From NCBI RefSeq assembly GCF_008033235.1, contig NZ_CP042432.1:2728001-2792000 (forward strand): a DNA stretch of 64,000 bases, in the 5' to 3' direction. Shown here piece by piece: positions 1-64,000 of the stretch (positions are counted from its first letter, which is position 1; the number at the start of each line of letters is the position of its first letter). The position numbers were made by a program, and so were the translations under genes. This stretch comes from Anseongella ginsenosidimutans. Lineage in GTDB: Bacteria > Bacteroidota > Bacteroidia > Sphingobacteriales > Sphingobacteriaceae. Under the pieces are notes generated by a model, which searched no databases, was not told the DNA's origin, and saw only the letters and a program-made list of their open reading frames with translations.

Positions 1-1
1 T

Positions 2-30
2 ATTCCCGTTCCAACAGGACGGGAATTTCT
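2..30. terminator. Hairpin at the left edge, probable bidirectional terminator
   Basis: An 8-base inverted repeat (ATTCCCGT at 2-9, ACGGGAAT at 19-26) is followed by T-rich sequence on the + strand and lies about 100 bases past the stop of pyrD on the - strand. It could end pyrD transcription and also a + strand gene whose body lies outside the window. The remaining bases up to 125 show no gene. Confidence 0.5.
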
Positions 31-125
31 GTTTCCGGCCGGGACGTCCGGTATTTTAGCCATACGCCGGCGGCTTTTCCCGGGACCGGCTCTTCTGCTT
101 TGTGCAGTCCGCCCACTTCCGGTTT

Positions 126-1175
126 TCAGCGTTTTTCGTTTCTGCCTGCCTTGCTCAGAATGGCTTTATTGATCCTTTTGATCAATCCGGGGCCTTCATA
201 AATGAATCCCGTGTAGAGCTGGACCAGGCTGGCGCCGGCTTCCAGTTTTTCGAGGGCGTCCCCGGGAGAATGGATGCCGCCTACCCCGATTACCGGGAAA
301 GCGTTCCCTGACTTTTCCACGAGATACCGGATAACTTCCGTGGCCCGTTTGGCAAGCGGCTTCCCGCTTAATCCACCGGCTCCGATAGCGTTCAGCTGTT
401 CCTCAGCGGTTTGAAGCCCTTCCCTGGAAATAGTGGTATTGGTGGCGATAATTCCGTCAGTACCGGTAGCTTGTACGATCTCCATAATATCGTCAAGCTG
501 GCTGTTGCTCAGATCGGGTGCGATCTTTAACAAGACAGGCTTCTGAGAATTTGCCGGCCCCGCTTGTTTCAGCGCCCGGAGAATGGCTGTGAGCGGCCCT
601 TTTTCCTGGAGTTCCCTCAGGCCGGGGGTGTTAGGAGAACTTACGTTGACCACAAAATAGTCCACGTAATCATACAATGCATGGAAGCAAAGGAGGTAAT
701 CCTTGACGGCCTCTTCATTAGGTGTCGTTTTATTCTTGCCGATATTTCCGCCAACGATGACGCCGGGCCTTTTCTTTTTCAGGCGATGCACGGCGGCTTC
801 GACACCCTCATTATTGAATCCCATGCGGTTTATCAATGCTTCGTCCTGGGGCAGGCGAAAAAGCCGGGGCTGCGGATTTCCGGGCTGGGGGCGGGGCGTG
901 AGGGTGCCGATTTCGATAAAGCCATATCCCAGGCCCGCCAGTTCGTTAAATAATATGGCGTTCTTGTCCAGGCCGGCTGCCAGTCCCACAGGGTTAGGGA
1001 AATCAATGCCGAACACGCTGCGTCTGAGCCCCGGGTGGTCCACGCGGTAAAGCGCGCCCGCGGCGGCCCCTGCGCCGGGAAGTTTGAAAGCAGTTTTTAT
1101 AAGAGAGAAAACGCGATGGTGAATGGTTTCCGGATCAGTACTGAACAGGATAGGCTTGATCAGTTGTTTGTACAT
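126..1175 (-). CDS. pyrD: Quinone-dependent dihydroorotate dehydrogenase
   Basis: Oxidises dihydroorotate to orotate in pyrimidine synthesis and passes electrons to membrane quinone. The 349 residues fit class 2 DHODH: an N-terminal amphipathic part ([19 protein letters not shown]) that associates with the membrane, then the barrel with [39 protein letters not shown], and [12 protein letters not shown] with the class 2 catalytic Ser. KIAPDLS, IATNTT and the phosphate-binding GVGGI follow near the C-terminus. The ATG at 1175 lies close to a palindromic promoter element shared with the divergent ABC-F gene. Family assignment is firm. Confidence 0.97.
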
Positions 1176-1198
1176 GAAAAGGCTTTGAATTGAATTTG

Positions 1199-1214
1199 TA
1201 CCTTTGCAAAGGTA
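1199..1214. promoter_or_regulatory. Palindromic -7 element shared by pyrD and the ABC-F gene
   Basis: TACCTTTGCAAAGGTA is a perfect 16-base palindrome centred between the divergent starts at 1175 and 1233. Each half reads TAccTTTG, which matches the Bacteroidota -7 box TAnnTTTG, so a box faces each gene about 20 bases from its start codon. A -33 TTG at good spacing is not obvious. The promoter role is inferred. Confidence 0.55.
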
Positions 1215-1232
1215 ATTGTATTTGCGCGAAAA

Positions 1233-3224
1233 ATGATATCGATAAACGATTTAACATATGAGATTGGGTCAAGAGCCCTTTTTAAGGACGCCAACTGGCA
1301 TATCAAACCTGGTGACAAAGCCGGCCTTATCGGGGCGAACGGTACCGGGAAGACGACCCTGCTGAAACTCATCGTTAGGGAATATACGCCTTCCGGAGGG
1401 AGCATTTCCAATGCCAGGGACCTGAAAATAGGGTACCTGAACCAGGATATGCTTTCCCTGATGCCGGATGAGAGTATTCTGCACGTGGCCATGGAAGCTT
1501 TTGAAAGGCAGAATCAGCTTCATCATGAAATAGCTTCCCTGCTGAAGAAAATAGAAACCGACCATTCCGAGGCCACGCTCCAGAAGCTGGCCGATAAGCA
1601 GCACGAGTTCGGCTTGCTGGACGGGTATTCCCTGCAATATAAAGCGGAAGAGATCCTGGAAGGGCTTGGATTCGCCAGCAAGGACCTGGACCGTCCCCTG
1701 AAAGAGTTTTCAGGCGGCTGGCGCATGCGCGTCATGCTGGCAAAGATCCTTCTTCAGCAGCCTGACCTGCTTCTGCTTGACGAGCCCACCAACCACCTTG
1801 ACCTTCCGTCGATTAAATGGCTGGAAAAGTACCTCGGGGCTTTTCCGGGAGCCTTTATCATCGTATCTCACGACCGGTATTTCCTGGACAGGACCGTTCA
1901 AAAGATCGTGGAAGCAAAAAACGGCAGGCTTACAGAGTATGCCGGAAATTATTCCTTTTACCTGGAAGAGAAAGCCCTGCGGGAAGAGATCCAGCGGAAC
2001 CGCTTCCGTAACCAGCAGCAGCAGATAAAGGAAGAACAAAAGCTGATTGACCGTTTCCGGGCAAAGGCCAGTAAGGCAAAAATGGTGCAGTCAAGAATAA
2101 AGGCCCTGGAACGTATTGACCGCGTTGAGGATGTGGAAGGCGATGTGGCTTCTCTGAGCTTCCGCTTTTCCTTTTCGAAATCCTCCGGCAAAACAGTCGT
2201 GGAAGCCGAAAACATTTCCAAGTCGTATCCCGGAATTACGCTGTTGGAGAATACCTCCGCCAGTATCCTGAAGGGGCAGAAAATTGCGCTTATCGGTGCG
2301 AACGGGAAAGGAAAGTCCACTTTGCTCCGGATTGTGGCCGGAGTGGAGCCCTGCGAAGGGACCGTCCGGCAGGGGCATAACGTGGTACCCGCCTTTTTCG
2401 CGCAGCATCAGCTGGAATCGCTTGACCTGGAAAAATCCATCCTGGATGAACTCCTTTATTTTGCCCCGCAGAAGACGGAAAAAGAGATCAGATCGCTGCT
2501 TGGCTGTTTCCTGTTTTCGGGCGATGACGTATTTAAAAAGATACGCGTACTTTCCGGCGGGGAAAAATCAAGGGTGGCCCTGGCGAAGACCCTGACATCA
2601 GACGCGAATTTCCTGCTGCTTGACGAGCCTACCAATCACCTGGATATGCAGTCGGTAAACGTACTCGTTCAAGCCCTGCAGCAGTACGAAGGGACCTTTA
2701 TCCTTGTTTCACATGATCGCTACCTGGTGCAGGAAGTGGCCAATACCATCTGGTTTATCGAGGACGGGGAAATAAAGGAATATCCGGGCACTTACGAGGA
2801 ATATGAATACTGGAGCGAGCATATCCGGGAAAAGGCTGCTCCGCAAGATGCATCTTCTGCAGCGGGAAAAAATGGAAAAGCCGCTAGTGCAGAACGGCGC
2901 AAAGGCGGAAAGAAGCCAGAGGCCGAAGCAGCTTCAGCCGGCGGGCCCGCGGAAGGAGCAGCTCCTGCTTCCGACGTTCGGCAGAAAAACGGCGAACTCA
3001 AAAAACTGGGCAGAAGCCTGGAAGAACTGGAGCAGGCCATAGAAGAGAAAGAAGAAGCGGTAAAACAGGCCGAAGAAGAGCTGACCCGGGAAGCGATTTA
3101 CCAGGATCCCGCGAAACTCGAGCAGGCAAACCGCGAATATGCACGCCGGCGGGAGGAGCTGGAAAAGCTGAACGAGCAATGGAATAGTCTTGCGGAACGG
3201 ATTACAGAATTGGAAACTGAATAA
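1233..3224 (+). CDS. ABC-F family ATPase (duplicated ATP-binding cassette, soluble)
   Basis: Two ABC cassettes are joined by a linker and there are no membrane segments. Cassette 1 has Walker [10 protein letters not shown] (34-42), signature FSGGW and Walker [13 protein letters not shown]. Cassette 2 has [22 protein letters not shown] and [11 protein letters not shown]. The charged inter-cassette linker (around residues 235-300) is the ABC-F P-site tRNA-interaction motif, and a Lys/Glu-rich C-terminal extension from about residue 540 should form a coiled coil, as in Uup/YdiF types. ABC-F proteins act on ribosomes as translation factors or antibiotic-protection proteins; which applies here cannot be read from sequence. 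The 3' end overlaps a possible TTG-started extension of the next gene. Confidence 0.93.
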
Positions 3225-3231
3225 TCAAGGG

Positions 3232-4491
3232 ATGCTGAAGCGCCTTAGAATTTTACTTTTATTTATCCTGGCAGCATCGTCTGCCCGGGCACAAGAAGCC
3301 TATGAGAATAAGGTATTCGTCCCGGAGATCCGCACCGTTCAGTTTTATAATACGAGTGAGGAACAATCCCTGCCGGTGCTGGAACTGAACGGCGGAGGGC
3401 AGCTGCTGCTTTCCTTTGATGATCTGCGCGGCGGATTTCGCAATTTTTATTACACCGTAGAGCATTGTACAGCAGAATGGACGCCTTCGGCAATACCGCA
3501 GATACAGTACCTGAAAGGCTTCCCCGGGGAGCGGATCAGGGATTACCAGAGTTCCTTTAATACCTACCAGGAATATACGAATTACCGCCTTGAGCTTCCG
3601 GATTTTTCCGTTCAGCCCCTGGTTTCTGGGAATTATATTTTAAAGATCTATGAGGATAACGATCCGGAGAAGCTCGTACTCACCCGCCGCTTTTACGTGC
3701 TGGAGCGCAAAGTCAGCCTTGAGGCGCAAATGGAGCGCAGCAGCCGTGTAGCAGAGCGGGAGAAAAGGCAGAAGATCAACTTCAGCATCTTTCATCCGAA
3801 TCTCCAGATATCCAATCCATTCGGGGAAATAAAAGTTTATGTAAGCCAGAATGGGCGGGAAGATAAGGCGCAATGGGTGACGCAGCCGGTCTATGTGAAA
3901 GCATCGCAGCTGGTTTACAACGCTGTAGACGTGACGGATTTTTACGGGGGAAATGAATTCAGGCGGTTTGACCTCCGCAGCCTCCGTTTCCGGGGAGAAG
4001 GAGTGGCGGCCATCGTACACGACGACCTTTTTATTGCTTCTCTGGTGGAAGACGAACCCAGGCTGAGCCAGGCTTACTCTTCGCTGATCGACTATAACGG
4101 CCGGTATTTTATCCGGTTCCAGGAAGGGAATTCACCCGATGTGGAAGCGGATTATGCAAGAGTGAATTTCCGTTTTTCCCCGGGCGCCGCTTCGGGAAAT
4201 TATTATGTATTCGGCGAATTAACCGGGTGGAAGTTAAAGGATGAGTTCAAGCTGCTCTATGATCCGGGATCAAAGACTTACCAGGCCAGCCCCCTATTGA
4301 AACAAGGGGTTTACGATTATATTTACGTACACGCAGATGCTTCCGGCAAGATCGATAACTTCAACACGGAAAGCAATCATTACGAAACCGAGAATGATTA
4401 CTATATTTTTGTGTACTACCGGCGAAGCGGGTCGCGGTACGACGAGCTGATCGGCTTTAGCATGTTAAATACAACGGACATCCAGCGATGA
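3232..4491 (+). CDS. DUF5103 domain-containing secreted protein
   Basis: A 419-residue protein that begins with a Sec signal peptide (MLKRLRILLLFILAASSARA, cleaved before QEA). The ATG at 3232 was preferred to a TTG at 3190 because it places the signal peptide at the N-terminus, 7 bases after the ABC-F stop. The body resembles Bacteroidota DUF5103 proteins: NFYYTVEHC and EWTPS near the start, then a C-terminal domain with GELTGW and GVYDYIY that looks like a carbohydrate-binding-type beta sandwich. The function is unknown. It overlaps the ccmB start by ATGA, so the two are probably translationally coupled. Confidence 0.85.
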   Translation: MLKRLRILLLFILAASSARAQEAYENKVFVPEIRTVQFYNTSEEQSLPVLELNGGGQLLLSFDDLRGGFRNFYYTVEHCTAEWTPSAIPQIQYLKGFPGERIRDYQSSFNTYQEYTNYRLELPDFSVQPLVSGNYILKIYEDNDPEKLVLTRRFYVLERKVSLEAQMERSSRVAEREKRQKINFSIFHPNLQISNPFGEIKVYVSQNGREDKAQWVTQPVYVKASQLVYNAVDVTDFYGGNEFRRFDLRSLRFRGEGVAAIVHDDLFIASLVEDEPRLSQAYSSLIDYNGRYFIRFQEGNSPDVEADYARVNFRFSPGAASGNYYVFGELTGWKLKDEFKLLYDPGSKTYQASPLLKQGVYDYIYVHADASGKIDNFNTESNHYETENDYYIFVYYRRSGSRYDELIGFSMLNTTDIQR

Positions 4492-5150
4492 GAAAACTTG
4501 CCGGCGATACGCGAGCCCTGATCAGGCGGGAATGGCTGCTGGAATGGCGTAACCGTTATGCACTTAACGGCATTCTTCTTTACGTAGCGGCAACGGTTTA
4601 TACCTGTTACCTGTCTTTCCGCCAGGTAGATCCACTGGTATGGAACGCTGTTTTCTGGATCATCCTCGTTTTTGCCGCCATCAATGCCCTGGCAAAAAGC
4701 TTTATGCTTGAGAGCCGGGGGAAGCAATTATATTTTTATACCCTGGCCAGCCCACAGGCTGTCATTCTCGCAAAAACACTCTATAATATGCTGCTGATGC
4801 TGCTGATAGCGGCAGTTTGCCTCGTCTTTTATGTGATTGTATTTGATAATCCCGTGGCTGATATGCCCATGTACCTGCTTTCCGTATTTTTAGGCAGCAT
4901 CAGCCTTGCGGGTTCCCTTACCCTCGTCTCGGGGATTGCTTCCAAAGCTGGAAATAATTTTTCCCTGATGGCCATTCTCAGTTTCCCGGTAGTCATCCCC
5001 GTCCTTATCCTCCTGATCAAACTCAGCAAGAATGCCATGGACGGCCTGGACCGCTCGGTCAGCGGCAACGAAATTGTCCTCCTGCTTGCCATAAACGTAA
5101 TCGTGATTGCTTTGTCACAGATATTATTTCCGTACCTTTGGCGTGAATGA
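4488..5150 (+). CDS. ccmB: Heme exporter protein B, ABC permease of cytochrome c maturation
   Basis: A 220-residue membrane protein with about six hydrophobic segments. It begins with a cytoplasmic stretch (LIRREWLLEWRNRYALNG) typical of CcmB and contains FMLESRGKQLYFYTLASP and SGIASKAGNNFSLMAILSFP, the latter resembling the CcmB GLLGAAL-type core. CcmB with CcmA and CcmC handles heme delivery to CcmE in system I cytochrome c maturation. No ccmA lies in this window. Its start overlaps the DUF5103 stop (ATGA). ccmC follows after a 210-base stretch filled with hairpin repeats. Confidence 0.9.
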   Translation: MRKLAGDTRALIRREWLLEWRNRYALNGILLYVAATVYTCYLSFRQVDPLVWNAVFWIILVFAAINALAKSFMLESRGKQLYFYTLASPQAVILAKTLYNMLLMLLIAAVCLVFYVIVFDNPVADMPMYLLSVFLGSISLAGSLTLVSGIASKAGNNFSLMAILSFPVVIPVLILLIKLSKNAMDGLDRSVSGNEIVLLLAINVIVIALSQILFPYLWRE

Positions 5151-5182
5151 CAATAACCCCGGGAACAGCAAAATCAACTTCA

Positions 5183-5360
5183 AACAGTTGCGAGCAACCT
5201 GGAACCTGGAATTTTAAACTTTAAACCGTTGCGAAGCAACCTGGAACTTTAAACCGTTGCGAAGCAACCTGGAACTTTAAACCGTTGCGAAGCAACTCGG
5301 AACTTTGAACTTTAAACTTTGAACTATAAACCGTTGCGAAGCAACTTTGAACTTTAAACA
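5183..5360. repeat. Five-copy hairpin repeat array between ccmB and ccmC
   Basis: A 28-base unit AACCGTTGCGAAGCAACCTG + GAACTTTA is exactly tandem at 5224 and 5252. It recurs at 5280 and 5329 with different tails, and a degenerate first copy starts near 5183 (CAGTTGCGAGCAACC). Each unit holds GTTGC-GAA-GCAAC, a 5-bp stem with a GAA loop. Units are separated by variants of GAACTTTAAA/GAACTTTGAA. The last copy runs right up to the ccmC ATG, so in an operon transcript the array forms the ccmC 5' untranslated region. Function unknown. Confidence 0.85.
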
Positions 5361-6014
5361 ATGAAAGGCCTTTGGTGGAAAACCGGCGCTGTGATACTGA
5401 TACTTTACTCGATTATCGGCGGATTGCTGCTGGACGTCCCGCGGCTGCCGATCCTGAACGAGAGCATCCGCAACCTGCATTTTCACGTAACCATGTGGTT
5501 TGCGATGATCGCGCTTTTTTCTTACGGATTTTACGCCAGCATTAAATACCTGTCAACGGGCGCTGAAAAATGGGACCTGGCATCGGTGGAAAGCAATAAT
5601 ACAGGCGTTTTCTTTGGTGTGCTGGGACTGCTTACCGGCATGGTCTGGGCCAAGTACACCTGGGGCGAGCCCTGGCCAAGCGATCCGAAACTTAACAGTG
5701 CCGCCATTGCCATGCTTGTTTACCTGGCCTACCTGGTGTTGCGAGGATCCGTTGATGAAGACCAGAAGAGAGGCCGTATCTCGGCGGTCTATAATATCTT
5801 CGCCTATCCGATCATGATCGCCCTGTTGTTCATTCTGCCGCGTATGACTGATTCGCTTCATCCCGGAAACGGGGGCAATCCCGGCTTTAATTCCTATGAC
5901 CTGGATTCCCGGCTGCGGGCCGTATTTTATCCCGCAGTCTTAGGCTGGATCCTGCTGGGAATATGGATCATGCAGATACGATTGAGGATCAGGAAATTAG
6001 AGTCAGCCAGCTAG
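5361..6014 (+). CDS. ccmC: CcmC/CcsA-type cytochrome c assembly protein
   Basis: A 217-residue membrane protein with about six transmembrane segments. The heme-handling WWD-type motif is visible as WAKYTWGEPWPSDPK around residues 94-108, with flanking His residues in NLHFHVTMWF (near 40) and the segment ending DSLHPG. CcmC binds heme and loads CcmE during cytochrome c maturation. The protein is shorter than CcsA/CcmF, which supports CcmC. It is placed between ccmB and a ccmD-like gene. The start codon directly abuts the repeat array. Confidence 0.9.
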   Translation: MKGLWWKTGAVILILYSIIGGLLLDVPRLPILNESIRNLHFHVTMWFAMIALFSYGFYASIKYLSTGAEKWDLASVESNNTGVFFGVLGLLTGMVWAKYTWGEPWPSDPKLNSAAIAMLVYLAYLVLRGSVDEDQKRGRISAVYNIFAYPIMIALLFILPRMTDSLHPGNGGNPGFNSYDLDSRLRAVFYPAVLGWILLGIWIMQIRLRIRKLESAS

Positions 6015-6046
6015 TGTGCTGCACATTTAGAATTAAATAACGTTTA

Positions 6047-6262
6047 ATGAAAGCTTTAGCCTCTTTTATTTGTTTGTTGTTTTTGGTCTTGCCCCTGGCG
6101 GGTATTGCACAGGACGTGGAAATGGCAGACGCCTTGCGGCAATCCGGTAAGATTTATGTGGTAGTTGCGGTGATAGCCGTTATTTTTGCCGGATTGGCAA
6201 TTTATTTATTCAGCCTTGATAAAAAGATCAGCAAAATCGAAAAACAGTCGAAGAAAAATTAG
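6047..6262 (+). CDS. CcmD family small membrane protein
   Basis: A 71-residue protein. A hydrophobic N-terminus (KALASFICLLFLVLPLAGIA) is probably a signal peptide ending before QDVE. One transmembrane helix follows (YVVVAVIAVIFAGLAIYLF), then a basic tail (KKISKIEKQSKKN). This layout and the position 32 bases after ccmC match the Bacteroidota CcmD-like proteins, which hold CcmC-CcmE complexes together. The sequence is too short for a firm family call by eye, so context carries most of the weight. Confidence 0.75.
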   Translation: MKALASFICLLFLVLPLAGIAQDVEMADALRQSGKIYVVVAVIAVIFAGLAIYLFSLDKKISKIEKQSKKN

Positions 6263-6505
6263 CGATCGGCTGTTTTCGTTACTATTCTTTTAAAGAAGCA
6301 CCCCCGCTTACTCCTGCCTGGTTTTTGTTTCCATCCAAACTTTTATACCTTCGACCTGTGGAAAATACCGGTTTTCCAGCGCTGTGTTGTTCCTGAACGC
6401 GGGATAAGCCGCCCCGGGACGTTTCAAAGTTTCAGCGCCGGAATACTAAATTTCTGGCTTTCCGGTTTGTTTTTCACTAATTTGCCAAACCATCAATAAA
6501 CAAAT
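6263..6505. other. Intergenic region before gdh
   Basis: About 240 bases without a convincing gene. It probably contains the gdh promoter; TAATTTG near 6478 is a partial match to the -7 box, with one base too few between TA and TTTG. No strong hairpin with a T-run was seen after the CcmD-like gene. Confidence 0.4.
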
Positions 6506-7986
6506 ATGAGTAAAGTTGCATCTGAGCCTGTTGTTCCGGCTAAATCCGGAAAAAGGATTAAAACCGGCAATTCCTCCCCCAGGTTAGTTTCTTCAATGAC
6601 GTGAACAGGTTTTTCGACCTGGCCTCGCAGCACACTACGTATTCCGGCGACCTGCTGGAGATGATCAAGGATGCGAAGAGCGTTTACCGCTTTAAATTTC
6701 CCATCCGGCGGGCCAGCGGAAAAATAGAGTCGGTAGATGCCTGGCGGGTGGAACATTCTCACCATATGCATCCTACCAAGGGCGGAGTGCGTTATAGCCA
6801 AATGGTGAACGAAGACGAAGTAATGGCCCTGGCGGCGCTGATGACCTATAAAAATGCCATTGTAAACGTGCCTTTCGGCGGCGCAAAGGGAGGCATCAGG
6901 ATCAATCCCTGGGAGTACGATGAACGGGAGCTGGAACATATTACCCGGCGCTACACAACCGAGTTGATCAAGAAGAACTTTATCGGCCCCGGAATTGACG
7001 TGCCGGCTCCTGATTACGGGTCGGGGGAACGGGAAATGTCCTGGATCGTGGACACCTACCAGGCGTTTTACCCTGGCGATGTCAATTCCCATGCCGCTGT
7101 TACCGGCAAGCCGCTTTCCCAGCATGGGATTGCCGGCCGGAGGGAAGCAACCGGGAGAGGTGTTTATTTTGCCACCAGGGAGTGCGTGAATGTCCCGGAA
7201 GACATGAAAAGGTTAAAACTTTCCGCCGGGATCGAAGGAAAGCGGGTGATTGTGCAGGGAATGGGGAATGTAGGGTTCAGCGCTGCAAAATTCCTGCAGC
7301 AGGCCGGAGCGGTCATCGTTGGCCTTTGTGAGTACGAGGGCGCTATCTATGATGCGGCGGGAATGGATGTGAACGAGGTCTTACTGCACCGGCAGTCCTC
7401 CGGTTCTATTCTTAACTATAAAAAGGCGAAGAACTTTGAAAACAGCGCCGAGGGGCTGGAGCAGGATTGCGATATCCTGATACCTGCCGCCTTGGAGAAC
7501 CAGATCACGGCCGCCAATGCGCCGCGGATCAAAGCCCGGGTGATCGTAGAAGGAGCGAACGGCCCTACCAGCCCGGAAGCGGAAGAACTGCTGATCAGCA
7601 AGGGTTGCATCATTGTTCCTGATATGTATGCCAACGCCGGCGGGGTGACGGTTTCTTATTTTGAATGGCTCAAAAACCTTTCTCATGTAGCTTTCGGCAG
7701 GATGCACCGCCGGTATGAGGAACAGTCCAATCATGACCTGGCTAACCTGATGGAAAAGATGACAGGCGGCCAGCTAAGTAAAGAACAAAGGAAGCTACTC
7801 GTAAAAGGCCCGACAGAGCTGGAACTGGTCATTTCAGGACTGGAAGATACTATGGTAACTGCCTATCATGAGATCCGGAACATAAAAATGGAGAAAAAAG
7901 CCATCGACAGCCTGCGGACGGCTTCCTATGTGGGTGCCATCAATAAAATAGCCACTTCCTATATGAACCTGGGAATCTGGCCTTAA
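6506..7986 (+). CDS. gdh: Glu/Leu/Phe/Val family dehydrogenase (glutamate dehydrogenase), N-terminus apparently frameshifted
   Basis: Interconverts glutamate and 2-oxoglutarate with NAD(P). The core frame (from GTG 6601) has MHPTKGGVRYS, PFGGAKGGI with the catalytic Lys, PAPDYGSGEREMSWI, the GxGxxG nucleotide fold VIVQGMGNVGFSAAKFL, and EGANGPTSPEAEE. Family members normally continue upstream of this point with FF..VN.FFD. Here the core frame reads QVSFFNDVNRFFD back into a stop at 6559, while an ATG at 6506 opens MSKVASEPVVPAKSG in another frame. One extra C in the C5 run at 6576-6580 would join the two. Either a base is missing, or the cell starts at GTG 6601 and makes a slightly short enzyme. 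The catalytic domains are intact. Confidence 0.88.
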
Positions 7987-8014
7987 CGGATGTATTGTTT
8001 TATAAAAAAGGCGT

Positions 8015-9985
8015 ATGAGGAAAATTTACCTGTTTATCTTTTTTTCTGTGATCGGCTGCCTGCCGGCCTTGTCGCAATTGAATCCTGTTCAGTTGGGGCG
8101 GATCACGCTAAGGGACCTTCAACAAAATGTCTACCCGGACGACACCGCCGCGCATGCGGTTATCCTGAAGGAAACGGGAGAATCTTTCCTGGACAACGAG
8201 CGGGAGCTGAAACTGGTCTTTCATTATTACGGCAAGATCAAGATACAGGATGCGTCCGGGCTGGAAGCGGCCAATATTGTTATTCCCCTTTACAAGGGCG
8301 AACAAGGCGATGAAGCGGTATTCCGGATACAGGCATTTGCCTATAACCTGGAAGGGGGGCGTATCGTTAAAACCGAGCTGTCCTATAAGGACATCTACGA
8401 GGAAGATATTTCCGAACACGTTACGTTGAAAAAGTTCACTTTTCCCAATGCCAGGCCGGGCAGCGTGCTGGAATATACTTATGAGTTGCATTCGCCCTAC
8501 CTGTTCAATTTCCGGGACTGGTTATTTCAGCATGATATTCCTACTGTTAGAAGCGAATACTGGGCCCGAATACCCGGAAACTTCATTTATAATATGCGGT
8601 TGGTGGGCCCCTTTGAACTGAGCCTGAACGAATCGTCAATTTCCAAAGGATGTTTCAGGGCCGGGGGCGGGGTGGCCGATTGCGCGGTATTTAAATGGGC
8701 GATGGACAGCATCCCGGCCTTTGTCCGGGAAGATTACATGACGGCTCCTTCCGATTATATGCCCGCTGTCCGGTTTGAATTGTCGGAAGTCCGGCGGTTT
8801 GACGGCCAGGTAGACAAGATCACGAAAACCTGGAAAGACCTGGAAATGGAGCTAAAGACGGAGAAATCTTTCGGGCTGGCAATCAAAAGAGCAAGCGAGA
8901 AATTCAGCTCCGTTACCGCGCTCCTGACGGCGGAAAGTAAGAATGATTTGGAAAAGGCCAGGAAAATCTACGCCCATTTCCGGGAGCGTTTTGAATGGAA
9001 CGGGGAGCGGCGGTACTTTGTCCGGGAGGACCTGGATAAAAGCTATGCGTCCGGCAGCGGCTCTGCTGCGGATGTTAACCTGGGCCTGGTAGCCGCATTG
9101 CAATCGGCGGGCCTGGAGGCACATCCTTTTTTGCTTTCCACCCGGGATAACGGCTACCCGGTGGATATACATCCGGTCATATCAGATTTTAATTATGTGA
9201 CTGCTTACCTGCGTATCGGGGAAAAAACATTCCTGCTGGATGCCACGGAAAACTTTCTTCCCTTCGGCATGCTGCCATTTCGCTGCCTGAGCAATAAGGG
9301 AAGGGTAATGGATTTTGAGCATTCTTTCTGGATGGACATTCCCAGCGAGGGTAAACTGAAGGAGGTTACACAGCTCCGGCTGACCCTCGACAGCGCGGCA
9401 CAATTGAAAGGTTCCTATACCTCCTATAAGTATGATTACGGGGCGCTGTCCTACCGGAATAAAATGGCGGAAATAAAGGAAACCAGCCGGTACGTGCGTG
9501 AACTGGAAGAAGATCTTGACGGAGTGCGGATAATGAATTACCGGAACAGCAACCTGGATTCCCTGGAAAGCAGGCTTATTGAAGAATACGAGGTGGAAGT
9601 GCCTTCTTCAGGCAGGCAGGGTGGCAATATTTATCTCCCCGTCATGTTGCTTAACAAGATTGACGAGAATCCTTTTAAGCTTAGGGAACGGTACTATCCT
9701 GTTAATTTCGGCGCCGGCTGGGAAATACAAAACCTCGTGCAGATCCGGCTGCCTGAAAATTACCAGGCAGTTTCCCTGCCGGAACCCGTCGGTATTTCCC
9801 TGCCGGCAGGCGGAGGGAGCTTTATCATGAACATGACCGGAACCCGCGGGCAGGTAAATATCTTCAGTAAGATCGAATTGAAGAAAGCCGTTTACAGCCC
9901 GCAGGAATACTACTATGTCAAGGAAATGTTCAGCAGGATCGTGAAGGCGCATGCCGCGACTATTGTTTTGGAGCCCATTAAATAA
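8015..9985 (+). CDS. DUF3857 protein with degenerate transglutaminase-like domain
   Basis: A 656-residue secreted protein (signal MRKIYLFIFFSVIGCLPALS, then QLNP). The N-terminal DUF3857 beta-rich domain covers roughly 50-250 (LEYTYELHSPYLF). A transglutaminase-like fold follows around 310-420, then a C-terminal domain. The usual catalytic Cys position reads SAAD (350-353) and the His position reads DFNYV with Asn at 393, while the third residue Asp409 remains (LLDATE). It therefore looks catalytically dead. It lies 29 bases after gdh and 12 bases before a paralogue that keeps its Cys and His. The family's substrate is unknown; a role at the cell envelope is inferred. Confidence 0.85.
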   Translation: MRKIYLFIFFSVIGCLPALSQLNPVQLGRITLRDLQQNVYPDDTAAHAVILKETGESFLDNERELKLVFHYYGKIKIQDASGLEAANIVIPLYKGEQGDEAVFRIQAFAYNLEGGRIVKTELSYKDIYEEDISEHVTLKKFTFPNARPGSVLEYTYELHSPYLFNFRDWLFQHDIPTVRSEYWARIPGNFIYNMRLVGPFELSLNESSISKGCFRAGGGVADCAVFKWAMDSIPAFVREDYMTAPSDYMPAVRFELSEVRRFDGQVDKITKTWKDLEMELKTEKSFGLAIKRASEKFSSVTALLTAESKNDLEKARKIYAHFRERFEWNGERRYFVREDLDKSYASGSGSAADVNLGLVAALQSAGLEAHPFLLSTRDNGYPVDIHPVISDFNYVTAYLRIGEKTFLLDATENFLPFGMLPFRCLSNKGRVMDFEHSFWMDIPSEGKLKEVTQLRLTLDSAAQLKGSYTSYKYDYGALSYRNKMAEIKETSRYVRELEEDLDGVRIMNYRNSNLDSLESRLIEEYEVEVPSSGRQGGNIYLPVMLLNKIDENPFKLRERYYPVNFGAGWEIQNLVQIRLPENYQAVSLPEPVGISLPAGGGSFIMNMTGTRGQVNIFSKIELKKAVYSPQEYYYVKEMFSRIVKAHAATIVLEPIK

Positions 9986-9997
9986 AAACAACCGCAG

Positions 9998-11908
9998 ATG
10001 AACAGGTTGAAAACGGTATTAATGATCCTGGCCGGCTGCCTGGCAGCGAGGGCAGGCATGGCCCAGGAACCGGACTTTTCCGTGGAGCAGATCCCTGGCC
10101 GGCTCCTGGAATCGGCCGATGCGGTAACCCGCTATTCCCATACGCAGATAATGGTCAATGATCCCCGGAATATGACCTGGCGGGTCAGAAAAGCAATTAC
10201 CGTACTGAACCCAGCGGGCGAAGATTACGGCGTGGCACATGTATTCTATGATAAATCAAGGAAGATCGCCGAACTTAAAGCCGGTATTTATAACGCTTCC
10301 GGCCGGATGGTACGCGCTGTTAAGGAAAAGGAATTTACCGATCAAAGTGCTATCAGCGATATTTCCATTTACGAGGACACCCGCGTTAAGTACTACCGCC
10401 CCGGTGTTCGGGAATACCCTTATACGGTATTTTATGAATACGAAATCAGAAGCAGCAATACTCATTATTTTCCGGAATGGTTTCCTGCCCGGTCGCCGCT
10501 CGTTTCGGTTCAGGACGCGGTATATGAAGTGATCTGCAGCAACGGTTTCCAGGTGAGGGTAAAGGAAATGCATATTTCGCCCGGCGAAGTAGCGGACAAT
10601 GCCGGGGGAGCCCGGGTTTACCGCTGGAAAGTAAACGACCTTCCTGCCAGGGGAGAAGAGCCTTTTGCACCGCCCTCGCGGAACTACCTTCCTCATGTAA
10701 TGGTAGCGCCGGTTGATTTTGAATATGAAGGAATGAAAGGCAGCTTCAGCAACTGGGAGCAATATGGCCAATGGGTATATGAGCGGCTGCTCAGCGGACG
10801 GGACGAGGTGCCGGAGGCTACCGCCGCGAAAATAACACAGCTGCTAAGCGGCGCTAAAGACGACCGGGAAAAGGTAGCCCGCGTCTATCAATATGTACAG
10901 GAAAAAAACCGCTATGTAAGTGTCCAGGTAGGAATAGGCGGCCTTCAGCCGATGCAGGCGGAAGACGTGGACCGGCTGAGCTACGGGGACTGCAAGGGCC
11001 TGGTGAATTATACAAAAGCCCTGCTCTCGGTAGCGGGAATCCCGTCCATCTATACTGAGGTCGCCGCAGGCGATGAACAGCGGAGTTATTTTCCTGAATT
11101 CGCTTCCTTCCTCCAGGGAAACCATATTATTCTTTGCGTACCGCTGCAAGGGGACACCGTATGGCTGGAATGTACTTCTAAGGAAGCCCCATTTAATTAC
11201 CTGGGAACCTTTACCGCCGGCCGGAACGTGCTGCTCATCACCCCGGAAGGAGGAAAGGTCACCCGCACTCCTTACTGCGAAAATTCCGGCAGCCGGAGAG
11301 AAGCCACTTTCACGATGCTTGAAAACGGCGAGGCTGCGGTAGAAGTGGAAACGGATTTTACGGGCGCGCTTTATTATGACCGCTACGAGCTTTCTCATGC
11401 AAACCCCCGGCAGGCGGACGAGCTGCTGAAGAAGCTGTATCCATTGAATAATCTTTACGTGGAAGATTGGAAGGTGAGCCATCAAAAGGAGGAAACGCCC
11501 CTTACGAAGGAAAAACTTCTGTTGCGCGTGCGCGATTTCGGCAGTATCAGCGGCGGCCGTTTGTTTCTTCCGCTGAACCCGCTCAACCGCCTGGAACGTG
11601 TGCCTGTTCATCTTCCCCAGCGGAGGTCGGCCGTCTTTATCGCTGAAAGTTATGAGGAAAAGGATGTGTTTGAATTCAAGCTTCCTGAAACGTACAAAGC
11701 AGAATACCTGCCTGAAAACCGGGAGATTACGAAGCCATTCGGGAAATTTAGTTTAAGCGCGGCTCTGGAAGGGGAAGTACTGGTGTACAAACGGGTACTC
11801 CGGCTGAATAAAGGGACGTATCCGCCTGAGAGCTACCAGGAAGTAATAGACTTTTTCCAGGAAGTGCAGCAGGCCGACTATCAGAAAGCGGTGCTGCTGA
11901 AGCCCTGA
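9998..11908 (+). CDS. DUF3857 and transglutaminase-domain protein
   Basis: A 636-residue secreted protein with signal MNRLKTVLMILAGCLAARAG, cleaved near MAQEP. DUF3857 lies at about 55-250 (YEIRSSNTHYFPEWF). The transglutaminase-like domain at about 285-400 has Cys332 (SYGDCKGLVNYTKALL), His376 (QGNHIILCV) and Glu391 (WLECTS), where Asp is usual. A C-terminal domain follows. It is the second of a tandem pair of paralogues and, unlike the first, keeps Cys and His. The 3' end overlaps the convergent DJ-1/PfpI gene by 28 bases. The family is clear; the reaction (amide hydrolysis or crosslinking) is not known. Confidence 0.87.
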   Translation: MNRLKTVLMILAGCLAARAGMAQEPDFSVEQIPGRLLESADAVTRYSHTQIMVNDPRNMTWRVRKAITVLNPAGEDYGVAHVFYDKSRKIAELKAGIYNASGRMVRAVKEKEFTDQSAISDISIYEDTRVKYYRPGVREYPYTVFYEYEIRSSNTHYFPEWFPARSPLVSVQDAVYEVICSNGFQVRVKEMHISPGEVADNAGGARVYRWKVNDLPARGEEPFAPPSRNYLPHVMVAPVDFEYEGMKGSFSNWEQYGQWVYERLLSGRDEVPEATAAKITQLLSGAKDDREKVARVYQYVQEKNRYVSVQVGIGGLQPMQAEDVDRLSYGDCKGLVNYTKALLSVAGIPSIYTEVAAGDEQRSYFPEFASFLQGNHIILCVPLQGDTVWLECTSKEAPFNYLGTFTAGRNVLLITPEGGKVTRTPYCENSGSRREATFTMLENGEAAVEVETDFTGALYYDRYELSHANPRQADELLKKLYPLNNLYVEDWKVSHQKEETPLTKEKLLLRVRDFGSISGGRLFLPLNPLNRLERVPVHLPQRRSAVFIAESYEEKDVFEFKLPETYKAEYLPENREITKPFGKFSLSAALEGEVLVYKRVLRLNKGTYPPESYQEVIDFFQEVQQADYQKAVLLKP

Positions 11909-12483
11909 CTGCGGTATTCCATCATTTTCGCCACTTCTTCGCTAAAGGCCTGATCATACAATTGCTCAATCAGGTGAAGGCTGCCTTCGATACCGGAAGA
12001 ACTGCCCGCCGAGCAGATGATCTTCCCGTTATCCACGAAGCGGGTATCCCTCACCACCTCCAGTTCCGGGTAGTTCCTTTCCAGTTCATCGAGGAAAAGA
12101 TGGTGAGTGGTGGTTTTAAGCCCCTTCATCAGGTGGCTCTGTGCAAGGATAAATGCGCCGGTGGAAACCGTCAGGATACGGCGGAAAGAGGTAGACCGCA
12201 GCCAGTACATCAGCCTGTCGTTATGCATTTCTTTTTTGAATCCCCTTCCGCCCGGGATAATAAGAATATCAATTTCGGGTGAATAGGCAAAGGGGCCGTC
12301 GGTTACGAGCCGAAGGCCATGCCTGGTGATTATCTGGTCATGGTTGGACAGGGTAAATACATTGAAAAGCTTCCTTCCAGCCACGTCGTTGGCAAGATTG
12401 AATACTCCGAAAGGCCCCGCAAAATCAAGCTCCTCGCAATCATCAAATAGCAAAATCGCTACGTTTCTAACTTTATTCGGCAT
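11881..12483 (-). CDS. DJ-1/PfpI family protein with Ser in place of the nucleophile Cys
   Basis: A 200-residue class I glutamine-amidotransferase-like protein. It starts VAILLFDDCEELDFAGPFGV, which carries the conserved acidic residue (Glu17/Glu18), and has ILIIPGGRG (73-81) and the nucleophile elbow RILTVSTGAFILA. In this family the elbow normally reads VCTGA, but here Ser107 takes the Cys place. The C-terminal part SAGSSSGIEGSLHLIEQL matches the N-terminal domain of AraC-type DJ-1 regulators and isocyanide hydratase-like proteins, but no helix-turn-helix is attached. The enzymatic role is uncertain. A long AT-rich dyad lies 50-85 bases upstream of its start. Confidence 0.85.
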   Translation of the reverse strand: MPNKVRNVAILLFDDCEELDFAGPFGVFNLANDVAGRKLFNVFTLSNHDQIITRHGLRLVTDGPFAYSPEIDILIIPGGRGFKKEMHNDRLMYWLRSTSFRRILTVSTGAFILAQSHLMKGLKTTTHHLFLDELERNYPELEVVRDTRFVDNGKIICSAGSSSGIEGSLHLIEQLYDQAFSEEVAKMMEYRSQGFSSTAF

Positions 12484-12535
12484 GCTTAAAAGTTCAAAGT
12501 TTGTTTGTGCTTCTCTTATTTGTAACGCTGATAAT

Positions 12536-12567
12536 ATATAATTTGTATAAAGTTGAACAAATTATAT
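12536..12567. promoter_or_regulatory. AT-rich dyad upstream of the DJ-1/PfpI gene
   Basis: Perfect 11-base arms ATATAATTTGT (12536-12546) and ACAAATTATAT (12557-12567) with a 10-base spacer. They lie 53-84 bases upstream of the ATG at 12483, in a markedly AT-rich patch between two genes on the same strand. It may be an operator or part of the promoter. No T-run follows, so a terminator for the EamA gene is less likely, and that gene in any case ends 3' of here. Confidence 0.45.
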
Positions 12568-12590
12568 TTAAAATGCAATTATCCAGGTAG

Positions 12591-13541
12591 TTATTGCGTT
12601 GCGGAAGCTTGCCGTTCCCGGGGCCCGGGAACCGGTGCCGGAGAAAGGGCCGGCTTTTTTCTGCGTCGTCCGGCGGTTACCAGGTAAATGCCGCCAATGG
12701 TCAGTAAACCGGCAAATAAAATATGCCTGCTCAGGACTTCATCCAGAAGCAGCCATCCGGCAAACAAGGCAACCAGGGGATTTATATAAGCATACATGGA
12801 AACGGTGGAAGCCGGAAGCTTTTCAAGTGCGTACGTGAACGAACCGTAAGAAACGATAGAACCGAAAACAATAAGATAAAGCAGGGCGTAAACCGCTTCC
12901 CCGGTGAATTCCATTCCGCCGTAGTTATCCGAAAAGGGGCTGATGATCAGCATAAAAACCCCGCCTGATAAAAGTTGTATACCGGCGGCGAAGACCGGTT
13001 TTATTACCGGTTTTTGTTTTTTCAGCAAAAGCGTGCCACCTGCCCAGGAGAGGGTGGCCACCACGATCCCGATCATTCCTGAAGCATAAGCCGGGTTGAC
13101 CAGGTCCTGGAGGCCATCACTGAAGATAAGTACCAGCCCGCCGAAACCAAGCAGTATTCCCAGGGCCATTTTCCCGTTCACCCGTTCCGTATTGCCCATA
13201 AAGAACACGTTAAAAAGAATGAGCCAGATGGGCATCATGGAGCAGATCAGCGCGGCAATTCCGCTGGTCACATGCTGTTCTCCCCAGCCCACCAGGCCGT
13301 TTCCGATACCAATCATCAGGATCCCGGCCAGCAGATGTATTTTAAGGTCTTTCCAGGCCGGGAAACGATGGCCGCTTCCAAGGAAAAAAAGACAAAGCAG
13401 GCCTCCGGCCACCACCTGGCGAATACCTAAGAACAGGAAAGGGGGAACGTGCATAATTCCCACCCTCATGGCAAGATAGGTGGTTCCCCAGATAATACAC
13501 ATGGCAGCCAGGGCCAGGTAGGCCCTCCATTGGTTTCTCAT
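12591..13541 (-). CDS. EamA/DMT family transporter
   Basis: A 316-residue inner-membrane protein with about ten transmembrane helices in two EamA repeats. Repeat 1 begins with YLALAAMCIIWGTTYLAMRV and contains ALICSMMPIWLILFN. Repeat 2 contains WAGGTLLLKKQ, ALEKLPASTVSMYAYINPLV and LFAGWLLLDEVLS, a typical EamA ending. The tail is Arg/Pro rich. These drug/metabolite exporters carry amino acids or small metabolites; the substrate cannot be read. A pair of 20-base direct repeats spaced by 21 bases lies upstream. Confidence 0.93.
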   Translation of the reverse strand: MRNQWRAYLALAAMCIIWGTTYLAMRVGIMHVPPFLFLGIRQVVAGGLLCLFFLGSGHRFPAWKDLKIHLLAGILMIGIGNGLVGWGEQHVTSGIAALICSMMPIWLILFNVFFMGNTERVNGKMALGILLGFGGLVLIFSDGLQDLVNPAYASGMIGIVVATLSWAGGTLLLKKQKPVIKPVFAAGIQLLSGGVFMLIISPFSDNYGGMEFTGEAVYALLYLIVFGSIVSYGSFTYALEKLPASTVSMYAYINPLVALFAGWLLLDEVLSRHILFAGLLTIGGIYLVTAGRRRKKPALSPAPVPGPRERQASATQ

Positions 13542-13590
13542 AAACGAGTCAGATTGAGCATAAGTACTCTACAGGAAAAGGCCGGTTTTG

Positions 13591-13631
13591 TTTAGGATCT
13601 TGCAGGGAATGTTTAGGATCGGGCAGAGAAC
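13591..13631. repeat. Two direct repeats, 21-base period, upstream of the EamA gene
   Basis: TTTAGGATCTTGCAGGGAAT (13591-13610) and TTTAGGATCGGGCAGAGAAC (13612-13631) agree at 16 of 20 positions. They lie 50-90 bases upstream of the EamA start at 13541. A 21-base period equals two helical turns, so the repeats face the same side of DNA, as expected of a tandem regulator site. The role is inferred. Confidence 0.45.
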
Positions 13632-13654
13632 GTGCAGAGAAAAGGCTTTAAAAC

Positions 13655-13694
13655 AAAACCGGGTTTACCCGCCCTTGCAGGTAAACCCGGTTTT
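13655..13694 (-). terminator. Intrinsic terminator of the DUF4397 gene
   Basis: A perfect 15-base stem (AAAACCGGGTTTACC at 13655-13669 and its complement at 13680-13694) with a 10-base loop. On the - strand it is followed by a T-rich stretch (TTTTGTTTT). It begins 17 bases past the stop of the DUF4397 gene and has the form of a classical rho-independent terminator. Confidence 0.85.
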
Positions 13695-13710
13695 ATTCGT
13701 TCCGGTTCCC

Positions 13711-14457
13711 TCAGGGAGTAGTAGTTGTCGGTTCTACTTCTTCATGTTCAATGGATTCCAGCCCCAGCGCCTTCTGGCCGGTGCCTTCATTGATGCCCCG
13801 TACCCAGATGGTGTACACTTTACTGTCCTCGAGATCCACAGTGCCTGAAGCCAGCACATCGCCCGTGCTGCTATCTTTGATGTTCAGCATATGCGCGCCC
13901 GCTTCCACTTCTTCATAATCACCAGAGACTTCCTGAAATTTAATATCGCTAAACCAGGGTGTGGTTTCACCCTCCGCTACCAGGTCCACTTCAGGAGTTT
14001 CCTTACCCAGGTTAATGAATCTTACTTTTGCCATGCCTTGTGACGGGCTTTCGAAGTTGTCTTCACGCATGATGCCCTTTATGGAGTCTGGGGTGCTATA
14101 AATATATACCGAATAGTAAACGTCCTGATTAATCGGCATGATGCTCTGGAAGAGGATACTGTCGTCCTCCGCATGAGTTACCGTAAGAAGATAATTATAG
14201 GGTTGAGCCTGAATGTAACTGCTGGTAGGATACCTCCGCGTGTAGGAAATAGGAGCATCTCCAAGCTGATCCTGTTCGAAAACGTCTTGTGTAGCGCTGA
14301 CATAAAAATCAAGCGCAGCCGTGTCAGGCATCGCATTAATAAAAGAAATAAAGCCCGGCCGTATTTCTCCCGGGTCACTATCGTCGTTAAGACAGGAAGT
14401 AAACGAGACAGAGGCGGCAACAGCTATAGAGAAGTAGAGGATACGTTTCAGTTTCAT
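13711..14457 (-). CDS. DUF4397 domain lipoprotein
   Basis: A 248-residue protein with a lipoprotein signal: MKLKRILYFSIAVAASVSFT then Ser-Cys, with Cys22 as the acylated residue and an Asp/Asn-rich start to the mature part. The body carries repeated beta-sandwich motifs typical of DUF4397 (FISFINAMPDTAALDFYV, VRFINLGKETPEVDLV, YTIWVRGI), about two units. The C-terminus is Glu/Thr rich (EHEEVEPTTTTP). It is probably exported and anchored in the outer membrane. The function is unknown. It has its own terminator downstream. Confidence 0.88.
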   Translation of the reverse strand: MKLKRILYFSIAVAASVSFTSCLNDDSDPGEIRPGFISFINAMPDTAALDFYVSATQDVFEQDQLGDAPISYTRRYPTSSYIQAQPYNYLLTVTHAEDDSILFQSIMPINQDVYYSVYIYSTPDSIKGIMREDNFESPSQGMAKVRFINLGKETPEVDLVAEGETTPWFSDIKFQEVSGDYEEVEAGAHMLNIKDSSTGDVLASGTVDLEDSKVYTIWVRGINEGTGQKALGLESIEHEEVEPTTTTP

Positions 14458-14557
14458 AAAACAAAGAGTTAAGATTTTTTAAATTTAATTTTATGCATCA
14501 ATTTTAATGCCATTAAGAAGCAGTACGTAAGCAAACGACAAAACGTTACGCCACCCC

Positions 14558-16458
14558 TCACTTTTTACGATAATCCTGAATTACCTCACAGAAAATGGCG
14601 CCGTATTTCCCCGTTTTAACCTCGCCAAAACCGGGGATGCGGCGAATAGCTTCCAGGTCTTCCGGCAAATGCCGGGCAAGTTCCCTCAGGGTAGCATCCG
14701 ACAGGATAATGTAAGCTGGTACATTTTCCGTTTCAGCCAGGCGCCGTCGTTCAACGCGGAGGATTTCAAATAATTCTTTATCATAGGCTGCTGCTTCTGC
14801 TTCTGCATTATCTTTTTCGTTGCCGGACCGCCTTGCCGGACTGCCGGATGTGCGGTTTCCGGCGGCCTCGCTTCCGGCTGAAAGGTTCCCTGCGCCGGCG
14901 TAACCTGCGGTCTTTCTCTTCTGCCCGGCGGCCTTTTCCGGTTCTTTTCGGACACTCAGCATCACGGTTTCATCCCCCTTAAGTACGGCCCGGCTCTTAG
15001 GGCCAAGCTGCAGTACGGGATAGGGCCCTTCCGATTTCTTTAAATACTCCTGCGCGATCAGCTCTTCCAGATAGCCGCTCCAGGTTTCTCTGCTGAGGTC
15101 GCTGCCCACACCGAAGGTTTTAAGGCTTTTATGCCATTCCCGGATTCGCCCGGAAGTATTTCCTTTTAAAAAATCGATCACATACCCGGCACCGAATGAT
15201 TCGTTGAGGCGGGCTACCGCCGAAAGTGCTTTCTGGGCAAGGATGGTCCCGTCAATGTACTGGTACTTGCCAAGGCAGATATCGCAGTTCCCGCAATTAT
15301 CCGGAGCTTCTTCATCAAAGTAATTAAGGAGGAATTTTCTGCGGCAGCTCCGGAGGTTGCCGTACAGGACCATCTGGTCCAGCTTTTTGAGCAGGATGCG
15401 GCTTTGCTCCTCGTTATTCTCTACAGTAGTGAATTGCTGGAGTTTATTCACGTCTGCATAGGAATAAAAAAGCAGGGCTTCACCGGGAAGGCCGTCGCGC
15501 CCCGCCCGGCCGGTTTCCTGGTAATAGCCTTCAATATTTTTAGGTAAGTCCATATGGACGACGAAGCGCACATTGGACTTATCAATGCCCATCCCAAAAG
15601 CGATGGTTGCCACGACAATGGATATATCGTCCCGCAGGAATTTTTCCTGCCTTTCTTCCCGGATATGCTTTTCCAGGCCGGCATGATAGGCCTCGGCCGC
15701 ATAGCCTTTCGCTTGAAGTTTAGCTGCGAGTGACTCAGTTGAATTCCTTGATAAACAGTAAATAATGCCGGATTCCTTTTTGTTCCCCTCCAGGAAATCA
15801 AGCAGCCGCTGAAAGCTGTTCCGCTTCGGCTCTACCTTGTAGCAGATATTTTCCCGGTTAAAGCTGGAGATATAGGAAGGCGGGTCTTTCAATTCCAGGC
15901 GGCTGATAATATCCGCCCGGGTCAGCTTGTCGGCCGTTGCCGTCAGCGCCATGAAAGGGACTTCCGGGATCTCCTGCCGCAGTTGGCCGAGCAGCCGGTA
16001 TTCCGGGCGGAAGTCATGACCCCACTGCGAGATACAATGTGCCTCGTCGACGGCGACCAGGGAGAGTTTCAGGCGCTTGAGAAAGCCGATCAGCTGCATA
16101 TCGGAAGCCATCAGCCGTTCCGGCGCCAGGTAGAGCAGTTTTAATTCATTCCGGTGAACCTGTCTGAAAACAGCCTCCTGTTCATTCCGGCTTTGGCTGG
16201 AATTCAGGTAAGCGGCGGCAATTCCGTTGACCCGCAGGGCGTCCACCTGGTCTTTCATCAGGGCGATAAGCGGAGAAATGACAATGGTAAGTCCTTCAAA
16301 GATCAGGGCGGGTACCTGGTAACAAAGGGATTTGCCGCCCCCGTAGGCATTAGCACGAGGCTGTCCTTTTTTTGAAGTACGTTCCGGATCACCTGCTCCT
16401 GGTTGGGCCGGAATGAGTCATAGCCAAAATAACGTTGTAAGATGCTGATCGGTTCCAC
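14558..16458 (-). pseudogene. recQ: RecQ-type ATP-dependent DNA helicase, frameshifted inside Walker A
   Basis: 3'-5' DNA helicase of recombination and repair. The N-terminal piece (from GTG 16458, 13 bases after the upstream gene) reads EPISILQRYFGYDSFRPNQE and VLMPTGA, then loses frame. One extra C in the C5 run at 16338-16342 restores [20 protein letters not shown], joining it to the long frame from 16258. That frame carries VDEAHCISQWGHDFRPEY, ALTATAD, CLSRNSTE, IAFGMGIDKSNVRFVVH and QETGRAGRDG, a zinc-binding Cys set (CRRKF, CGNCDIC), the winged-helix RQC region, and a C-terminal HRDC domain (ILRVERRRLAE, IRRIPGFGEVKTGKYG). Restored length is about 633 residues, normal for the family. 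As written, only a helicase lacking the P-loop could be made. Confidence 0.9.
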
Positions 16459-16471
16459 AGGTATTGATATT

Positions 16472-17656
16472 TTATTGCTTTTCAGGCTGCAGATAAACGG
16501 TTTTCCCTTTTTCCGCCGATTCCCTCGCGGCTTCCAGGATGCGGACCACCGTGACATTGGTCTTCAGCGAATAAAGTCCGTTTTCTCCCGGGAGCGTCTT
16601 TCCCCGGATCACATCAGCCAGGTAAACGAAGGGATTTTCGTAAACAGGCAGGTCGGTTGATGTCACCCGGAACGAGCGTTCGGGCCCCGAAGCGTTCCTG
16701 ACGCGCATTTCCGTATCGTTCTTTGTAATAATATAACCGCTATCCCCGTAAACGGCCATATCTTTCCTGTTAAAGGGCCAGTTCCAGGAAGCTTGTATAA
16801 TACATTGTGCATCAGGATAATTAAGAATAATCGTGGCATCATCGTCCACTTTTGGATACCTTTTCGGTTTATATTGCCTGGTGATCGCGGTTACCGAAAC
16901 CGGCGCTCTTCCCTGCATGAGATAGGTCATTAGGTTCGCGCCGTAGCATCCGAAGTCGATAAGGGCGCCGCCCCCGTTCAGGACCGGATCGGTAAGCCAT
17001 TCCAGGAATTCCGGGCCTACACCAATCTCCTGCGGCCCCTGGTGGCCGGCATGTACCACTACTTTTTTTAAATCCCCCACATAACTGCTGTCGGAAAGCA
17101 GGCGGAATGTTTTTTCCGTGGTGGGGTACCAGGAGGTTTCATAATTGGTAAGCAGGTGGATCTGGTTTTCCCTGGCAAGCAGCTCCATGCGCAGCGCATG
17201 CTTTACGTTTGTGGCAAGAGGTTTTTCCACCATGACGTGAATGCCCCGGGGAGCGCAGCTTTCCACCACTTCCAGGTGTTCGTAAATAGCGCCGAAGGCC
17301 GCTACTGCTTCCGGCCTGGCAGCCTCCAGCATCGTGTCAAGATTACTGTAAAAGAGGCTGGCCGGCAAATCATATTGTTCCCGGAACTGCCGGGCAAGCC
17401 CGGTGTCCGGCTCATAAATACCCACCACTTTTACCGCTTCGGTACGTTTACTTCCGAAGATCCAGGCAGCATGGCCATGCGTGATGCGGGCAATAGCCAG
17501 GCGCAGGGGTTCTTCGCCCTGCGTTTCCTGGAAAGGCGTGTCCTCGCTGCCGGCGGACGGCCCCTTGCCCGCTTGCCCCCGGAGGGACAGGCAGGGAATG
17601 CCGGCGAATATCACGATCAAAAAGATGGTTATTGTGCGTAGGTGAATTTTAAACAT
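16472..17656 (-). CDS. Secreted Gfo/Idh/MocA family oxidoreductase
   Basis: A 394-residue NAD(P)-dependent sugar or cyclitol oxidoreductase. A hydrophobic N-terminus (LRTITIFLIVIFAGIPCLSL) looks like a Sec signal or anchor and lacks a twin-Arg motif, which is notable because most family members are cytosolic. The Rossmann part has LRLAIARITHGHAAWIF and VKVVGIYEPD. The conserved EKP motif is in HVMVEKPLATNVKHALRM. The catalytic-domain segment VLNGGGALIDFGCYGANLMT contains the usual GGGxxxDxGxY/H. It is divergent from the PQQ dehydrogenase gene across a palindrome. The substrate is unknown. Confidence 0.88.
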   Translation of the reverse strand: MFKIHLRTITIFLIVIFAGIPCLSLRGQAGKGPSAGSEDTPFQETQGEEPLRLAIARITHGHAAWIFGSKRTEAVKVVGIYEPDTGLARQFREQYDLPASLFYSNLDTMLEAARPEAVAAFGAIYEHLEVVESCAPRGIHVMVEKPLATNVKHALRMELLARENQIHLLTNYETSWYPTTEKTFRLLSDSSYVGDLKKVVVHAGHQGPQEIGVGPEFLEWLTDPVLNGGGALIDFGCYGANLMTYLMQGRAPVSVTAITRQYKPKRYPKVDDDATIILNYPDAQCIIQASWNWPFNRKDMAVYGDSGYIITKNDTEMRVRNASGPERSFRVTSTDLPVYENPFVYLADVIRGKTLPGENGLYSLKTNVTVVRILEAARESAEKGKTVYLQPEKQ

Positions 17657-17660
17657 GCTA

Positions 17661-17692
17661 CCCGTAAAGATAAGATTAATCTTTTTTACGGG
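17661..17692. promoter_or_regulatory. Nested palindrome between divergent oxidoreductase genes
   Basis: A perfect 12-base palindrome AAGATTAATCTT (17672-17683) is nested almost coaxially inside 8-base arms CCCGTAAA (17661-17668) and TTTACGGG (17685-17692). It begins 5 bases from the start codon of the - strand gene and ends 26 bases before the + strand GTG at 17719. An operator acting on both genes is a reasonable inference. Confidence 0.45.
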
Positions 17693-17718
17693 ATTATCTT
17701 TTTATATATTCAGGGCAC

Positions 17719-19836
17719 GTGAAGCTGTTACTTTTTATTTCCGCTGTACTAGCCTGCGCTTGTCAACCCTTCGGCACCGGCAACCAGGATAGCAAGAAAA
17801 AATTCCGTTCCTGGGAAATTGCCGGCGGCGGCCTGGGTGAATCCATACGTTATTCTTCGCTCAAGGAGATCAACCGGGAGAATGTAGGAAGGCTGGAAGT
17901 TGCGTGGACTTATCATACCGGTGATGCTGATACGGGAAATAATTCACAGATACAATGCAATCCCATTATTGTGGACGGCACCTTGTACGGAACCTCACCT
18001 GCGCTGAAATTGATTGCCCTGGATGCTGCCACCGGCAAGGAACGCTGGATCTTTGATCCTGTAACTGATCCAAATCATGCTATTACCAATAACCGGGGTG
18101 TAACCTGGTGGGAAAACGGCAAAGACAAGCGGATACTTTACGCTGCCGGCAGTATGTTATATGCAGTGAATGCACGTACAGGTAAGCTGGTCGAAAGTTT
18201 TGGCAGCAACGGGAAGCTGGACCTGCATACCGGCCTGGATGAACGGTCGGGGCAGTTATTTGTTTCGGCTACATCTCCAGGGATTATCTACCGGGATTTG
18301 TTCATCATCGGAACCCGGGTTTCGGAGGGATCGGATGCGGCTTCGGGGGATATCCGCGCTTTTAATGCCGAAACCGGTGAACTGGCGTGGATCTTTCATA
18401 CGATTCCCCGGCCGGGTGAAACCGGGTACGAAACATGGGAAGACAAAGATGCCTGGAAGAAAACGGGAGGCGCCAACTCATGGGCGGGAATGAGCATTGA
18501 TATGGAAAGGGGGATCGTTTTTGTTCCCACGGGCTCGGCGGGCCCGGACTTTTATGGAGGAAACCGGAAAGGCGCGAACCTTTTTGCCAATTGCGTGCTG
18601 GCGCTGGACGCGGCCACAGGAAAACGCCTGTGGCATTTCCAGACCATTCACCATGACCTTTGGGACCGGGACGTTCCCAGCGCACCTGGCCTGGTGAGGG
18701 TGCAGTACAATGGCAGCCAGCGGGATGCCGTCGCCCAGGCAACCAAGACCGGCTTTATTTTTCTCCTTGACCGGGAAACAGGGAGGCCGCTATTTCCCGT
18801 GGAAGAAAAACAAGTCCCCGTTCAACCGGCGCTTCCTGGTGAGAAGCCCTGGCCTACACAGCCGGTGCCGCTGAAACCCGCTCCATTTCTCCGGCAGGAA
18901 TTCAAACCGGAGGCTATAAACAGGTATGCCAGCCTTTCAGACAAAGAAAAAATAAAACGGCAGTTGGAGCAGCTGAATTACAGCCACATGTTTTCACCGC
19001 CCTCCCTTAGCGGAATTGTAATGTTCCCGGGCTTTGACGGCGGTGCGGAATGGGGCGGGACCGCCTTTGACCCTGCCACCGGTTTGTTCTACGTGAACAG
19101 TAATGAAGTGCCCTGGGCCATGACAATGGTCGGGAGTGCGCTGACCGGAGGCGTTTCCGCGGGAAGAAGGGCCTACCTGGCCAATTGTGTCACCTGTCAC
19201 GGCCCCGATCAAAAAGGAAGCGGAGATTTCCCTTCTCTCGAAAGCATAGATACTGCTTATTCCCGGGGCGAGCTGCTGACGCTCCTTAACCAGGGAAGGA
19301 GAAGGATGCCGGGCTTCAGCCATTTATCTGCTGCGGAGAAGACCGGGCTGATCAATTACCTCCTTGAAGAACAGCAAGCCGAAACATCCGGAGCGACTGA
19401 AGTTGATCGGTATGTGATGACAGGCTATAAAAAAATGCAGACAACTGATGGATACCCTGCGATAGATCCTCCATGGGGAACGTTGAACGCTATAAACCTG
19501 AACACGGGTGAATACGCGTGGCGCATTCCGCTGGGAGAATACCCGGAACTAAAGGCCAGGGGCATTCCCCCAACCGGTACCGAAAATTACGGCGGGCCAG
19601 TAGTTACAGCAGGCGGGCTTCTTTTTATTGCGGCCACTCCTGACACCCGTTTCAGGGCATTTGATAAGAAAACGGGCGAATTACTTTGGGAAAAAATCCT
19701 GCCGGCGCCTGGTTTCGCTACCCCCGCGGTTTATGAAGTGGAAGGCAGGCAATACGTGGTCATCGCCTGCGGCGGAGGAAAATTGGGCAGCCCTTCGGGA
19801 GATGCCTACGTAGCATTTGCATTGCCGGAAATGTAA
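17719..19836 (+). CDS. PQQ-dependent dehydrogenase with inserted cytochrome c domain
   Basis: A 705-residue periplasmic quinoprotein. The GTG start gives a lipoprotein signal MKLLLFISAVLACAC. Beta-propeller repeats (ALDAATGKERWIFDP, AFNAETGELAWIFHT, ALDAATGKRLWHFQTIHHD, LLDRETGRPLFP, NLNTGEYAWRIPLGEYPE, AFDKKTGELLWEKI) are interrupted near 478-550 by a c-type cytochrome: CVTCH (Cys490, Cys493, His494), with a Met ligand in GRRRMPGF. This layout matches Bacteroidota PQQ dehydrogenases that oxidise sugars or alcohols and pass electrons on through heme c. PQQ synthesis genes are not in the window. The substrate is unknown. Confidence 0.92.
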   Translation: MKLLLFISAVLACACQPFGTGNQDSKKKFRSWEIAGGGLGESIRYSSLKEINRENVGRLEVAWTYHTGDADTGNNSQIQCNPIIVDGTLYGTSPALKLIALDAATGKERWIFDPVTDPNHAITNNRGVTWWENGKDKRILYAAGSMLYAVNARTGKLVESFGSNGKLDLHTGLDERSGQLFVSATSPGIIYRDLFIIGTRVSEGSDAASGDIRAFNAETGELAWIFHTIPRPGETGYETWEDKDAWKKTGGANSWAGMSIDMERGIVFVPTGSAGPDFYGGNRKGANLFANCVLALDAATGKRLWHFQTIHHDLWDRDVPSAPGLVRVQYNGSQRDAVAQATKTGFIFLLDRETGRPLFPVEEKQVPVQPALPGEKPWPTQPVPLKPAPFLRQEFKPEAINRYASLSDKEKIKRQLEQLNYSHMFSPPSLSGIVMFPGFDGGAEWGGTAFDPATGLFYVNSNEVPWAMTMVGSALTGGVSAGRRAYLANCVTCHGPDQKGSGDFPSLESIDTAYSRGELLTLLNQGRRRMPGFSHLSAAEKTGLINYLLEEQQAETSGATEVDRYVMTGYKKMQTTDGYPAIDPPWGTLNAINLNTGEYAWRIPLGEYPELKARGIPPTGTENYGGPVVTAGGLLFIAATPDTRFRAFDKKTGELLWEKILPAPGFATPAVYEVEGRQYVVIACGGGKLGSPSGDAYVAFALPEM

Positions 19837-19859
19837 AGGACACGCTGGGACAGCGGGTA

Positions 19860-21314
19860 TTACCGGTCCTGATCGGCTCCGAAAGGAAAATCAGGGCTCG
19901 GCGTATGAGCTTCCTCCATGATCGCTGCGATCCTGCTTACTATTTCGGGGTGATCTTCTGCAATATTATTCGTCTCGCCCGGATCTGTTTCCAGGTCGTA
20001 AAGTTCAATGGGGGTTTCCAGGCCTTTGTTTACATTCAGCCGGACACCTTTCCAATGGTCCATGCTTACCGCCTGCTTTCCGCCTCCTTCATGAAATTCC
20101 CAGTACAGGTAAGAGTGCTGCTGCTGTTCGGCCGTGTTCCCAAACAAGGCAGGAGCAAGAGAAAGGCCGTCGGTTTGTTCCTCCGGAAGCTCGGCGCCCG
20201 ACAGGCTGGCAAAGGTGGGGAGAAAATCCCAAAAAGCGCCTGCCTGCTTGTTTACGCTGCCGGCTTTAATCCTGCCGGGCCACCAGGCAATCATGGGAAC
20301 GCGGATGCCGCCTTCGTAAAGATCCCGTTTGATTCCCCGGAAACCGCCGTTGCTGTTAAAAAAAGAAGGGTCATTCCCTCCTTCGCGGTGAGGCCCGTTA
20401 TCGCTGGTAAAAATAACCAGCGTATTCTTGTCCAGCCCAAGCTCCCGGAGCTGGCTCAGCACCTGCCCCACGTAGCGGTCCAGCCTGCTGACCATAGCGG
20501 CATAAGCGGCCTTGGGGTAGGCTTGCGGCGCATAACCTTTTCCATTCCATTCATCCGGTACCCGCTGCGGCTCTTCTCCGAACTTCTTTTTATAACTTTC
20601 GAAAATGGTGTCGCTAGGGGCTGTCTGCAGGGCGGCATGGGGCAGGGTATAGGAAAGATACAGGAAGAAAGGCTCGTCTTTGTTTTCACTGATAAAACCA
20701 AGCGCCTCGTCATGGATGTCCTGCACAACATATTCTACGGGCTCCGTTGCTGAATTGGGGTATTCCACCCGCTGCGTATCCCGCCATAAGTGGTCCGGGT
20801 AATAGTTATGTGATTGCCGCTGGCAGTTGTATCCGAAGAAGGTGTCAAATCCCTGGTTGAGCGGATCGCCCGGGCTGCCCACAAAGCCTAAGCCCCATTT
20901 CCCGAAATTCCCCGTCACATAACCGGCTCTCTTCAATACTTCGGCAATGGTCACCGCAGAATCAGGAAGCGGCCATTGACCTTCGGGTTGTATTTCCTTA
21001 TTTCCCCTGATGGGGGTATGGCCGGTGTGCTGCCCGGTAAGAAGGCTGGAACGGGACGGAGCGCAAACCGTTGTCCCGGCATAGAACCTGGTAAAGCGCA
21101 TACCTTCCTGCGCCATTTTATCCAGGTAGGGCGTCCTGATCAGTTCCTGGCCGTAACAGCCCAAATCACCGTAACCAAGGTCGTCCGCCATGATAAAAAT
21201 GATATTCGGAGGGGACTCTTCCGCCTTCCGCTGCTGCAGGCTATTACAGCCTGCGGAAAAAATAAAAATGATCGCGAAAGCGATGAGAAATATAAGTTTA
21301 CCGGGTTTCATCAT
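19860..21314 (-). CDS. Arylsulfatase-family sulfatase (Cys type)
   Basis: A 484-residue lipoprotein (signal KLIFLIAFAIIFIFSAGC, Cys23). Metal-binding IIFIMADDLGYGDLGCYG begins at residue 38, and the sulfatase signature VCAPSRSSLLTGQHTGH places the formylglycine Cys at 84. YVTGNFGKWGLG and FTSDNGPHREGG complete the metal and substrate sites. The Cys must be converted to formylglycine by a maturase not found in this window. Downstream it converges with the PQQ dehydrogenase gene (24 bases between stops). It probably removes sulfate from an exogenous sulfated compound; whether that is a glycan cannot be told. Confidence 0.94.
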   Translation of the reverse strand: MMKPGKLIFLIAFAIIFIFSAGCNSLQQRKAEESPPNIIFIMADDLGYGDLGCYGQELIRTPYLDKMAQEGMRFTRFYAGTTVCAPSRSSLLTGQHTGHTPIRGNKEIQPEGQWPLPDSAVTIAEVLKRAGYVTGNFGKWGLGFVGSPGDPLNQGFDTFFGYNCQRQSHNYYPDHLWRDTQRVEYPNSATEPVEYVVQDIHDEALGFISENKDEPFFLYLSYTLPHAALQTAPSDTIFESYKKKFGEEPQRVPDEWNGKGYAPQAYPKAAYAAMVSRLDRYVGQVLSQLRELGLDKNTLVIFTSDNGPHREGGNDPSFFNSNGGFRGIKRDLYEGGIRVPMIAWWPGRIKAGSVNKQAGAFWDFLPTFASLSGAELPEEQTDGLSLAPALFGNTAEQQQHSYLYWEFHEGGGKQAVSMDHWKGVRLNVNKGLETPIELYDLETDPGETNNIAEDHPEIVSRIAAIMEEAHTPSPDFPFGADQDR

Positions 21315-21642
21315 CTGGATCTGATTTGTTATACTGCTTGCTGCCTTTCAGCCGGCTGCTCAGGATGGCTAATTTTGTAAAAACTATTAGAATTCGCCAG
21401 AAAAATCACAAACTTGAGGATTTTTTTTACTAAAGCAATAATTCCATAGCTCCGTGACGCGAAATGATCACCACACTGGCTGCCCGGCAAACAGGAGACG
21501 GGGAACCCATATTTAAGCGGCCAGATGCGAAGCGGTGGGAAATTGCCGAAACCAGGGGAATCTTATAAATCATAGCGGGAATGATATAAAGTCTGGCAGG
21601 ATAAGGGTCGTATTTTTGTATCAGTTGTTGAATTAACAGGAG
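21315..21642. promoter_or_regulatory. Divergent intergenic region with copA promoter candidate
   Basis: 328 bases without a convincing gene. A TAttTTTG box at 21611-21618 fits the Bacteroidota -7 element about 25 bases before the copA start. A second match, TAATTTTG at 21370-21377, also points right but has no gene close behind it. A run of nine T lies near 21421. No clear CueR/CsoR-type dyad was recognised. Confidence 0.4.
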
Positions 21643-23883
21643 ATGATGATGCAAGATATAAAAACAAGCCGGCTTACCCGGAAAACCTTCCCGGTAACCG
21701 GAATGACCTGCGCTGGCTGTGTAGTTAGTGTGGAATCCATGCTCAAGACTGCCCCCGGGGTGAAGGACGCGGGTGTGAACCTGGCCAACCAAAGCGCCTG
21801 GGTGGAATATGATGAAGAGCAGAATACGCCGGCAGGATTGCAAAAGGTGGTTCAAAGTATCGGCTACGACCTGATCGTGGATGCGGAAGACCCTTTTAAA
21901 GAACAGGAGGAGGCCCAGCTGCGGCAATACCGCAGGCTGAAGTCCAGGACCGTTTGGGCGCTGGTCCTGGCGGCGCCCGTGGTAGTCATAGGAATGTTCC
22001 TGATGGGCATGCCTTACGCGAACTGGATATCCTTGCTGCTGACCGCGCCGGTGGTTGGCTGGCTTGGAAGGGGCTTTTTTATCAATGCCTGGAAACAGGC
22101 CCGGCATGGAAAGGCCAATATGGATACGCTCGTGGCCCTGAGTACCGGGATCGCCTTTCTTTTCAGCGCATTCAATACCTTTTATCCCGAATTCTGGCTC
22201 CGGAGAGGGCTGGAGCCGCATGTTTATTTTGAAGCCGCGGCAGTGATCGTTGCGTTTATTTCCCTGGGCAAGCTCCTGGAAGAACGGGCGAAGTCGAATA
22301 CGTCTTCAGCTATCCGTAAACTGATGGGCTTTCAGCCAAAAACGGTGAGGGTGCTGCTGGACGGCCGGGAACAAGACCTGCCTGCCACGGAAGTAGAAGC
22401 AGGTTACCTGGTTGTGGTCCGGCCCGGCGAACGGGTGCCGGTGGATGGCCTGGTTACCGAAGGGGCTTCTTTTGTTGATGAAAGCATGATCAGCGGGGAG
22501 CCGGTACCGGTGGAAAAAAAGGAGGGCGCGAAAGTATTTGCCGGAACCGTGAACCAAAAGGGCAGTTTCCGTTTCCGGGCCGAGAAGGTGGGGAGCGAAA
22601 CCCTGCTGGCACACATTATAAAAATGGTGCGGGAAGCCCAGGGAAGCAAGGCCCCTGTTCAGAAGCTCGTGGATAAGGTAGCGGGAATATTCGTTCCGGT
22701 GGTGATCCTGATCGCCATCCTCAGCTTTGCCGCCTGGATGGTGCTGGGAGGAGAGAATGCCTTTACCCACGCGCTGCTCAGCGCCGTCACCGTACTGGTA
22801 ATCGCCTGTCCCTGCGCGCTCGGCCTTGCCACTCCAACGGCCATTATGGTAGGAGTAGGGAAGGGCGCAGAAAATAATATCCTGATAAAAGATGCAGAGA
22901 GCCTGGAACTGGCCCATAAAGTAAACGCCCTTATCCTGGACAAAACCGGGACCATTACCGAGGGAAGGCCGGTGGTAACTGATCTGAGCTGGACGACGGA
23001 AGAAAAGGAGGATTTCCTGAAGCAGGTGCTGTATACGCTGGAACTGCATTCCGAACACCCGCTGGGAGAGGCTGTGGTGAATAAGTTCAAAGAGGAAAAG
23101 GTAAGTTCCCTGCCCCTGGCCGATTTTGCCAGTATCACCGGCCAGGGCGTACGGGCCGGAGTGGAGGGGCGTGTTTTTTATGCCGGCAATAAAAGATTGC
23201 TGGAAGAAAATGGGATCCCCGCGGATGCAAGGACCGAAGCCAGGGCGGATGAACTTCGCGGGCAGGCCAAAACGGTGATCTATTTTGCGGACGAAAAACG
23301 AGTACTGGCCATCCTTGCCATCGCGGACCAGGTTAAAAGCAGCTCCCGCGAAGCAATACAGGCTTTGAAAGACCAGGGAATTGACGTGTATATGTTAACG
23401 GGGGATAACCGGCAAACCGCCGCAGCAGTAGCCCGGCAGGTAGCGATCACCGATTTTCAGGCGGAAGTGCTTCCCTCGGGGAAAGCAGAATTCATTCAAA
23501 ACCTGCAGTCAAAAGGAAAGATCGTGGCAATGGTGGGAGACGGGATCAATGACTCTCATGCGCTTGCCCAGGCGGATGTGAGCATTGCGATGGGGAAAGG
23601 CAGCGACATTGCGATGGATGTGGCAAAAATGACTCTTATTTCTTCCGATCCGGCGCTTTTGCCAAAAGCCCTGCAGCTTTCGCGGAAAACGGTAAGGACC
23701 ATTAAACAGAATCTTTTCTGGGCATTCATTTACAACCTGATAGGCATACCCATCGCTGCAGGCTTACTGTATCCTCTGAACGGCTTCCTGCTCGACCCCA
23801 TGATAGCGGGGGCGGCCATGGCGCTCAGTTCCGTATCTGTTGTAAGTAACAGCCTGCGCCTGAAAACTGCGAAGATCGGCTGA
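21643..23883 (+). CDS. copA: Copper-translocating P1B-type ATPase
   Basis: A 746-residue inner-membrane copper exporter. One N-terminal HMA domain has GMTCAGC (20-26). The order that follows is: transmembrane helices, the actuator loop with SGEPVPVEK, the ion-binding CPC (Cys389 and Cys391 in [12 protein letters not shown]), the phosphorylation site DKTGTIT (Asp433), [17 protein letters not shown], and [22 protein letters not shown]. This is the Cu+ subclass pattern. Three consecutive ATGs begin the gene, and AGGAG lies flush against the first, so the second or third (21646, 21649) may be the true start. The next gene encodes a His/Met-rich surface protein, which supports a metal-handling pair. 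Confidence 0.96.
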
Positions 23884-23938
23884 CACAGCATCAGTAAACG
23901 ATATGAGAAAAAATTAAGGACGAATAATAACAAACAGT

Positions 23939-25297
23939 ATGAAAACTAACAGGATCTTTTTAACAGCGGCTCTTCTCTTAGCGGCCGGCAGCCTGACGGC
24001 GCAGCATATGCATCATCAGGCTGACAGCGCCGGGCACGAGGCTGACAGCGCCGGACACCAGGAAGCTGAAATGCATAGCCCTCCTATGTCACATTCCTTT
24101 TCGGAAAGCTTGCCCATGAACCGTAATGGTTCGGGAACAGGATGGCTTCCGGACGCAGCGCCCATGTACGGGTATATGCTTCATACGAAAAAATGGATGT
24201 ACATGTTTCACGGGAATGTTTTCCTGCGCTACAATAACCAGGATATCGGGAATGAAGGGAGCCGCGGCGGCGATAAAATAGACGCGCCCAACTGGTTTAT
24301 GGGGATGGGGCAGACCCGGTTGGGAAAGCGCGGGCTTTTCCGGTTCAGCGCTATGCTATCTCTTGACCCGCTGACAGTAGGCGGGGAGGGGTATCCGCTC
24401 TTGTTCCAGTCCGGCGAAACCTGGAATGGCGAGCCTCTGGTAGACCGGCAGCACCCGCACGACCTGTTTTCGGAACTTTCCGTTGCTTATACCTATAAGG
24501 TTTCTGATGATGCGGATGCGTTTGCTTACCTGGGCTACCCGGGCGAGCCTGCACTGGGACCGGTTGCCTTTATGCACCGGGTTTCCAGCCTCCCTAATCC
24601 TGACGCGCCTATCGGGCATCACTGGCAGGATGCGACGCATATTACCTTTGGGGTAGGAACACTTGGGTTCCGGTATAAAGACTTCAAACTGGAGGGCTCG
24701 GTCTTTACCGGCCGCGAACCGGACGAAGAAAGATATGGATTTGACCGGCCTCGTTTCGATTCCTGGTCGGCGCGCCTTTCCTACAACCCTTCGCCGTCAT
24801 GGGCGCTGCAGGTCTCCCAGGCCCGGGTAAAAGATGTTCATGAACTGGGCCCGCGGGAGGATGTTAACAAGACTACAGCCTCTGTCATCCATGCCCTGCG
24901 CCTTGGTTCGGAAACATTTTTGAATTCCGCGGCCGTCTGGGGTTATAACGATGCGGAAAGCCATCATAAACAACATTCTCTGCTGTTGGAAACTGCATTA
25001 AGCCTGCGTTCGACGACCATTTACGGTAAGTATGAATGGGTAGAAAAATTAACGGAAGACCTTGTGCTGGACGAGGAACATTACGGGCACGGCACCGTTT
25101 TTCCGGTGAATGCCGTTCACCTGGGTGTTCAGCAGCGGTTACTCAATGCTTTCAAAACCAATCTTGCGCTAGGTGTGCAGGGAAGCTGGTATGGAGTGGA
25201 TGACCAGTTGCAGGACCTCTACGGTTCCAACCCCCTTGCCCTGCAGGTTTACCTGCGGATCTACCCGGGAATGATGAGTCAGGGCGCGAAACGATAA
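23939..25297 (+). CDS. His/Met-rich outer-membrane protein next to copA
   Basis: A 452-residue protein with a signal peptide (MKTNRIFLTAALLLAAGSLT, then AQHMHHQ). The mature N-terminus is rich in His and Met: HMHHQ, a small repeat ADSAGHEADSAGHQ, MHSPPMSH, and MYGYMLHTKKWMYMFHGN. The rest alternates aromatic and polar residues with many Gly turns, as expected of a beta-barrel (GVGTLGFRYKDFKLEGSVF, SARLSYNPSPSWALQVSQ). I know this as a type of uncharacterised Bacteroidota protein but not by name. The metal-binding N-terminus and the position 55 bases after copA suggest copper binding or export across the outer membrane. Confidence 0.8.
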   Translation: MKTNRIFLTAALLLAAGSLTAQHMHHQADSAGHEADSAGHQEAEMHSPPMSHSFSESLPMNRNGSGTGWLPDAAPMYGYMLHTKKWMYMFHGNVFLRYNNQDIGNEGSRGGDKIDAPNWFMGMGQTRLGKRGLFRFSAMLSLDPLTVGGEGYPLLFQSGETWNGEPLVDRQHPHDLFSELSVAYTYKVSDDADAFAYLGYPGEPALGPVAFMHRVSSLPNPDAPIGHHWQDATHITFGVGTLGFRYKDFKLEGSVFTGREPDEERYGFDRPRFDSWSARLSYNPSPSWALQVSQARVKDVHELGPREDVNKTTASVIHALRLGSETFLNSAAVWGYNDAESHHKQHSLLLETALSLRSTTIYGKYEWVEKLTEDLVLDEEHYGHGTVFPVNAVHLGVQQRLLNAFKTNLALGVQGSWYGVDDQLQDLYGSNPLALQVYLRIYPGMMSQGAKR

Positions 25298-25464
25298 ATC
25301 ATCCGGTAAAAATACCTGAATTGGCAAAAGGGGATTTTTACTCTGTATTCAAGGGACCTTTCTGTTGACTTTTGTGGCCGTCCTGGAACATTTACTTAAA
25401 ATATTGTCCGGCGAGCAGCCTTGAGTGGGCGCTTTAAACCGAAAGCCCCCCATTTGCCTCTTTG

Positions 25465-25489
25465 GCCTCCCCTTCGGGGAGGCTTTTTT
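25465..25489 (+). terminator. Intrinsic terminator after the copA unit
   Basis: An 8-bp GC-rich stem GCCTCCCC/GGGGAGGC (25465-25472, 25476-25483) with a TTC loop is followed by TTTTTT. It is a strong rho-independent terminator placed 170 bases after the outer-membrane protein gene. The sequence between 25298 and 25464 shows no gene. Confidence 0.85.
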
Positions 25490-25518
25490 ACTTTCCCGAT
25501 ATTTGCTTTCTTTGATGC

Positions 25519-26538
25519 ATGGGAAACCCTCCTGAAAAATACCTGCTGAGCTGCGATTGGGGAACCACCTCTTTTCGGCTGCGCTTGCTGAACCAGTCAG
25601 ACGGCCGGGTCATGACCCAGTTAACCGCTGCGGAAGGAGTTGCCGCTGTATACAGCCGCTGGAAGGAACAAGGTTCCGTTGATCGCCTGGAGTTTTACTG
25701 CGAAGTACTGAAAACCTACCTGGCCATCCTTTCCAAAGACGTTTCTTTTTCGCTGAATGGTATTCCGATGGTGATTTCCGGAATGGCCTCGTCTTCGATA
25801 GGAATGAAAGAGTTGCCCTATGCTGCCCTTCCTTTTTTACTGGACTGCAGTAACACAATTTGCGAAAAACTGGAATCGCCCGGCGGCATCCCTCATGATA
25901 TCTTACTGGTTTCGGGTGTGAAGAGCAGCCAGGACGTGATGAGGGGAGAAGAAACCCAGCTCCTGGGACTCGCCGGGTCTTTCCCTGTCGGAGAAACCGG
26001 GATGATCAGGGAAGCTGCTGCAAGCAGGGAAGGCGCGGTTTTTATCTTTCCCGGCACCCATTCCAAACATATCCGGGTAAAAGCTGGTGCTATCGTAGAT
26101 TTCGACACGTTTATAACCGGGGAAATGTTCCAGCTTCTTACCCGCCACAGTATTTTAAAGGAAACACTAGAGAAACCGGAGAGTGAAAAAATGACTGCGG
26201 GGAACCTGAATGCCTTCCTGGCCGGCGTGCGTCATCCCGGCGTCACTAACCTGCTTCAATCCATTTTTTCCGCCAGGACGAATTATCTCTTTGAGAAACT
26301 TGATAAGGCCGGGAATTTTTGCTTCCTGAGTGGCTTACTCATAGGCGCTGAATTGGAAAGCCTGAGAGAAAGAAAAACCGGCGCTGTCATTCTTTGCGGC
26401 GGCAGCAATGTGTCAGCCTTTTACGAACCCGCTTTGCGGGAACTAAAATTGCCCGTTAAAACGCTGATCGTTTCCCCGGGCCTGGCGGACAACGCGGCTT
26501 CATTTGGACATCTGCTTCTTTTTCAGCAATTGCAATAA
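25519..26538 (+). CDS. dgoK: 2-dehydro-3-deoxygalactonokinase family protein
   Basis: A 339-residue sugar kinase of the DgoK family. It starts with the ATP-fold motif LLSCDWGTTSFRLRLL (Asp-Trp-Gly-Thr-Thr) and carries VISGMASSSIGMKELPYA, VSGVKSSQDVMRGEETQLLG, FIFPGTHSKHIRV and, near the C-terminus, VILCGGSNVSAFYEPAL. It phosphorylates 2-keto-3-deoxygalactonate (or a related keto-deoxy acid) in galactonate breakdown. No DgoA aldolase or DgoD dehydratase neighbours it, so it is an isolated copy and the physiological substrate is inferred. It has its own terminators on both sides. Confidence 0.88.
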   Translation: MGNPPEKYLLSCDWGTTSFRLRLLNQSDGRVMTQLTAAEGVAAVYSRWKEQGSVDRLEFYCEVLKTYLAILSKDVSFSLNGIPMVISGMASSSIGMKELPYAALPFLLDCSNTICEKLESPGGIPHDILLVSGVKSSQDVMRGEETQLLGLAGSFPVGETGMIREAAASREGAVFIFPGTHSKHIRVKAGAIVDFDTFITGEMFQLLTRHSILKETLEKPESEKMTAGNLNAFLAGVRHPGVTNLLQSIFSARTNYLFEKLDKAGNFCFLSGLLIGAELESLRERKTGAVILCGGSNVSAFYEPALRELKLPVKTLIVSPGLADNAASFGHLLLFQQLQ

Positions 26539-26572
26539 AAGAGGGCAGCCGAATCTCAGACTGCCCGCTTTT
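26537..26572. terminator. Bidirectional terminator between dgoK and the small membrane protein gene
   Basis: An inverted repeat AAAAG-A-GGGCAG / CTGCCC-G-CTTTT overlaps the dgoK stop. It leaves a T-run on both strands and separates convergent genes, so it can serve both. Confidence 0.8.
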
Positions 26573-26593
26573 ATTCTGGAAGCCTCAGGCTTC

Positions 26594-26749
26594 TTACAAA
26601 GGGCGCCTTCCCCTGATGATGTTGATGAGAATGGCGATAATTGCTATTACCAGTAAAATGTGTATTAACCCGCCTGCGGAGTAGGCAAAAAAGCCGATCA
26701 GCCAGCCAATGATGAGGATGACGGCTATGATATACAGTAAACTGTTCAT
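26594..26749 (-). CDS. Small membrane protein of the Lmo0937 type
   Basis: 51 residues from the ATG at 26749: MNSLLYIIAVILIIGWLIGF, then FAYSAGGLIHILLVIAIIAI and a short basic end INIIRGRRPL. Two transmembrane helices are joined by a Gly-rich turn. The pattern (WLIGFF, GGLIHILLVIAI, RG..) fits the widespread Lmo0937-like membrane proteins, whose function is unknown. An upstream in-frame extension to 26803 adds only polar residues before the hydrophobic start and was not used. Confidence 0.8.
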   Translation of the reverse strand: MNSLLYIIAVILIIGWLIGFFAYSAGGLIHILLVIAIIAILINIIRGRRPL

Positions 26750-26999
26750 AACTGATAATTTTTTGGTTTCAGCAGAAGTAAGGCAATTACTATTCCATAA
26801 CATCTTACGACCTCACTATATAATACTGCTGTAGCTGTTACACAGAAGCTTTTGCAAATCTCAGATGGGGAGATGCAGCTACAGCTGCGTAATTTAATTC
26901 CTTGGGCCAGGTAGTAATATCCCCGCATTAGGGTACTGAACTGGTTTCGGTTCTGGCAGGGTTTTTAGCCTATAAGACATAGCGCTTAAATTATCAGTT
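26750..26999. other. Divergent intergenic region with a long-loop inverted repeat
   Basis: 250 bases between divergent small genes. 10-base arms GCTGTAGCTG (26828-26837) and CAGCTACAGC (26876-26885) can pair across a 38-base loop. No gene and no clear promoter box was identified. Confidence 0.4.
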
Positions 27000-27164
27000 A
27001 TGACCACGCAAGTTAAAATCACGAGTTCTGCCAAGGACAAAATCAAACCCGGAAAATCCCTCGCAGGTAAAACGGGGTACACTCCCGCTTCCAAAAAGGT
27101 GGAAGAGTATCCGCCCAGGGAACTGATCTACGTGCGCGCAGAAAAAACAAAACACAAGAATTAG
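27000..27164 (+). CDS. 54-residue basic hypothetical protein
   Basis: ATG at 27000, TAG ending at 27164. The product begins MTTQVKITSSAKDKIKPGKS and ends VRAEKTKHKN. It is strongly Lys-rich and has no membrane segment. It is followed after 4 bases by a second small hydrophilic protein, so the two may be co-transcribed. Protein-like composition and tight spacing support a real gene, but no family was recognised. Confidence 0.5.
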   Translation: MTTQVKITSSAKDKIKPGKSLAGKTGYTPASKKVEEYPPRELIYVRAEKTKHKN

Positions 27165-27168
27165 TTTT

Positions 27169-27540
27169 ATGAAACCCAATCAGAACGAAAGTACGGAAAG
27201 CAGCGGCCAGGCCAATGCTCCGCAAAATGAAGGAGAAGCCCAGAATACGCAAGGACAGCAGGGCGGAGAAAACCGCGGTCAGCCACAAGGGCAGCAACCG
27301 GGCCGGGAAGACCGCGGGCAACCGGGAGGGCAGCAACCGGGCCGGGAAGACCGTCCGGAGCAGAACCGGGAAGGTGTTGAACCCCCGGATCCCCGGCGGA
27401 ACGATCCTAACCGCCAGGATCCGGATGATCCAAAAAAAAATGATCCTACCAGGCGCGAGCCGTCCATAAACGACCCTGTCGCCGGGAAAGAAGAACAGCG
27501 TCCCGGTGATAAAGCGGGCAATGATCAGCGAGAACAATAG
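27169..27540 (+). CDS. Low-complexity, disordered hydrophilic protein
   Basis: A 123-residue protein made almost only of Gln, Gly, Pro, Asn, Asp, Glu and Arg, with no hydrophobic core, signal or Cys. An internal repeat GQQPGREDRGQPG / GQQPGREDRP is visible near 41-62, and an RRNDPNRQDPDDPKKNDPTR section follows with a period of about 6-7 residues. The composition predicts complete disorder, as in desiccation- or stress-related hydrophilins. The function is not known. It starts 4 bases after the 54-residue gene and ends before a perfect bidirectional hairpin. Confidence 0.6.
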   Translation: MKPNQNESTESSGQANAPQNEGEAQNTQGQQGGENRGQPQGQQPGREDRGQPGGQQPGREDRPEQNREGVEPPDPRRNDPNRQDPDDPKKNDPTRREPSINDPVAGKEEQRPGDKAGNDQREQ

Positions 27541-27564
27541 CAGGTTCCAACCACTGCTTATGAG

Positions 27565-27605
27565 AAGAATGACCTGTCAGACATGAACGCCTGGAGGTCA
27601 TTCTT
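27565..27605. terminator. Perfect inverted repeat between convergent genes
   Basis: 11-base arms AAGAATGACCT (27565-27575) and AGGTCATTCTT (27595-27605) with a 19-base loop. It lies between the stops of the disordered-protein gene and the topoisomerase gene. T-rich ends on both strands are short, so it may be a weak bidirectional terminator. Confidence 0.6.
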
Positions 27606-27608
27606 ATG

Positions 27609-28622
27609 TTAAGAGGTTTGTTTCAGGATGCGAAGCAGCACTTTTTCTTCCCTGCTTAAATACCTGGAAGCCCGGCTGTTTTTTCTTCCGGGCCCGTTGA
27701 TGAGGGATCGGATAAGTTTTCGTTTCTCCGTATCCAGAAGAAGCGGATAGATATAATATTTCTTACATACCGCCGCCGTATTTCCCAGCCGTTCCGCAAC
27801 TTCTTTAATGATCTTCACGGTACTTTTTTCGCATTCTTCCCTGCTTTCTTGTTCAGGGCATTCCGTAATAGCCGTTAAAGCGTGTACCGAGCCAGCCCAG
27901 GTTCTGTAGTCTTTAGAAGTAAAGTTACATTGGGTGCATTCCCAGATATAGTCGTTGATGTCGCCGGAACCGAGCGTTTTCAAAACACCTTCCTGGTTAT
28001 AATACTGAAAAAGCTCCTGCCCCGGGAGTTCCCTCATTTTCTTGAGTAAGCCGGCCAGTCGCTTATCCTTGTAACTTACCTCATGAAGGACACCTTTTTT
28101 TCCTTTGAATTTAAAGGAAATTGCGCTTCCATTGATCCTAACATGCTTGTTGCGTAGAGTGGTAAGGCCGTGTGACCCGTATTCCTGCTGATAATAGGTG
28201 TTTCCGACTCTGATGAGGGTCTCTTCCATCACAGTCAGCGCTATGGCAGCCACTTTTTCCTTTTCCAGCGAGCGTTTCCTGAGATCCTGGCTTATTCTTT
28301 TCCGGATAAGCGGAAGATGCTCACCGAACTTCAGCAGGTTGCTATACTTTGTTTCTTCCCGCGCTTTTTTCCAATCTGCATGATAAAGGTATTGCTTTCT
28401 TCCTTTTTTATCGATACCTGTCGCCTGTAGGTGTCCGTTCGGAAAGGGACAGATCCAAACCTCTGTCCAGGCTGGAGGAATGACCAATTTCCGGATACGG
28501 TCCAGGGTCTCCTTGTCCCTGATCCGCCGTCCCTTTTCATCGTAATAGTCGAATCCTTTTTGCTTCGCCGGCTTACGGCTGAAACCCGGCTGCGTACTTT
28601 TTACATGCCTTAACTTTGCCAT
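27609..28622 (-). CDS. DNA topoisomerase IB (poxvirus/bacterial type)
   Basis: A 337-residue eukaryote-like type IB topoisomerase that relaxes supercoils by a 3'-phosphotyrosyl intermediate. The N-terminal domain has RIRKLVIPPAWTEVWICPFP, GHLQATGIDKKGRKQYLYH. The catalytic domain has LIRVGNTYYQQEYGSHGLTT, TSKDYRTWAGSVHAL, and the Tyr motif VCKKYYIYPLLL. The length matches the short bacterial TopIB family. It is divergent from the polyketide operon across a large inverted repeat. Confidence 0.93.
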   Translation of the reverse strand: MAKLRHVKSTQPGFSRKPAKQKGFDYYDEKGRRIRDKETLDRIRKLVIPPAWTEVWICPFPNGHLQATGIDKKGRKQYLYHADWKKAREETKYSNLLKFGEHLPLIRKRISQDLRKRSLEKEKVAAIALTVMEETLIRVGNTYYQQEYGSHGLTTLRNKHVRINGSAISFKFKGKKGVLHEVSYKDKRLAGLLKKMRELPGQELFQYYNQEGVLKTLGSGDINDYIWECTQCNFTSKDYRTWAGSVHALTAITECPEQESREECEKSTVKIIKEVAERLGNTAAVCKKYYIYPLLLDTEKRKLIRSLINGPGRKNSRASRYLSREEKVLLRILKQTS

Positions 28623-28650
28623 GCTGTTGATTACCCTGCTTGAAGCTTAC

Positions 28651-28776
28651 CAAAATCCTGCCGGTTTCGCAGGGCTTGCGTTCGCTCCGCCGATCTTCGG
28701 GGCCCCGGTTGCTTCGCTCCCGCCCGAAGATCAGCCGGAGCAAATTCCAACCCCGCGAAACTGGCATATGTTTTGA
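28651..28776. repeat. 125-base imperfect inverted repeat filling the region upstream of the polyketide operon
   Basis: The inner arms are perfect (GATCTTCGGG at 28692-28701, CCCGAAGATC at 28723-28732). Outward, GCTCCG (28684-28689) pairs with CGGAGC (28736-28741), and TGCCGGTTTCGC (from 28659) with the region GCGAAACTGGCA ending at 28766. CAAAA/TTTTG extends the fold to about 28651 and 28776. The central loop is about 21 bases. It may be a MITE-like element, a structured leader, or a remnant repeat. Confidence 0.6.
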
Positions 28777-28815
28777 ATTTCCCTTAAACAGCAGCACGTA
28801 AACCCCCCGTCCGAC

Positions 28816-29904
28816 TTGAGTAAAATTGTATCGATAGGAACCGCCCTACCTCCTTACCGCCACAGGCAGGAGGACATCCTGGAATTTATGCTGGAAATGT
28901 ACCAGCCGCCGGAAAAAGACATCCGGAAGATCCGCCTCTTATATGAGAACTGCGGAATTGAAAGCCGTTATTCTGCTATTGCCGATTATTCCGTTTCGCC
29001 GGAAAACTATACTTTCTATCCGAAGGTTCCCCGGGCATCGTCCTTCCCTACGCTTGAAACCCGCATGGACTGGTACCGCCGGCATGCTACCTCGCTGAGT
29101 ATCCCGGCAATCCGGGACTGTCTGCGGAACCAGGTGGATGAAAAGGAACTTACCTGCCTTATCACAGTAAGTTGTACGGGCATGTCCGCTCCGGGACTGG
29201 ATATCAGTATTATCCGGGAGCTGCAGCTTCCGCTTAACATACAGCATACGTCGGTCAATTATATGGGTTGTTATGCGGCTTTGCATGCCCTGAAAATGGC
29301 CGATGCAATTTGCCGGGCGGATCATGGGGCCCGCGTGCTGATCGTTTGCACGGAATTGTGTACCCTTCATTTCCAGGAAGAATACACCATGGACCATATT
29401 ACTTCCAGCCTGCTGTTTGCAGACGGAGCGGCGGCGGTGCTGGTTACCGGCGATGCCTGGCCGGGTAAGGGCCTTGCCTTGTCGCGATTTTATTCCGAAA
29501 TAGCGCTGAATGGTGAGTCTCACATGACCTGGGAACTGTCCGGGAAAGGCTTTCTCATGCATCTTAGTACGCTGATACCCCACCTGGTAAAGGAAAATAT
29601 GCGCCCGCTGTTAAGGCGAGCGCTGCGGGCGGCCGGGGTGGAAGAAAAAAGTATAACCCGCTGGGCCATTCACCCGGGAGGGAAAAAGATATTGAGCAAT
29701 GTCGGCCACTCGCTTGACTTGTCGGAAGGGCAGCTGGCGCCTTCCTATCATGTACTCAAAAACTATGGAAACATGTCATCCCCGACCATTTTGTTTGTGC
29801 TGAAAGAAATAATGGAACAGCTCAACGGCAGCCGGGAAAGAGTATTTGCTGCGGCTTTCGGGCCCGGCCTTACCATGGAAACGCTCATACTTGAATCATC
29901 ATGA
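28816..29904 (+). CDS. Type III polyketide synthase (chalcone/stilbene synthase family)
   Basis: Condenses an acyl-CoA starter with malonyl-CoA units to give pyrones or resorcinols. 362 residues from a TTG start. The thiolase-fold triad is complete: Cys152 (SVNYMGCYAALHALKMA), His286 (RWAIHPGGKKIL), Asn319 (LKNYGNMSSPTILFVL). VSCTGMSAPGLDI and SSLLFADGAAAVLV also match the family. It is the first gene of a + strand operon with a methyltransferase, an FAD oxidoreductase and a UbiA prenyltransferase, a set recalling the srs phenolic-lipid genes of Streptomyces but with a prenyltransferase added. The starter unit cannot be read from sequence. Confidence 0.95.
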   Translation: MSKIVSIGTALPPYRHRQEDILEFMLEMYQPPEKDIRKIRLLYENCGIESRYSAIADYSVSPENYTFYPKVPRASSFPTLETRMDWYRRHATSLSIPAIRDCLRNQVDEKELTCLITVSCTGMSAPGLDISIIRELQLPLNIQHTSVNYMGCYAALHALKMADAICRADHGARVLIVCTELCTLHFQEEYTMDHITSSLLFADGAAAVLVTGDAWPGKGLALSRFYSEIALNGESHMTWELSGKGFLMHLSTLIPHLVKENMRPLLRRALRAAGVEEKSITRWAIHPGGKKILSNVGHSLDLSEGQLAPSYHVLKNYGNMSSPTILFVLKEIMEQLNGSRERVFAAAFGPGLTMETLILESS

Positions 29905-30608
29905 ACCGCTTTGCCCGAAGATCCTGTTTAAGCGAGCTGATCGATGCCCCTGGTATTCCGTTTGCAGAATGGAGTGCCTGCCTGAAGGAACTGGATTTTA
30001 TAAATACCTGGCTGGGAGGACACCGGATAACCGTTGAAGGATTCAAAAAGCTGTTGCCTGCGGATAACGGACGGCTGTCGGTCGCGGAAATCGGCTGCGG
30101 GGGCGGGGATAACCTGAAAGCGATCCATGCCTGGAACCGGAAAAGAAAAAAGCCGCTGAATATTCATTACACGGGCATTGATCTGAACAAAGCCTGTATC
30201 GATTTCGCACGGGAAAATTGCCGGGAACTGCCTTCGGCCAATTTTGTCCACGCGGATTATAGAACGGTTTGTTTCGGCAACCGGCCGGATATTATTTTCA
30301 GTTCGCTTTTTTGCCACCATTTGAGCGATCCTGAATTAAAGCAATTGTTTGACTGGCTGAAGGAAAATGCAGGTGGCGGGTTTTTCATGAACGATCTCCA
30401 CCGCAGTCCGCTCGCTTACCATTCCATCCGGGCGCTTACCCGGCTGTTTTCAAGGTCCTACCTGGTGAAAAACGATGCCCCGGTATCGGTTTTGCGTGGT
30501 TTTAAAAGAAAGGAATGGCAGGATTTACTTGCTGAAGCGGGTATTGGCAGCTATGCTATCAACTGGCGATGGGCCTTCCGTTACCTGGTATCCGTACGGT
30601 ATGAATGA
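29901..30608 (+). CDS. SAM-dependent methyltransferase of the polyketide operon
   Basis: A 235-residue class I methyltransferase. SAM motif I is VAEIGCGGGDNL (61-72), with YTGIDLNKACIDFAREN as motif II and DIIFSSLFCHHLSDPELKQL as the post-II acidic/HH motif, typical of Methyltransf_11/12 proteins. The C-terminal third LLAEAGIGSYAINWRWAFRY closes the fold. It overlaps the PKS stop by ATGA, so coupled translation and action on the polyketide product are likely. The methylated atom (O or C) is unknown. Confidence 0.9.
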   Translation: MNRFARRSCLSELIDAPGIPFAEWSACLKELDFINTWLGGHRITVEGFKKLLPADNGRLSVAEIGCGGGDNLKAIHAWNRKRKKPLNIHYTGIDLNKACIDFARENCRELPSANFVHADYRTVCFGNRPDIIFSSLFCHHLSDPELKQLFDWLKENAGGGFFMNDLHRSPLAYHSIRALTRLFSRSYLVKNDAPVSVLRGFKRKEWQDLLAEAGIGSYAINWRWAFRYLVSVRYE

Positions 30609-31734
30609 AAAAATTCCATATTATGATTGCGCAATCGTTGGGGGCGGTCCGGCCGGCCTTTCCCTTGCTGCCTGGCTGGGTAAGAGGGGATTCCGGGTAG
30701 TCCTGTTTGAGAAAAATAGCTATCCTTTTCATAAAGTTTGCGGAGAATACCTGAGCCTGGAATCCATGGAGAGCCTGCTGGAATTGGGGATGCCCCTTGA
30801 GTCATGGGAGCTTCCCCGTATTAATACTCTTTTCATGTCCAGCCCTGGAGGAACGGCATTTACCCGCCCGCTGAAGCCGGGAGGAGTGGGGCTTAGCCGG
30901 TACCGCCTGGACCAGGCGCTGGCAGCACGGGCAAAAGCAAACGGAGCCCACGTGCTGGAGCAGGCAAAAGTCGGTGCAGTTTTTCAGGAAAACGAGATCT
31001 TTAAGCTGGAAAGCAGCAGGGGAGTGGTGCGGGCCGGAGTGTGCTGCGCCTCTTTTGGCAGGCATGCTAACCTGGACGTGAAATGGAAAAGAGAAGGGCT
31101 GAAAAAGCCGCCGAATTTTATTGGCGTGAAGTATCACGTGCAGCTGGAACGGCCGCAGGACACCATTGAACTACATTATTTTAAAAACGGTTATTGCGGC
31201 ATTTCCCCTGTTGAAGACGGGAAGCATTGTATTTGTTACCTCACCACCGAGAAAAACCTTCGGGAACAGGGAAATGATATCCTCTGCCTGGAAGAAAGAG
31301 TACTGTCTGAAAATCCTTTTCTGCGAAAGGCGCTGAAAGAGGCGGTCCGCTTGTATAAACGGCCGCTGACCGTTTCCCATGTCGGCTTTTCCCGGAAAAG
31401 CCTGATCGAAGATCATGTATTAATGCTGGGCGATGCCGCCGGTATGATCGCTCCCTTGTGCGGTAACGGGATGAGTATGGCGCTGCACAGCAGTAAACTG
31501 GCGGCAGATCTCGTTGCTCAGCACCTGGAGGGCAGTATTTCCAGGGACTCCTTGGAAAAAGCCTATCAAGGCAGCTGGCAATCGCATTTTGCAAGCCGTA
31601 TGCGGTCCGGCCGCCTGATCCAGGACCTTTTCCTGCGGCCGGCGGCTGCCAACGTACTGGTTAAGGCGCTCCGGCCCTTTCCCGCTTTGATCGACTATAT
31701 GGTTAGACAAACCCACGGGCAGCAGCCTTTTTAA
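30601..31734 (+). CDS. FAD-dependent oxidoreductase of the geranylgeranyl reductase/aromatic hydroxylase superfamily
   Basis: 377 residues. The FAD fold YDCAIVGGGPAGLSLAAWLG (8-27) is followed by the acidic end of strand 2 (VVLFEKN). There is a RYRLDQALAARAKANG segment and the second FAD motif LMLGDAAGMIAPLCGNGMSM. The ATG at 30601 was chosen because the Rossmann motif then falls at the N-terminus; it overlaps the methyltransferase by 8 bases. The superfamily includes prenyl-chain reductases and ring hydroxylases. With a PKS and UbiA beside it, ring hydroxylation or side-chain reduction of a prenylated phenol are the likely options. Confidence 0.9.
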   Translation: MNEKIPYYDCAIVGGGPAGLSLAAWLGKRGFRVVLFEKNSYPFHKVCGEYLSLESMESLLELGMPLESWELPRINTLFMSSPGGTAFTRPLKPGGVGLSRYRLDQALAARAKANGAHVLEQAKVGAVFQENEIFKLESSRGVVRAGVCCASFGRHANLDVKWKREGLKKPPNFIGVKYHVQLERPQDTIELHYFKNGYCGISPVEDGKHCICYLTTEKNLREQGNDILCLEERVLSENPFLRKALKEAVRLYKRPLTVSHVGFSRKSLIEDHVLMLGDAAGMIAPLCGNGMSMALHSSKLAADLVAQHLEGSISRDSLEKAYQGSWQSHFASRMRSGRLIQDLFLRPAAANVLVKALRPFPALIDYMVRQTHGQQPF

Positions 31735-31743
31735 TTTACCGTC

Positions 31744-32610
31744 ATGATCCGGAAAAGCACTTTCTTGCTCTTGCGCGTCCCCTTCTCCTTTTTCCTGATG
31801 CCGGTTTATTTTTTTGCACTCAGCCAGGTACCGGAAATTGATTATAGCCGCGCTTTGCTGGTATTTGTGATCCTGCATTTTTTTCTTTACCCGGCCAGCA
31901 ACGGCTATAACAGTTATATGGATCGCGACACAGGGAGTATTGGCTTGCTGAAGAATCCGCCCCCCGCGCATAAGGAACTTTTTTATCTCAGCTTGTTCCT
32001 GGACGGAGCGGCTGTTGTGCTGAGCCTTTTCCTGGGAACGGTATTTACCCTATGCATCTTGGCCAATATTGCCGCTTCCAGGGCCTACAGTTACCGGGGG
32101 ATCCGTTTGAAAAAACTCCCTTTAACCGGTTTTTTTACGGTGATCATCTTCCAGGGGGCGGTCACTTACTTCATGGTGTTTATTGGTTCTTCCGTGAGCA
32201 GAGTGATCCTGTTTCCCTGGGAGGGAATGCTGATCAGCAGTTTGCTGTTCGGTAGCCTCTACCCCTTAACCCAGATATACCAGCATGGGCAGGATCTGGA
32301 GGACGATGTGAAAACCATCAGCTATAAGCTGGGGTACATGGGAACCTTTGTGTTCAGCGCCCTGATGTATCTGCTCGCCGAGACCCTCTTGTTCTTTTAT
32401 TTCGAAAATAGGGCTCAGAGCGGGCAATTCTGGTTGCTTCAACTTTTCTTTTTGCCGGTCATGCTGTATTTCCTTTACTGGTGGCGCAAGGTGTGGCGGG
32501 AAAGAAAGAATGCCAGCTACCGTTACGCCATGCAAATGAACGCGATAGCTGCAACGTGTACCAATATAGGCTTCCTTGTGTTGTATTATCTGAACCACTG
32601 GGTGGCCTGA
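31744..32610 (+). CDS. UbiA family prenyltransferase
   Basis: A 288-residue membrane enzyme with about eight or nine transmembrane helices. The first Asp motif lies in NGYNSYMDRDTGS (Asn53, Asp60, Asp62). The second lies in QHGQDLEDDVKTISYKLG (Asp184, Asp187, Asp188). Both bind Mg-prenyl diphosphate. UbiA enzymes attach an isoprenoid chain to an aromatic acceptor. It lies 9 bases after the FAD oxidoreductase, and the acceptor is probably the type III PKS product. The two motifs vary from canonical NDxxDxxxD/DxxxDxxxD, which may mark an unusual acceptor. Confidence 0.9.
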   Translation: MIRKSTFLLLRVPFSFFLMPVYFFALSQVPEIDYSRALLVFVILHFFLYPASNGYNSYMDRDTGSIGLLKNPPPAHKELFYLSLFLDGAAVVLSLFLGTVFTLCILANIAASRAYSYRGIRLKKLPLTGFFTVIIFQGAVTYFMVFIGSSVSRVILFPWEGMLISSLLFGSLYPLTQIYQHGQDLEDDVKTISYKLGYMGTFVFSALMYLLAETLLFFYFENRAQSGQFWLLQLFFLPVMLYFLYWWRKVWRERKNASYRYAMQMNAIAATCTNIGFLVLYYLNHWVA

Positions 32611-32622
32611 ATATTAAGAACG

Positions 32623-32991
32623 ATGAAAAAGCCAATTGCTTTCTTGTCGCTTGTTCAGGGGCTGTATTACGTAATAACCGGGCTTTGGCCGGTAATAGAT
32701 ATAGACAGTTTCATGATGCTTACCGGCCCCAAAGATGACCGCTGGCTGGTGAAAATGGTCGGGCTGCTGGCTGCTTCCGCAGGTCTCACCCTGATGTACC
32801 AGGCCAGGGAAGGTGTTGGAGCCGCTGCGCGGATCCTAGGCATATCCACCGCCTTCAGTTTTCTGGCCATTGATGTTTACTATGTAATAGCCAGGATCAT
32901 CCCGGTTATTTACCTGGCGGACGCAGCCCTTCAATTAGCCCTGATCGCCTGCTGGCTGCTGTGGGCTTCAGGACGTGCAAGACCCCGTTAA
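32623..32991 (+). CDS. Small four-helix membrane protein at the end of the polyketide operon
   Basis: A 122-residue protein with about four hydrophobic segments (FLSLVQGLYYVITGLWPVID, WLVKMVGLLAASAGLTLMYQ, ISTAFSFLAIDVYYVIARII, ALQLALIACWLLWASG). No family is recognised with confidence. It follows the UbiA gene by 12 bases on the same strand, so it is probably the last gene of the operon. Its 3' end overlaps the convergent PEBP gene by 24 bases. Confidence 0.7.
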   Translation: MKKPIAFLSLVQGLYYVITGLWPVIDIDSFMMLTGPKDDRWLVKMVGLLAASAGLTLMYQAREGVGAAARILGISTAFSFLAIDVYYVIARIIPVIYLADAALQLALIACWLLWASGRARPR

Positions 32992-33406
32992 TACGGCTTC
33001 TTCCAGGATATGCCCGTTCATTTTTTCTTCCACAGCTTCCCGCTCCGATTCCCGCGGAAGGCCCAGCACGATATCCAGTGCATAAAGTCTGAACCAATAA
33101 TGGTGTGTTCCGGAAAAATATTTTGGACAGGGGCCTTCGTAACCGAAGGTGTGATTATTGGAAAGTCCTTCGATCGCGCCGGATGGAATCTTTCCTTCGT
33201 TCACATGGCCGGTTCCCGGGGGATATTGAATACGAGCCAGTGAGTCCAGGCTTTGGGGCGGCATCAATGTCCTCAACGATCAGCACCAGGCTTTGCGTGC
33301 CGGCGGGAATGTCCTTCAACTCCAGCGGAGGGCTGATGTTGGGCCCCAGGCAGGTGTGTGCAGTGGGGATGGCTTCCCCTTCTTTAAATACACTCAGGAT
33401 TTGCAT
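32968..33406 (-). pseudogene. YbhB/YbcL-type PEBP (Raf kinase inhibitor-like) protein, frameshifted
   Basis: The N-terminal piece from ATG 33406 reads MQILSVFKEGEAIPTAHTCL, NISPPLELKDIPAGTQSLVL and IVEDIDAAP, the PEBP ligand-site pattern. The C-terminal piece reads PPGTGHVNEGKIPSGAIEG, NHTFGYEGPCP and HYWFRLYALD in another frame. Between them the third frame shows WLVFNIP, which is the expected linker. Two losses are therefore needed: one base (or four) at about 33237-33244, and one base in the G5 run at 33218-33222. Restored length is about 147 residues. If real, the gene is dead; if consensus error, it is an ordinary small PEBP protein. Confidence 0.85.
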
Positions 33407-33532
33407 ACAATATTTTAACTGGAAGGAAACAAATTCCGGGCCAGGGAAGCATAGGCGCGACAACACCGGCGGCCTCCTTTTGGCATTGTTATGGCCGGGT
33501 TAATTGCCGGAGAGCAGCGAAAAAATGCGAAA

Positions 33533-35043
33533 ATGGATAAGCTTTCAAAAAAGTGGTTTGCCCCCAGCGAAGAGCTTTCTGAAAAACAGGTGAACGCAGG
33601 CCTGAAATTACTGGTGAAAGACGGGCTGGCCGCCGAGGTAATGGCCGCTCTCACCGGCGGTACTTTCCTGGTAGCCCTGGCGTTGAGCCTGGGCGCGTCC
33701 AATTTCCAGATAGGATTGCTCGCAGCTCTCCCCACGCTGGCCAATCTTTTCCAGCTACTGGCGATTTACCTTATTCACAAATACGCAAACAGAAAAGCGA
33801 TCACCGTGATCTGCTCGGTTCTCGCGCGCCTGCCGCTGCTGCTGATCAGCCTGCTGCCGCTTTTTCTTCCCCCAGCCTTGGCCTGGTCCTGCTGATCTCC
33901 CTGCTGTTCATCCATTACTTTTTCGGCGCCGTTTCGGGGACCAGCTGGTCTTCCTGGGCAAAAGACCTGGTACCCGAAGCCGTTCTGGGTACTTTTTTTT
34001 CCGGCCGGAGCCGGAAAATACAGATCTTATCCGTTTCGCTGAACCTGGTCGTTGCCTTCCTGCTGGATTATGTAAAGGCAAACAGGCCGGAATATGTTAA
34101 CCTGGTTTATTCCGCGATGTTCTTTACCGGAGGTGCGGCCGGCCTTTACGGCGCCTATGTGCTGGCTCGTATCCCCGAGCCCAGGATCCATCCGGTAACA
34201 CAGAACATGGTGCGGCTTTTCAGGCGACCGCTCCGGCAAAGGAATTTCAGGAACCTGTTGATATTTAATGGTTTCTGGTCGTTTTCTGTAAACCTTGCCG
34301 CCCCCTTCTTTACGGTTTATATGCTTAAAATGCTGGGGTTCCCGCTTTCTTATGTAGTGATCTTTTCCATCATCAGCCAGGTTTCCAATATACTTTTCAT
34401 CCGCCTTTGGGGAACGTACTCTGACCGGTACAGCAATAAAACGGTACTGCTGATCTGCGCACCGGTTTACCTGCTGTGCATTCTGGGCTGGACCTTTACC
34501 ACGTTTCCCCAACAGCACCTGCTGACCATTCCCTTGCTGGTCCTCATTCACATCGGGAGCGGCATCGCCTTGTCGGGCATTAATCTTTCACTGGGCAATA
34601 TGGGTTTAAAGCTCGCCCCGGATAAACAGAACGCCGTGATCTTTCTTTCGGTGAGAAGCCTTACAAATGCCCTGTCGGCGGGTGTGGCTCCGCTGGTGGG
34701 AGGGCTCCTTGCCGACTTCTTTGCCCGGCGCGAACTGCTCTGGACTTTCGAGTGGAAAAGCCCCCGGGGAGATTATATGGTTCAGGCGCTCAGCCTCCAG
34801 TCCTGGGATTTCTTTTTCGTACTGGCCTTTATCATGGGGCTTTTTGCCCTGAACCGGTTAAGTTATGTACGGGAAGCTGGGGAAGTGGAAAAAAAGCGAC
34901 TGATGAAAGAACTCAGGACCGAACTCAGGAGAGATGCCAGAGAGCTGTCAACGATATCCGGGATCCAGTCTATGCTCTTTCTTCCTTTTTCATTTTTTGT
35001 ATCTGTTATGGAGAAGGTTGTCCCGAAAAAGGAGGGGGATTAA
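33533..35043 (+). pseudogene. MFS transporter, frameshifted
   Basis: The first piece (from ATG 33533, MDKLSKKWFAPSEELSEKQV) covers about three helices (MAALTGGTFLVALALSLGAS, IGLLAALPTLANLFQLLAIY, LLLISLLPLFLPP) and then stops. Adding one C to the C5 run at 33868-33872 gives PPSLGLVLLISLLFIHYFFG and joins the frame holding AVSGTSWSSWAKDLVP, the remaining helices and a basic C-terminal tail. Restored length is about 503 residues. The family is MFS; the substrate is unknown. Its 3' end overlaps the convergent GT9 gene by 38 bases. Confidence 0.85.
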
Positions 35044-36160
35044 AGAATTCACGCGCCGGTTCCGGCTTGCGATGCCTGCTAAGCAAGAGGGTTGCTGCCC
35101 GGAAGATATCGCCCGGTCCCGGCATGCCAACCGGGCTGGTAAAGGACAGGGAATTGGCGAACCGGATAATGATGTTTTTGCTGCGTTTTTCCGGCGGAAC
35201 ATCAAAGGGAAGCAGACGATGCATGACTTTCCAGGGTGTATGCTGGGGATTGGTAAGGGCATACAGAACGATCACCGGCGTTCCCAGGGCGGCGGCGATA
35301 TGTACAGGACCTGTATTATTGGCGATCAGAAGGGGAGAAAGTGCGGTCAGGCCAATAAGCTCCTCGAGATTTAGCATTCCGGCAAGTGATATGGCCTTGC
35401 CGTCAATCTGGTCCGCCATGGCCGCCGCAAGTGTTTTCTCAGGTGCGGTGCCGGTGATCAGGACCCGGTACCCCAGTTCTTTACAGATCATGGAAGCTGC
35501 TGCGGTAAGGAGGCCGGGAGGATATTGCCGTTTGTCCTCGCTTACCCCGGGATGCACCATTAACCAAGGATCCTGTATATTCACACGTAGCTTTTCCAGT
35601 TTTTCGAGTATTTTTTCTTGCGTGCCCGGGGGAATATCCAGGGAAAGATGCTCTTCCGCAGGCACGGTGCCCCCGAGGCTTTTTACCAGGTCAAGCTGCC
35701 GCGTAACCTCATGTTTAATCTGGTAGAAAGGTTCTTCATCGGGGATCCAGTCGGAAATAAGGCCGTAGGGGTTTTCCCGGCAACAAGCGGCTACCCTGGG
35801 AATGCCTGCCTGGTAACAAAGCATGGCAGTAGGAAGGGGGCTTTGGCTGTAAACGGTAAAAATAACGGCCGCGTCAAAACGATGATCTTTTAGTTGTTCG
35901 GTTAAGTCATTGATCATGGCGGCCCCGGCCCGCAGGTCATGCTTATACCAGGGAAGATCGAATTCAATCACCTGATCAATGCCGGGAATATACCGGGCAA
36001 TCCCGCTGCCGGAAGAGGAGGTAAGCAAGGTGATCTTCCGGTCTTTCTTGCCATTCTTTAATGCGCGGATGGCGGGGCCTGTCATCAGCACATCCCCCAG
36101 GTTATCGGGGCGTATGCACAATATATTCGTGAAATCACCCCAGTTGCCCGGCTTTTGCAT
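35006..36160 (-). CDS. Glycosyltransferase family 9 (heptosyltransferase-like), last gene of the glycan operon
   Basis: A 384-residue GT-B enzyme of the ADP-heptose:LPS heptosyltransferase type. The N-terminal donor/acceptor motif is ILCIRPDNLGDVLMTGPAIR. LMVHPGVSEDKRQYPPG marks the second domain, and LLIANNTGPVHIAAALGTPV the donor-binding motif. The C-terminus (EFFNPPPFSGQPSP) is longer than usual and overlaps the convergent MFS gene. Its start overlaps the HldE gene by 26 bases. It is the last of eight leftward genes, three of which are GT9. Confidence 0.92.
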   Translation of the reverse strand: MQKPGNWGDFTNILCIRPDNLGDVLMTGPAIRALKNGKKDRKITLLTSSSGSGIARYIPGIDQVIEFDLPWYKHDLRAGAAMINDLTEQLKDHRFDAAVIFTVYSQSPLPTAMLCYQAGIPRVAACCRENPYGLISDWIPDEEPFYQIKHEVTRQLDLVKSLGGTVPAEEHLSLDIPPGTQEKILEKLEKLRVNIQDPWLMVHPGVSEDKRQYPPGLLTAAASMICKELGYRVLITGTAPEKTLAAAMADQIDGKAISLAGMLNLEELIGLTALSPLLIANNTGPVHIAAALGTPVIVLYALTNPQHTPWKVMHRLLPFDVPPEKRSKNIIIRFANSLSFTSPVGMPGPGDIFRAATLLLSRHRKPEPAREFFNPPPFSGQPSP

Positions 36161-37628
36161 GGTGACGTCGTTTAACGGGTTTCCTTATTTTTTCAATTAG
36201 CCCGGTAGTGGAAAAGCGAAGCGCCAGCGGAAGTATTTTTACTTCCCCGCCCAGGGCATGTACCACCGAAGCTTCCGGAAGCCTATCTACTGTGTATGTC
36301 TTTCCTTTTACAAAAACGTCCGCTTTGAGGATTTCCAGGATCTCCAGCGGACTGTCTTCTTCAAAGGAAACCAGGTAATCCACACTGGACAGGCCGGCCA
36401 GGACTGCTATGCGGTCTTCGAGCGAATTAATGGGTCGTTCATTGCCCTTCAGCCTTTTTATGCTTGTGTCGCTGTTGAGGCCTACTACCAGCACATCGCC
36501 CAGTTCTTTTGCCCGGTTCAGCAGGGAAACATGGCCCCTGTGCAAGATATCGAAGCAACCATTGGTGAATACAATACGCTTGTTCGCTTTTTTTAGTTCG
36601 CCGGTTTTCTTTTCCAGGTCTGCCAGGTTCAGCAGGTATTTGGGATTCTCCCGGAAATAAGACGTCAGTTCTATCTCCGAACAACTGCCCGTATCTCCTT
36701 TCCGAAGTACGATAGCCGCGGCGGCGGAAGCAATTTCCATGGCGATCCTGGGGTCGGCTCCGGAGCAATACGCCATCGTGTAGGCCCCGATAAACGTATC
36801 GCCGGCCCCAATAGCTTTGTTGTTGTTGCGCGGGATACAGGGCACCCTGTAGGGCGGCCTGCCCTTTTCAAAGAGGAACGCGCCGCAGGCATCCATTGTG
36901 GCCGCTACGCACTCGGCATGAGTGAGGTCCAGTAATTTTTTTCCCCTGGACCGTACCTGGGCAATGCGGGAATCATCCTGCACGGCGGAAAGGTTCAAAA
37001 GGCCGACGGTTTCTTCATAATTCGGTTTTACCATAGTCGGGCGAAGCGCTTTGAACCTTCGAAGGTCTTTTGAATCCACGATCAGCGGCGTGCCTGGCCG
37101 GCGAAGCCGGCGAATAGCTTCAATCAGCAACCCGGTAATTACGCCGCCCCCGTAATCCGAGAGAATGACCGCATCCATGGAAGAGAGTACCTGGCTAAGC
37201 TTTTCATTCAATGCTGCCTGTATTCCGGGACTTACCGGGCCGGTATCGCCTTCGTCCGTTCGCAGCAAGATGCTTTCTCCGGCCATGATCCTTTTTTTGG
37301 CAACGGTGGTTCTTTCTTCTGTCCGGATTATCAGGTTGGTATGAACGCCGGTGGATTGGAGGCTTTTCTCAAGCATTTTTCCATGCTCATCATTGCCGGT
37401 GACCGTCAGGAACCAGGTTTCCGCGCCCAGTCCTGCCAGGTTAATGGCCGTGTTGGCCGCGCCCCCGCAATTATATTCCTGGTCCTGCACGTTTATTACC
37501 GGCGCCGGCGCCTCCCTGCACAGCCGGCTGCTGCTTCCCTTGATATACATGTCAAGTATGGCGTCTCCCGCTACCAGCACCCGGAACGGCCTGAACTTTT
37601 CGATTATCTTCCTGCATTGATCTTTCAT
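36135..37628 (-). CDS. hldE: Bifunctional heptose 7-phosphate kinase / heptose 1-phosphate adenylyltransferase
   Basis: 497 residues. The N-terminal ribokinase-like domain (about 1-330) has VLVAGDAILDMYIKG, NCGGAANTAINLAGLGAETW and the catalytic GAGDTFIGAY. The C-terminal nucleotidyltransferase domain (about 350-490) has IVFTNGCFDILHRGHVSLL with the HxGH motif and VGLNSDTSIKRLKG. The fused form equals HldE of E. coli. It makes ADP-heptose together with GmhB, whose gene precedes it by 12 bases. The isomerase GmhA and the epimerase HldD are not in the window, so they must be elsewhere or the product differs. Confidence 0.94.
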   Translation of the reverse strand: MKDQCRKIIEKFRPFRVLVAGDAILDMYIKGSSSRLCREAPAPVINVQDQEYNCGGAANTAINLAGLGAETWFLTVTGNDEHGKMLEKSLQSTGVHTNLIIRTEERTTVAKKRIMAGESILLRTDEGDTGPVSPGIQAALNEKLSQVLSSMDAVILSDYGGGVITGLLIEAIRRLRRPGTPLIVDSKDLRRFKALRPTMVKPNYEETVGLLNLSAVQDDSRIAQVRSRGKKLLDLTHAECVAATMDACGAFLFEKGRPPYRVPCIPRNNNKAIGAGDTFIGAYTMAYCSGADPRIAMEIASAAAAIVLRKGDTGSCSEIELTSYFRENPKYLLNLADLEKKTGELKKANKRIVFTNGCFDILHRGHVSLLNRAKELGDVLVVGLNSDTSIKRLKGNERPINSLEDRIAVLAGLSSVDYLVSFEEDSPLEILEILKADVFVKGKTYTVDRLPEASVVHALGGEVKILPLALRFSTTGLIEKIRKPVKRRHHAKAGQLG

Positions 37629-37640
37629 ATTATTCTCCTT

Positions 37641-38248
37641 TTACGTGCCCACCTGTTCTCCGGCAGATGTCGTCTGAGTATATCCTGGCATTATACTGGT
37701 ACTGATCAGGCGGGCCGCTTCGAGCATGTCGTTTGCTATAAAAGTGGGGATGCGCTTTGCCGAACGGTAATCCCATTCGGTTTCGTTCCCGTTATTGATA
37801 AGAATGGTCCGGCAGCCTGCGCGGTTCCCGGCTTCCACATCGTTCAGGATATCCCCGATCATCCAGGAGGCGGCAAGGTCCGCGCCGTGTTTTACCGCTC
37901 CATGGATGAGCATTCCCGGCATCGGCTTCCTGCAAGTGCATTTCATCGCGTAGCGACTGACCGTCCCGTTCACGTGATGCGGACAGTAGTAAAACCCATC
38001 CAGGTGTACGCCATGTTTCCTGAGCAGCCGGTCCAGGGTTTGCTTCACCCGGAGCAGCGCTTCTTCCATGAAGAGGCCACGAGCCACCCCGACTGGTTGC
38101 TTGCCACGATCAGCTTATATTCCTGCTGCTGCAGAAGCCGGAGGGCTTCGGGAACACCCGGGCATAACTTTATCCGGCTGGGGTCGGTATTATAGGGCAC
38201 ATCTTCGACCAGTGTGCCGTCCTTGTCCAGGAATACTATTTTATTCAT
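37641..38248 (-). pseudogene. gmhB: D,D-heptose 1,7-bisphosphate phosphatase (HAD-IIIA), frameshifted
   Basis: The start piece reads MNKIVFLDKDGTLVEDVPYN with the HAD DxD nucleophile, and IVASNQSG, then leaves frame. One extra base in the C4 run at 38087-38090 (G4 on the coding strand) gives SNQSGVARGLFMEEALLRV and joins the rest: YYCPHHVNGTVSRYAMKCTC, RKPMPGM and WMIGDILNDVEAGNRAGC. The Cys-x-His and Cys-x-Cys pairs are the zinc site that marks GmhB among HAD-IIIA phosphatases. Restored length is about 202 residues. It lies between hldE and an SDR gene in the glycan operon. Confidence 0.88.
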
Positions 38249-38269
38249 CGGAATACTATTTTATTATCG

Positions 38270-38995
38270 TTAAGGCCATGAAGTTTCTGTCATTGGTATA
38301 ACCATAATTTCAGGGATTACCGTTTCGGCAGGCTGGGAAAGCACATACCTGATCGTGTCTGCTACGTTTTGCGGATCCTGGAGGAATTTCAGGTCGGTCT
38401 CAGGAAAGCGGTCCAGTATAAAGGGAGTTTGCATGCCTCCCGCTACCACCGCCGTTACTTTAATGTTTTCTTTGCGGGCTTCTACATGCATGGCGTGAGT
38501 AAAGCCAAGCAGTCCCCATTTGCTGGCATGATAAGCCGAAGCATTCGCCCATGTGCGCTTGCAGGCGGTGGAGACAATATTTACAATATGCCCTCTGCCA
38601 CTTTTCCTGAGATGCGGAAACGCGGCTTTAGAGATGATAAAGGGTCCCCGCAGATTGACGCTCATGACACGGTCCCATTCATCCAGGCTTAGTTCTTCAA
38701 TGGACTTGGTATAATCAATGCCTGCGTTATTTATTACGATATCAAGCCCGCCATATTCGGCGATCACCTTTTCCATTACTTCCTGTACGCTTTCTTCATT
38801 CCCAACGTCCATGATAAAACTCCTGGCGTTGCAGCCCTGCCCCTTGATCTCCTTCAGCGTGCTTTCCAGGCCCTGGGGTTGAATATCTGTTAGAATGGTG
38901 GTGCCGCCTTCGGCAGAAAGCGTCTTACAGATCGCCGCGCCAAGGCCGCGTCCGGCGCCGGTGACAAGAATGATTTTTCCTTCGATTGGATTCAT
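38270..38995 (-). CDS. Short-chain dehydrogenase/reductase in the glycan operon
   Basis: A 241-residue classical SDR. The Rossmann motif is LVTGAGRGLGAAICKTL, with DIVINNAGID, a catalytic Ser in IVNIVSTACKR, and YHASKWGLLGFTHAM with Tyr and Lys. It is not an extended SDR, so it is not HldD. Position between a GT4 gene and gmhB suggests it reduces or oxidises a sugar or lipid precursor, but the substrate is unknown. The C-terminal part (IMVIPMTETSWP) is typical in length. Confidence 0.92.
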   Translation of the reverse strand: MNPIEGKIILVTGAGRGLGAAICKTLSAEGGTTILTDIQPQGLESTLKEIKGQGCNARSFIMDVGNEESVQEVMEKVIAEYGGLDIVINNAGIDYTKSIEELSLDEWDRVMSVNLRGPFIISKAAFPHLRKSGRGHIVNIVSTACKRTWANASAYHASKWGLLGFTHAMHVEARKENIKVTAVVAGGMQTPFILDRFPETDLKFLQDPQNVADTIRYVLSQPAETVIPEIMVIPMTETSWP

Positions 38996-39006
38996 GTGTT
39001 TTACTT

Positions 39007-40308
39007 TTATAAGATAAGCTCATCTGCTACATTAATAGGGTCCGCTTCCTTCTGCGGCAATTTTTGCCGGTTCGTTTCCCCGGCTATTTCCTGGTAAAAG
39101 CGGGAAACAGATTTTGTTACGATTTCCCAGGTGAACGAATTATTTACCCGCGTAATGCCGCCGTAACCCAGTTCTTTTGCCAGTTCCTCGCTGCTTAATA
39201 TTTCCAGCATCCGCTGGCATAAGATCTCCGGCTCGTGCGCCGGGACCAGGAAACCTGTCCGCGTATGGGACACACTGTATTTGATGCCTCCCACATTGGC
39301 GCCTATCACAGGAACGCCGCAGGCCATCGCCTCAAGGGGCGTAATGCCAAATGGTTCATACCAGGGCGTGCTGACAAAAATGTCTGCCGCATTGTAAAAA
39401 TATTTCAGGTGCTTGCGGTCCCGGCGCCCGGTAAACGTAACATTGCCCATCACATTTTCAGCTTCCGCGATTTGCTGCAGGCGGCCTATTTCGGGAGTGG
39501 TTACAGGGTCGGGCGTATAGGACTCCCCGCCGACCACCAGCAAACGGACCTTTATTTCCCTCTTCCTGAGCAGCATTCCCAGGCTCCTGATCACGTTTTC
39601 CACTCCTTTCCGGGGAACCATGCGGCCGAGCTGGAGAATGATCTTTTCATCAGGATCCAGGCCCAGCTTAAGCTTGCAGGCTTTTTTATTCATGGGATGG
39701 AACTCAGAAGGGTCGAAACCGCAGGGGATCACCTTTATTTTTTCTTCATCGGCGTAATAGAGGATCATCAGGTCTTCCTTATCCTGCGGGCATTCGGCGA
39801 TAATGCCGTCCGCTTCCCTGACGATCTCCTCTTCCACGGCAAAACGCGAATCCGGAAATCCGTCCGCTGAACCCTGGAACATCCGCCTTACTTTGCCTAA
39901 TGCGTGGAAAGTAATGATGAAGGGGAGGCTCAGCAATTGTTTCAAACGGAGCGCCACATAACCTGACATCCAGAAATGCACATGTGCCAGGTCATACTGC
40001 AGTCCTTCCGCTTTAATAGCGGATACCATGTTCGCGGCGAAGCCCTCCATTAATTCAAACAGGTTTTCCTTGGGAATAAATCTTCTGGGACCCGCGGGAA
40101 CATGGATGACCCGTACTCCCGGAAGGTAACGGACGATCCGCTCTTTGGCGGGATCGTCCCAGCGGGTATAAATATCCACCTCGTAGCCCATCTTGCTGAG
40201 ATGCCGGGCTACCCTGTCCACGTATATATTTTGACCACCGCTGTCAATACCTCCCAGCAATGCCAGGGGTGAGGCGTGTTCACTGATGAACGCTATTTTC
40301 CTTTTCAT
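39007..40308 (-). CDS. Glycosyltransferase family 4, sucrose-synthase/MshA-like
   Basis: 433 residues. The N-terminus ISEHASPLALLGGIDSGGQN resembles GT4 enzymes of the MshA and sucrose-phosphate synthase group, which hold donor and acceptor in a Gly-rich loop. It also has LAHVHFWMSGYVAL, QLGRMVPRKGVENVI and the donor-site EPFGITPLEAMACGVPVIGA with E(x7)E. About 30 C-terminal residues are charged and beyond the fold. The upstream GT gene overlaps its start by 29 bases. Donor and acceptor are unknown. Confidence 0.92.
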   Translation of the reverse strand: MKRKIAFISEHASPLALLGGIDSGGQNIYVDRVARHLSKMGYEVDIYTRWDDPAKERIVRYLPGVRVIHVPAGPRRFIPKENLFELMEGFAANMVSAIKAEGLQYDLAHVHFWMSGYVALRLKQLLSLPFIITFHALGKVRRMFQGSADGFPDSRFAVEEEIVREADGIIAECPQDKEDLMILYYADEEKIKVIPCGFDPSEFHPMNKKACKLKLGLDPDEKIILQLGRMVPRKGVENVIRSLGMLLRKREIKVRLLVVGGESYTPDPVTTPEIGRLQQIAEAENVMGNVTFTGRRDRKHLKYFYNAADIFVSTPWYEPFGITPLEAMACGVPVIGANVGGIKYSVSHTRTGFLVPAHEPEILCQRMLEILSSEELAKELGYGGITRVNNSFTWEIVTKSVSRFYQEIAGETNRQKLPQKEADPINVADELIL

Positions 40309-41269
40309 GATAAATCTTTTTTTGTAATAAACTCATCCAGTCACCGGCGAAACGTTCTATGCCGAATTTCTTCATAGCCAGCTTGCGGGCTTCCGCGCCC
40401 ATGGCAGCGGCCCTCTCCCGGTCGTTCAGCAGCAGCCTCATCTTTTCGGCCAGGTACTCAATATCTGTGTGGATATATCCTGATACCTCGTTCTCAATGG
40501 TTACGGCCATTTCCGTGGTGGCAAGCCCCACAACCGGCAAGCCGGTTTGCATGGCTTCGCAGACGGCCAGGCCCAGGCTGGTATAACGAATAGGATTGAA
40601 GAAGAAGCGGTACCGGGCCAGGAAGGCCGGAAGTTCCGGGCCTGGTATTTCACCCAGGCCTCCTGCTTCTTCCGAACCCATGCCTACCAGGTCCAGCGGG
40701 ATCTTTTGCCGCAGTTCCTCGAAAATATCCAGTCCAAGCCGCCTGCCGCGCCGGCTGATTTCGTTGATCACTACTATGCCCTTTTCCAGTTCGCCGGTAT
40801 AATGAACCCCCGGCGGGATCATTACGCCGTGTTCAATCACGGTGGCCGGCGTGCGGTTGTTGTTCCACATCAGCTTGTTAAAATGGGTCACATGTACCAG
40901 CAGGGCGTCCGGGTCATTTATGAAATGATGCGTATCGGTAGGGGACTCCCTTGGAGGGTCATGTTCCAGGTAGATTTTCGGCAGATCGAGCTGCGAAGCA
41001 TCCAGTAACTCGTATTGGTCTTCCAGGTAATTTTTCCGCGACTGGAAGAGGATGCAGTCGAATTCCATATTCCGGACATCCCCGGCGGCTACCTCATGTA
41101 CATTCTCTCCCCAGGGAAAAGTTCCGCGGCGCCCCCCGTACCCTTCGGGCCGGCCAGGTTTTACCGGGAGGAAAAACTCACAGGGCGTTTGTGAAAGATA
41201 ATAAAGGTAACTGCCGTGAACGTGCCAGGTTAATACCCGTACGGGCTTGTTCGAGCCGTTATAATTCAT
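40280..41269 (-). CDS. Glycosyltransferase (GT4-like, GT-B fold)
   Basis: 329 residues. It begins VRVLTWHVHGSYLYYLSQ, then IVVINEISRRGRRLGLDIF in the second domain and YTSLGLAVCEAMQTGLPVVG with the family donor-binding E(x7)E-like region. It is shorter than its downstream GT4 neighbour and lacks the long N-terminal loop. It overlaps both neighbours (29 bases downstream, 11 upstream), so the operon is translated tightly. The sugar cannot be named. Confidence 0.87.
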   Translation of the reverse strand: MNYNGSNKPVRVLTWHVHGSYLYYLSQTPCEFFLPVKPGRPEGYGGRRGTFPWGENVHEVAAGDVRNMEFDCILFQSRKNYLEDQYELLDASQLDLPKIYLEHDPPRESPTDTHHFINDPDALLVHVTHFNKLMWNNNRTPATVIEHGVMIPPGVHYTGELEKGIVVINEISRRGRRLGLDIFEELRQKIPLDLVGMGSEEAGGLGEIPGPELPAFLARYRFFFNPIRYTSLGLAVCEAMQTGLPVVGLATTEMAVTIENEVSGYIHTDIEYLAEKMRLLLNDRERAAAMGAEARKLAMKKFGIERFAGDWMSLLQKKIYHEKENSVHQ

Positions 41270-42278
41270 GTTGTATCCTTTCTTTCTTTATGGAAAGTAC
41301 TTGTTCAGAGAGTGCTTCGTCAGCATTGAAAAGGGCGATTGCCGTATTATCGCTTTCTTCGGGAAGGACCACCCGGTGCAGGATCCTGTTCAGCGGCGCC
41401 CATCTTCCCGGTTCCGAAGTGAGGAATATTACCACGCTTGGCGTTTTCATGGCGGCCGCAATATGAGAAAGGCCGGTATCGTTACTGAACAGCAGGGCTG
41501 CATCCCTGATTAACGCGGCCAGGGCCCCAAGGCTGGTTTTCCCGGTAAGGTCAATGGCATTTGCCCGCATATTCCCGGCTACCTTGGCCGCTGTTTCCTT
41601 TTCCGGAAGCGTGCCGGTAAGGACTATTGTATATCCTTTCGCCGCCAGGACGTCCGCTACACGCGCAAATTTCTCCGGCTCCCATCGCCGTTTGGGGTGT
41701 CTCGCGCCGGCATGAATACAGATATAGTTCCCCGGCTCCAGGCCGGCGGCCCGGATCAGCTCCCCGTACTCCGATTCTTCTTCGGAACGGATAGGGAATT
41801 CCAGGTCTTCTTCCGCCGGGGAGATATTCAGGAACTCCATCAGTTTCAGGTGTCTTTTTATCTCCGGAATACCTTCGGGATAAGGCATGAACAAGCGGGC
41901 GTCGGGGCAATAGGCCCCGGGCTGAAAATAGCCGGCCACCAATCCCTTGCTCATCATTTTCATCAGCGGGTTAATGATGGAGCCATTTCCATGCAGCTGT
42001 ATAAGCAGGTCAGGTTCATTCCGTTTCATTTCAGAGAGGAAACGAGTGAACCTGTTTCGGTCAAAACCTTGTTCCGGAAGGCCTGGAAATCCCGGAAAAG
42101 CCCTGAACCCGGAAAAGAGGGAGGAAAAGCGCCTTACAAAACTTTCCGCCCAGGGCAGCCCGAGTAAAGTGATTTCCGATTGCGGAAATGCATTTTTAAG
42201 GGCGCGCATGGCCGGAATTGCGCAGAGCAGATCACCTAATTGCAAAGCCCTGAAAACCGTTATCTTTTTTAACAACAT
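41259..42278 (-). CDS. Glycosyltransferase family 9 (heptosyltransferase-like), second copy
   Basis: 339 residues. GT9 motif ITVFRALQLGDLLCAIPAMR at the start, ICIHAGARHPKRRWEPEKFA in the donor domain and LLFSNDTGLSHIAAAMKTPS near the C-terminus. It is a paralogue of the adjacent GT9 gene and overlaps it by 47 bases. It probably transfers heptose or a similar sugar from a nucleotide donor to the growing surface glycan. Which of the three GT9 enzymes acts first is unknown. Confidence 0.92.
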   Translation of the reverse strand: MLLKKITVFRALQLGDLLCAIPAMRALKNAFPQSEITLLGLPWAESFVRRFSSLFSGFRAFPGFPGLPEQGFDRNRFTRFLSEMKRNEPDLLIQLHGNGSIINPLMKMMSKGLVAGYFQPGAYCPDARLFMPYPEGIPEIKRHLKLMEFLNISPAEEDLEFPIRSEEESEYGELIRAAGLEPGNYICIHAGARHPKRRWEPEKFARVADVLAAKGYTIVLTGTLPEKETAAKVAGNMRANAIDLTGKTSLGALAALIRDAALLFSNDTGLSHIAAAMKTPSVVIFLTSEPGRWAPLNRILHRVVLPEESDNTAIALFNADEALSEQVLSIKKERIQHEL

Positions 42279-43395
42279 ACCTTTGATCCGTTAATGCTTG
42301 TTCCTCTTCAATTCTTTTCCCTGCTAAATCTTTCCCCAGCAGTTCTCCGGCTGCTTCAAGAATTTCTTTCGCGCTGATATTCCTGACAAAGGATATCCCG
42401 TGATCGCATTCAGGTAGTTTAGGTTCAAAAGGGTAAGGGTCATTCGGGACGGTACCGCAAAGGGGGCATTCCATATTCCAGGAAATTACCGCACGGTGCC
42501 TGCTGAAGGTAAGCGGCCCCCAGTTAATGAAATTAGGAGCCCAATAAATGCCGACTGTTTTCGCGCCCGCGGCCCTCGCCAGGTGAAGCGGGCCGGTGTC
42601 GTTGGAAATAACCACTTCGCTCTGCGATAATAAACCTGCAAGCCCGCCAAGCGACAATGCTCCTGATAAATTCACTGCCCTGGACGTCATGCGGAATAAA
42701 ACTGCCTCTACTGCCGGATCATCTTTTTCTTTTCCTGTGAGCAATACCGTATAACCGCTTCCGGCGAGTATGTCCGCCAGCCGGGCGAACTTTGCCGGCG
42801 GCCATTTTCTCCTTATGTCCATGGCGCCGGGATGGAGTACTACGTAAGGCGCGCCTGCGCCATGCCGGGCAAGGGCAGAACGGGCTTCCGCAAGATCTTC
42901 ATCCAGTACCCGTATCTGAGGTTCCGGTTTTGCCGGCCCGGCGCCGATCAGTCCGCTGATGTCCAGGTAACGGGTTATTTCGTTCTGGTAATAATAAAAC
43001 GGAATGGAACAGTCCGGCAGGGCGGCTCCCGGGCTGCTGTTTCCTACCGTGAGGCGGGCGTTCAGCTTTTTGAGGAAGGGGTTGGCAGCCACTCCTTTTC
43101 CCTGGAAATGCACGGCGATATCTATTTTTTTCTGCCGCATGGCGCGAAAAAATGCTTCCAGCGCTGCCGGATCTTCTTCGCGGCCCTGACGCAAATTATG
43201 ACAGAATGGAATGACAATAACCTGATCCACCGGCGTGCGTCCGCCCCGGACGAAGTCTGCCTGCCAGGGCTCTCCCAGCAGTATCAACTGCGCACCGGGA
43301 AAGGTATGCTTAATAGCGCTCAGAGCCGGCAAAATTACCATCAGATCACCAAGCCCGCCGGTCCGCAACACCGCTATTTTCTTTATATTTTTCAT
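42232..43395 (-). CDS. Glycosyltransferase family 9 (heptosyltransferase-like), first gene of the operon
   Basis: 387 residues from ATG 43395. A longer start at 43455 adds a basic segment (LLLKSFWHLLHHLFSKKL) before the fold and is less likely. Motifs: IAVLRTGGLGDLMVILPALS, VVLHPGAMDIRRKWPPAKFA, VVISNDTGPLHLARAAGAKT. A Cys-rich patch MECPLCGTVPNDPYPFEPKL and CDHGISFVRN near the C-terminus recalls metal or substrate binding seen in some GT9 proteins. It opens the eight-gene leftward operon. Confidence 0.92.
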   Translation of the reverse strand: MKNIKKIAVLRTGGLGDLMVILPALSAIKHTFPGAQLILLGEPWQADFVRGGRTPVDQVIVIPFCHNLRQGREEDPAALEAFFRAMRQKKIDIAVHFQGKGVAANPFLKKLNARLTVGNSSPGAALPDCSIPFYYYQNEITRYLDISGLIGAGPAKPEPQIRVLDEDLAEARSALARHGAGAPYVVLHPGAMDIRRKWPPAKFARLADILAGSGYTVLLTGKEKDDPAVEAVLFRMTSRAVNLSGALSLGGLAGLLSQSEVVISNDTGPLHLARAAGAKTVGIYWAPNFINWGPLTFSRHRAVISWNMECPLCGTVPNDPYPFEPKLPECDHGISFVRNISAKEILEAAGELLGKDLAGKRIEEEQALTDQRYVVKKDNGFQGFAIR

Positions 43396-43455
43396 CGTAA
43401 GCTTCTTAGAAAAGAGATGATGTAACAAATGCCAGAACGATTTTAGCAGAAGCAC

Positions 43456-43754
43456 TTTTCCTAAAAGTAAAATAACGCTTGCAAACTATTGCTGTTATCG
43501 AATCCTGTTTTCTCTGAAATACAAAAGCATTGCCACTCCAGGAGAACAGGAAGGTCCGGGAGCGGGAAGTCTTTCACAATGGATAAGGAGTAGTTATCTA
43601 TTAGGCATCGCGCATGTGAAAATGTTTACCTGGAAGAGGCCGCGCGAACTAAGCTCCAGACCTGGGGGACTAATTCTACAACCGTGTAACCGGCGTGTTG
43701 TCAATATAGTTTCATAAATTTCTGAAAGTTCAGATATTTAAGTATTATTGTGGC
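43456..43754. other. Divergent intergenic region between the glycan operon and the GbsR gene
   Basis: About 300 bases with no gene. The right part carries the candidate operator at 43716-43739. The left part should hold the promoter of the glycan operon, but I saw no box matching the consensus. Confidence 0.4.
43716..43739. promoter_or_regulatory. Candidate GbsR/MarR-type operator
   Basis: Arms AAATTTCTGAA (43716-43726) and TTCAGATATTT (43729-43739) are complementary at 10 of 11 positions with a 2-base centre, containing the perfect core CTGAA-AG-TTCAG. It lies 16 bases before the GbsR start codon, where an autoregulatory site is expected for a winged-helix dimer. Confidence 0.5.
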
Positions 43755-44261
43755 ATGGAATTAAAAGAAGCCAAGCAGAAGTTCATTGAAACCTGGGGGA
43801 AGCTGGGGGCTGAATGGGGGATTAACCGTACCATGGCCCGCGTGCATGCTTTGTTATTATTATCTGCTGAACCGCTCTCCACCGAGGAGATCATGCAGGA
43901 CCTGAATATTTCAAGGGGTAATGCCAGCATGACCCTGAGGGACCTTATGGGCTGGGGATTGGTTGAAAAGCAATATAAGCCCGGAGAAAGGAAGGAATAT
44001 TTTTATGCCGACAAGGATACCTGGAACATTGCCCGCCAGGTTGCCCGTGAACGCAGGAAGCGGGAGCTTGATCCGGTACTGAAGGTGCTGGAGGAATTGA
44101 TGAAAGTAGAAGGGGATACAAAAGACCCGGCATTTAAAACTTTTAATCAATCCGTTAAAGACATCAATAAGCTGGCTAAGAACGTAGACAAAACGCTGGA
44201 TATCATGATCAGAACAGAAGAGAACGGATTCTGGCGGACGATTTTCAATATATTTCGCTAG
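43755..44261 (+). CDS. GbsR/MarR family transcriptional regulator
   Basis: A 168-residue winged-helix regulator. The N-terminal part KQKFIETWGKLGAEWGINRT leads into the HTH: ARVHALLLLSAEPLSTEEIM, QDLNISRGNASMTLRDLMGW (recognition helix), then the wing GLVEKQYKPGERKEYFYADK. The C-terminal helical part ends in an amphipathic stretch for dimerisation. It probably controls itself and the two genes that follow. The ligand is unknown; named GbsR members sense choline or glycine betaine, but this cannot be assumed here. Confidence 0.9.
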   Translation: MELKEAKQKFIETWGKLGAEWGINRTMARVHALLLLSAEPLSTEEIMQDLNISRGNASMTLRDLMGWGLVEKQYKPGERKEYFYADKDTWNIARQVARERRKRELDPVLKVLEELMKVEGDTKDPAFKTFNQSVKDINKLAKNVDKTLDIMIRTEENGFWRTIFNIFR

Positions 44262-44330
44262 TGCTGCGGTCACGAGTGATTCACACTTAAAATAGCACGA
44301 ATATTTTTTACCTGAAGCAAACCATTAAAT

Positions 44331-45239
44331 ATGAAAAAGAAGTACGAATCTGTTTCCGGAGGGCTTATTTCCGCCAATATTATTGCCCTTGCGATCATGG
44401 GGCTGAGTAAAAAGATCCCGGTACTGGAACACTGGGTGCTGATCTTTTCTGCGTTTATCCTGCTTCCTTTGTTCATGGGAATCGTCAGCGCCTGGTGCTG
44501 GAGAAACCTCGGCATGAAGACCAGGGCCCTGATCGGGTATTCGGTTTTAAATGGGGCAATCGCCATCCTGTTAAGTTTCCTGTTCCTTGGCGAGGGTGTT
44601 ATTTGCCTGCTGATCGTATCCCCGCTTATTTTCGGCTTTGTTATCAGCGGAGCTTTTGCTGGAAGGCGGATGTTCAGAAAGAATGATACCACATTGAACA
44701 TCTGTGTGTTTTCATTGCTGTTCCTGGTCTTTATTGCAGACCTTTTTTCGGACCATCATTATGAGAACCTGGTATCTGACGAAATAACCATTAAGGCTTC
44801 CCCGGAGGAAGTCTGGAAAAACATCGTGGCTTTTGAAAAAATAGAGAAGGAAAATGAATTCTGGCTGTTTAAATTAGGCATGCCCAGCCCCGTGGAAGCC
44901 ACCGTGGAAGGCTATTATAAAGGAGCCGGAAGAAAATGCATTTTCAGCAACGGCTATGTCTTCGACGAAAAGATCGTGGTATTTGAACCGGGGCATGACC
45001 TTACGTTTGATATTACCGGTCAGCCCCGCGACCCGGAGATCATGGGGCATATCGATATTCTGCGGGGGCAGTTCCTGTTAAAGGATAACGGGGATGGCAG
45101 CACTACGCTGACCGGTAAAAGCTGGTACCGCTTATATATTTTTCCTTCCTGGTATTTTGATTTATGGGCCCGCAGCATCACCAGGAATGTGCATTTGCGG
45201 GTAATGGAACATGTCCGGCAATTAAGCGAAAAACAATGA
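44331..45239 (+). CDS. Membrane protein with C-terminal SRPBCC domain
   Basis: 302 residues: about four transmembrane helices in the first 140 residues (NIIALAIMGLSK, WVLIFSAFILLPLFMGIVSA, VLNGAIAILLSFLFLGEGVI, LNICVFSLLFLVFIADLFSD). A soluble SRPBCC/polyketide-cyclase-like domain follows, starting SDEITIKASPEEVWKNIVAF and running to YRLYIFPSWYFDLWARSIT. The SRPBCC fold binds hydrophobic ligands. It lies 69 bases after the GbsR gene and overlaps the next gene by ATGA. The function is not known; a lipid-sensing role is speculative. Confidence 0.75.
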   Translation: MKKKYESVSGGLISANIIALAIMGLSKKIPVLEHWVLIFSAFILLPLFMGIVSAWCWRNLGMKTRALIGYSVLNGAIAILLSFLFLGEGVICLLIVSPLIFGFVISGAFAGRRMFRKNDTTLNICVFSLLFLVFIADLFSDHHYENLVSDEITIKASPEEVWKNIVAFEKIEKENEFWLFKLGMPSPVEATVEGYYKGAGRKCIFSNGYVFDEKIVVFEPGHDLTFDITGQPRDPEIMGHIDILRGQFLLKDNGDGSTTLTGKSWYRLYIFPSWYFDLWARSITRNVHLRVMEHVRQLSEKQ

Positions 45240-45670
45240 AATTTTCTTTTGTGGTCAGGCGGCTGGGCTTCCTCAAATCCATTCCTTTATTCGCCCATTA
45301 TTTTGACAGCCTGCTGAAACTTTCCACTTTTGTAGCAAAACCTCGCCTCCTGGACTGGCTGGATGAAATTGAAGCTGAGGTTTTAGCATGGGAAGGTATC
45401 AGCGCCAGCCTTCACAGGTACGGCGGGGTGCAGTTCAATTATCATGGCAGGGAAATCGGTCACCTGCACGGTAACGGCCTGCTCGACCTGCGATGCGGCA
45501 AGGAACTTAAAGCGCAGTTAATGAAGACTGGAAGAGTACAGCCTCATCATTTATTTAAAGATTCCGGCTGGCTCAGTTTTTACATTTGCACGGCGGATGA
45601 TAAAATATATGCTTCGCAACTGCTAAGGATTACCCGGGACAGGTTTGCCCGTGGGAACTGTTCCTGCTGA
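45236..45670 (+). CDS. DUF5519 (luciferase-domain) protein
   Basis: 144 residues from ATG 45236, overlapping the previous stop. MKFSFVVRRLGFLKSIPLFA, VLAWEGISASLHRYGGVQFN, GREIGHLHGNGLLDLRCGKE and HHLFKDSGWLSFYIC match the DUF5519 family (sometimes called luciferase-domain proteins, without evidence of light production). His residues in HLHGNG and HHLF are conserved-looking. A longer start at 45164 lies inside the previous gene and was rejected. It is probably co-translated with the SRPBCC membrane protein. Confidence 0.8.
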   Translation: MKFSFVVRRLGFLKSIPLFAHYFDSLLKLSTFVAKPRLLDWLDEIEAEVLAWEGISASLHRYGGVQFNYHGREIGHLHGNGLLDLRCGKELKAQLMKTGRVQPHHLFKDSGWLSFYICTADDKIYASQLLRITRDRFARGNCSC

Positions 45671-45781
45671 GATGGCGGCTGAGTTCGCGCCTGAGATCCC
45701 GCCGGAGAAGGAAACTATTTCTTTTGTCTTTTTGTTCATAAAAATACCGGCGCCGCGTTGGTTTCCGGGTAATAATGTTGC

Positions 45782-46393
45782 ATGAACATTTTTGATTTTG
45801 ATAAGGATCACCGGCTGGAGAACGATGTTGCGCTGCTCCGGCCGCTGGCTGCCTCAGATGATGCCCACCTGGTGAAGTTTGCGCTGGAAGAACCGGATTT
45901 ATGGAAATATTCCATGATCGCGGTGAAAGGCAAAGAAGGGCTGAAAAATTACATTCACAGGGCGCTGCAGGGCAGGAGGGCGCACCGGGATTATCCCTTT
46001 ATTGTTTTTGACAAGCGTTCGGACAGTTATGCCGGCTCCACCCGTTTTTATGATATACAGTTTATCAACAGCTCGCTGCAGGTGGGGTACACCTGGTATG
46101 GAAAGCAGTTCCAGGGTACGGGGCTGAACAAACATTGCAAGTTTTTACTGCTGGAATTTGCTTTTGAGACCATGAAGATAGAACGGGTTGAATTCAGGGC
46201 CGACAGCCTGAATGCGCGGAGCATAGCAGCGATGAAAAGCATTGGTTGCACCGTGGAAGGTATTCTGAGGAGCCACGGGCCACGGCAGGACGGAAGCAGG
46301 CGGGACAGTATTATATTAAGCATTCTTAAAAGCGAATGGGAAGCAGGTCTTAAACAGCGGCTTTCCCTTAAATTGCCTGCGGCGGCTTCGTAG
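45782..46393 (+). CDS. GNAT family N-acetyltransferase (RimJ/RimL type)
   Basis: A 203-residue acetyltransferase: VALLRPLAASDDAHLVKFAL at the start, YAGSTRFYDIQ and LQVGYTWYGKQFQGTGLNKH (acetyl-CoA-binding loop, Q/G-x-G-x-G/N pattern), and KIERVEFRADSLNARSIAAM followed by SIGCTVEGILRSHG. This is the RimJ/RimL branch, which acetylates protein N-termini or small amines. It stands alone between the DUF5519 gene and the Lhr helicase. The substrate is unknown. Confidence 0.92.
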   Translation: MNIFDFDKDHRLENDVALLRPLAASDDAHLVKFALEEPDLWKYSMIAVKGKEGLKNYIHRALQGRRAHRDYPFIVFDKRSDSYAGSTRFYDIQFINSSLQVGYTWYGKQFQGTGLNKHCKFLLLEFAFETMKIERVEFRADSLNARSIAAMKSIGCTVEGILRSHGPRQDGSRRDSIILSILKSEWEAGLKQRLSLKLPAAAS

Positions 46394-46484
46394 CGGCATA
46401 ACGTTGCGGTTGTTCAATTGCTCAGTTTGCAGCGAAAAGCCGTATTTTTACAAGGAATTTTAGCGAGGGAGATAAGAAAGGTAA

Positions 46485-49400
46485 ATGTCGCTTCAGTTGT
46501 TCCATAAAACAGTAGCTGCCTGGTTTGAAAAGGCTTTTCAAATCGCGACACCGGTGCAGCTTCAGGCCTGGCGGGCGATCGGGTCAGGGGAAAGTACGCT
46601 TATTGCGGCTCCCACCGGGTCCGGTAAAACATTGGCCGCTTTTCTTTCCGCAATTGACGACCTGGTTAGACAGGGGGCCGAGGGTAAACTGGAGCCCGGC
46701 ATCCAGGTAATATATGTTTCCCCGCTCAAAGCCCTGAGTAATGACATCGAGCGAAACCTGCAGGTCCCGCTGGCCGGGATCCGGATGGAGCTGGAAAAGG
46801 CGGGCCTTCCCGCCCCGCCCATAGAGGTGGCTGTCCGGACGGGCGATACCTCCGCTGCGGAGCGGGCAGCTATGCTGAAACGTCCCCCGCATATCCTGGT
46901 AACCACTCCTGAATCACTTTACCTGTTGCTTACCAGCGTGCGGGGAAGGGAAATGCTGGGCACCGCCCACACCCTTATTATTGATGAAATTCATGCGGTG
47001 GTCGGGGATAAAAGGGGGGCGCATCTGTCGCTGTCGGTAGAACGCCTGGAGGGGCTCCTGCAGCGAAAACTCCACCGGATAGGCCTTTCTGCCACGCAAA
47101 AGCCCATTGAGGAAGTAGCGCGCTTTCTCGTCGGAACTGGTGGTGGAAGCGGGCGGCAGGCCGCGGCCGAATGCCGGATCGTAGATGCAGGTCATTCGCG
47201 GAAGCTGGATCTTTCCATTGAAGTACCCGGGTCGCCGCTCACCGCGGTGATGGCCAATGAAGTCTGGTCTGAAATTTACGATAAGCTGATCGCGCTTATC
47301 AACACTCACCAAACCACGCTTATTTTTGTAAATACCCGGCGTTTGGCAGAACGCCTGTCGCATAACCTGAATGAACGCCTTGGTCCGGGTCACGTCCTTG
47401 CCCACCACGGCAGTATGTCTAAAGAGCAGCGTTTTGATGCGGAACAAAAACTAAAGTCCGGTTCGCTGAAGGCGCTGGTGGCTACGGCTTCCATGGAACT
47501 CGGAATAGACGTAGGTTCCATTGACCTGGTATGCCAGATAGGTTCGCCCCGCTCCATTTCGGCTTTCCTGCAAAGAGTAGGGCGGTCAGGGCACAGCGTC
47601 CATAAAACCCCGAAAGGTATTCTTTTCCCGCTCACCCTGGATGAACTGGCGGATGGCATCGCCATTCTGGATGCCGTCAGAAGGGGAGAGCTGGATAAGA
47701 TCATCATGCCGGAGAAACCCCTGGACGTGCTGGCTCAGCAAATTGTCGCGGAAGCAGCTTGCCGTGAATACGGGGAAGAAGAACTATTCGGCCTTTTCAA
47801 AAAGGCCTGGCCCTATCGTCATCTTTCCCGCCAGGAATTCGATGGTGTGCTGCAAATGCTCTCGGAGGGATTTTCGGGGAGAAGCGGCAGGCGCGGGGCA
47901 TACCTTTTTCACGACAGGATCAACGGGCGGCTCAGCGGCCGGAAAGGCGCGCGTTTAACCGCCATGATCTGCGGAGGCGCTATACCCGACAACTTCGAGT
48001 ACGATGTGGTCCTGGAGCCGGAAAATGTTTATTTAGGTACGCTGAATGAAGATTTTGCCATAGAAAGCATTCCGGGCGATATCTTTCAGCTGGGCAATAA
48101 TTCCTGGAAGATCCTCCGGATCGAAAACGGCCGCGTGCGGGTGGCGGATGCGGCAGGGCAGCCGCCCAATATTCCTTTCTGGCTGGGTGAAGCCCCTGGA
48201 AGGACCAATGAACTTTCCTCTGCGGTTTCCCGGCTGCGGGAAGAAGTAGCCGCGAGGCTGGAACGTGGGGACGCAGCAGACTGGCTGGTGAAGGAAAAGG
48301 GGATCGCGCCGGAGGCAGCGGAACAGTTTGCGGATTATCTGGCGCTCGCAAAAGCAGCACTGAATACCATGCCTTCGCAGGATACGATCGTAATGGAACG
48401 CTTTTTTGACGAGGCGGGCGATATGCACCTGGTCATTCATTCACCTTTCGGCAGCCGGATGAATAAAGCCTGGGGGCTCGCCCTCAGAAAGCGGTTTTGC
48501 CGAAAGTTCAATTTCGAACTGCAGGCTGCGGCCAATGATAACGCCATTATCTTGTCACTGGGGCCTACCCACAGTTTTCCATTAGAAGAAGTATTCTCGT
48601 ACCTGCATCCGGAAACCGTCAGGGAAGTACTTATTCAGGCTTTCCTTGATGCACCTCTCTTTGGAGTGCGCTGGCGTTGGAACGCATCCAGGGCGCTTGC
48701 AGTGATCCGGAGGAGGGGCAGTAAAAAAGTTCCGGCACAGCTGCAGCGTATGCAGTCGGAAGACCTCATTGCCCAGGTCTTTCCCGATCAGCTGGCCTGT
48801 CTTGAAAATATTGCCGGCGACCGGGAAGTGCCTGATCATCCGTTGGTAAAACAGACCATTCATGATTGCCTGTATGAAGCAATGGATATTGAAGGACTGG
48901 AAAGCCTGCTCCGGAAAATACAGCAAAAGGAAGTGCAGATGGTTGCAAAAGACCTGAAGGAACCGTCGGTACTGGCCCATGAAATACTGAATGCCCGGGT
49001 TTATGCGTTCCTGGATGACGCCCCCCTGGAAGAACGCCGCACCCTTGCCGTGAAAAACCGGCGCTGGCTGTCCGTTCCCGAAGCGGCTGAAACCGGTAAG
49101 CTTGATCCTGCGGCCATTGAAGCGGTACGAAAAGAAGCGTGGCCGGAGGTGATGAATGCTGATGAATTGCACGACGCCTTATTGCTTTCGGGCTTTATCA
49201 CTTCCGCCGAAGGAAAGGAAAATGACTGGGAATCCTATTTCCGGGAACTTGCCGGGGCCGGGCGCGTTGCCATGCTGCCGCTGGACGAAGATTACCGCCT
49301 CTGGCTGGCGGCTGAACGCCTGCCGCAGCTGCGGAAATTATATCCGGGGAAAAGGTTCGAAGAGGAACCGGACTTGCCGGAAAAACTAAGGGAAGGAATT

Positions 49401-50822
49401 TCACCCGGAAAGGACCCGCTCACAGAACTTATACGGGGAAGGCTGGAGATCATGGGGCCTGTAAGTTCAGTGTGTCTCGCCGGCCTGCTCAGACTGCCTG
49501 AAAATAACATTAACCAGGCGCTGTATGCACTTGAGAACGAAGGATTTGTTTTCAGGGGCAATTTTACCGGCGGCGCCGAACAGGAATGGTGTGAACGGCG
49601 ATTGCTGTCGCGGATACACCGGTATACGATCAAACGGCTGCGCAGCGAGATCCAGCCGGTTTCGGCTGCCTGCTATATGCGCTTCCTGCTTGACTGGCAC
49701 CAGGTAGTGGCGGGAAGCCAGCCGGAAGGGCCCGTTTCGCTCGAACATGCTTTTCAAAAGCTGGAGGGATTTGAAGCGCCTGCTATTGCTTGGGAAAGCG
49801 ATATTTTGCCTGCCCGGCTGCCTTCATACGATCATCAGTGGCTGGATATGCTTTGTATGGCAGGGAAGATTACCTGGGGCCGATTTCGTTATTCGCCGCC
49901 TGCTGTTGACAAGAAAACCAGCAGTCCGGTCAGGAACACGCCCATTGCTTTTGCCGAACGGGGTAACCTGAATGCATGGCGGCAGGCAACGGCTGCAGGA
50001 GGCGGAACCGGCGCCGTTTTAACAGCGGGGGAACGGCTTTCGGCCAAAGGAATCCAGGTACTGGAAATCCTGCAAAAGCGCGGGGCTTCCTTTTTTGAAG
50101 ATATTATCAGCCAGGCTGGCCTTTTTCCTTCCCAGGGTGAAGAAGCCCTTGGCGAATTGATCTCGGCGGGCCTGGTTAGTTCCGACTCATTTACCGGGTT
50201 AAGGGCCTTGCTTGTGCCGGATAAATATAAAACGGAAAGCGGCCGGAGGCGCAAAACGGAAGTCTTTTCAATGAGTTATGCCGGCCGCTGGTCCCTGCTG
50301 CGGGATCCGGCGGCAGCGGCCGGCGACAGTAAAACGCGGGCGGAAACGATTGCCTGGGCCTTGCTCCGGCGGTACGGCGTGATCTTCCGGAAACTGGTGG
50401 AGCGGGAAAACCTTGCCCTTCCCTGGAGGGAGCTGGTGCGCGTGTTCCGCACCCTGGAAGCACGCGGCCAGATCAGGGGAGGCCGTTTCGTAGAAGGATT
50501 CTGGGGCGAGCAGTTCGCCCTCCCGGAAGCCATTGTGCTGCTCCGGAAAAGCAAAAAAACGCCTTTGAGCAATACGCTGGTGGCCGTTAGCGCAGCGGAT
50601 CCCCTTAACCTGACCGGTATCCTGTTTTCGGGAAGGAGAATACCAGGCCATGCCGGCAACCGTATTCTTTATGCGGACGGCGTTCCGGTAGCTTTTAAAG
50701 AGGCGAAAGAGCTTCACTTCTTAACCGTTGCGGAAGGAGCGGGTAAATGGGAGTGGCGCGAAGCGCTTATTCGCCGGCAGGTCCCACCCATCCTGAGAAA
50801 ATACCTGGCTGCCCCGCATTAG
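46485..50822 (+). CDS. lhr: Large Lhr-type DEAD/DEAH helicase
   Basis: A 1445-residue 3'-5' helicase. N-terminal core: [20 protein letters not shown] (P-loop), [47 protein letters not shown] (motif II), GLSATQKP (motif III), [32 protein letters not shown], and [18 protein letters not shown] (motif VI). A winged-helix and Lhr domain follow, then a long C-terminal region as in E. coli Lhr (similar total length). Lhr works in DNA repair under stress. No nuclease or phosphoesterase partner adjoins it. It stands alone, with the EntS-like transporter after it. Confidence 0.94.
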
Positions 50823-50917
50823 AAGGCTCGCGTCAGGGAGGGTGCCCGGGCCTGCCGGGCGGCTAAAACTTCTGCGGGACGCTAATGTTATAAATCCAGG
50901 CACAAGGCCATCCCCGC

Positions 50918-52180
50918 ATGACGGCAAGAAAGATCACTCGTAATTTCCGGCTTTATTTTTACAGGCAAAAGGCTCTATTCCACCGGAATTACCGTCTTTT
51001 TATGGCCGGGCAGGTATTGTCGCTCACCGGAACCTGGATACAGCGACTGGCCATGATGTGGCTGGCCTACCAGCTTACTGGTTCGGAATTCCTGCTGGGC
51101 ATGGTGGCATTCTGCGAACAGATCCCCATCCTGCTGCTTGCGCCCCTGGCGGGCGTGTATGCAGATCGCTGGAACAAACACAAGGCCTTGATCTATATCG
51201 AAGGCTTTGGGATGCTGCAGGCGATCTTGTTGGGCATACTTACACTTGCCGGAATGGTGAACATCTGGCATATCATGGTCCTGAGCCTCTGTCTTGGAGT
51301 GATCAATGCCTTTGAGATCCCTATCCGGCAGGCATTCGTGGTGGAAATGGTTGACCGGAACAAGAAGGCGCTGGCCAGCGCCATTGCGCTCAATTCCACT
51401 ACCTTTAATCTTTCGCGCCTGGTGGGCCCTTCCGTGGCCGGTATGCTTATCAGCGCAGCCGGGGAAGGCTGGTGCTTCCTGATCAACGGCATTAGTTATG
51501 GTGCGGTAATGATATCCCTGCTGCTGATGCGCGTTTCTACCAGCGTTTACTATTCGGTTTCGAAAGAAGATGTGTTCAGCCGCTTGCGGGAAGGGGTCCG
51601 CTATATTGCTTCCCGGCAGGGCATGCGCAATTTGTTATTACTGCTGGCGGTTATCAGCTTCGCCAACGCGTCCCTGCGTACCCTGGCGCCGGTTTTTGCA
51701 CAGGATATTCTGCACGGGGATGCCCAAACCCTGGGTTACCTGATGAGCGCCGCGGGAGTGGGCGCTATTACAGGCGCTCTTTACCTGACCAACAGCAGAA
51801 GCGCAGGTACGATGATCCGCATAATATCGAGTACCGGTATCCTGCTGGGGATTAGCATCGTTTGTTTTGCCTTCTCAGGAATGCTCGTGTTTTCCCTGTT
51901 GTTCATCGCCATTGCCGGCTTATCGCAGATGCTGCATACCGCGTCTACCAATACGCTTCTTCAACTTTATACAGACGACGATAAGCGCGGAAGGGTCATG
52001 AGTTTTTATACCGTCTGCCTTCAGGGTACCATGCCTCTCGGAAGCCTGCTGGCAGGGTCTCTGGCGGGGATCATTGGTGGCCCCTGGGCTATGGCGCTGA
52101 TGGGGAGCATTTGCCTGGGAGCCACTTTCTTCTACCGGAAAACGCGGCGCGCACAAACGTCTCCGCAGAACCGGCATTAA
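50918..52180 (+). CDS. MFS transporter of the EntS/permease type
   Basis: 420 residues with about 12 helices. RNYRLFMAGQVLSLTGTWIQ and LPILLLAPLAGVYADRW-type motifs (seen as ILLLAPLAGVYADRWNKHKA) belong to the enterobactin-exporter-like MFS_3 branch. FNLSRLVGPSVAGMLISAAG and LQLYTDDDKRGRVMSFYTVC are also typical. The start has basic residues before helix 1. The substrate is unknown; siderophore or drug efflux are the family's known uses. A 9-bp inverted repeat begins at its stop codon. Confidence 0.92.
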   Translation: MTARKITRNFRLYFYRQKALFHRNYRLFMAGQVLSLTGTWIQRLAMMWLAYQLTGSEFLLGMVAFCEQIPILLLAPLAGVYADRWNKHKALIYIEGFGMLQAILLGILTLAGMVNIWHIMVLSLCLGVINAFEIPIRQAFVVEMVDRNKKALASAIALNSTTFNLSRLVGPSVAGMLISAAGEGWCFLINGISYGAVMISLLLMRVSTSVYYSVSKEDVFSRLREGVRYIASRQGMRNLLLLLAVISFANASLRTLAPVFAQDILHGDAQTLGYLMSAAGVGAITGALYLTNSRSAGTMIRIISSTGILLGISIVCFAFSGMLVFSLLFIAIAGLSQMLHTASTNTLLQLYTDDDKRGRVMSFYTVCLQGTMPLGSLLAGSLAGIIGGPWAMALMGSICLGATFFYRKTRRAQTSPQNRH

Positions 52181-52215
52181 TTTGGTTTCACCTAAGCAAT
52201 TATTGTAACCAAATT
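52179..52215. promoter_or_regulatory. Inverted repeat between the MFS and DUF4142 genes
   Basis: Perfect 9-base arms AATTTGGTT (52179-52187) and AACCAAATT (52207-52215) with a 19-base loop. It begins at the MFS stop and ends 9 bases before the DUF4142 ATG. No T-run follows, so it may be a leader structure or operator rather than a terminator. Confidence 0.4.
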
Positions 52216-52224
52216 CTAAAAGTC

Positions 52225-52755
52225 ATGAAAACGTACAAGAAAACCTGGATGCTTCCTATCCTGTCGCTGCTGCTATGCGGTAGCGCCTATGCTTTTACTG
52301 CGCCCGCAGCTGATACCTCCGGTAAAAAAGACGCCGGTTTCGCCAAAAAGGCTGCTGCGGGAGGAATGTTCGAAGTGGAGGCTGCTGAACTCGCAAAGGA
52401 GAACGGGGAAAGCCAGGCCGTGAAAGATTTTGCGGAGATGATGATAAAAGACCACACTTCGGTAAATGAAAAACTAAAGGGCATAGCTGCCGACAAGAAT
52501 ATCGAATTGCCTGCATCGCTGCCGGAAGACAAAGCAAGCAAGCTGGAAACATTATCCACTCTTAGCGGGGCTGCCTTTGACAAAGCTTATGCGGAAGAAA
52601 TGGTGAGCAGTCACGAGAAAACCATTGCATTGTTTGAGGAAGAGGCGGAATCAGGTGAAGACCCCGACCTCAGCGGCCTGGCAGAAGAAAGCCTGCCGAC
52701 CCTCAGGCATCACCTGGCCGAAGCCGAAGCGCTAAAGGGTGAAGCAGGAGAATAA
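52225..52755 (+). CDS. DUF4142 secreted protein
   Basis: 176 residues from ATG 52225. A signal peptide KTYKKTWMLPILSLLLCGSA ends near YAFTAPA. The DUF4142 ferritin-like helical bundle runs from about 45 to 170: GGMFEVEAAELAKENGESQA, FAEMMIKDHTSVNEKLKGIA, YAEEMVSSHEKTIALFEEEA and LPTLRHHLAEAEALKG, with conserved His residues. A longer reading from 52111 lies inside the MFS gene and would lose the signal peptide position. The family is common and exported; its function is unknown, often linked to stress. Confidence 0.88.
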   Translation: MKTYKKTWMLPILSLLLCGSAYAFTAPAADTSGKKDAGFAKKAAAGGMFEVEAAELAKENGESQAVKDFAEMMIKDHTSVNEKLKGIAADKNIELPASLPEDKASKLETLSTLSGAAFDKAYAEEMVSSHEKTIALFEEEAESGEDPDLSGLAEESLPTLRHHLAEAEALKGEAGE

Positions 52756-52869
52756 GTTACCCGCTAAAGAAAGGATCAGCGATACCTACCCGTTCGGGGT
52801 TTAACTTTTTCCGCCAGGCCCCTGGTATCCGGTCAAGGATATTCTTGAGGGTTTCTTATGTTTGTCCTG

Positions 52870-53931
52870 ATGAAGGGATACCTAATACTGCGCATCAGGC
52901 AAATCATCCGGGAAACTCCGGACGCAGCTACATTCGTTCTTGAACAGGAGGATGGCTCTCCGGTTCGTTATAGGGCCGGCCAGTTTTTAACCCTTATTTT
53001 TGAGCGGCACGGAAAGGAAGTCAGGAGATCCTACTCGTTAAGTTCCTCGCCCGGCATTGACGCCGGTTTGCGCATTACGGTGAAACAAATGGAGAACGGG
53101 GAATTTTCCCGTTACCTGCTTAGCCGGCTGAAACCAGGAGACTGCCTGAAAGCGCTTTCACCTGCAGGGCGTTTTACATTTCCGGACTCGTTCAGCGGCC
53201 CGGCGGATGTATTCCTGCTCGCTGCGGGCAGCGGCATCGTTCCCGTTTTCTCCATCCTGAAAATGCTGCTCACAAGCCGCCCTGACCTTAAAATAACCCT
53301 TGTCTACAGCAATTATAATGAAGAAAGCACCATTTTCCGAAAGGAAATTGACGCGCTTTCCCGGGACTATTCTCAGCAGTTTCATTACATTCATATCCTG
53401 AGCCAGCCGCATCGTGTGGCTGTTAACGTGATCCACGGCCATCTGAATAACCTGCTTCTTGAACGGCTGGTGGAAAAGCATCTTCATTTCGAAAGAAGCG
53501 AGGCGCTTTTTTTTATCTGCGGCCCTTTTACTTATATGCGCATGGTGCAGATCACACTGCGGGTAGCCGGCTTCCGGGATGAGCAGCTGCGCAAGGAGAA
53601 TTTCGTCGTGAACGAGCCGGTGCCACCCCGCTTCACGTTCCCGGAGGGGCCCTACCCTAAAGAGGTGTTCCTGGATGTTTCCGGTGAAGCACACCGGCTG
53701 CAGCTAAGCAGGGGGCAGACAGTGCTGGAGGCCGCACTGCAGGCGGGGCTGAACCTGCCCTATAGCTGCAAAGCTGGTGTTTGTGCAACCTGCACCGCCC
53801 GATGTAGTCAGGGAGAAGTGAAAATGGCGGTGAATGAAGTTCTCACCAGCGCCGATCTGGAGCGGGGCCTTGTACTTACCTGCGTGGCCTTCCCGGTTAC
53901 GCAAAAAGTGCATATTGAGATTGAGATATAA
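52870..53931 (+). CDS. Ferredoxin-NADP reductase-like flavoprotein with C-terminal 2Fe-2S domain (PaaE/HmpX type)
   Basis: 353 residues from ATG 52870 (an ATG at 52858 would add four). FAD-binding domain: FLTLIFERHGKEVRRSYSLS then SSPG. NAD-binding domain: LLAAGSGIVPVFSILKMLLT and FFICGPFTYMRMVQITLRVA. The C-terminal plant-type ferredoxin has YSCKAGVCATCTARCSQGEV plus a fourth Cys in LVLTCVAFP, so the 2Fe-2S site is complete. Such reductases feed oxygenases (phenylacetyl-CoA or others) or stand alone. No oxygenase subunits are near, so its partner is unknown. Confidence 0.92.
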   Translation: MKGYLILRIRQIIRETPDAATFVLEQEDGSPVRYRAGQFLTLIFERHGKEVRRSYSLSSSPGIDAGLRITVKQMENGEFSRYLLSRLKPGDCLKALSPAGRFTFPDSFSGPADVFLLAAGSGIVPVFSILKMLLTSRPDLKITLVYSNYNEESTIFRKEIDALSRDYSQQFHYIHILSQPHRVAVNVIHGHLNNLLLERLVEKHLHFERSEALFFICGPFTYMRMVQITLRVAGFRDEQLRKENFVVNEPVPPRFTFPEGPYPKEVFLDVSGEAHRLQLSRGQTVLEAALQAGLNLPYSCKAGVCATCTARCSQGEVKMAVNEVLTSADLERGLVLTCVAFPVTQKVHIEIEI

Positions 53932-53966
53932 TTCCTAAATTGCCTTTTCGTAACCTTATTTCCCAT

Positions 53967-56435
53967 ATGAAATTATACTTCACGGCGGCGCTTTTCTTTT
54001 GTGTCCTGACCGCTTTTTCGCAGCAGTCAGCTGCGCCTGAATTACACAGATCCGGATCACGTAGCCCGGAACCGGCTGGTCTTGAGCTTTGGTACCGGCA
54101 ACCTGCATCGGAATGGGTAGAAGCGCTTCCGGTGGGCAACGGAAGATTGGGAGCAATGGTTTTCGGCGGAGTTAACACAGAACGTATCCAGATCAACGAG
54201 GAGTCCCTTTGGGCGGGAAATCGGTTCAATGATAACAATCCAAACGCGCTGGAAGTGCTGGATACCGTCAGAAAATTGCTTTTCGCGGATAAAAATGCGG
54301 AAGCCAGCGCTATTGCCCAGGAAAATATGGTAGCGGTGAGGGAGGAAGGTTCCGACAGCATTGCCAGGAGTTTTCGCTCCTATCAGTCATTGATGGACCT
54401 GCATATTGATTTCGGCCGGGAAAATGGCAGCCGGCCGCAGCATTACAAAAGGTCGCTGGACCTGGTGAAGGGAATAGCCGTTACGAGTTATGAGCTGGAT
54501 GGCGTAATTTTTACCGAAGAGGTATTTGCCTCCGCTCCGGATGATGTCCTGATGATCCGGTTAACTGCTTCCGAGCCCGGAAAGCTCAATGCTACCTTCC
54601 GTTTTACACGCTGGGATGATGACCGGAAGGATTCCCTGAAAGATTGCAGGGTGACCACGAGGGGAACCAATGGTTTATTGCTCCGGGGCCAGGTGGTGGA
54701 TGAGGCCGGCGAGCGCGGGCCCGGCGGGGCGCACATGAAATTCGCCGGTCTTTTGCGCGTGATGAATAAGGACGGGGAGTTGCTGGCCGGAGAAGGTGAG
54801 CTGGTGCTGCGCGGCGCAAGCGAGGCGATGTTATATATTACAGGAGCTACCAATTATGATTTTGAAAATCTCAGCCTTGATCCGGAAAAGGATCCGGTAG
54901 CAGCCTGCGATAAGGACCTGGACCGGTTGGTCAGAAAAAAATACGTGGCCATTAAAGCGGCGCATGTAAGCGATCATACCGGCTTTATGAATCGGGTGTC
55001 ATTTCACCTGGGAGCGGAAAGTAAAGAAAATGAAGGTTCGGGCACGGTGAAGGCGGACATTCCTACTGACCTGCGGCTGGAGAACGTAAAAAAGGGGGCC
55101 GAAGACCAGCACCTGACGGAACTTTATTTCCAATATGGGAGATACCTGCTGCTGGGGAGTTCCCGGGCGCCCGGATTGTTGCCCTCCAACCTGCAGGGCA
55201 TCTGGAACCCACACCTGAACGCTCCCTGGCAAAGCGATTTCCATACGAACATTAACCTGCAAATGAATTACTGGCCGGCCGAAGTTGGGAATCTTTCTGA
55301 AACTACCGCGCCGCTTTTTGCGTTCATGGATAAATTACGCCTGCCGGGAAGGGCGACCGCCCGGGAGATGTACGGGGCGGACGGCTGGGTAATGCATCAC
55401 TGTACTGATGCGTTTGGGAAAACCGGCCTTCAGAATTCAGTATGGTGGGGGACTTTTCCTATGGCAACCGGCTGGATGTGCCTGCATTTCTGGGATCATT
55501 ACCTGTATGGGAAGGATGAATCTTTTCTGCGTGAAAAGGCCTATCCGATCATGAAAGAACATGCGGCGTTCCTTGAAGATTACCTGGTGGAGGGACCGAA
55601 AGGCATGCTGGTAACCGCTCCGGCCTATTCTCCCGAAAACCGCTTTATTCACCCGATAACCGGAAAAGAGGAATACCTCACCTACGCACCTACGATGGAT
55701 AACCAGATCATCCGGGAGTTTCTGCAATCCTGCATTAAGGCGGCTAACGTGCTGAAGGAGGATAAGGGCCTGGTGCAGAAGTGGAAGGGCATCCTGGCGC
55801 GTATCCCGGAAACAAAAACCGGAAGCGACGGCCGCATTCTGGAATGGATCAAAGAATATAAGGAAGCGGAGCCGGGCCACCGTCATATGTCGCATGTATT
55901 TGGCCTGCATCCCGGCACCCAGATAAGCCCCGAAACACCGGAACTTTTCGAAGGGGTACGGAAAACGCTGGAATTCCGCCTGAAGAACGGGGGAGGGCAT
56001 ACCGGCTGGAGCAGGGCCTGGATGATCAATATTTATGCCCGGTTGCTCGATGGCGAAGCGGCACATTTCCATCTTCAAAAATTATTCGAAAAATCCACCC
56101 TCAGCAACCTCTTCGATACGCACCCGCCTTTCCAGATAGATGGAAATTTCGGGGGAACCGCGGGGATTGCCGAAATGCTGCTGCAATCCCATCTGGGCAA
56201 GGTAGAGCTGCTGCCGGCCCTCCCAAAGGCCTGGCAGGAAGGGAGCGTCAGCGGGCTCCGTGCAAGAGGCGGCCTCACCGTTTCCATCAACTGGGAACAG
56301 AGCAGGTTGACAGGCGCAAAAGTCAGGGCGGATCAAAGCGGGGATTATATTGTTGCCAGCGGCGGACGGGAAGTCACGCTCCGGCTTAAAAAAGGAGAAG
56401 AGATAGCGCTGGACGAGAAGCTTGAAAGAAAATAG
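53967..56435 (+). CDS. Glycoside hydrolase family 95 (alpha-L-fucosidase type), secreted
   Basis: 822 residues from ATG 53967, whose signal MKLYFTAALFFCVLTAFSQQ is typical; an ATG at 53940 would add nine residues ahead of it. The N-terminal beta-sandwich begins ELWYRQPASEWVEALPVGNG, RLGAMVFGGV and RIQINEESLWAG, the GH95 hallmark. The (alpha/alpha)6 barrel carries QMNYWPAEVGNLSE, YAPTMDNQIIREFLQS, GHRHMSHVFGLHPG, GWSRAWMINIYARL and DGNFGGTAGIAEMLLQSHLG, which form the active-site region. Known GH95 enzymes cleave alpha-1,2-L-fucosides (or galactosides). A sodium:solute symporter follows 86 bases on. No SusC/SusD pair is present. Confidence 0.93.
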   Translation: MKLYFTAALFFCVLTAFSQQSAAPELHRSGSRSPEPAGLELWYRQPASEWVEALPVGNGRLGAMVFGGVNTERIQINEESLWAGNRFNDNNPNALEVLDTVRKLLFADKNAEASAIAQENMVAVREEGSDSIARSFRSYQSLMDLHIDFGRENGSRPQHYKRSLDLVKGIAVTSYELDGVIFTEEVFASAPDDVLMIRLTASEPGKLNATFRFTRWDDDRKDSLKDCRVTTRGTNGLLLRGQVVDEAGERGPGGAHMKFAGLLRVMNKDGELLAGEGELVLRGASEAMLYITGATNYDFENLSLDPEKDPVAACDKDLDRLVRKKYVAIKAAHVSDHTGFMNRVSFHLGAESKENEGSGTVKADIPTDLRLENVKKGAEDQHLTELYFQYGRYLLLGSSRAPGLLPSNLQGIWNPHLNAPWQSDFHTNINLQMNYWPAEVGNLSETTAPLFAFMDKLRLPGRATAREMYGADGWVMHHCTDAFGKTGLQNSVWWGTFPMATGWMCLHFWDHYLYGKDESFLREKAYPIMKEHAAFLEDYLVEGPKGMLVTAPAYSPENRFIHPITGKEEYLTYAPTMDNQIIREFLQSCIKAANVLKEDKGLVQKWKGILARIPETKTGSDGRILEWIKEYKEAEPGHRHMSHVFGLHPGTQISPETPELFEGVRKTLEFRLKNGGGHTGWSRAWMINIYARLLDGEAAHFHLQKLFEKSTLSNLFDTHPPFQIDGNFGGTAGIAEMLLQSHLGKVELLPALPKAWQEGSVSGLRARGGLTVSINWEQSRLTGAKVRADQSGDYIVASGGREVTLRLKKGEEIALDEKLERK

Positions 56436-56521
56436 CGATCCGGCAGCGAAATGATTATAAAAAAAAGAAGAAGCTTTCTTACCTTGGCGGCGATTTTTAT
56501 ACTTAACAAACCATAGATCAG

Positions 56522-58114
56522 ATGAATTTCTCTAACCTTGACCTTACTTTATTCGCTTTATACTGCCTGGCTATTATAGTCATGGGGCTATATGTTTCCC
56601 GGAAAAAAAGAGGGCACCAGACCGATTCCAGCGATTACTTCCTGGCTGGTAAGAACCTCCCCTGGTGGGCCATCGGTTCGGCCCTGATCGCAGCGAATAT
56701 TTCCGCCGAGCAGTTTATCGGCATGTCTGGAAGCGGTTATTCGATTGGTCTGGCGATCGCCAGTTATGAGTGGATGGCGGCGCTTACCCTCCTGGTAGTT
56801 GCCAAATATTTCCTTCCTATTTACCTGAAGCGGGGAATTTATACGATGCCCCAGTTCCTGGAGAACCGTTTTGATAAGCGGGTGAAGACCAGCCTGGCCA
56901 TTTTCTGGGTGCTGCTGTTTGTTTTCGTGAACCTGACTTCTGTACTTTACCTGGCTGGCCTGGCAATCAGTACGATTTTCCAGATCAACCTGATGACGGC
57001 GATCATCGGGCTGGCGCTGTTTGCGGCCATCTATAGCTTGTTTGGCGGCTTCCAGGCGGTAGCGTGGACGGATGTGGTGCAGGTGGTCATCCTGGTTTCA
57101 GGCGGCCTCATCACGGCCTGGATAGCGCTGGATTACGTGGGTGACGGAAATGGTTTGATCGCCGGCCTCACGAAATTGTATGATCTGGCCCCGGAAAAAT
57201 TCAATATGATCCTTAATAGAGGAGAGGTAATAAAACCTGACGGAAGCGATGCTTACAATGATTTGCCGGGGCTAGCCGTGCTTATCGGGGGAATGTGGAT
57301 CGCTAATTTGTATTACTGGGGCTGTAACCAATATATTATCCAAGGTTCCCTGGGCGCCAAGAGCCTGCAGCAGGCCCAGCGGGGGCTGGCGTTTGCTTCC
57401 TACCTGAAAATGCTGCTCCCGTTAATTGTGGTAATACCCGGGATCATCGTATTTGCTATGGATATCGAAATAAGCAATATGGATGAAGCCTACCCGATCC
57501 TGTTTGACAAATTTGTTCCCACCGGCTTAAAAGGAATTGCCCTGGCGGCCCTGGTAGCGGCTGCCGCTTCCTCTTTGAGCGCAATGGTGAACAGCGTCTC
57601 AACGATCTTTACCATGGATATTTACAAGGATGTTTTCAGAAAAAACGCTTCGGAGCGGCAATTAGTAAAGGTAGGCCGTATAACGGCTGCGGTTGCCTTC
57701 ATTATTGGTATACTGCTTGCTCCGCAGGTAGCGCAGCTGGGATCGGGCGGGTTCCAGTTCATTCAGAAATTCACGGGATATGTGAGTCCCGGTATCCTTT
57801 CTATCTTCCTCTTCGGGCTCTTCTGGAAGAAAACCACCACCCGGGCTGCGCTTACAGTAGCTGTTGTACTGCTGCCGCTTTCTATCCTGGTGGACAAAGT
57901 ACTCTTCCCGTCCATGCCCTTTATGAACCAGATGGGGTTATGCTTTTTGATCCTGTCCGCATTGACCGTCATTATTTCCCTTGTCCGCCCGGAAGATAAT
58001 ACCGGTAAAGTAGTTGAATTCCATAAAGGATTCTTTAAAACGGACCGGGTATTCAACGCGGCGGCCATAGGAGTGATCATCCTGTTGGCGATTCTTTACA
58101 CAGTATTTTATTAA
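56522..58114 (+). CDS. Sodium:solute symporter (SSS, sugar type)
   Basis: 530 residues and about 14 transmembrane helices. The start LDLTLFALYCLAIIVMGLYV is followed by SSDYFLAGKNLPWWAIGSAL and IAANISAEQFIGMSGSGYSI, the N-terminal sodium/sugar motif of SGLT-like proteins. YSLFGGFQAVAWTDVVQVVI and WGCNQYIIQGSLGAKSLQQA (sugar-transporter pattern) and AAASSLSAMVNSVSTIFTMD, with sodium-site Ser residues, follow. It probably imports a monosaccharide using sodium. Its position after a secreted fucosidase suggests uptake of released sugar, but this is inference only. A tRNA-Leu follows. Confidence 0.93.
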   Translation: MNFSNLDLTLFALYCLAIIVMGLYVSRKKRGHQTDSSDYFLAGKNLPWWAIGSALIAANISAEQFIGMSGSGYSIGLAIASYEWMAALTLLVVAKYFLPIYLKRGIYTMPQFLENRFDKRVKTSLAIFWVLLFVFVNLTSVLYLAGLAISTIFQINLMTAIIGLALFAAIYSLFGGFQAVAWTDVVQVVILVSGGLITAWIALDYVGDGNGLIAGLTKLYDLAPEKFNMILNRGEVIKPDGSDAYNDLPGLAVLIGGMWIANLYYWGCNQYIIQGSLGAKSLQQAQRGLAFASYLKMLLPLIVVIPGIIVFAMDIEISNMDEAYPILFDKFVPTGLKGIALAALVAAAASSLSAMVNSVSTIFTMDIYKDVFRKNASERQLVKVGRITAAVAFIIGILLAPQVAQLGSGGFQFIQKFTGYVSPGILSIFLFGLFWKKTTTRAALTVAVVLLPLSILVDKVLFPSMPFMNQMGLCFLILSALTVIISLVRPEDNTGKVVEFHKGFFKTDRVFNAAAIGVIILLAILYTVFY

Positions 58115-58128
58115 ATCTGGAAATAAAC

Positions 58129-58136
58129 TATATTTG
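58129..58136 (+). promoter_or_regulatory. Promoter -7 box for tRNA-Leu and trigger factor
   Basis: TATATTTG (TAnnTTTG) is followed by CACCCC, a form typical of strong Bacteroidota promoters. It lies 62 bases before the tRNA. Transcription would start close to 58143, exactly where the long hairpin begins. No clear TTG -33 box at standard spacing was found. Confidence 0.55.
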
Positions 58137-58143
58137 CACCCCA

Positions 58144-58179
58144 TTCAACGGAAAACTTCGGCCGAGGTTTTCCGTTGAA
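58144..58179. promoter_or_regulatory. Perfect hairpin at the 5' end of the tRNA-Leu transcript
   Basis: 13-base arms TTCAACGGAAAAC (58144-58156) and GTTTTCCGTTGAA (58167-58179). The 10-base interior TTCGGCCGAG can extend the stem by up to four pairs. It sits between the symporter stop and the tRNA, just after the -7 box. It lacks a T-run on the + strand, so a leader structure or a processing signal fits at least as well as a terminator for the symporter. Confidence 0.6.
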
Positions 58180-58190
58180 GTTTAAGGTAT

Positions 58191-58272
58191 GCGGGCGTGG
58201 CGAAATTGGTAGACGTACCAGACTTAGGATCTGGCGCCGCAAGGCATGGGGGTTCGAGTCCCTCCGCCCGCA
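58191..58272 (+). tRNA. tRNA-Leu (anticodon TAG)
   Basis: 82-nt class II tRNA: acceptor stem GCGGGCG/CGCCCGC, discriminator A at 58272, D-arm with AAATTGGTAGAC, anticodon stem CCAGA/TCTGG with loop CTTAGGA (anticodon TAG at 58225-58227), a long variable arm (CGCCGCAAGGCATG) typical of Leu, and T-arm GGGGTTCGAGTCCCT. CCA is not encoded. It decodes CTN codons. Trigger factor begins 51 bases later without a clear terminator between, so some tig transcripts may pass through the tRNA. Confidence 0.97.
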
Positions 58273-58323
58273 CAACCGGCCAATGGCCGTGAGCGATGCC
58301 GCTAAAGATACTTGATAAAAAAG

Positions 58324-59676
58324 ATGAATATTACCCAGGAAAAGACCGGAGAACTGAACGCCCTTGTAACGATCAATATTGAAGCCGAGGATTACAGGGA
58401 GCAAGTGGAAAAAGCCATAAAGTCCTATTCGAAGAAAGTGCGCATACCAGGTTTTCGCCCGGGAATGGTGCCTAAGGGCCATATTAAGAAACTTTACGGG
58501 AAAAGTATCCTGCTGGAAGAGATCAATAACCTGCTTTCGGATTCCCTGAACAACTATATTTCTGAAAATAAGCTGGAGATACTGGGACAGCCTCTCCCAA
58601 AAGCAGCAGACGATAAAGAGTTCAAGTGGGATTTCGGGGAAGCCTTCGATTTTTCCTACGAACTGGGGCTGGCGCCTGATTTTGATGCTAAATTTTCAGA
58701 CAAAGATAAATTCACGCTGTACCGCGTAAAGGCCGACGAAGAAACGGTGAATAACCGCATCAAAAATCTTCGCAGGGGTTACGGTAAGGTCAGCAACCCG
58801 GAAGAAAGCGCCGAAGGAGATGTGATCAACGGAGTGTTTACCCAGCTGGCAACGGACAAGACGGTGATGGAAGAAGGGATAGAAGCGCCGGGAACGCTGC
58901 GGCTTGAGCTGGTGGAAGACAAGAAGATTCTTAAATCGCTGACAGGCTTGAAAGAAGGGGATGAAGTTGATATTGATCTCCATAAAGCCTTCAAAGAGGA
59001 TGCTTCTCATAAAATTTCGCACCTGCTGAACATTGAAGAAGATATTGCTAAAGACCTAAAGTCGGAATTCCGCCTGAAAGTGAAGGGCATCAACCGCATG
59101 GAAGAGGCTGAACTGAACGAGGAGTTCTTTAAAAAGGTTTTCCCGGAAGGGGATGTCAGCACGGAAGAAGAAATGCGGGAAAAGGTGGCGAAGGAAGTGG
59201 AAGATGTGATGGGGTCCCACGCTGACAATAAGCTGCAGTCCGATATTTATGCGCATGCGCTCGAGAAGTTCAAAATCGAGCTTCCCGATGACTTCCTGCA
59301 GCGCTGGCTGAAGGCTACCAATGAAAATATTCCCGACGAACAGATTGAAAAAGAATATCCCGATTTTGCCAAGAACCTGCGGCTAACCCTGCTGGAAAAT
59401 AAGATCCTGAAGGAAAGTGGAGTGGAAGTGAAATCGGAAGACATCATTGCGCTGGCAAAAGAAAAGATTGCGGCCCAGTTCAGAATGTACAGCGCAAATA
59501 TGCCGCTCACCGATGAACAATTGAGCGAGTATGCCGTGAACTTTCTCCAGGATCGCGAGCGTGCCAATCAGCTTTACGAAGAGATCCGCTCAAAGACGGT
59601 GTTTGAGCAGGTTAAATCGCAGGTTAAACTCAACGAGAAGGAGATCAGTTACAAGGATTTCCTGGAATTGAAGTAA
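58324..59676 (+). CDS. tig: Trigger factor chaperone
   Basis: 450 residues from ATG 58324; a TTG at 58312 would add four. Ribosome-binding N-terminal domain: YREQVEKAIKSYSKKVRIPG then FRPGMVPKG, the trigger factor signature GFRxGxxP. A divergent PPIase-like middle domain (about 150-240) and a long helical C-terminal chaperone domain (about 260-430, KFKIELPDDFLQRWLKATNE) follow. It binds nascent chains at the ribosome exit. It is followed by clpP and clpX in the common bacterial order. Confidence 0.96.
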   Translation: MNITQEKTGELNALVTINIEAEDYREQVEKAIKSYSKKVRIPGFRPGMVPKGHIKKLYGKSILLEEINNLLSDSLNNYISENKLEILGQPLPKAADDKEFKWDFGEAFDFSYELGLAPDFDAKFSDKDKFTLYRVKADEETVNNRIKNLRRGYGKVSNPEESAEGDVINGVFTQLATDKTVMEEGIEAPGTLRLELVEDKKILKSLTGLKEGDEVDIDLHKAFKEDASHKISHLLNIEEDIAKDLKSEFRLKVKGINRMEEAELNEEFFKKVFPEGDVSTEEEMREKVAKEVEDVMGSHADNKLQSDIYAHALEKFKIELPDDFLQRWLKATNENIPDEQIEKEYPDFAKNLRLTLLENKILKESGVEVKSEDIIALAKEKIAAQFRMYSANMPLTDEQLSEYAVNFLQDRERANQLYEEIRSKTVFEQVKSQVKLNEKEISYKDFLELK

Positions 59677-59746
59677 TAGTTTAGATCGGGGGATAAACTT
59701 TTTTCACCCGAGCCTGTTCTACAGAGGAAAATTAACAAGGAAATTT

Positions 59747-60442
59747 ATGATCAACAAGGACGAATTCCGGAAATATGCTGTGAAACATCGCCGCATCAGC
59801 AGCATCCATGTAGACAAGTTTATTTCAAGAGTTGAAGACAAGCTCCTCCCGGGCAACATTACACCTTATATTATCGAAGAACGCCAGCTGAACGTGGCCC
59901 AAATGGACGTGTTCTCGCGCCTTATGATGGACCGCATTATTTTTCTTGGCGACCCCATTTACGATATGACTGCAAATATCATCCAGGCCCAGCTGCTTTT
60001 CCTGCAGTCAACGGATGCAAGGCGTGATATCCAGGTTTACCTTAACAGTCCGGGTGGCTCCGTATATGCCGGCCTTGGGATCTACGACACCATGCAGTAC
60101 ATTCAGCCGGACGTAGCTACCATTTGCACGGGAATGGCTGCCTCTATGGCGGCCGTATTGCTTTGCGCAGGTGCTGAAGGCAAGCGCGCAGCCCTCAAGC
60201 ATGCCAGGGTAATGATCCATCAGCCAATGGGCGCCGCCGAAGGGCAGGCCTCAGACATTGAGATCACGGCCCGGGAAATTGGAACATTAAAAGAAGAGCT
60301 CTACAAAATTATTGCCCAGCATTCAAAACAAACCTATGAAAAGGTTTGGGAAAGTTCGGACCGTGACTTCTGGATGAAGGCCGAGGACGCCAGGGAATTC
60401 GGAATGATAGACGAAGTACTGCTTTCCTCAAAACCTGAGTAG
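59747..60442 (+). CDS. clpP: ATP-dependent Clp protease proteolytic subunit
   Basis: 231-residue serine protease. The triad is in place: Ser133 (CTGMAASMAAVLL), His158 (ARVMIHQPMG), and Asp207 by alignment with E. coli spacing (ESSDRDFWM). GDPIYDMTANIIQAQLLFLQ and YLNSPGGSVYAGLGIYDTMQ form the oxyanion region. An N-terminal extension of about 35 residues before YIIEERQ is longer than in E. coli, as in other Bacteroidota. It forms a barrel with ClpX, which is encoded 23 bases downstream. Confidence 0.97.
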   Translation: MINKDEFRKYAVKHRRISSIHVDKFISRVEDKLLPGNITPYIIEERQLNVAQMDVFSRLMMDRIIFLGDPIYDMTANIIQAQLLFLQSTDARRDIQVYLNSPGGSVYAGLGIYDTMQYIQPDVATICTGMAASMAAVLLCAGAEGKRAALKHARVMIHQPMGAAEGQASDIEITAREIGTLKEELYKIIAQHSKQTYEKVWESSDRDFWMKAEDAREFGMIDEVLLSSKPE

Positions 60443-60465
60443 ATTTTTTTTGTTAGCTTTATAGA

Positions 60466-61716
60466 ATGAGTAAGACCAACAAAGATGTCCGGTGTTCTTT
60501 TTGCGATGCCCGCAAGCAGGACGTGATGATGTTGATAGCCGGGTTGAATGGACATATCTGTGATCGATGCATTACCCAGGGTTACCAGATTTTGACCGAG
60601 GAGTTTAACAACGCCCCGGGTAAAAAGAAAAAACCAAATTCCTTCGACCTCAATGGCATTAAACCCATTGACATCAAAAACCACCTGGATCAGTACGTAA
60701 TTGGCCAGGACGATGCCAAACGCGTCATGTCCGTGGCCATTTACAACCATTACAAGCGCCTGAACCAGAACCAGGAAAAAGAAGAGGTGGAGATTGAGAA
60801 ATCAAACATCCTCATGGTGGGCGAAACGGGCACAGGGAAAACTCTGCTGGCCCGGACGGTAGCCAGGATCCTCCAGGTGCCTTTTTGCATTTGCGATGCC
60901 ACCGTATTGACTGAAGCCGGTTACGTGGGAGAGGACGTGGAAAGTATCCTTTCACGCTTGCTGCAGGCGGCTGATTACGACGTTGCTGCTGCAGAAAGAG
61001 GGATCGTCTACATCGACGAGGTTGATAAAATAGCGCGCAAGAGCGATAATCCTTCCATTACCCGTGACGTTTCCGGCGAAGGCGTGCAGCAAGCGCTGCT
61101 GAAGATCCTTGAAGGAACCACGGTTAATGTACCGCCCCAGGGAGGCCGCAAGCATCCTGACCAGAAGATGATCAGCGTGAATACGCAAAATATACTCTTT
61201 ATTTGCGGCGGCGCCTTTGACGGCATAGACAGGAAGATCGCTAAGCGGTTGAATAAACATGCGATTGGTTATTCAGCGGCGAGAGAGCATTTTAAGATAG
61301 ACGATGAGAACCTACTTCAGTATATTACGCCCGTAGACCTTAAAAGCTTCGGGCTTATTCCCGAGCTGATTGGTCGTATGCCGGTTCTAACGTACCTTTC
61401 CCCGCTCGATAAGGAAACCCTGCTTTGCATTCTTACCGAGCCTAAAAATTCCCTGATCAAGCAATACAAAAAGCTGTTCGAATACGAAGGTATCGACCTG
61501 GAAATTGACCGTGAAGTGCTTGAATTTGTAGTGGATAAAGCGATAGAATTCAAGCTGGGAGCAAGGGGGCTGCGTTCCATTTGCGAAGCTATTCTGATGG
61601 ACGCCATGTTTGAACTTCCTTCCTTGTCGGATGTGAAGCGCCTGCACATTACCCTGGAGTATGCCCGGGAGAAATTCGAGCGATCAGCAGAGATCAGAAA
61701 GCTGAAGGCCGCGTAA
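60466..61716 (+). CDS. clpX: ATP-dependent Clp protease ATP-binding subunit ClpX
   Basis: 416 residues. The N-terminal zinc domain has [10 protein letters not shown] and HICDRC (Cys10, Cys13 and two more). The AAA+ core has Walker [33 protein letters not shown], Walker [14 protein letters not shown] and sensor [12 protein letters not shown]. The pore loop is in YVGEDV. It unfolds substrates and feeds ClpP. It follows clpP by 23 bases and precedes a PLP enzyme by 9 bases, so the three may share transcription. Confidence 0.97.
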
Positions 61717-61725
61717 TTTTTGCTC

Positions 61726-62718
61726 ATGGATTATCATGCGAACATTCTGGGTACCATTGGTAATACGCCGCTGGTCAAAATAAACCGTCTGGCGGAAGAT
61801 ATTCCGGCCCTGGTACTGGCTAAGATAGAAACGTTCAATCCCGGAAATTCGATCAAGGACCGCATGGCCCTGAAAATGATCGAGGATGCCGAAAAAGCGG
61901 GCAAGCTGAAACCTGGAGGAACTATTATTGAAGGTACTTCCGGCAATACCGGGATGGGGCTTGCCATTGCAGCGGCCGTAAAAGGCTATAAATGTATTTT
62001 TACGACCACCGACAAACAGTCTAAGGAAAAGATCGATGCCCTGAAGGCATTCGGCGCCGAAGTGATCGTTTGCCCCACCGATGTGGAACCCGAAGATCCC
62101 CGCTCTTATTATTCCAAATCTTTTCAGCTTGAAAAGGAGATCCCCGGCAGCTGGAAAGCAAACCAATATGACAATGTGTCCAACCTCATTGCACATTACG
62201 AGCAAACCGGCCCCGAAATATGGGAGCAAACTGGCGGCAAGGTCACCCATTTTATCGCCGGTGTAGGCACCGGGGGCACGATCAGCGGGGTAGGCCGCTT
62301 CCTGAAGGAAAAAAATCCGGCGGTGAAGATCTGGGGCATTGATACCTATGGGTCCGTTTTTAAGAAATACAAGGAAACGGGTATTTTTGATAAAGAGGAG
62401 ATCTATCCTTATATCACGGAGGGAATTGGCGAAGACTTTCTTCCCAAATGCGTTGATTTCGATGTCATCGACCTTTTTGAAAAGGTCGATGACAAGGACG
62501 CCGCCCTGATGACCCGCGAAATTGCCATTAAAGAAGGGATTTTCGTCGGAAATTCTTCGGGCGCAGTCATCGCCGGCCTCCGCCGGCTAAAAGGCCTGCT
62601 CGGGCCTGAAGACGTTGTCGTAGCGCTTTTCCATGACCACGGCTCCCGTTACATGGGAAAGATGTTCAACGAGGACTGGCTGCGCGAAAAAGGCTTCCTC
62701 GAAGCCAAAGAAGGTTGA
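61726..62718 (+). CDS. Cysteine synthase / cystathionine beta-synthase family PLP enzyme
   Basis: 330 residues from ATG 61726 (61720 would add two). TIGNTPLVKINRLAEDIPAL at the start, the PLP Lys in ETFNPGNSIKDRMALKMIED, IIEGTSGNTGMGLAIAAAVK, the PLP-phosphate loop FIAGVGTGGTISGVGRFLKE, and NSSGAVIAGLRRL near the C-terminus. There is no CBS tandem domain. This could be a cysteine synthase or a CBS-like enzyme forming cystathionine; the sequence alone does not decide. It lies 9 bases after clpX, an unusual neighbour for the protease genes. Confidence 0.9.
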   Translation: MDYHANILGTIGNTPLVKINRLAEDIPALVLAKIETFNPGNSIKDRMALKMIEDAEKAGKLKPGGTIIEGTSGNTGMGLAIAAAVKGYKCIFTTTDKQSKEKIDALKAFGAEVIVCPTDVEPEDPRSYYSKSFQLEKEIPGSWKANQYDNVSNLIAHYEQTGPEIWEQTGGKVTHFIAGVGTGGTISGVGRFLKEKNPAVKIWGIDTYGSVFKKYKETGIFDKEEIYPYITEGIGEDFLPKCVDFDVIDLFEKVDDKDAALMTREIAIKEGIFVGNSSGAVIAGLRRLKGLLGPEDVVVALFHDHGSRYMGKMFNEDWLREKGFLEAKEG

Positions 62719-62730
62719 TCAAGCCATTCT

Positions 62731-62801
62731 GTTCCAGGAATTTTCACTATTATAGGATTCGCATCTTTTCCCGGAATTTTCACCTGTTTCAGGATTTGCA
62801 G
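62731..62801. repeat. Two imperfect tandem copies downstream of the PLP enzyme gene
   Basis: CCAGGAATTTTCACTATTAT + AGGATTCGCA (from 62734) and CCCGGAATTTTCACCTGTTT + CAGGATTTGCA (from 62770) are similar over about 31 bases. They lie between two convergent genes. They show no hairpin with T-run, so they do not look like terminators. Significance unknown. Confidence 0.4.
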
Positions 62802-62830
62802 TAAGAACCAGTACCGGCAGCGCTCGCGGC

Positions 62831-64000
62831 TTAAACTCTTTTGATTTCCGCTCCGAGGGCCTGCAGGCGCTGTTCTATGTCCTGGTAACCCCTGTCAATC
62901 TGTGAAACGTTCCGGATAATACTTTTTCCTTCGGCTGAAAGAGCGGCAATAAGCAGGGAAACGCCCGCCCGGATATCGGGGGAAGTCATTTCAATGCCTT
63001 TCAGGGGATATTTTCGTCCCAGGCCAATGACATTGGCGCGATGCGGATCGCAAAGAATGATCCTGGCACCCATATCAATAAGCTTATCCACGAAAAACAG
63101 GCGGCTTTCAAACATCTTCTGATGGATCAGCACACTGCCGCTGGCCTGCGTGGCAACAACCAGCACAATGCTCAACAAGTCCGGGGTGAAGCCGGGCCAG
63201 GGAGCGTCCGCAATGGTAAGGATGGAACCGTCAATAAAAGTTTCTATCTCGTAGCTGTCCCGGGAGGGAATGTAGATGTCGTCTCCGCGCAATTCAAAGT
63301 GAATGCCGAGCTTCCTGAACACGCCTGGTATCTGTCCCAGTTCAGGATAATGCACGTCTTTAATGGTAATTTCCGAACGGGTCATGGCCGCCAGCCCGAT
63401 AAAGCTGCCAATCTCAATCATATCCGGAAGCATGCGGTGAGAGGCGCCCCCCAGTTTATCAACGCCTTCAATACTGAGCATATTGGAACCAATTCCGTTG
63501 ATAATGGCGCCCATTGAGGTCAGCATACGGCAAAGCTGCTGGATATATGGTTCGCAGGCGGCGTTATAGATAGTGGTAACTCCTTTAGCGAGTACGGCCG
63601 CCATAACGATATTGGCCGTGCCTGTTACGGAGGCTTCGTCAAGCAGCATATAAGTACCCTTCAGCTCCGTTGCCGAAAGGCTGAAAAAGCTTTCCGAAGC
63701 GTCGTAATCAAAGCGGGCCCCTAATTTTTGTAGTCCGATAAAGTGGGTGTCGAGCCTTCTTCGCCCTATTTTATCGCCCCCGGGTTTAGGTATCCAGGCT
63801 TTCCCGAAACGCGCCAGCAGCGGCCCCACGATCATGATTGAGCCGCGGAGGGCAGCGCCTTTTCTTTTGAATTCTTCTGACCGCAGGTAGTCCAGGTCAA
63901 TGGTTTTCGCCTGGAAAGCAAAACTGCCTTTTCCGTGCCGCTGAACGGCTACGCCAAGGTCTTCCAGCAGATTAATGAGATTGTTGACGTCCTTTATATC
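62831..64000 (-). CDS. murA: UDP-N-acetylglucosamine 1-carboxyvinyltransferase (partial, start beyond the window)
   Basis: First committed step of peptidoglycan synthesis. The frame is open to the right edge, so the true N-terminus is missing; 389 codons plus stop are present. It reads in from DIKDVNNLINLLEDLGVAVQ, then LRGSIMIVGPLLARFGKA and PKPGGDKIGRRRLDTHFIG. The position of the catalytic Cys115 in E. coli (PGGC) is Asp here (codon 63773-63775), a form known to be insensitive to fosfomycin. Later motifs: ASVTGTANIVMAAVL, TIADAPWPGFTPDL, IRAGVSLLIAALSAEG. The fold is otherwise normal. It converges with the PLP enzyme gene. Confidence 0.96.
   Translation of the reverse strand, partial: DIKDVNNLINLLEDLGVAVQRHGKGSFAFQAKTIDLDYLRSEEFKRKGAALRGSIMIVGPLLARFGKAWIPKPGGDKIGRRRLDTHFIGLQKLGARFDYDASESFFSLSATELKGTYMLLDEASVTGTANIVMAAVLAKGVTTIYNAACEPYIQQLCRMLTSMGAIINGIGSNMLSIEGVDKLGGASHRMLPDMIEIGSFIGLAAMTRSEITIKDVHYPELGQIPGVFRKLGIHFELRGDDIYIPSRDSYEIETFIDGSILTIADAPWPGFTPDLLSIVLVVATQASGSVLIHQKMFESRLFFVDKLIDMGARIILCDPHRANVIGLGRKYPLKGIEMTSPDIRAGVSLLIAALSAEGKSIIRNVSQIDRGYQDIEQRLQALGAEIKRV

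Follow-up and report, generated by a model that had tools for sequence, protein, structure and literature searches.

A type III polyketide synthase–UbiA gene set of Bacteroidota that probably directs synthesis of a prenylated phenolic lipid

What is made by the four tightly packed genes of Anseongella ginsenosidimutans that specify a type III polyketide synthase (PKS), a methyltransferase, an FAD-dependent enzyme and a membrane prenyltransferase of the UbiA superfamily (Table 1)? Judged from the protein families and by analogy with the agq genes of Actinoplanes missouriensis, the product would be a prenylated phenolic lipid, made in a few steps by a pathway that works like agq, and the probability of this reading is put at about two in three. 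The window referred to below is the whole 64,000-nucleotide stretch of DNA that was analysed. In it the PKS and methyltransferase genes overlap by ATGA, and those for the methyltransferase and the FAD enzyme by 8 bases; the UbiA gene follows after a 9-base gap, and an ORF for a 122-aa protein after a further 12-base gap, with all five ORFs on the same strand. For the first four genes the overlaps and the 9-base gap bear out the single tight transcription unit proposed in the initial annotation. A promoter scan at the locus gave matches below chance expectation, and the terminator matches fell mostly within genes. The operon has no gene for a prenyl diphosphate synthase, which counts against the prenylated-lipid reading.

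Table 1. Genes of the locus, with coordinates in the window
Feature	Coordinates	Strand	Remarks
Type III PKS	28816-29904	+	362 aa, TTG start; Pfam Chal_sti_synt_N/C
Class I SAM-dependent methyltransferase (MT)	29901-30608	+	235 aa; Methyltransf_25; PRK06202-like
FAD-dependent oxidoreductase/monooxygenase	30601-31734	+	377 aa, ATG at 30601; FAD_binding_3; geranylgeranyl-reductase/UbiH superfamily
UbiA-superfamily membrane prenyltransferase, divergent Bacteroidota subfamily	31744-32610	+	288 aa; Pfam UbiA; NGYNSYxDRD and YQHxxD motifs
122-aa hydrophobic protein, lineage-specific neighbour	32623-32991	+	ORF; no Pfam match

Is the company that these genes keep more than an accident of neighbourhood? 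Among 60 relatives 20 genomes have a PKS of at least 40% identity, and strong UbiA profile matches (E < 1e-117) occur in exactly those 20, with one extra, distant match in a further genome (G046), and in an even phylum sample of 198 genomes the 19 with UbiA (E < 1e-87) are the 19 with the PKS (E about 1e-129 or better), all these being counts of related genomes rather than of a given number of independent samples. Five of the 19 have the two genes far apart or on separate contigs (G127, G197, G209, G217 and G241), and further unlinked pairs are present in G020, G249 and G250; G020 and the genomes behind loci L106 and L113 are exceptions to adjacency that have their UbiA at another place. Within a single genus one genome (G002) has both PKS and UbiA, and another (G026) neither. 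Such within-family contrasts, together with the unlinked co-occurrence, therefore favour function over an inherited neighbourhood.

Where the genes are neighbours, their arrangement shows some latitude. The genome collection's best 80 PKS loci are all from Bacteroidota where named, mainly from Chitinophagaceae; in 76 of them UbiA is adjacent and in 70 the order is UbiA>PKS>MT>FAD>; some relatives have the divergent alternative UbiA< PKS> MT> FAD>. The UbiA-last order PKS-MT-FAD-UbiA was seen, among the loci read, in the window's own genus only, most relatives having UbiA first or divergent. The four genes are co-located in dozens of genera, and their association is real, being more than chance. 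Five genes had been expected to co-occur in related genomes; they do so strongly as regards the PKS, methyltransferase, FAD enzyme and UbiA, but not as regards the 122-aa protein.

The prenyltransferase invites closer attention. An 18-member UbiA profile recovered by sequence no solved UbiA from the PDB, its sole match there being at chance level. The AlphaFold2 model (pLDDT 93.4, pTM 0.91) has as its best structural matches in the PDB AfUbiA (Z 22.8) and ApUbiA (Z 22.3), with soluble prenyl synthases scoring about 14, and from the model, these scores and a Pfam UbiA match above cut-off the protein has the membrane all-helical UbiA fold. Across 93 family sequences motif I reads NGYNSYxD[RK]D and motif II YQHxxD. 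Residues R11, N56, D60, Y115, S116, K123 and D184 are kept, their AfUbiA equivalents being R22, N68, D72, Y139, S140, K146 and D202, and N56 and D60 (the motif I Asn and first Asp, which in AfUbiA are the Mg ligands N68 and D72) are present in all 93 rows. The complete NDxxDxxxD form of motif I is absent, its last Asp being G64 in the window and variable in the family; D76 of AfUbiA makes no direct Mg contact (PMC4106721). Absent too is the DxxxD of motif II (D198 and D202 in AfUbiA), which has become QHxxD with D184 kept and the first Asp replaced in practically the whole family by Gln180, or in one alignment by His181, a one-residue doubt that comes from hhalign in a mapping made by eye and by hhalign with deep alignments. 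An ungapped by-eye comparison with the AfUbiA sequence favours Gln180, and hhalign to a single canonical UbiA gave no mapping. The earlier description of the protein as having both Asp motifs is literally correct, in that the window has ‘DLEDD’, but the motif II of the family is YQHxxD and its motif I is without the last Asp.

Could such an enzyme work? The D198A mutant of AfUbiA has weakened prenyl diphosphate binding yet retains it, and even though the equivalent mutation in EcMenA leads to loss of function (PMC4106721), the binding that persists in the former makes activity of a window-type UbiA plausible despite the Gln-for-Asp substitution in motif II. That substitution, and the want of a sequence match to any solved UbiA, nevertheless count against the prenylated-lipid reading. 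On the model and the alignments the protein is a member of a divergent subfamily with a predicted fold, and most catalytic residues, matching those of AfUbiA. The plasmid collection yielded no match to it.

Other UbiA-like genes were met in passing. One, at L140:1204-2103 and in similar places in most relatives, specifies a protein that matches just the later part of Pfam UbiA and is present in nearly every relative. Genomes of family f42 (L152 and L154) carry, away from their PKS, a weaker relative of UbiA with an NSxWDKDEGPIGGL motif; these weaker, unlinked relatives are excluded from the claim of PKS-UbiA co-occurrence. In two genomes (L156 and L160) an unlinked UbiA adjoins a conserved 260-aa methyltransferase-like gene.

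With its chalcone/stilbene synthase domains and Cys-His-Asn triad the first enzyme qualifies as a type III PKS, and the completeness of the triad asserted in the initial annotation holds, C152, H286 and N319 being invariant in a 15-row alignment and kept throughout the wider set. In the PKS tree the UbiA-associated rows, whether linked or unlinked, form one group of 51 (SH-aLRT 82). The putative equivalent of Phe265 of CHS is M248, a match based on the two residues being equally far from the catalytic His rather than on structure alignment; Met occupies it in 107 of 107 UbiA-associated PKS rows and in 24 of 28 rows not associated with UbiA. PMC8086630 reports that the alkylresorcinol clade of HidC has Met at the Phe265 position, and hid-type PKSs from Planctomycetota yield alkylresorcinols in a heterologous host (PMC10896814). 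Because Met is also found in those 24 other rows, M248 is suggestive only, favouring a resorcinol product without proof. Might the PKS instead make alkylpyrones that become O-methylated, with UbiA serving another lipid that just happens to vary together with the cluster? Pyrones are frequent products of bacterial type III PKSs, the best-scoring solved structure for this PKS is the pyrone synthase Pks18 and the UbiA motifs are atypical, but the resorcinol-clade Met points away from pyrones, and the coincidence of the PKS and UbiA genome sets even where the genes are unlinked would be difficult to account for if the lipid were unrelated, so that we consider the combination quite unlikely.

The nearest NCBIfam match of the methyltransferase, PRK06202, is under the curated cut-off; in Roseomonas, Psychrobacter, Planctomycetota and Deinococcus, related PKSs have the same kind of class I SAM enzyme beside them. 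The FAD enzyme scores highest in NCBIfam against the geranylgeranyl reductase family, its 111.8 bits falling short of the 158.8 cut-off. This match would suit a reductase of the prenyl chain, of geranylgeranyl-reductase type, acting after UbiA, in which case there would be no ring hydroxylase and the phenolic lipid would end up with its prenyl tail reduced; the agq product has a dihydrogeranyl group (PMC7692728). The FAD enzyme also matches hydroxylase families, however (QhpG and the UbiH group), and FAD partners stand beside type III PKSs without UbiA both in Bacteroidota (L050-L052, L169, L171-L173 and L177) and on plasmids of Planctomycetota, Roseomonas, Psychrobacter and Deinococcus. The FAD step would therefore be independent of prenylation, and a reductase role is unlikely. 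The PKS of three of these loci, L050, L051 and L052, is of a second type, in the arrangement FAD-MT-PKS, and its neighbours, named by eye, are a dehydratase-like protein, a FabF-like ketosynthase and a phosphopantetheinyl-transferase-like protein.

How novel is the set? The srsABC genes of Streptomyces griseus specify a PKS, a methyltransferase and a flavoprotein, and give methylated, oxidised phenolic lipids; SrsB itself is ICMT-like. The operon in the window shares this PKS, methyltransferase and flavoprotein set, on which an analogy with srs had been based, but the analogy is loose for the methyltransferase: an srs-like Streptomyces locus (L225) has an ICMT-like membrane enzyme, a PKS 29% identical to that of the window and no UbiA found there, whereas the methyltransferase of the window is not ICMT-like but a class I SAM enzyme of the Methyltransf_25 family. 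A closer parallel by description is agqABCD of Actinoplanes missouriensis, which leads to alkyl-O-dihydrogeranyl-methoxyhydroquinones (Awakawa 2011, as cited in PMC7692728, PMC10896814, PMC3227686 and PMC4044012). There, alkylresorcinols from the type III PKS are then prenylated and hydroxylated, with AgqD being a UbiA-like O-prenyltransferase (PMC7692728, PMC10896814, PMC3227686). Here too a type III PKS, methyltransferase, flavoprotein and UbiA-type prenyltransferase are encoded together; the differences are that agq is from Actinobacteria and that the UbiA of the window belongs to a divergent subfamily whose Asp motifs are altered. The initial annotation knew of no characterised pathway with this set in Bacteroidota. 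In the open-access literature searched we likewise found no described Bacteroidota type III PKS-UbiA cluster, but the four-function precedent in Actinoplanes missouriensis had been missed.

The three-gene core has wider relations. In hidABC (for hierridin) of cyanobacteria and in a three-gene operon of Planctomycetota a methyltransferase, an FAD oxidoreductase and a type III PKS are likewise in one operon, though as a rule without UbiA (one Raphidiopsis cluster does have a prenyltransferase) and in a gene order other than that of the window (PMC8086630, PMC10896814). The nearest PKSs outside Bacteroidota, found in the plasmid collection in Psychrobacter, Deinococcus, Paludisphaera and Roseomonas, are 36-39% identical and share their loci with genes for a class I methyltransferase and for an FAD enzyme, but with no UbiA gene; the core therefore resembles a hid-type operon, UbiA being what the Bacteroidota clade has added. 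At the losA locus of Micromonospora endolithica (loseolamycins) a UbiA family protein, a methyltransferase, an acyl-CoA dehydrogenase and a type III PKS are consecutive in the published table, but a role is assigned to losA only, and prenylation is not mentioned for the alkylresorcinols that were isolated (PMC7587189). In plant cannabinoid-type pathways, such as that to daurichromenic acid in Rhododendron, a type III PKS alkylphenol is prenylated by a UbiA-type enzyme (PMC8309193); their other partner enzymes differ, and homology to the operon of the window is not implied. By these comparisons the Bacteroidota cluster is best read as a variant of a pathway type already characterised in Actinoplanes missouriensis, with a pan-bacterial PKS-MT-FAD core.

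In the agq-like pathway that we favour, the type III PKS would use malonyl units to lengthen a fatty acyl starter, then close an aromatic ring to give an alkylresorcinol, the methyltransferase would methylate the ring or a phenolic oxygen, the FAD enzyme would hydroxylate the ring to a hydroquinone or quinone, and UbiA would prenylate the phenol in the membrane, with a prenyl diphosphate as donor. We infer the order of the last three steps, the lengths of the acyl and prenyl chains, C- versus O-attachment, the resorcinol product, the donor and the role. The idea with which the study of this locus began, that a single operon serves to make a phenolic lipid which is methylated, oxidised and probably prenylated, is supported by the protein families and their co-occurrence; what falls away is the small partner protein.

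What would such a lipid be for? The predicted chemistry, hydroquinone, methyl and prenyl, would be like that of lipoquinones, and a redox-active membrane quinone for respiration or antioxidant defence comes to mind. A separate MqnP-like prenyltransferase in the genome, however, is consistent with an ordinary menaquinone route, and the cluster is missing from about two thirds of the relatives and is therefore not essential; a quinone with these roles is thus rather improbable. If the prenylated phenolic lipid is indeed the product, such lipids would be a widespread, overlooked lipid class of Bacteroidota, in Chitinophagaceae and a number of further families, and among UbiA-superfamily enzymes there would be a subfamily with a metal site unlike the textbook motif. 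The four-enzyme set is conserved in many soil and water Bacteroidota, and the Bacteroidota version, with its unusual UbiA, appears unstudied. Cultured carriers include Niastella, Cnuella, Segetibacter, Ginsengibacter and Pinibacter, and so product and function are directly testable.

In 11 relatives (L036, L038, L039, L041-L044 and L046-L049) genes for a PhoR-like kinase and DUF47 (PhoU_div) are directly downstream of PKS-MT-FAD, joined in most of them by a PiT phosphate transporter, and these genes closely follow that for the FAD enzyme (or the methyltransferase). A link of the cluster to phosphate stress is possible, but a lead only, because other genomes have the kinase-DUF47 pair without the PKS, and no DUF47 was found in the window's genome. 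One can go further and envisage a UbiA subfamily with a Gln-for-Asp metal site that evolved with the type III PKS to make, in Bacteroidota, a prenylated product of polyketide origin, either a membrane quinone or a membrane lipid free of phosphorus, and that is in some lineages co-expressed with a phosphate-uptake module; this proposal is unlikely to hold.

The 122-aa protein, a small four-helix protein in the initial annotation and there a possible partner, is rejected as such since it lacks conservation alongside the operon. Neither the same-genus locus nor any of the 80 other PKS loci has it, and 58 of the 59 other relatives lack it, the sole other carrier being a genome without the PKS. Beyond it, at 32968-33466 of the window (minus strand), a gene for a YbhB-like phosphatidylethanolamine-binding protein is seemingly split over two frames, with 33155-33466 matching the first part of the profile only and the ORF at 32968-33276 reading like the remainder; this seems to be a frameshift, a pseudogene or a sequencing error. 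Two MFS-transporter pieces, separate ORFs at 33491-33895 and 34117-35043 (plus strand), together apparently make up one transporter and are likely a second break beside the split YbhB-like gene.
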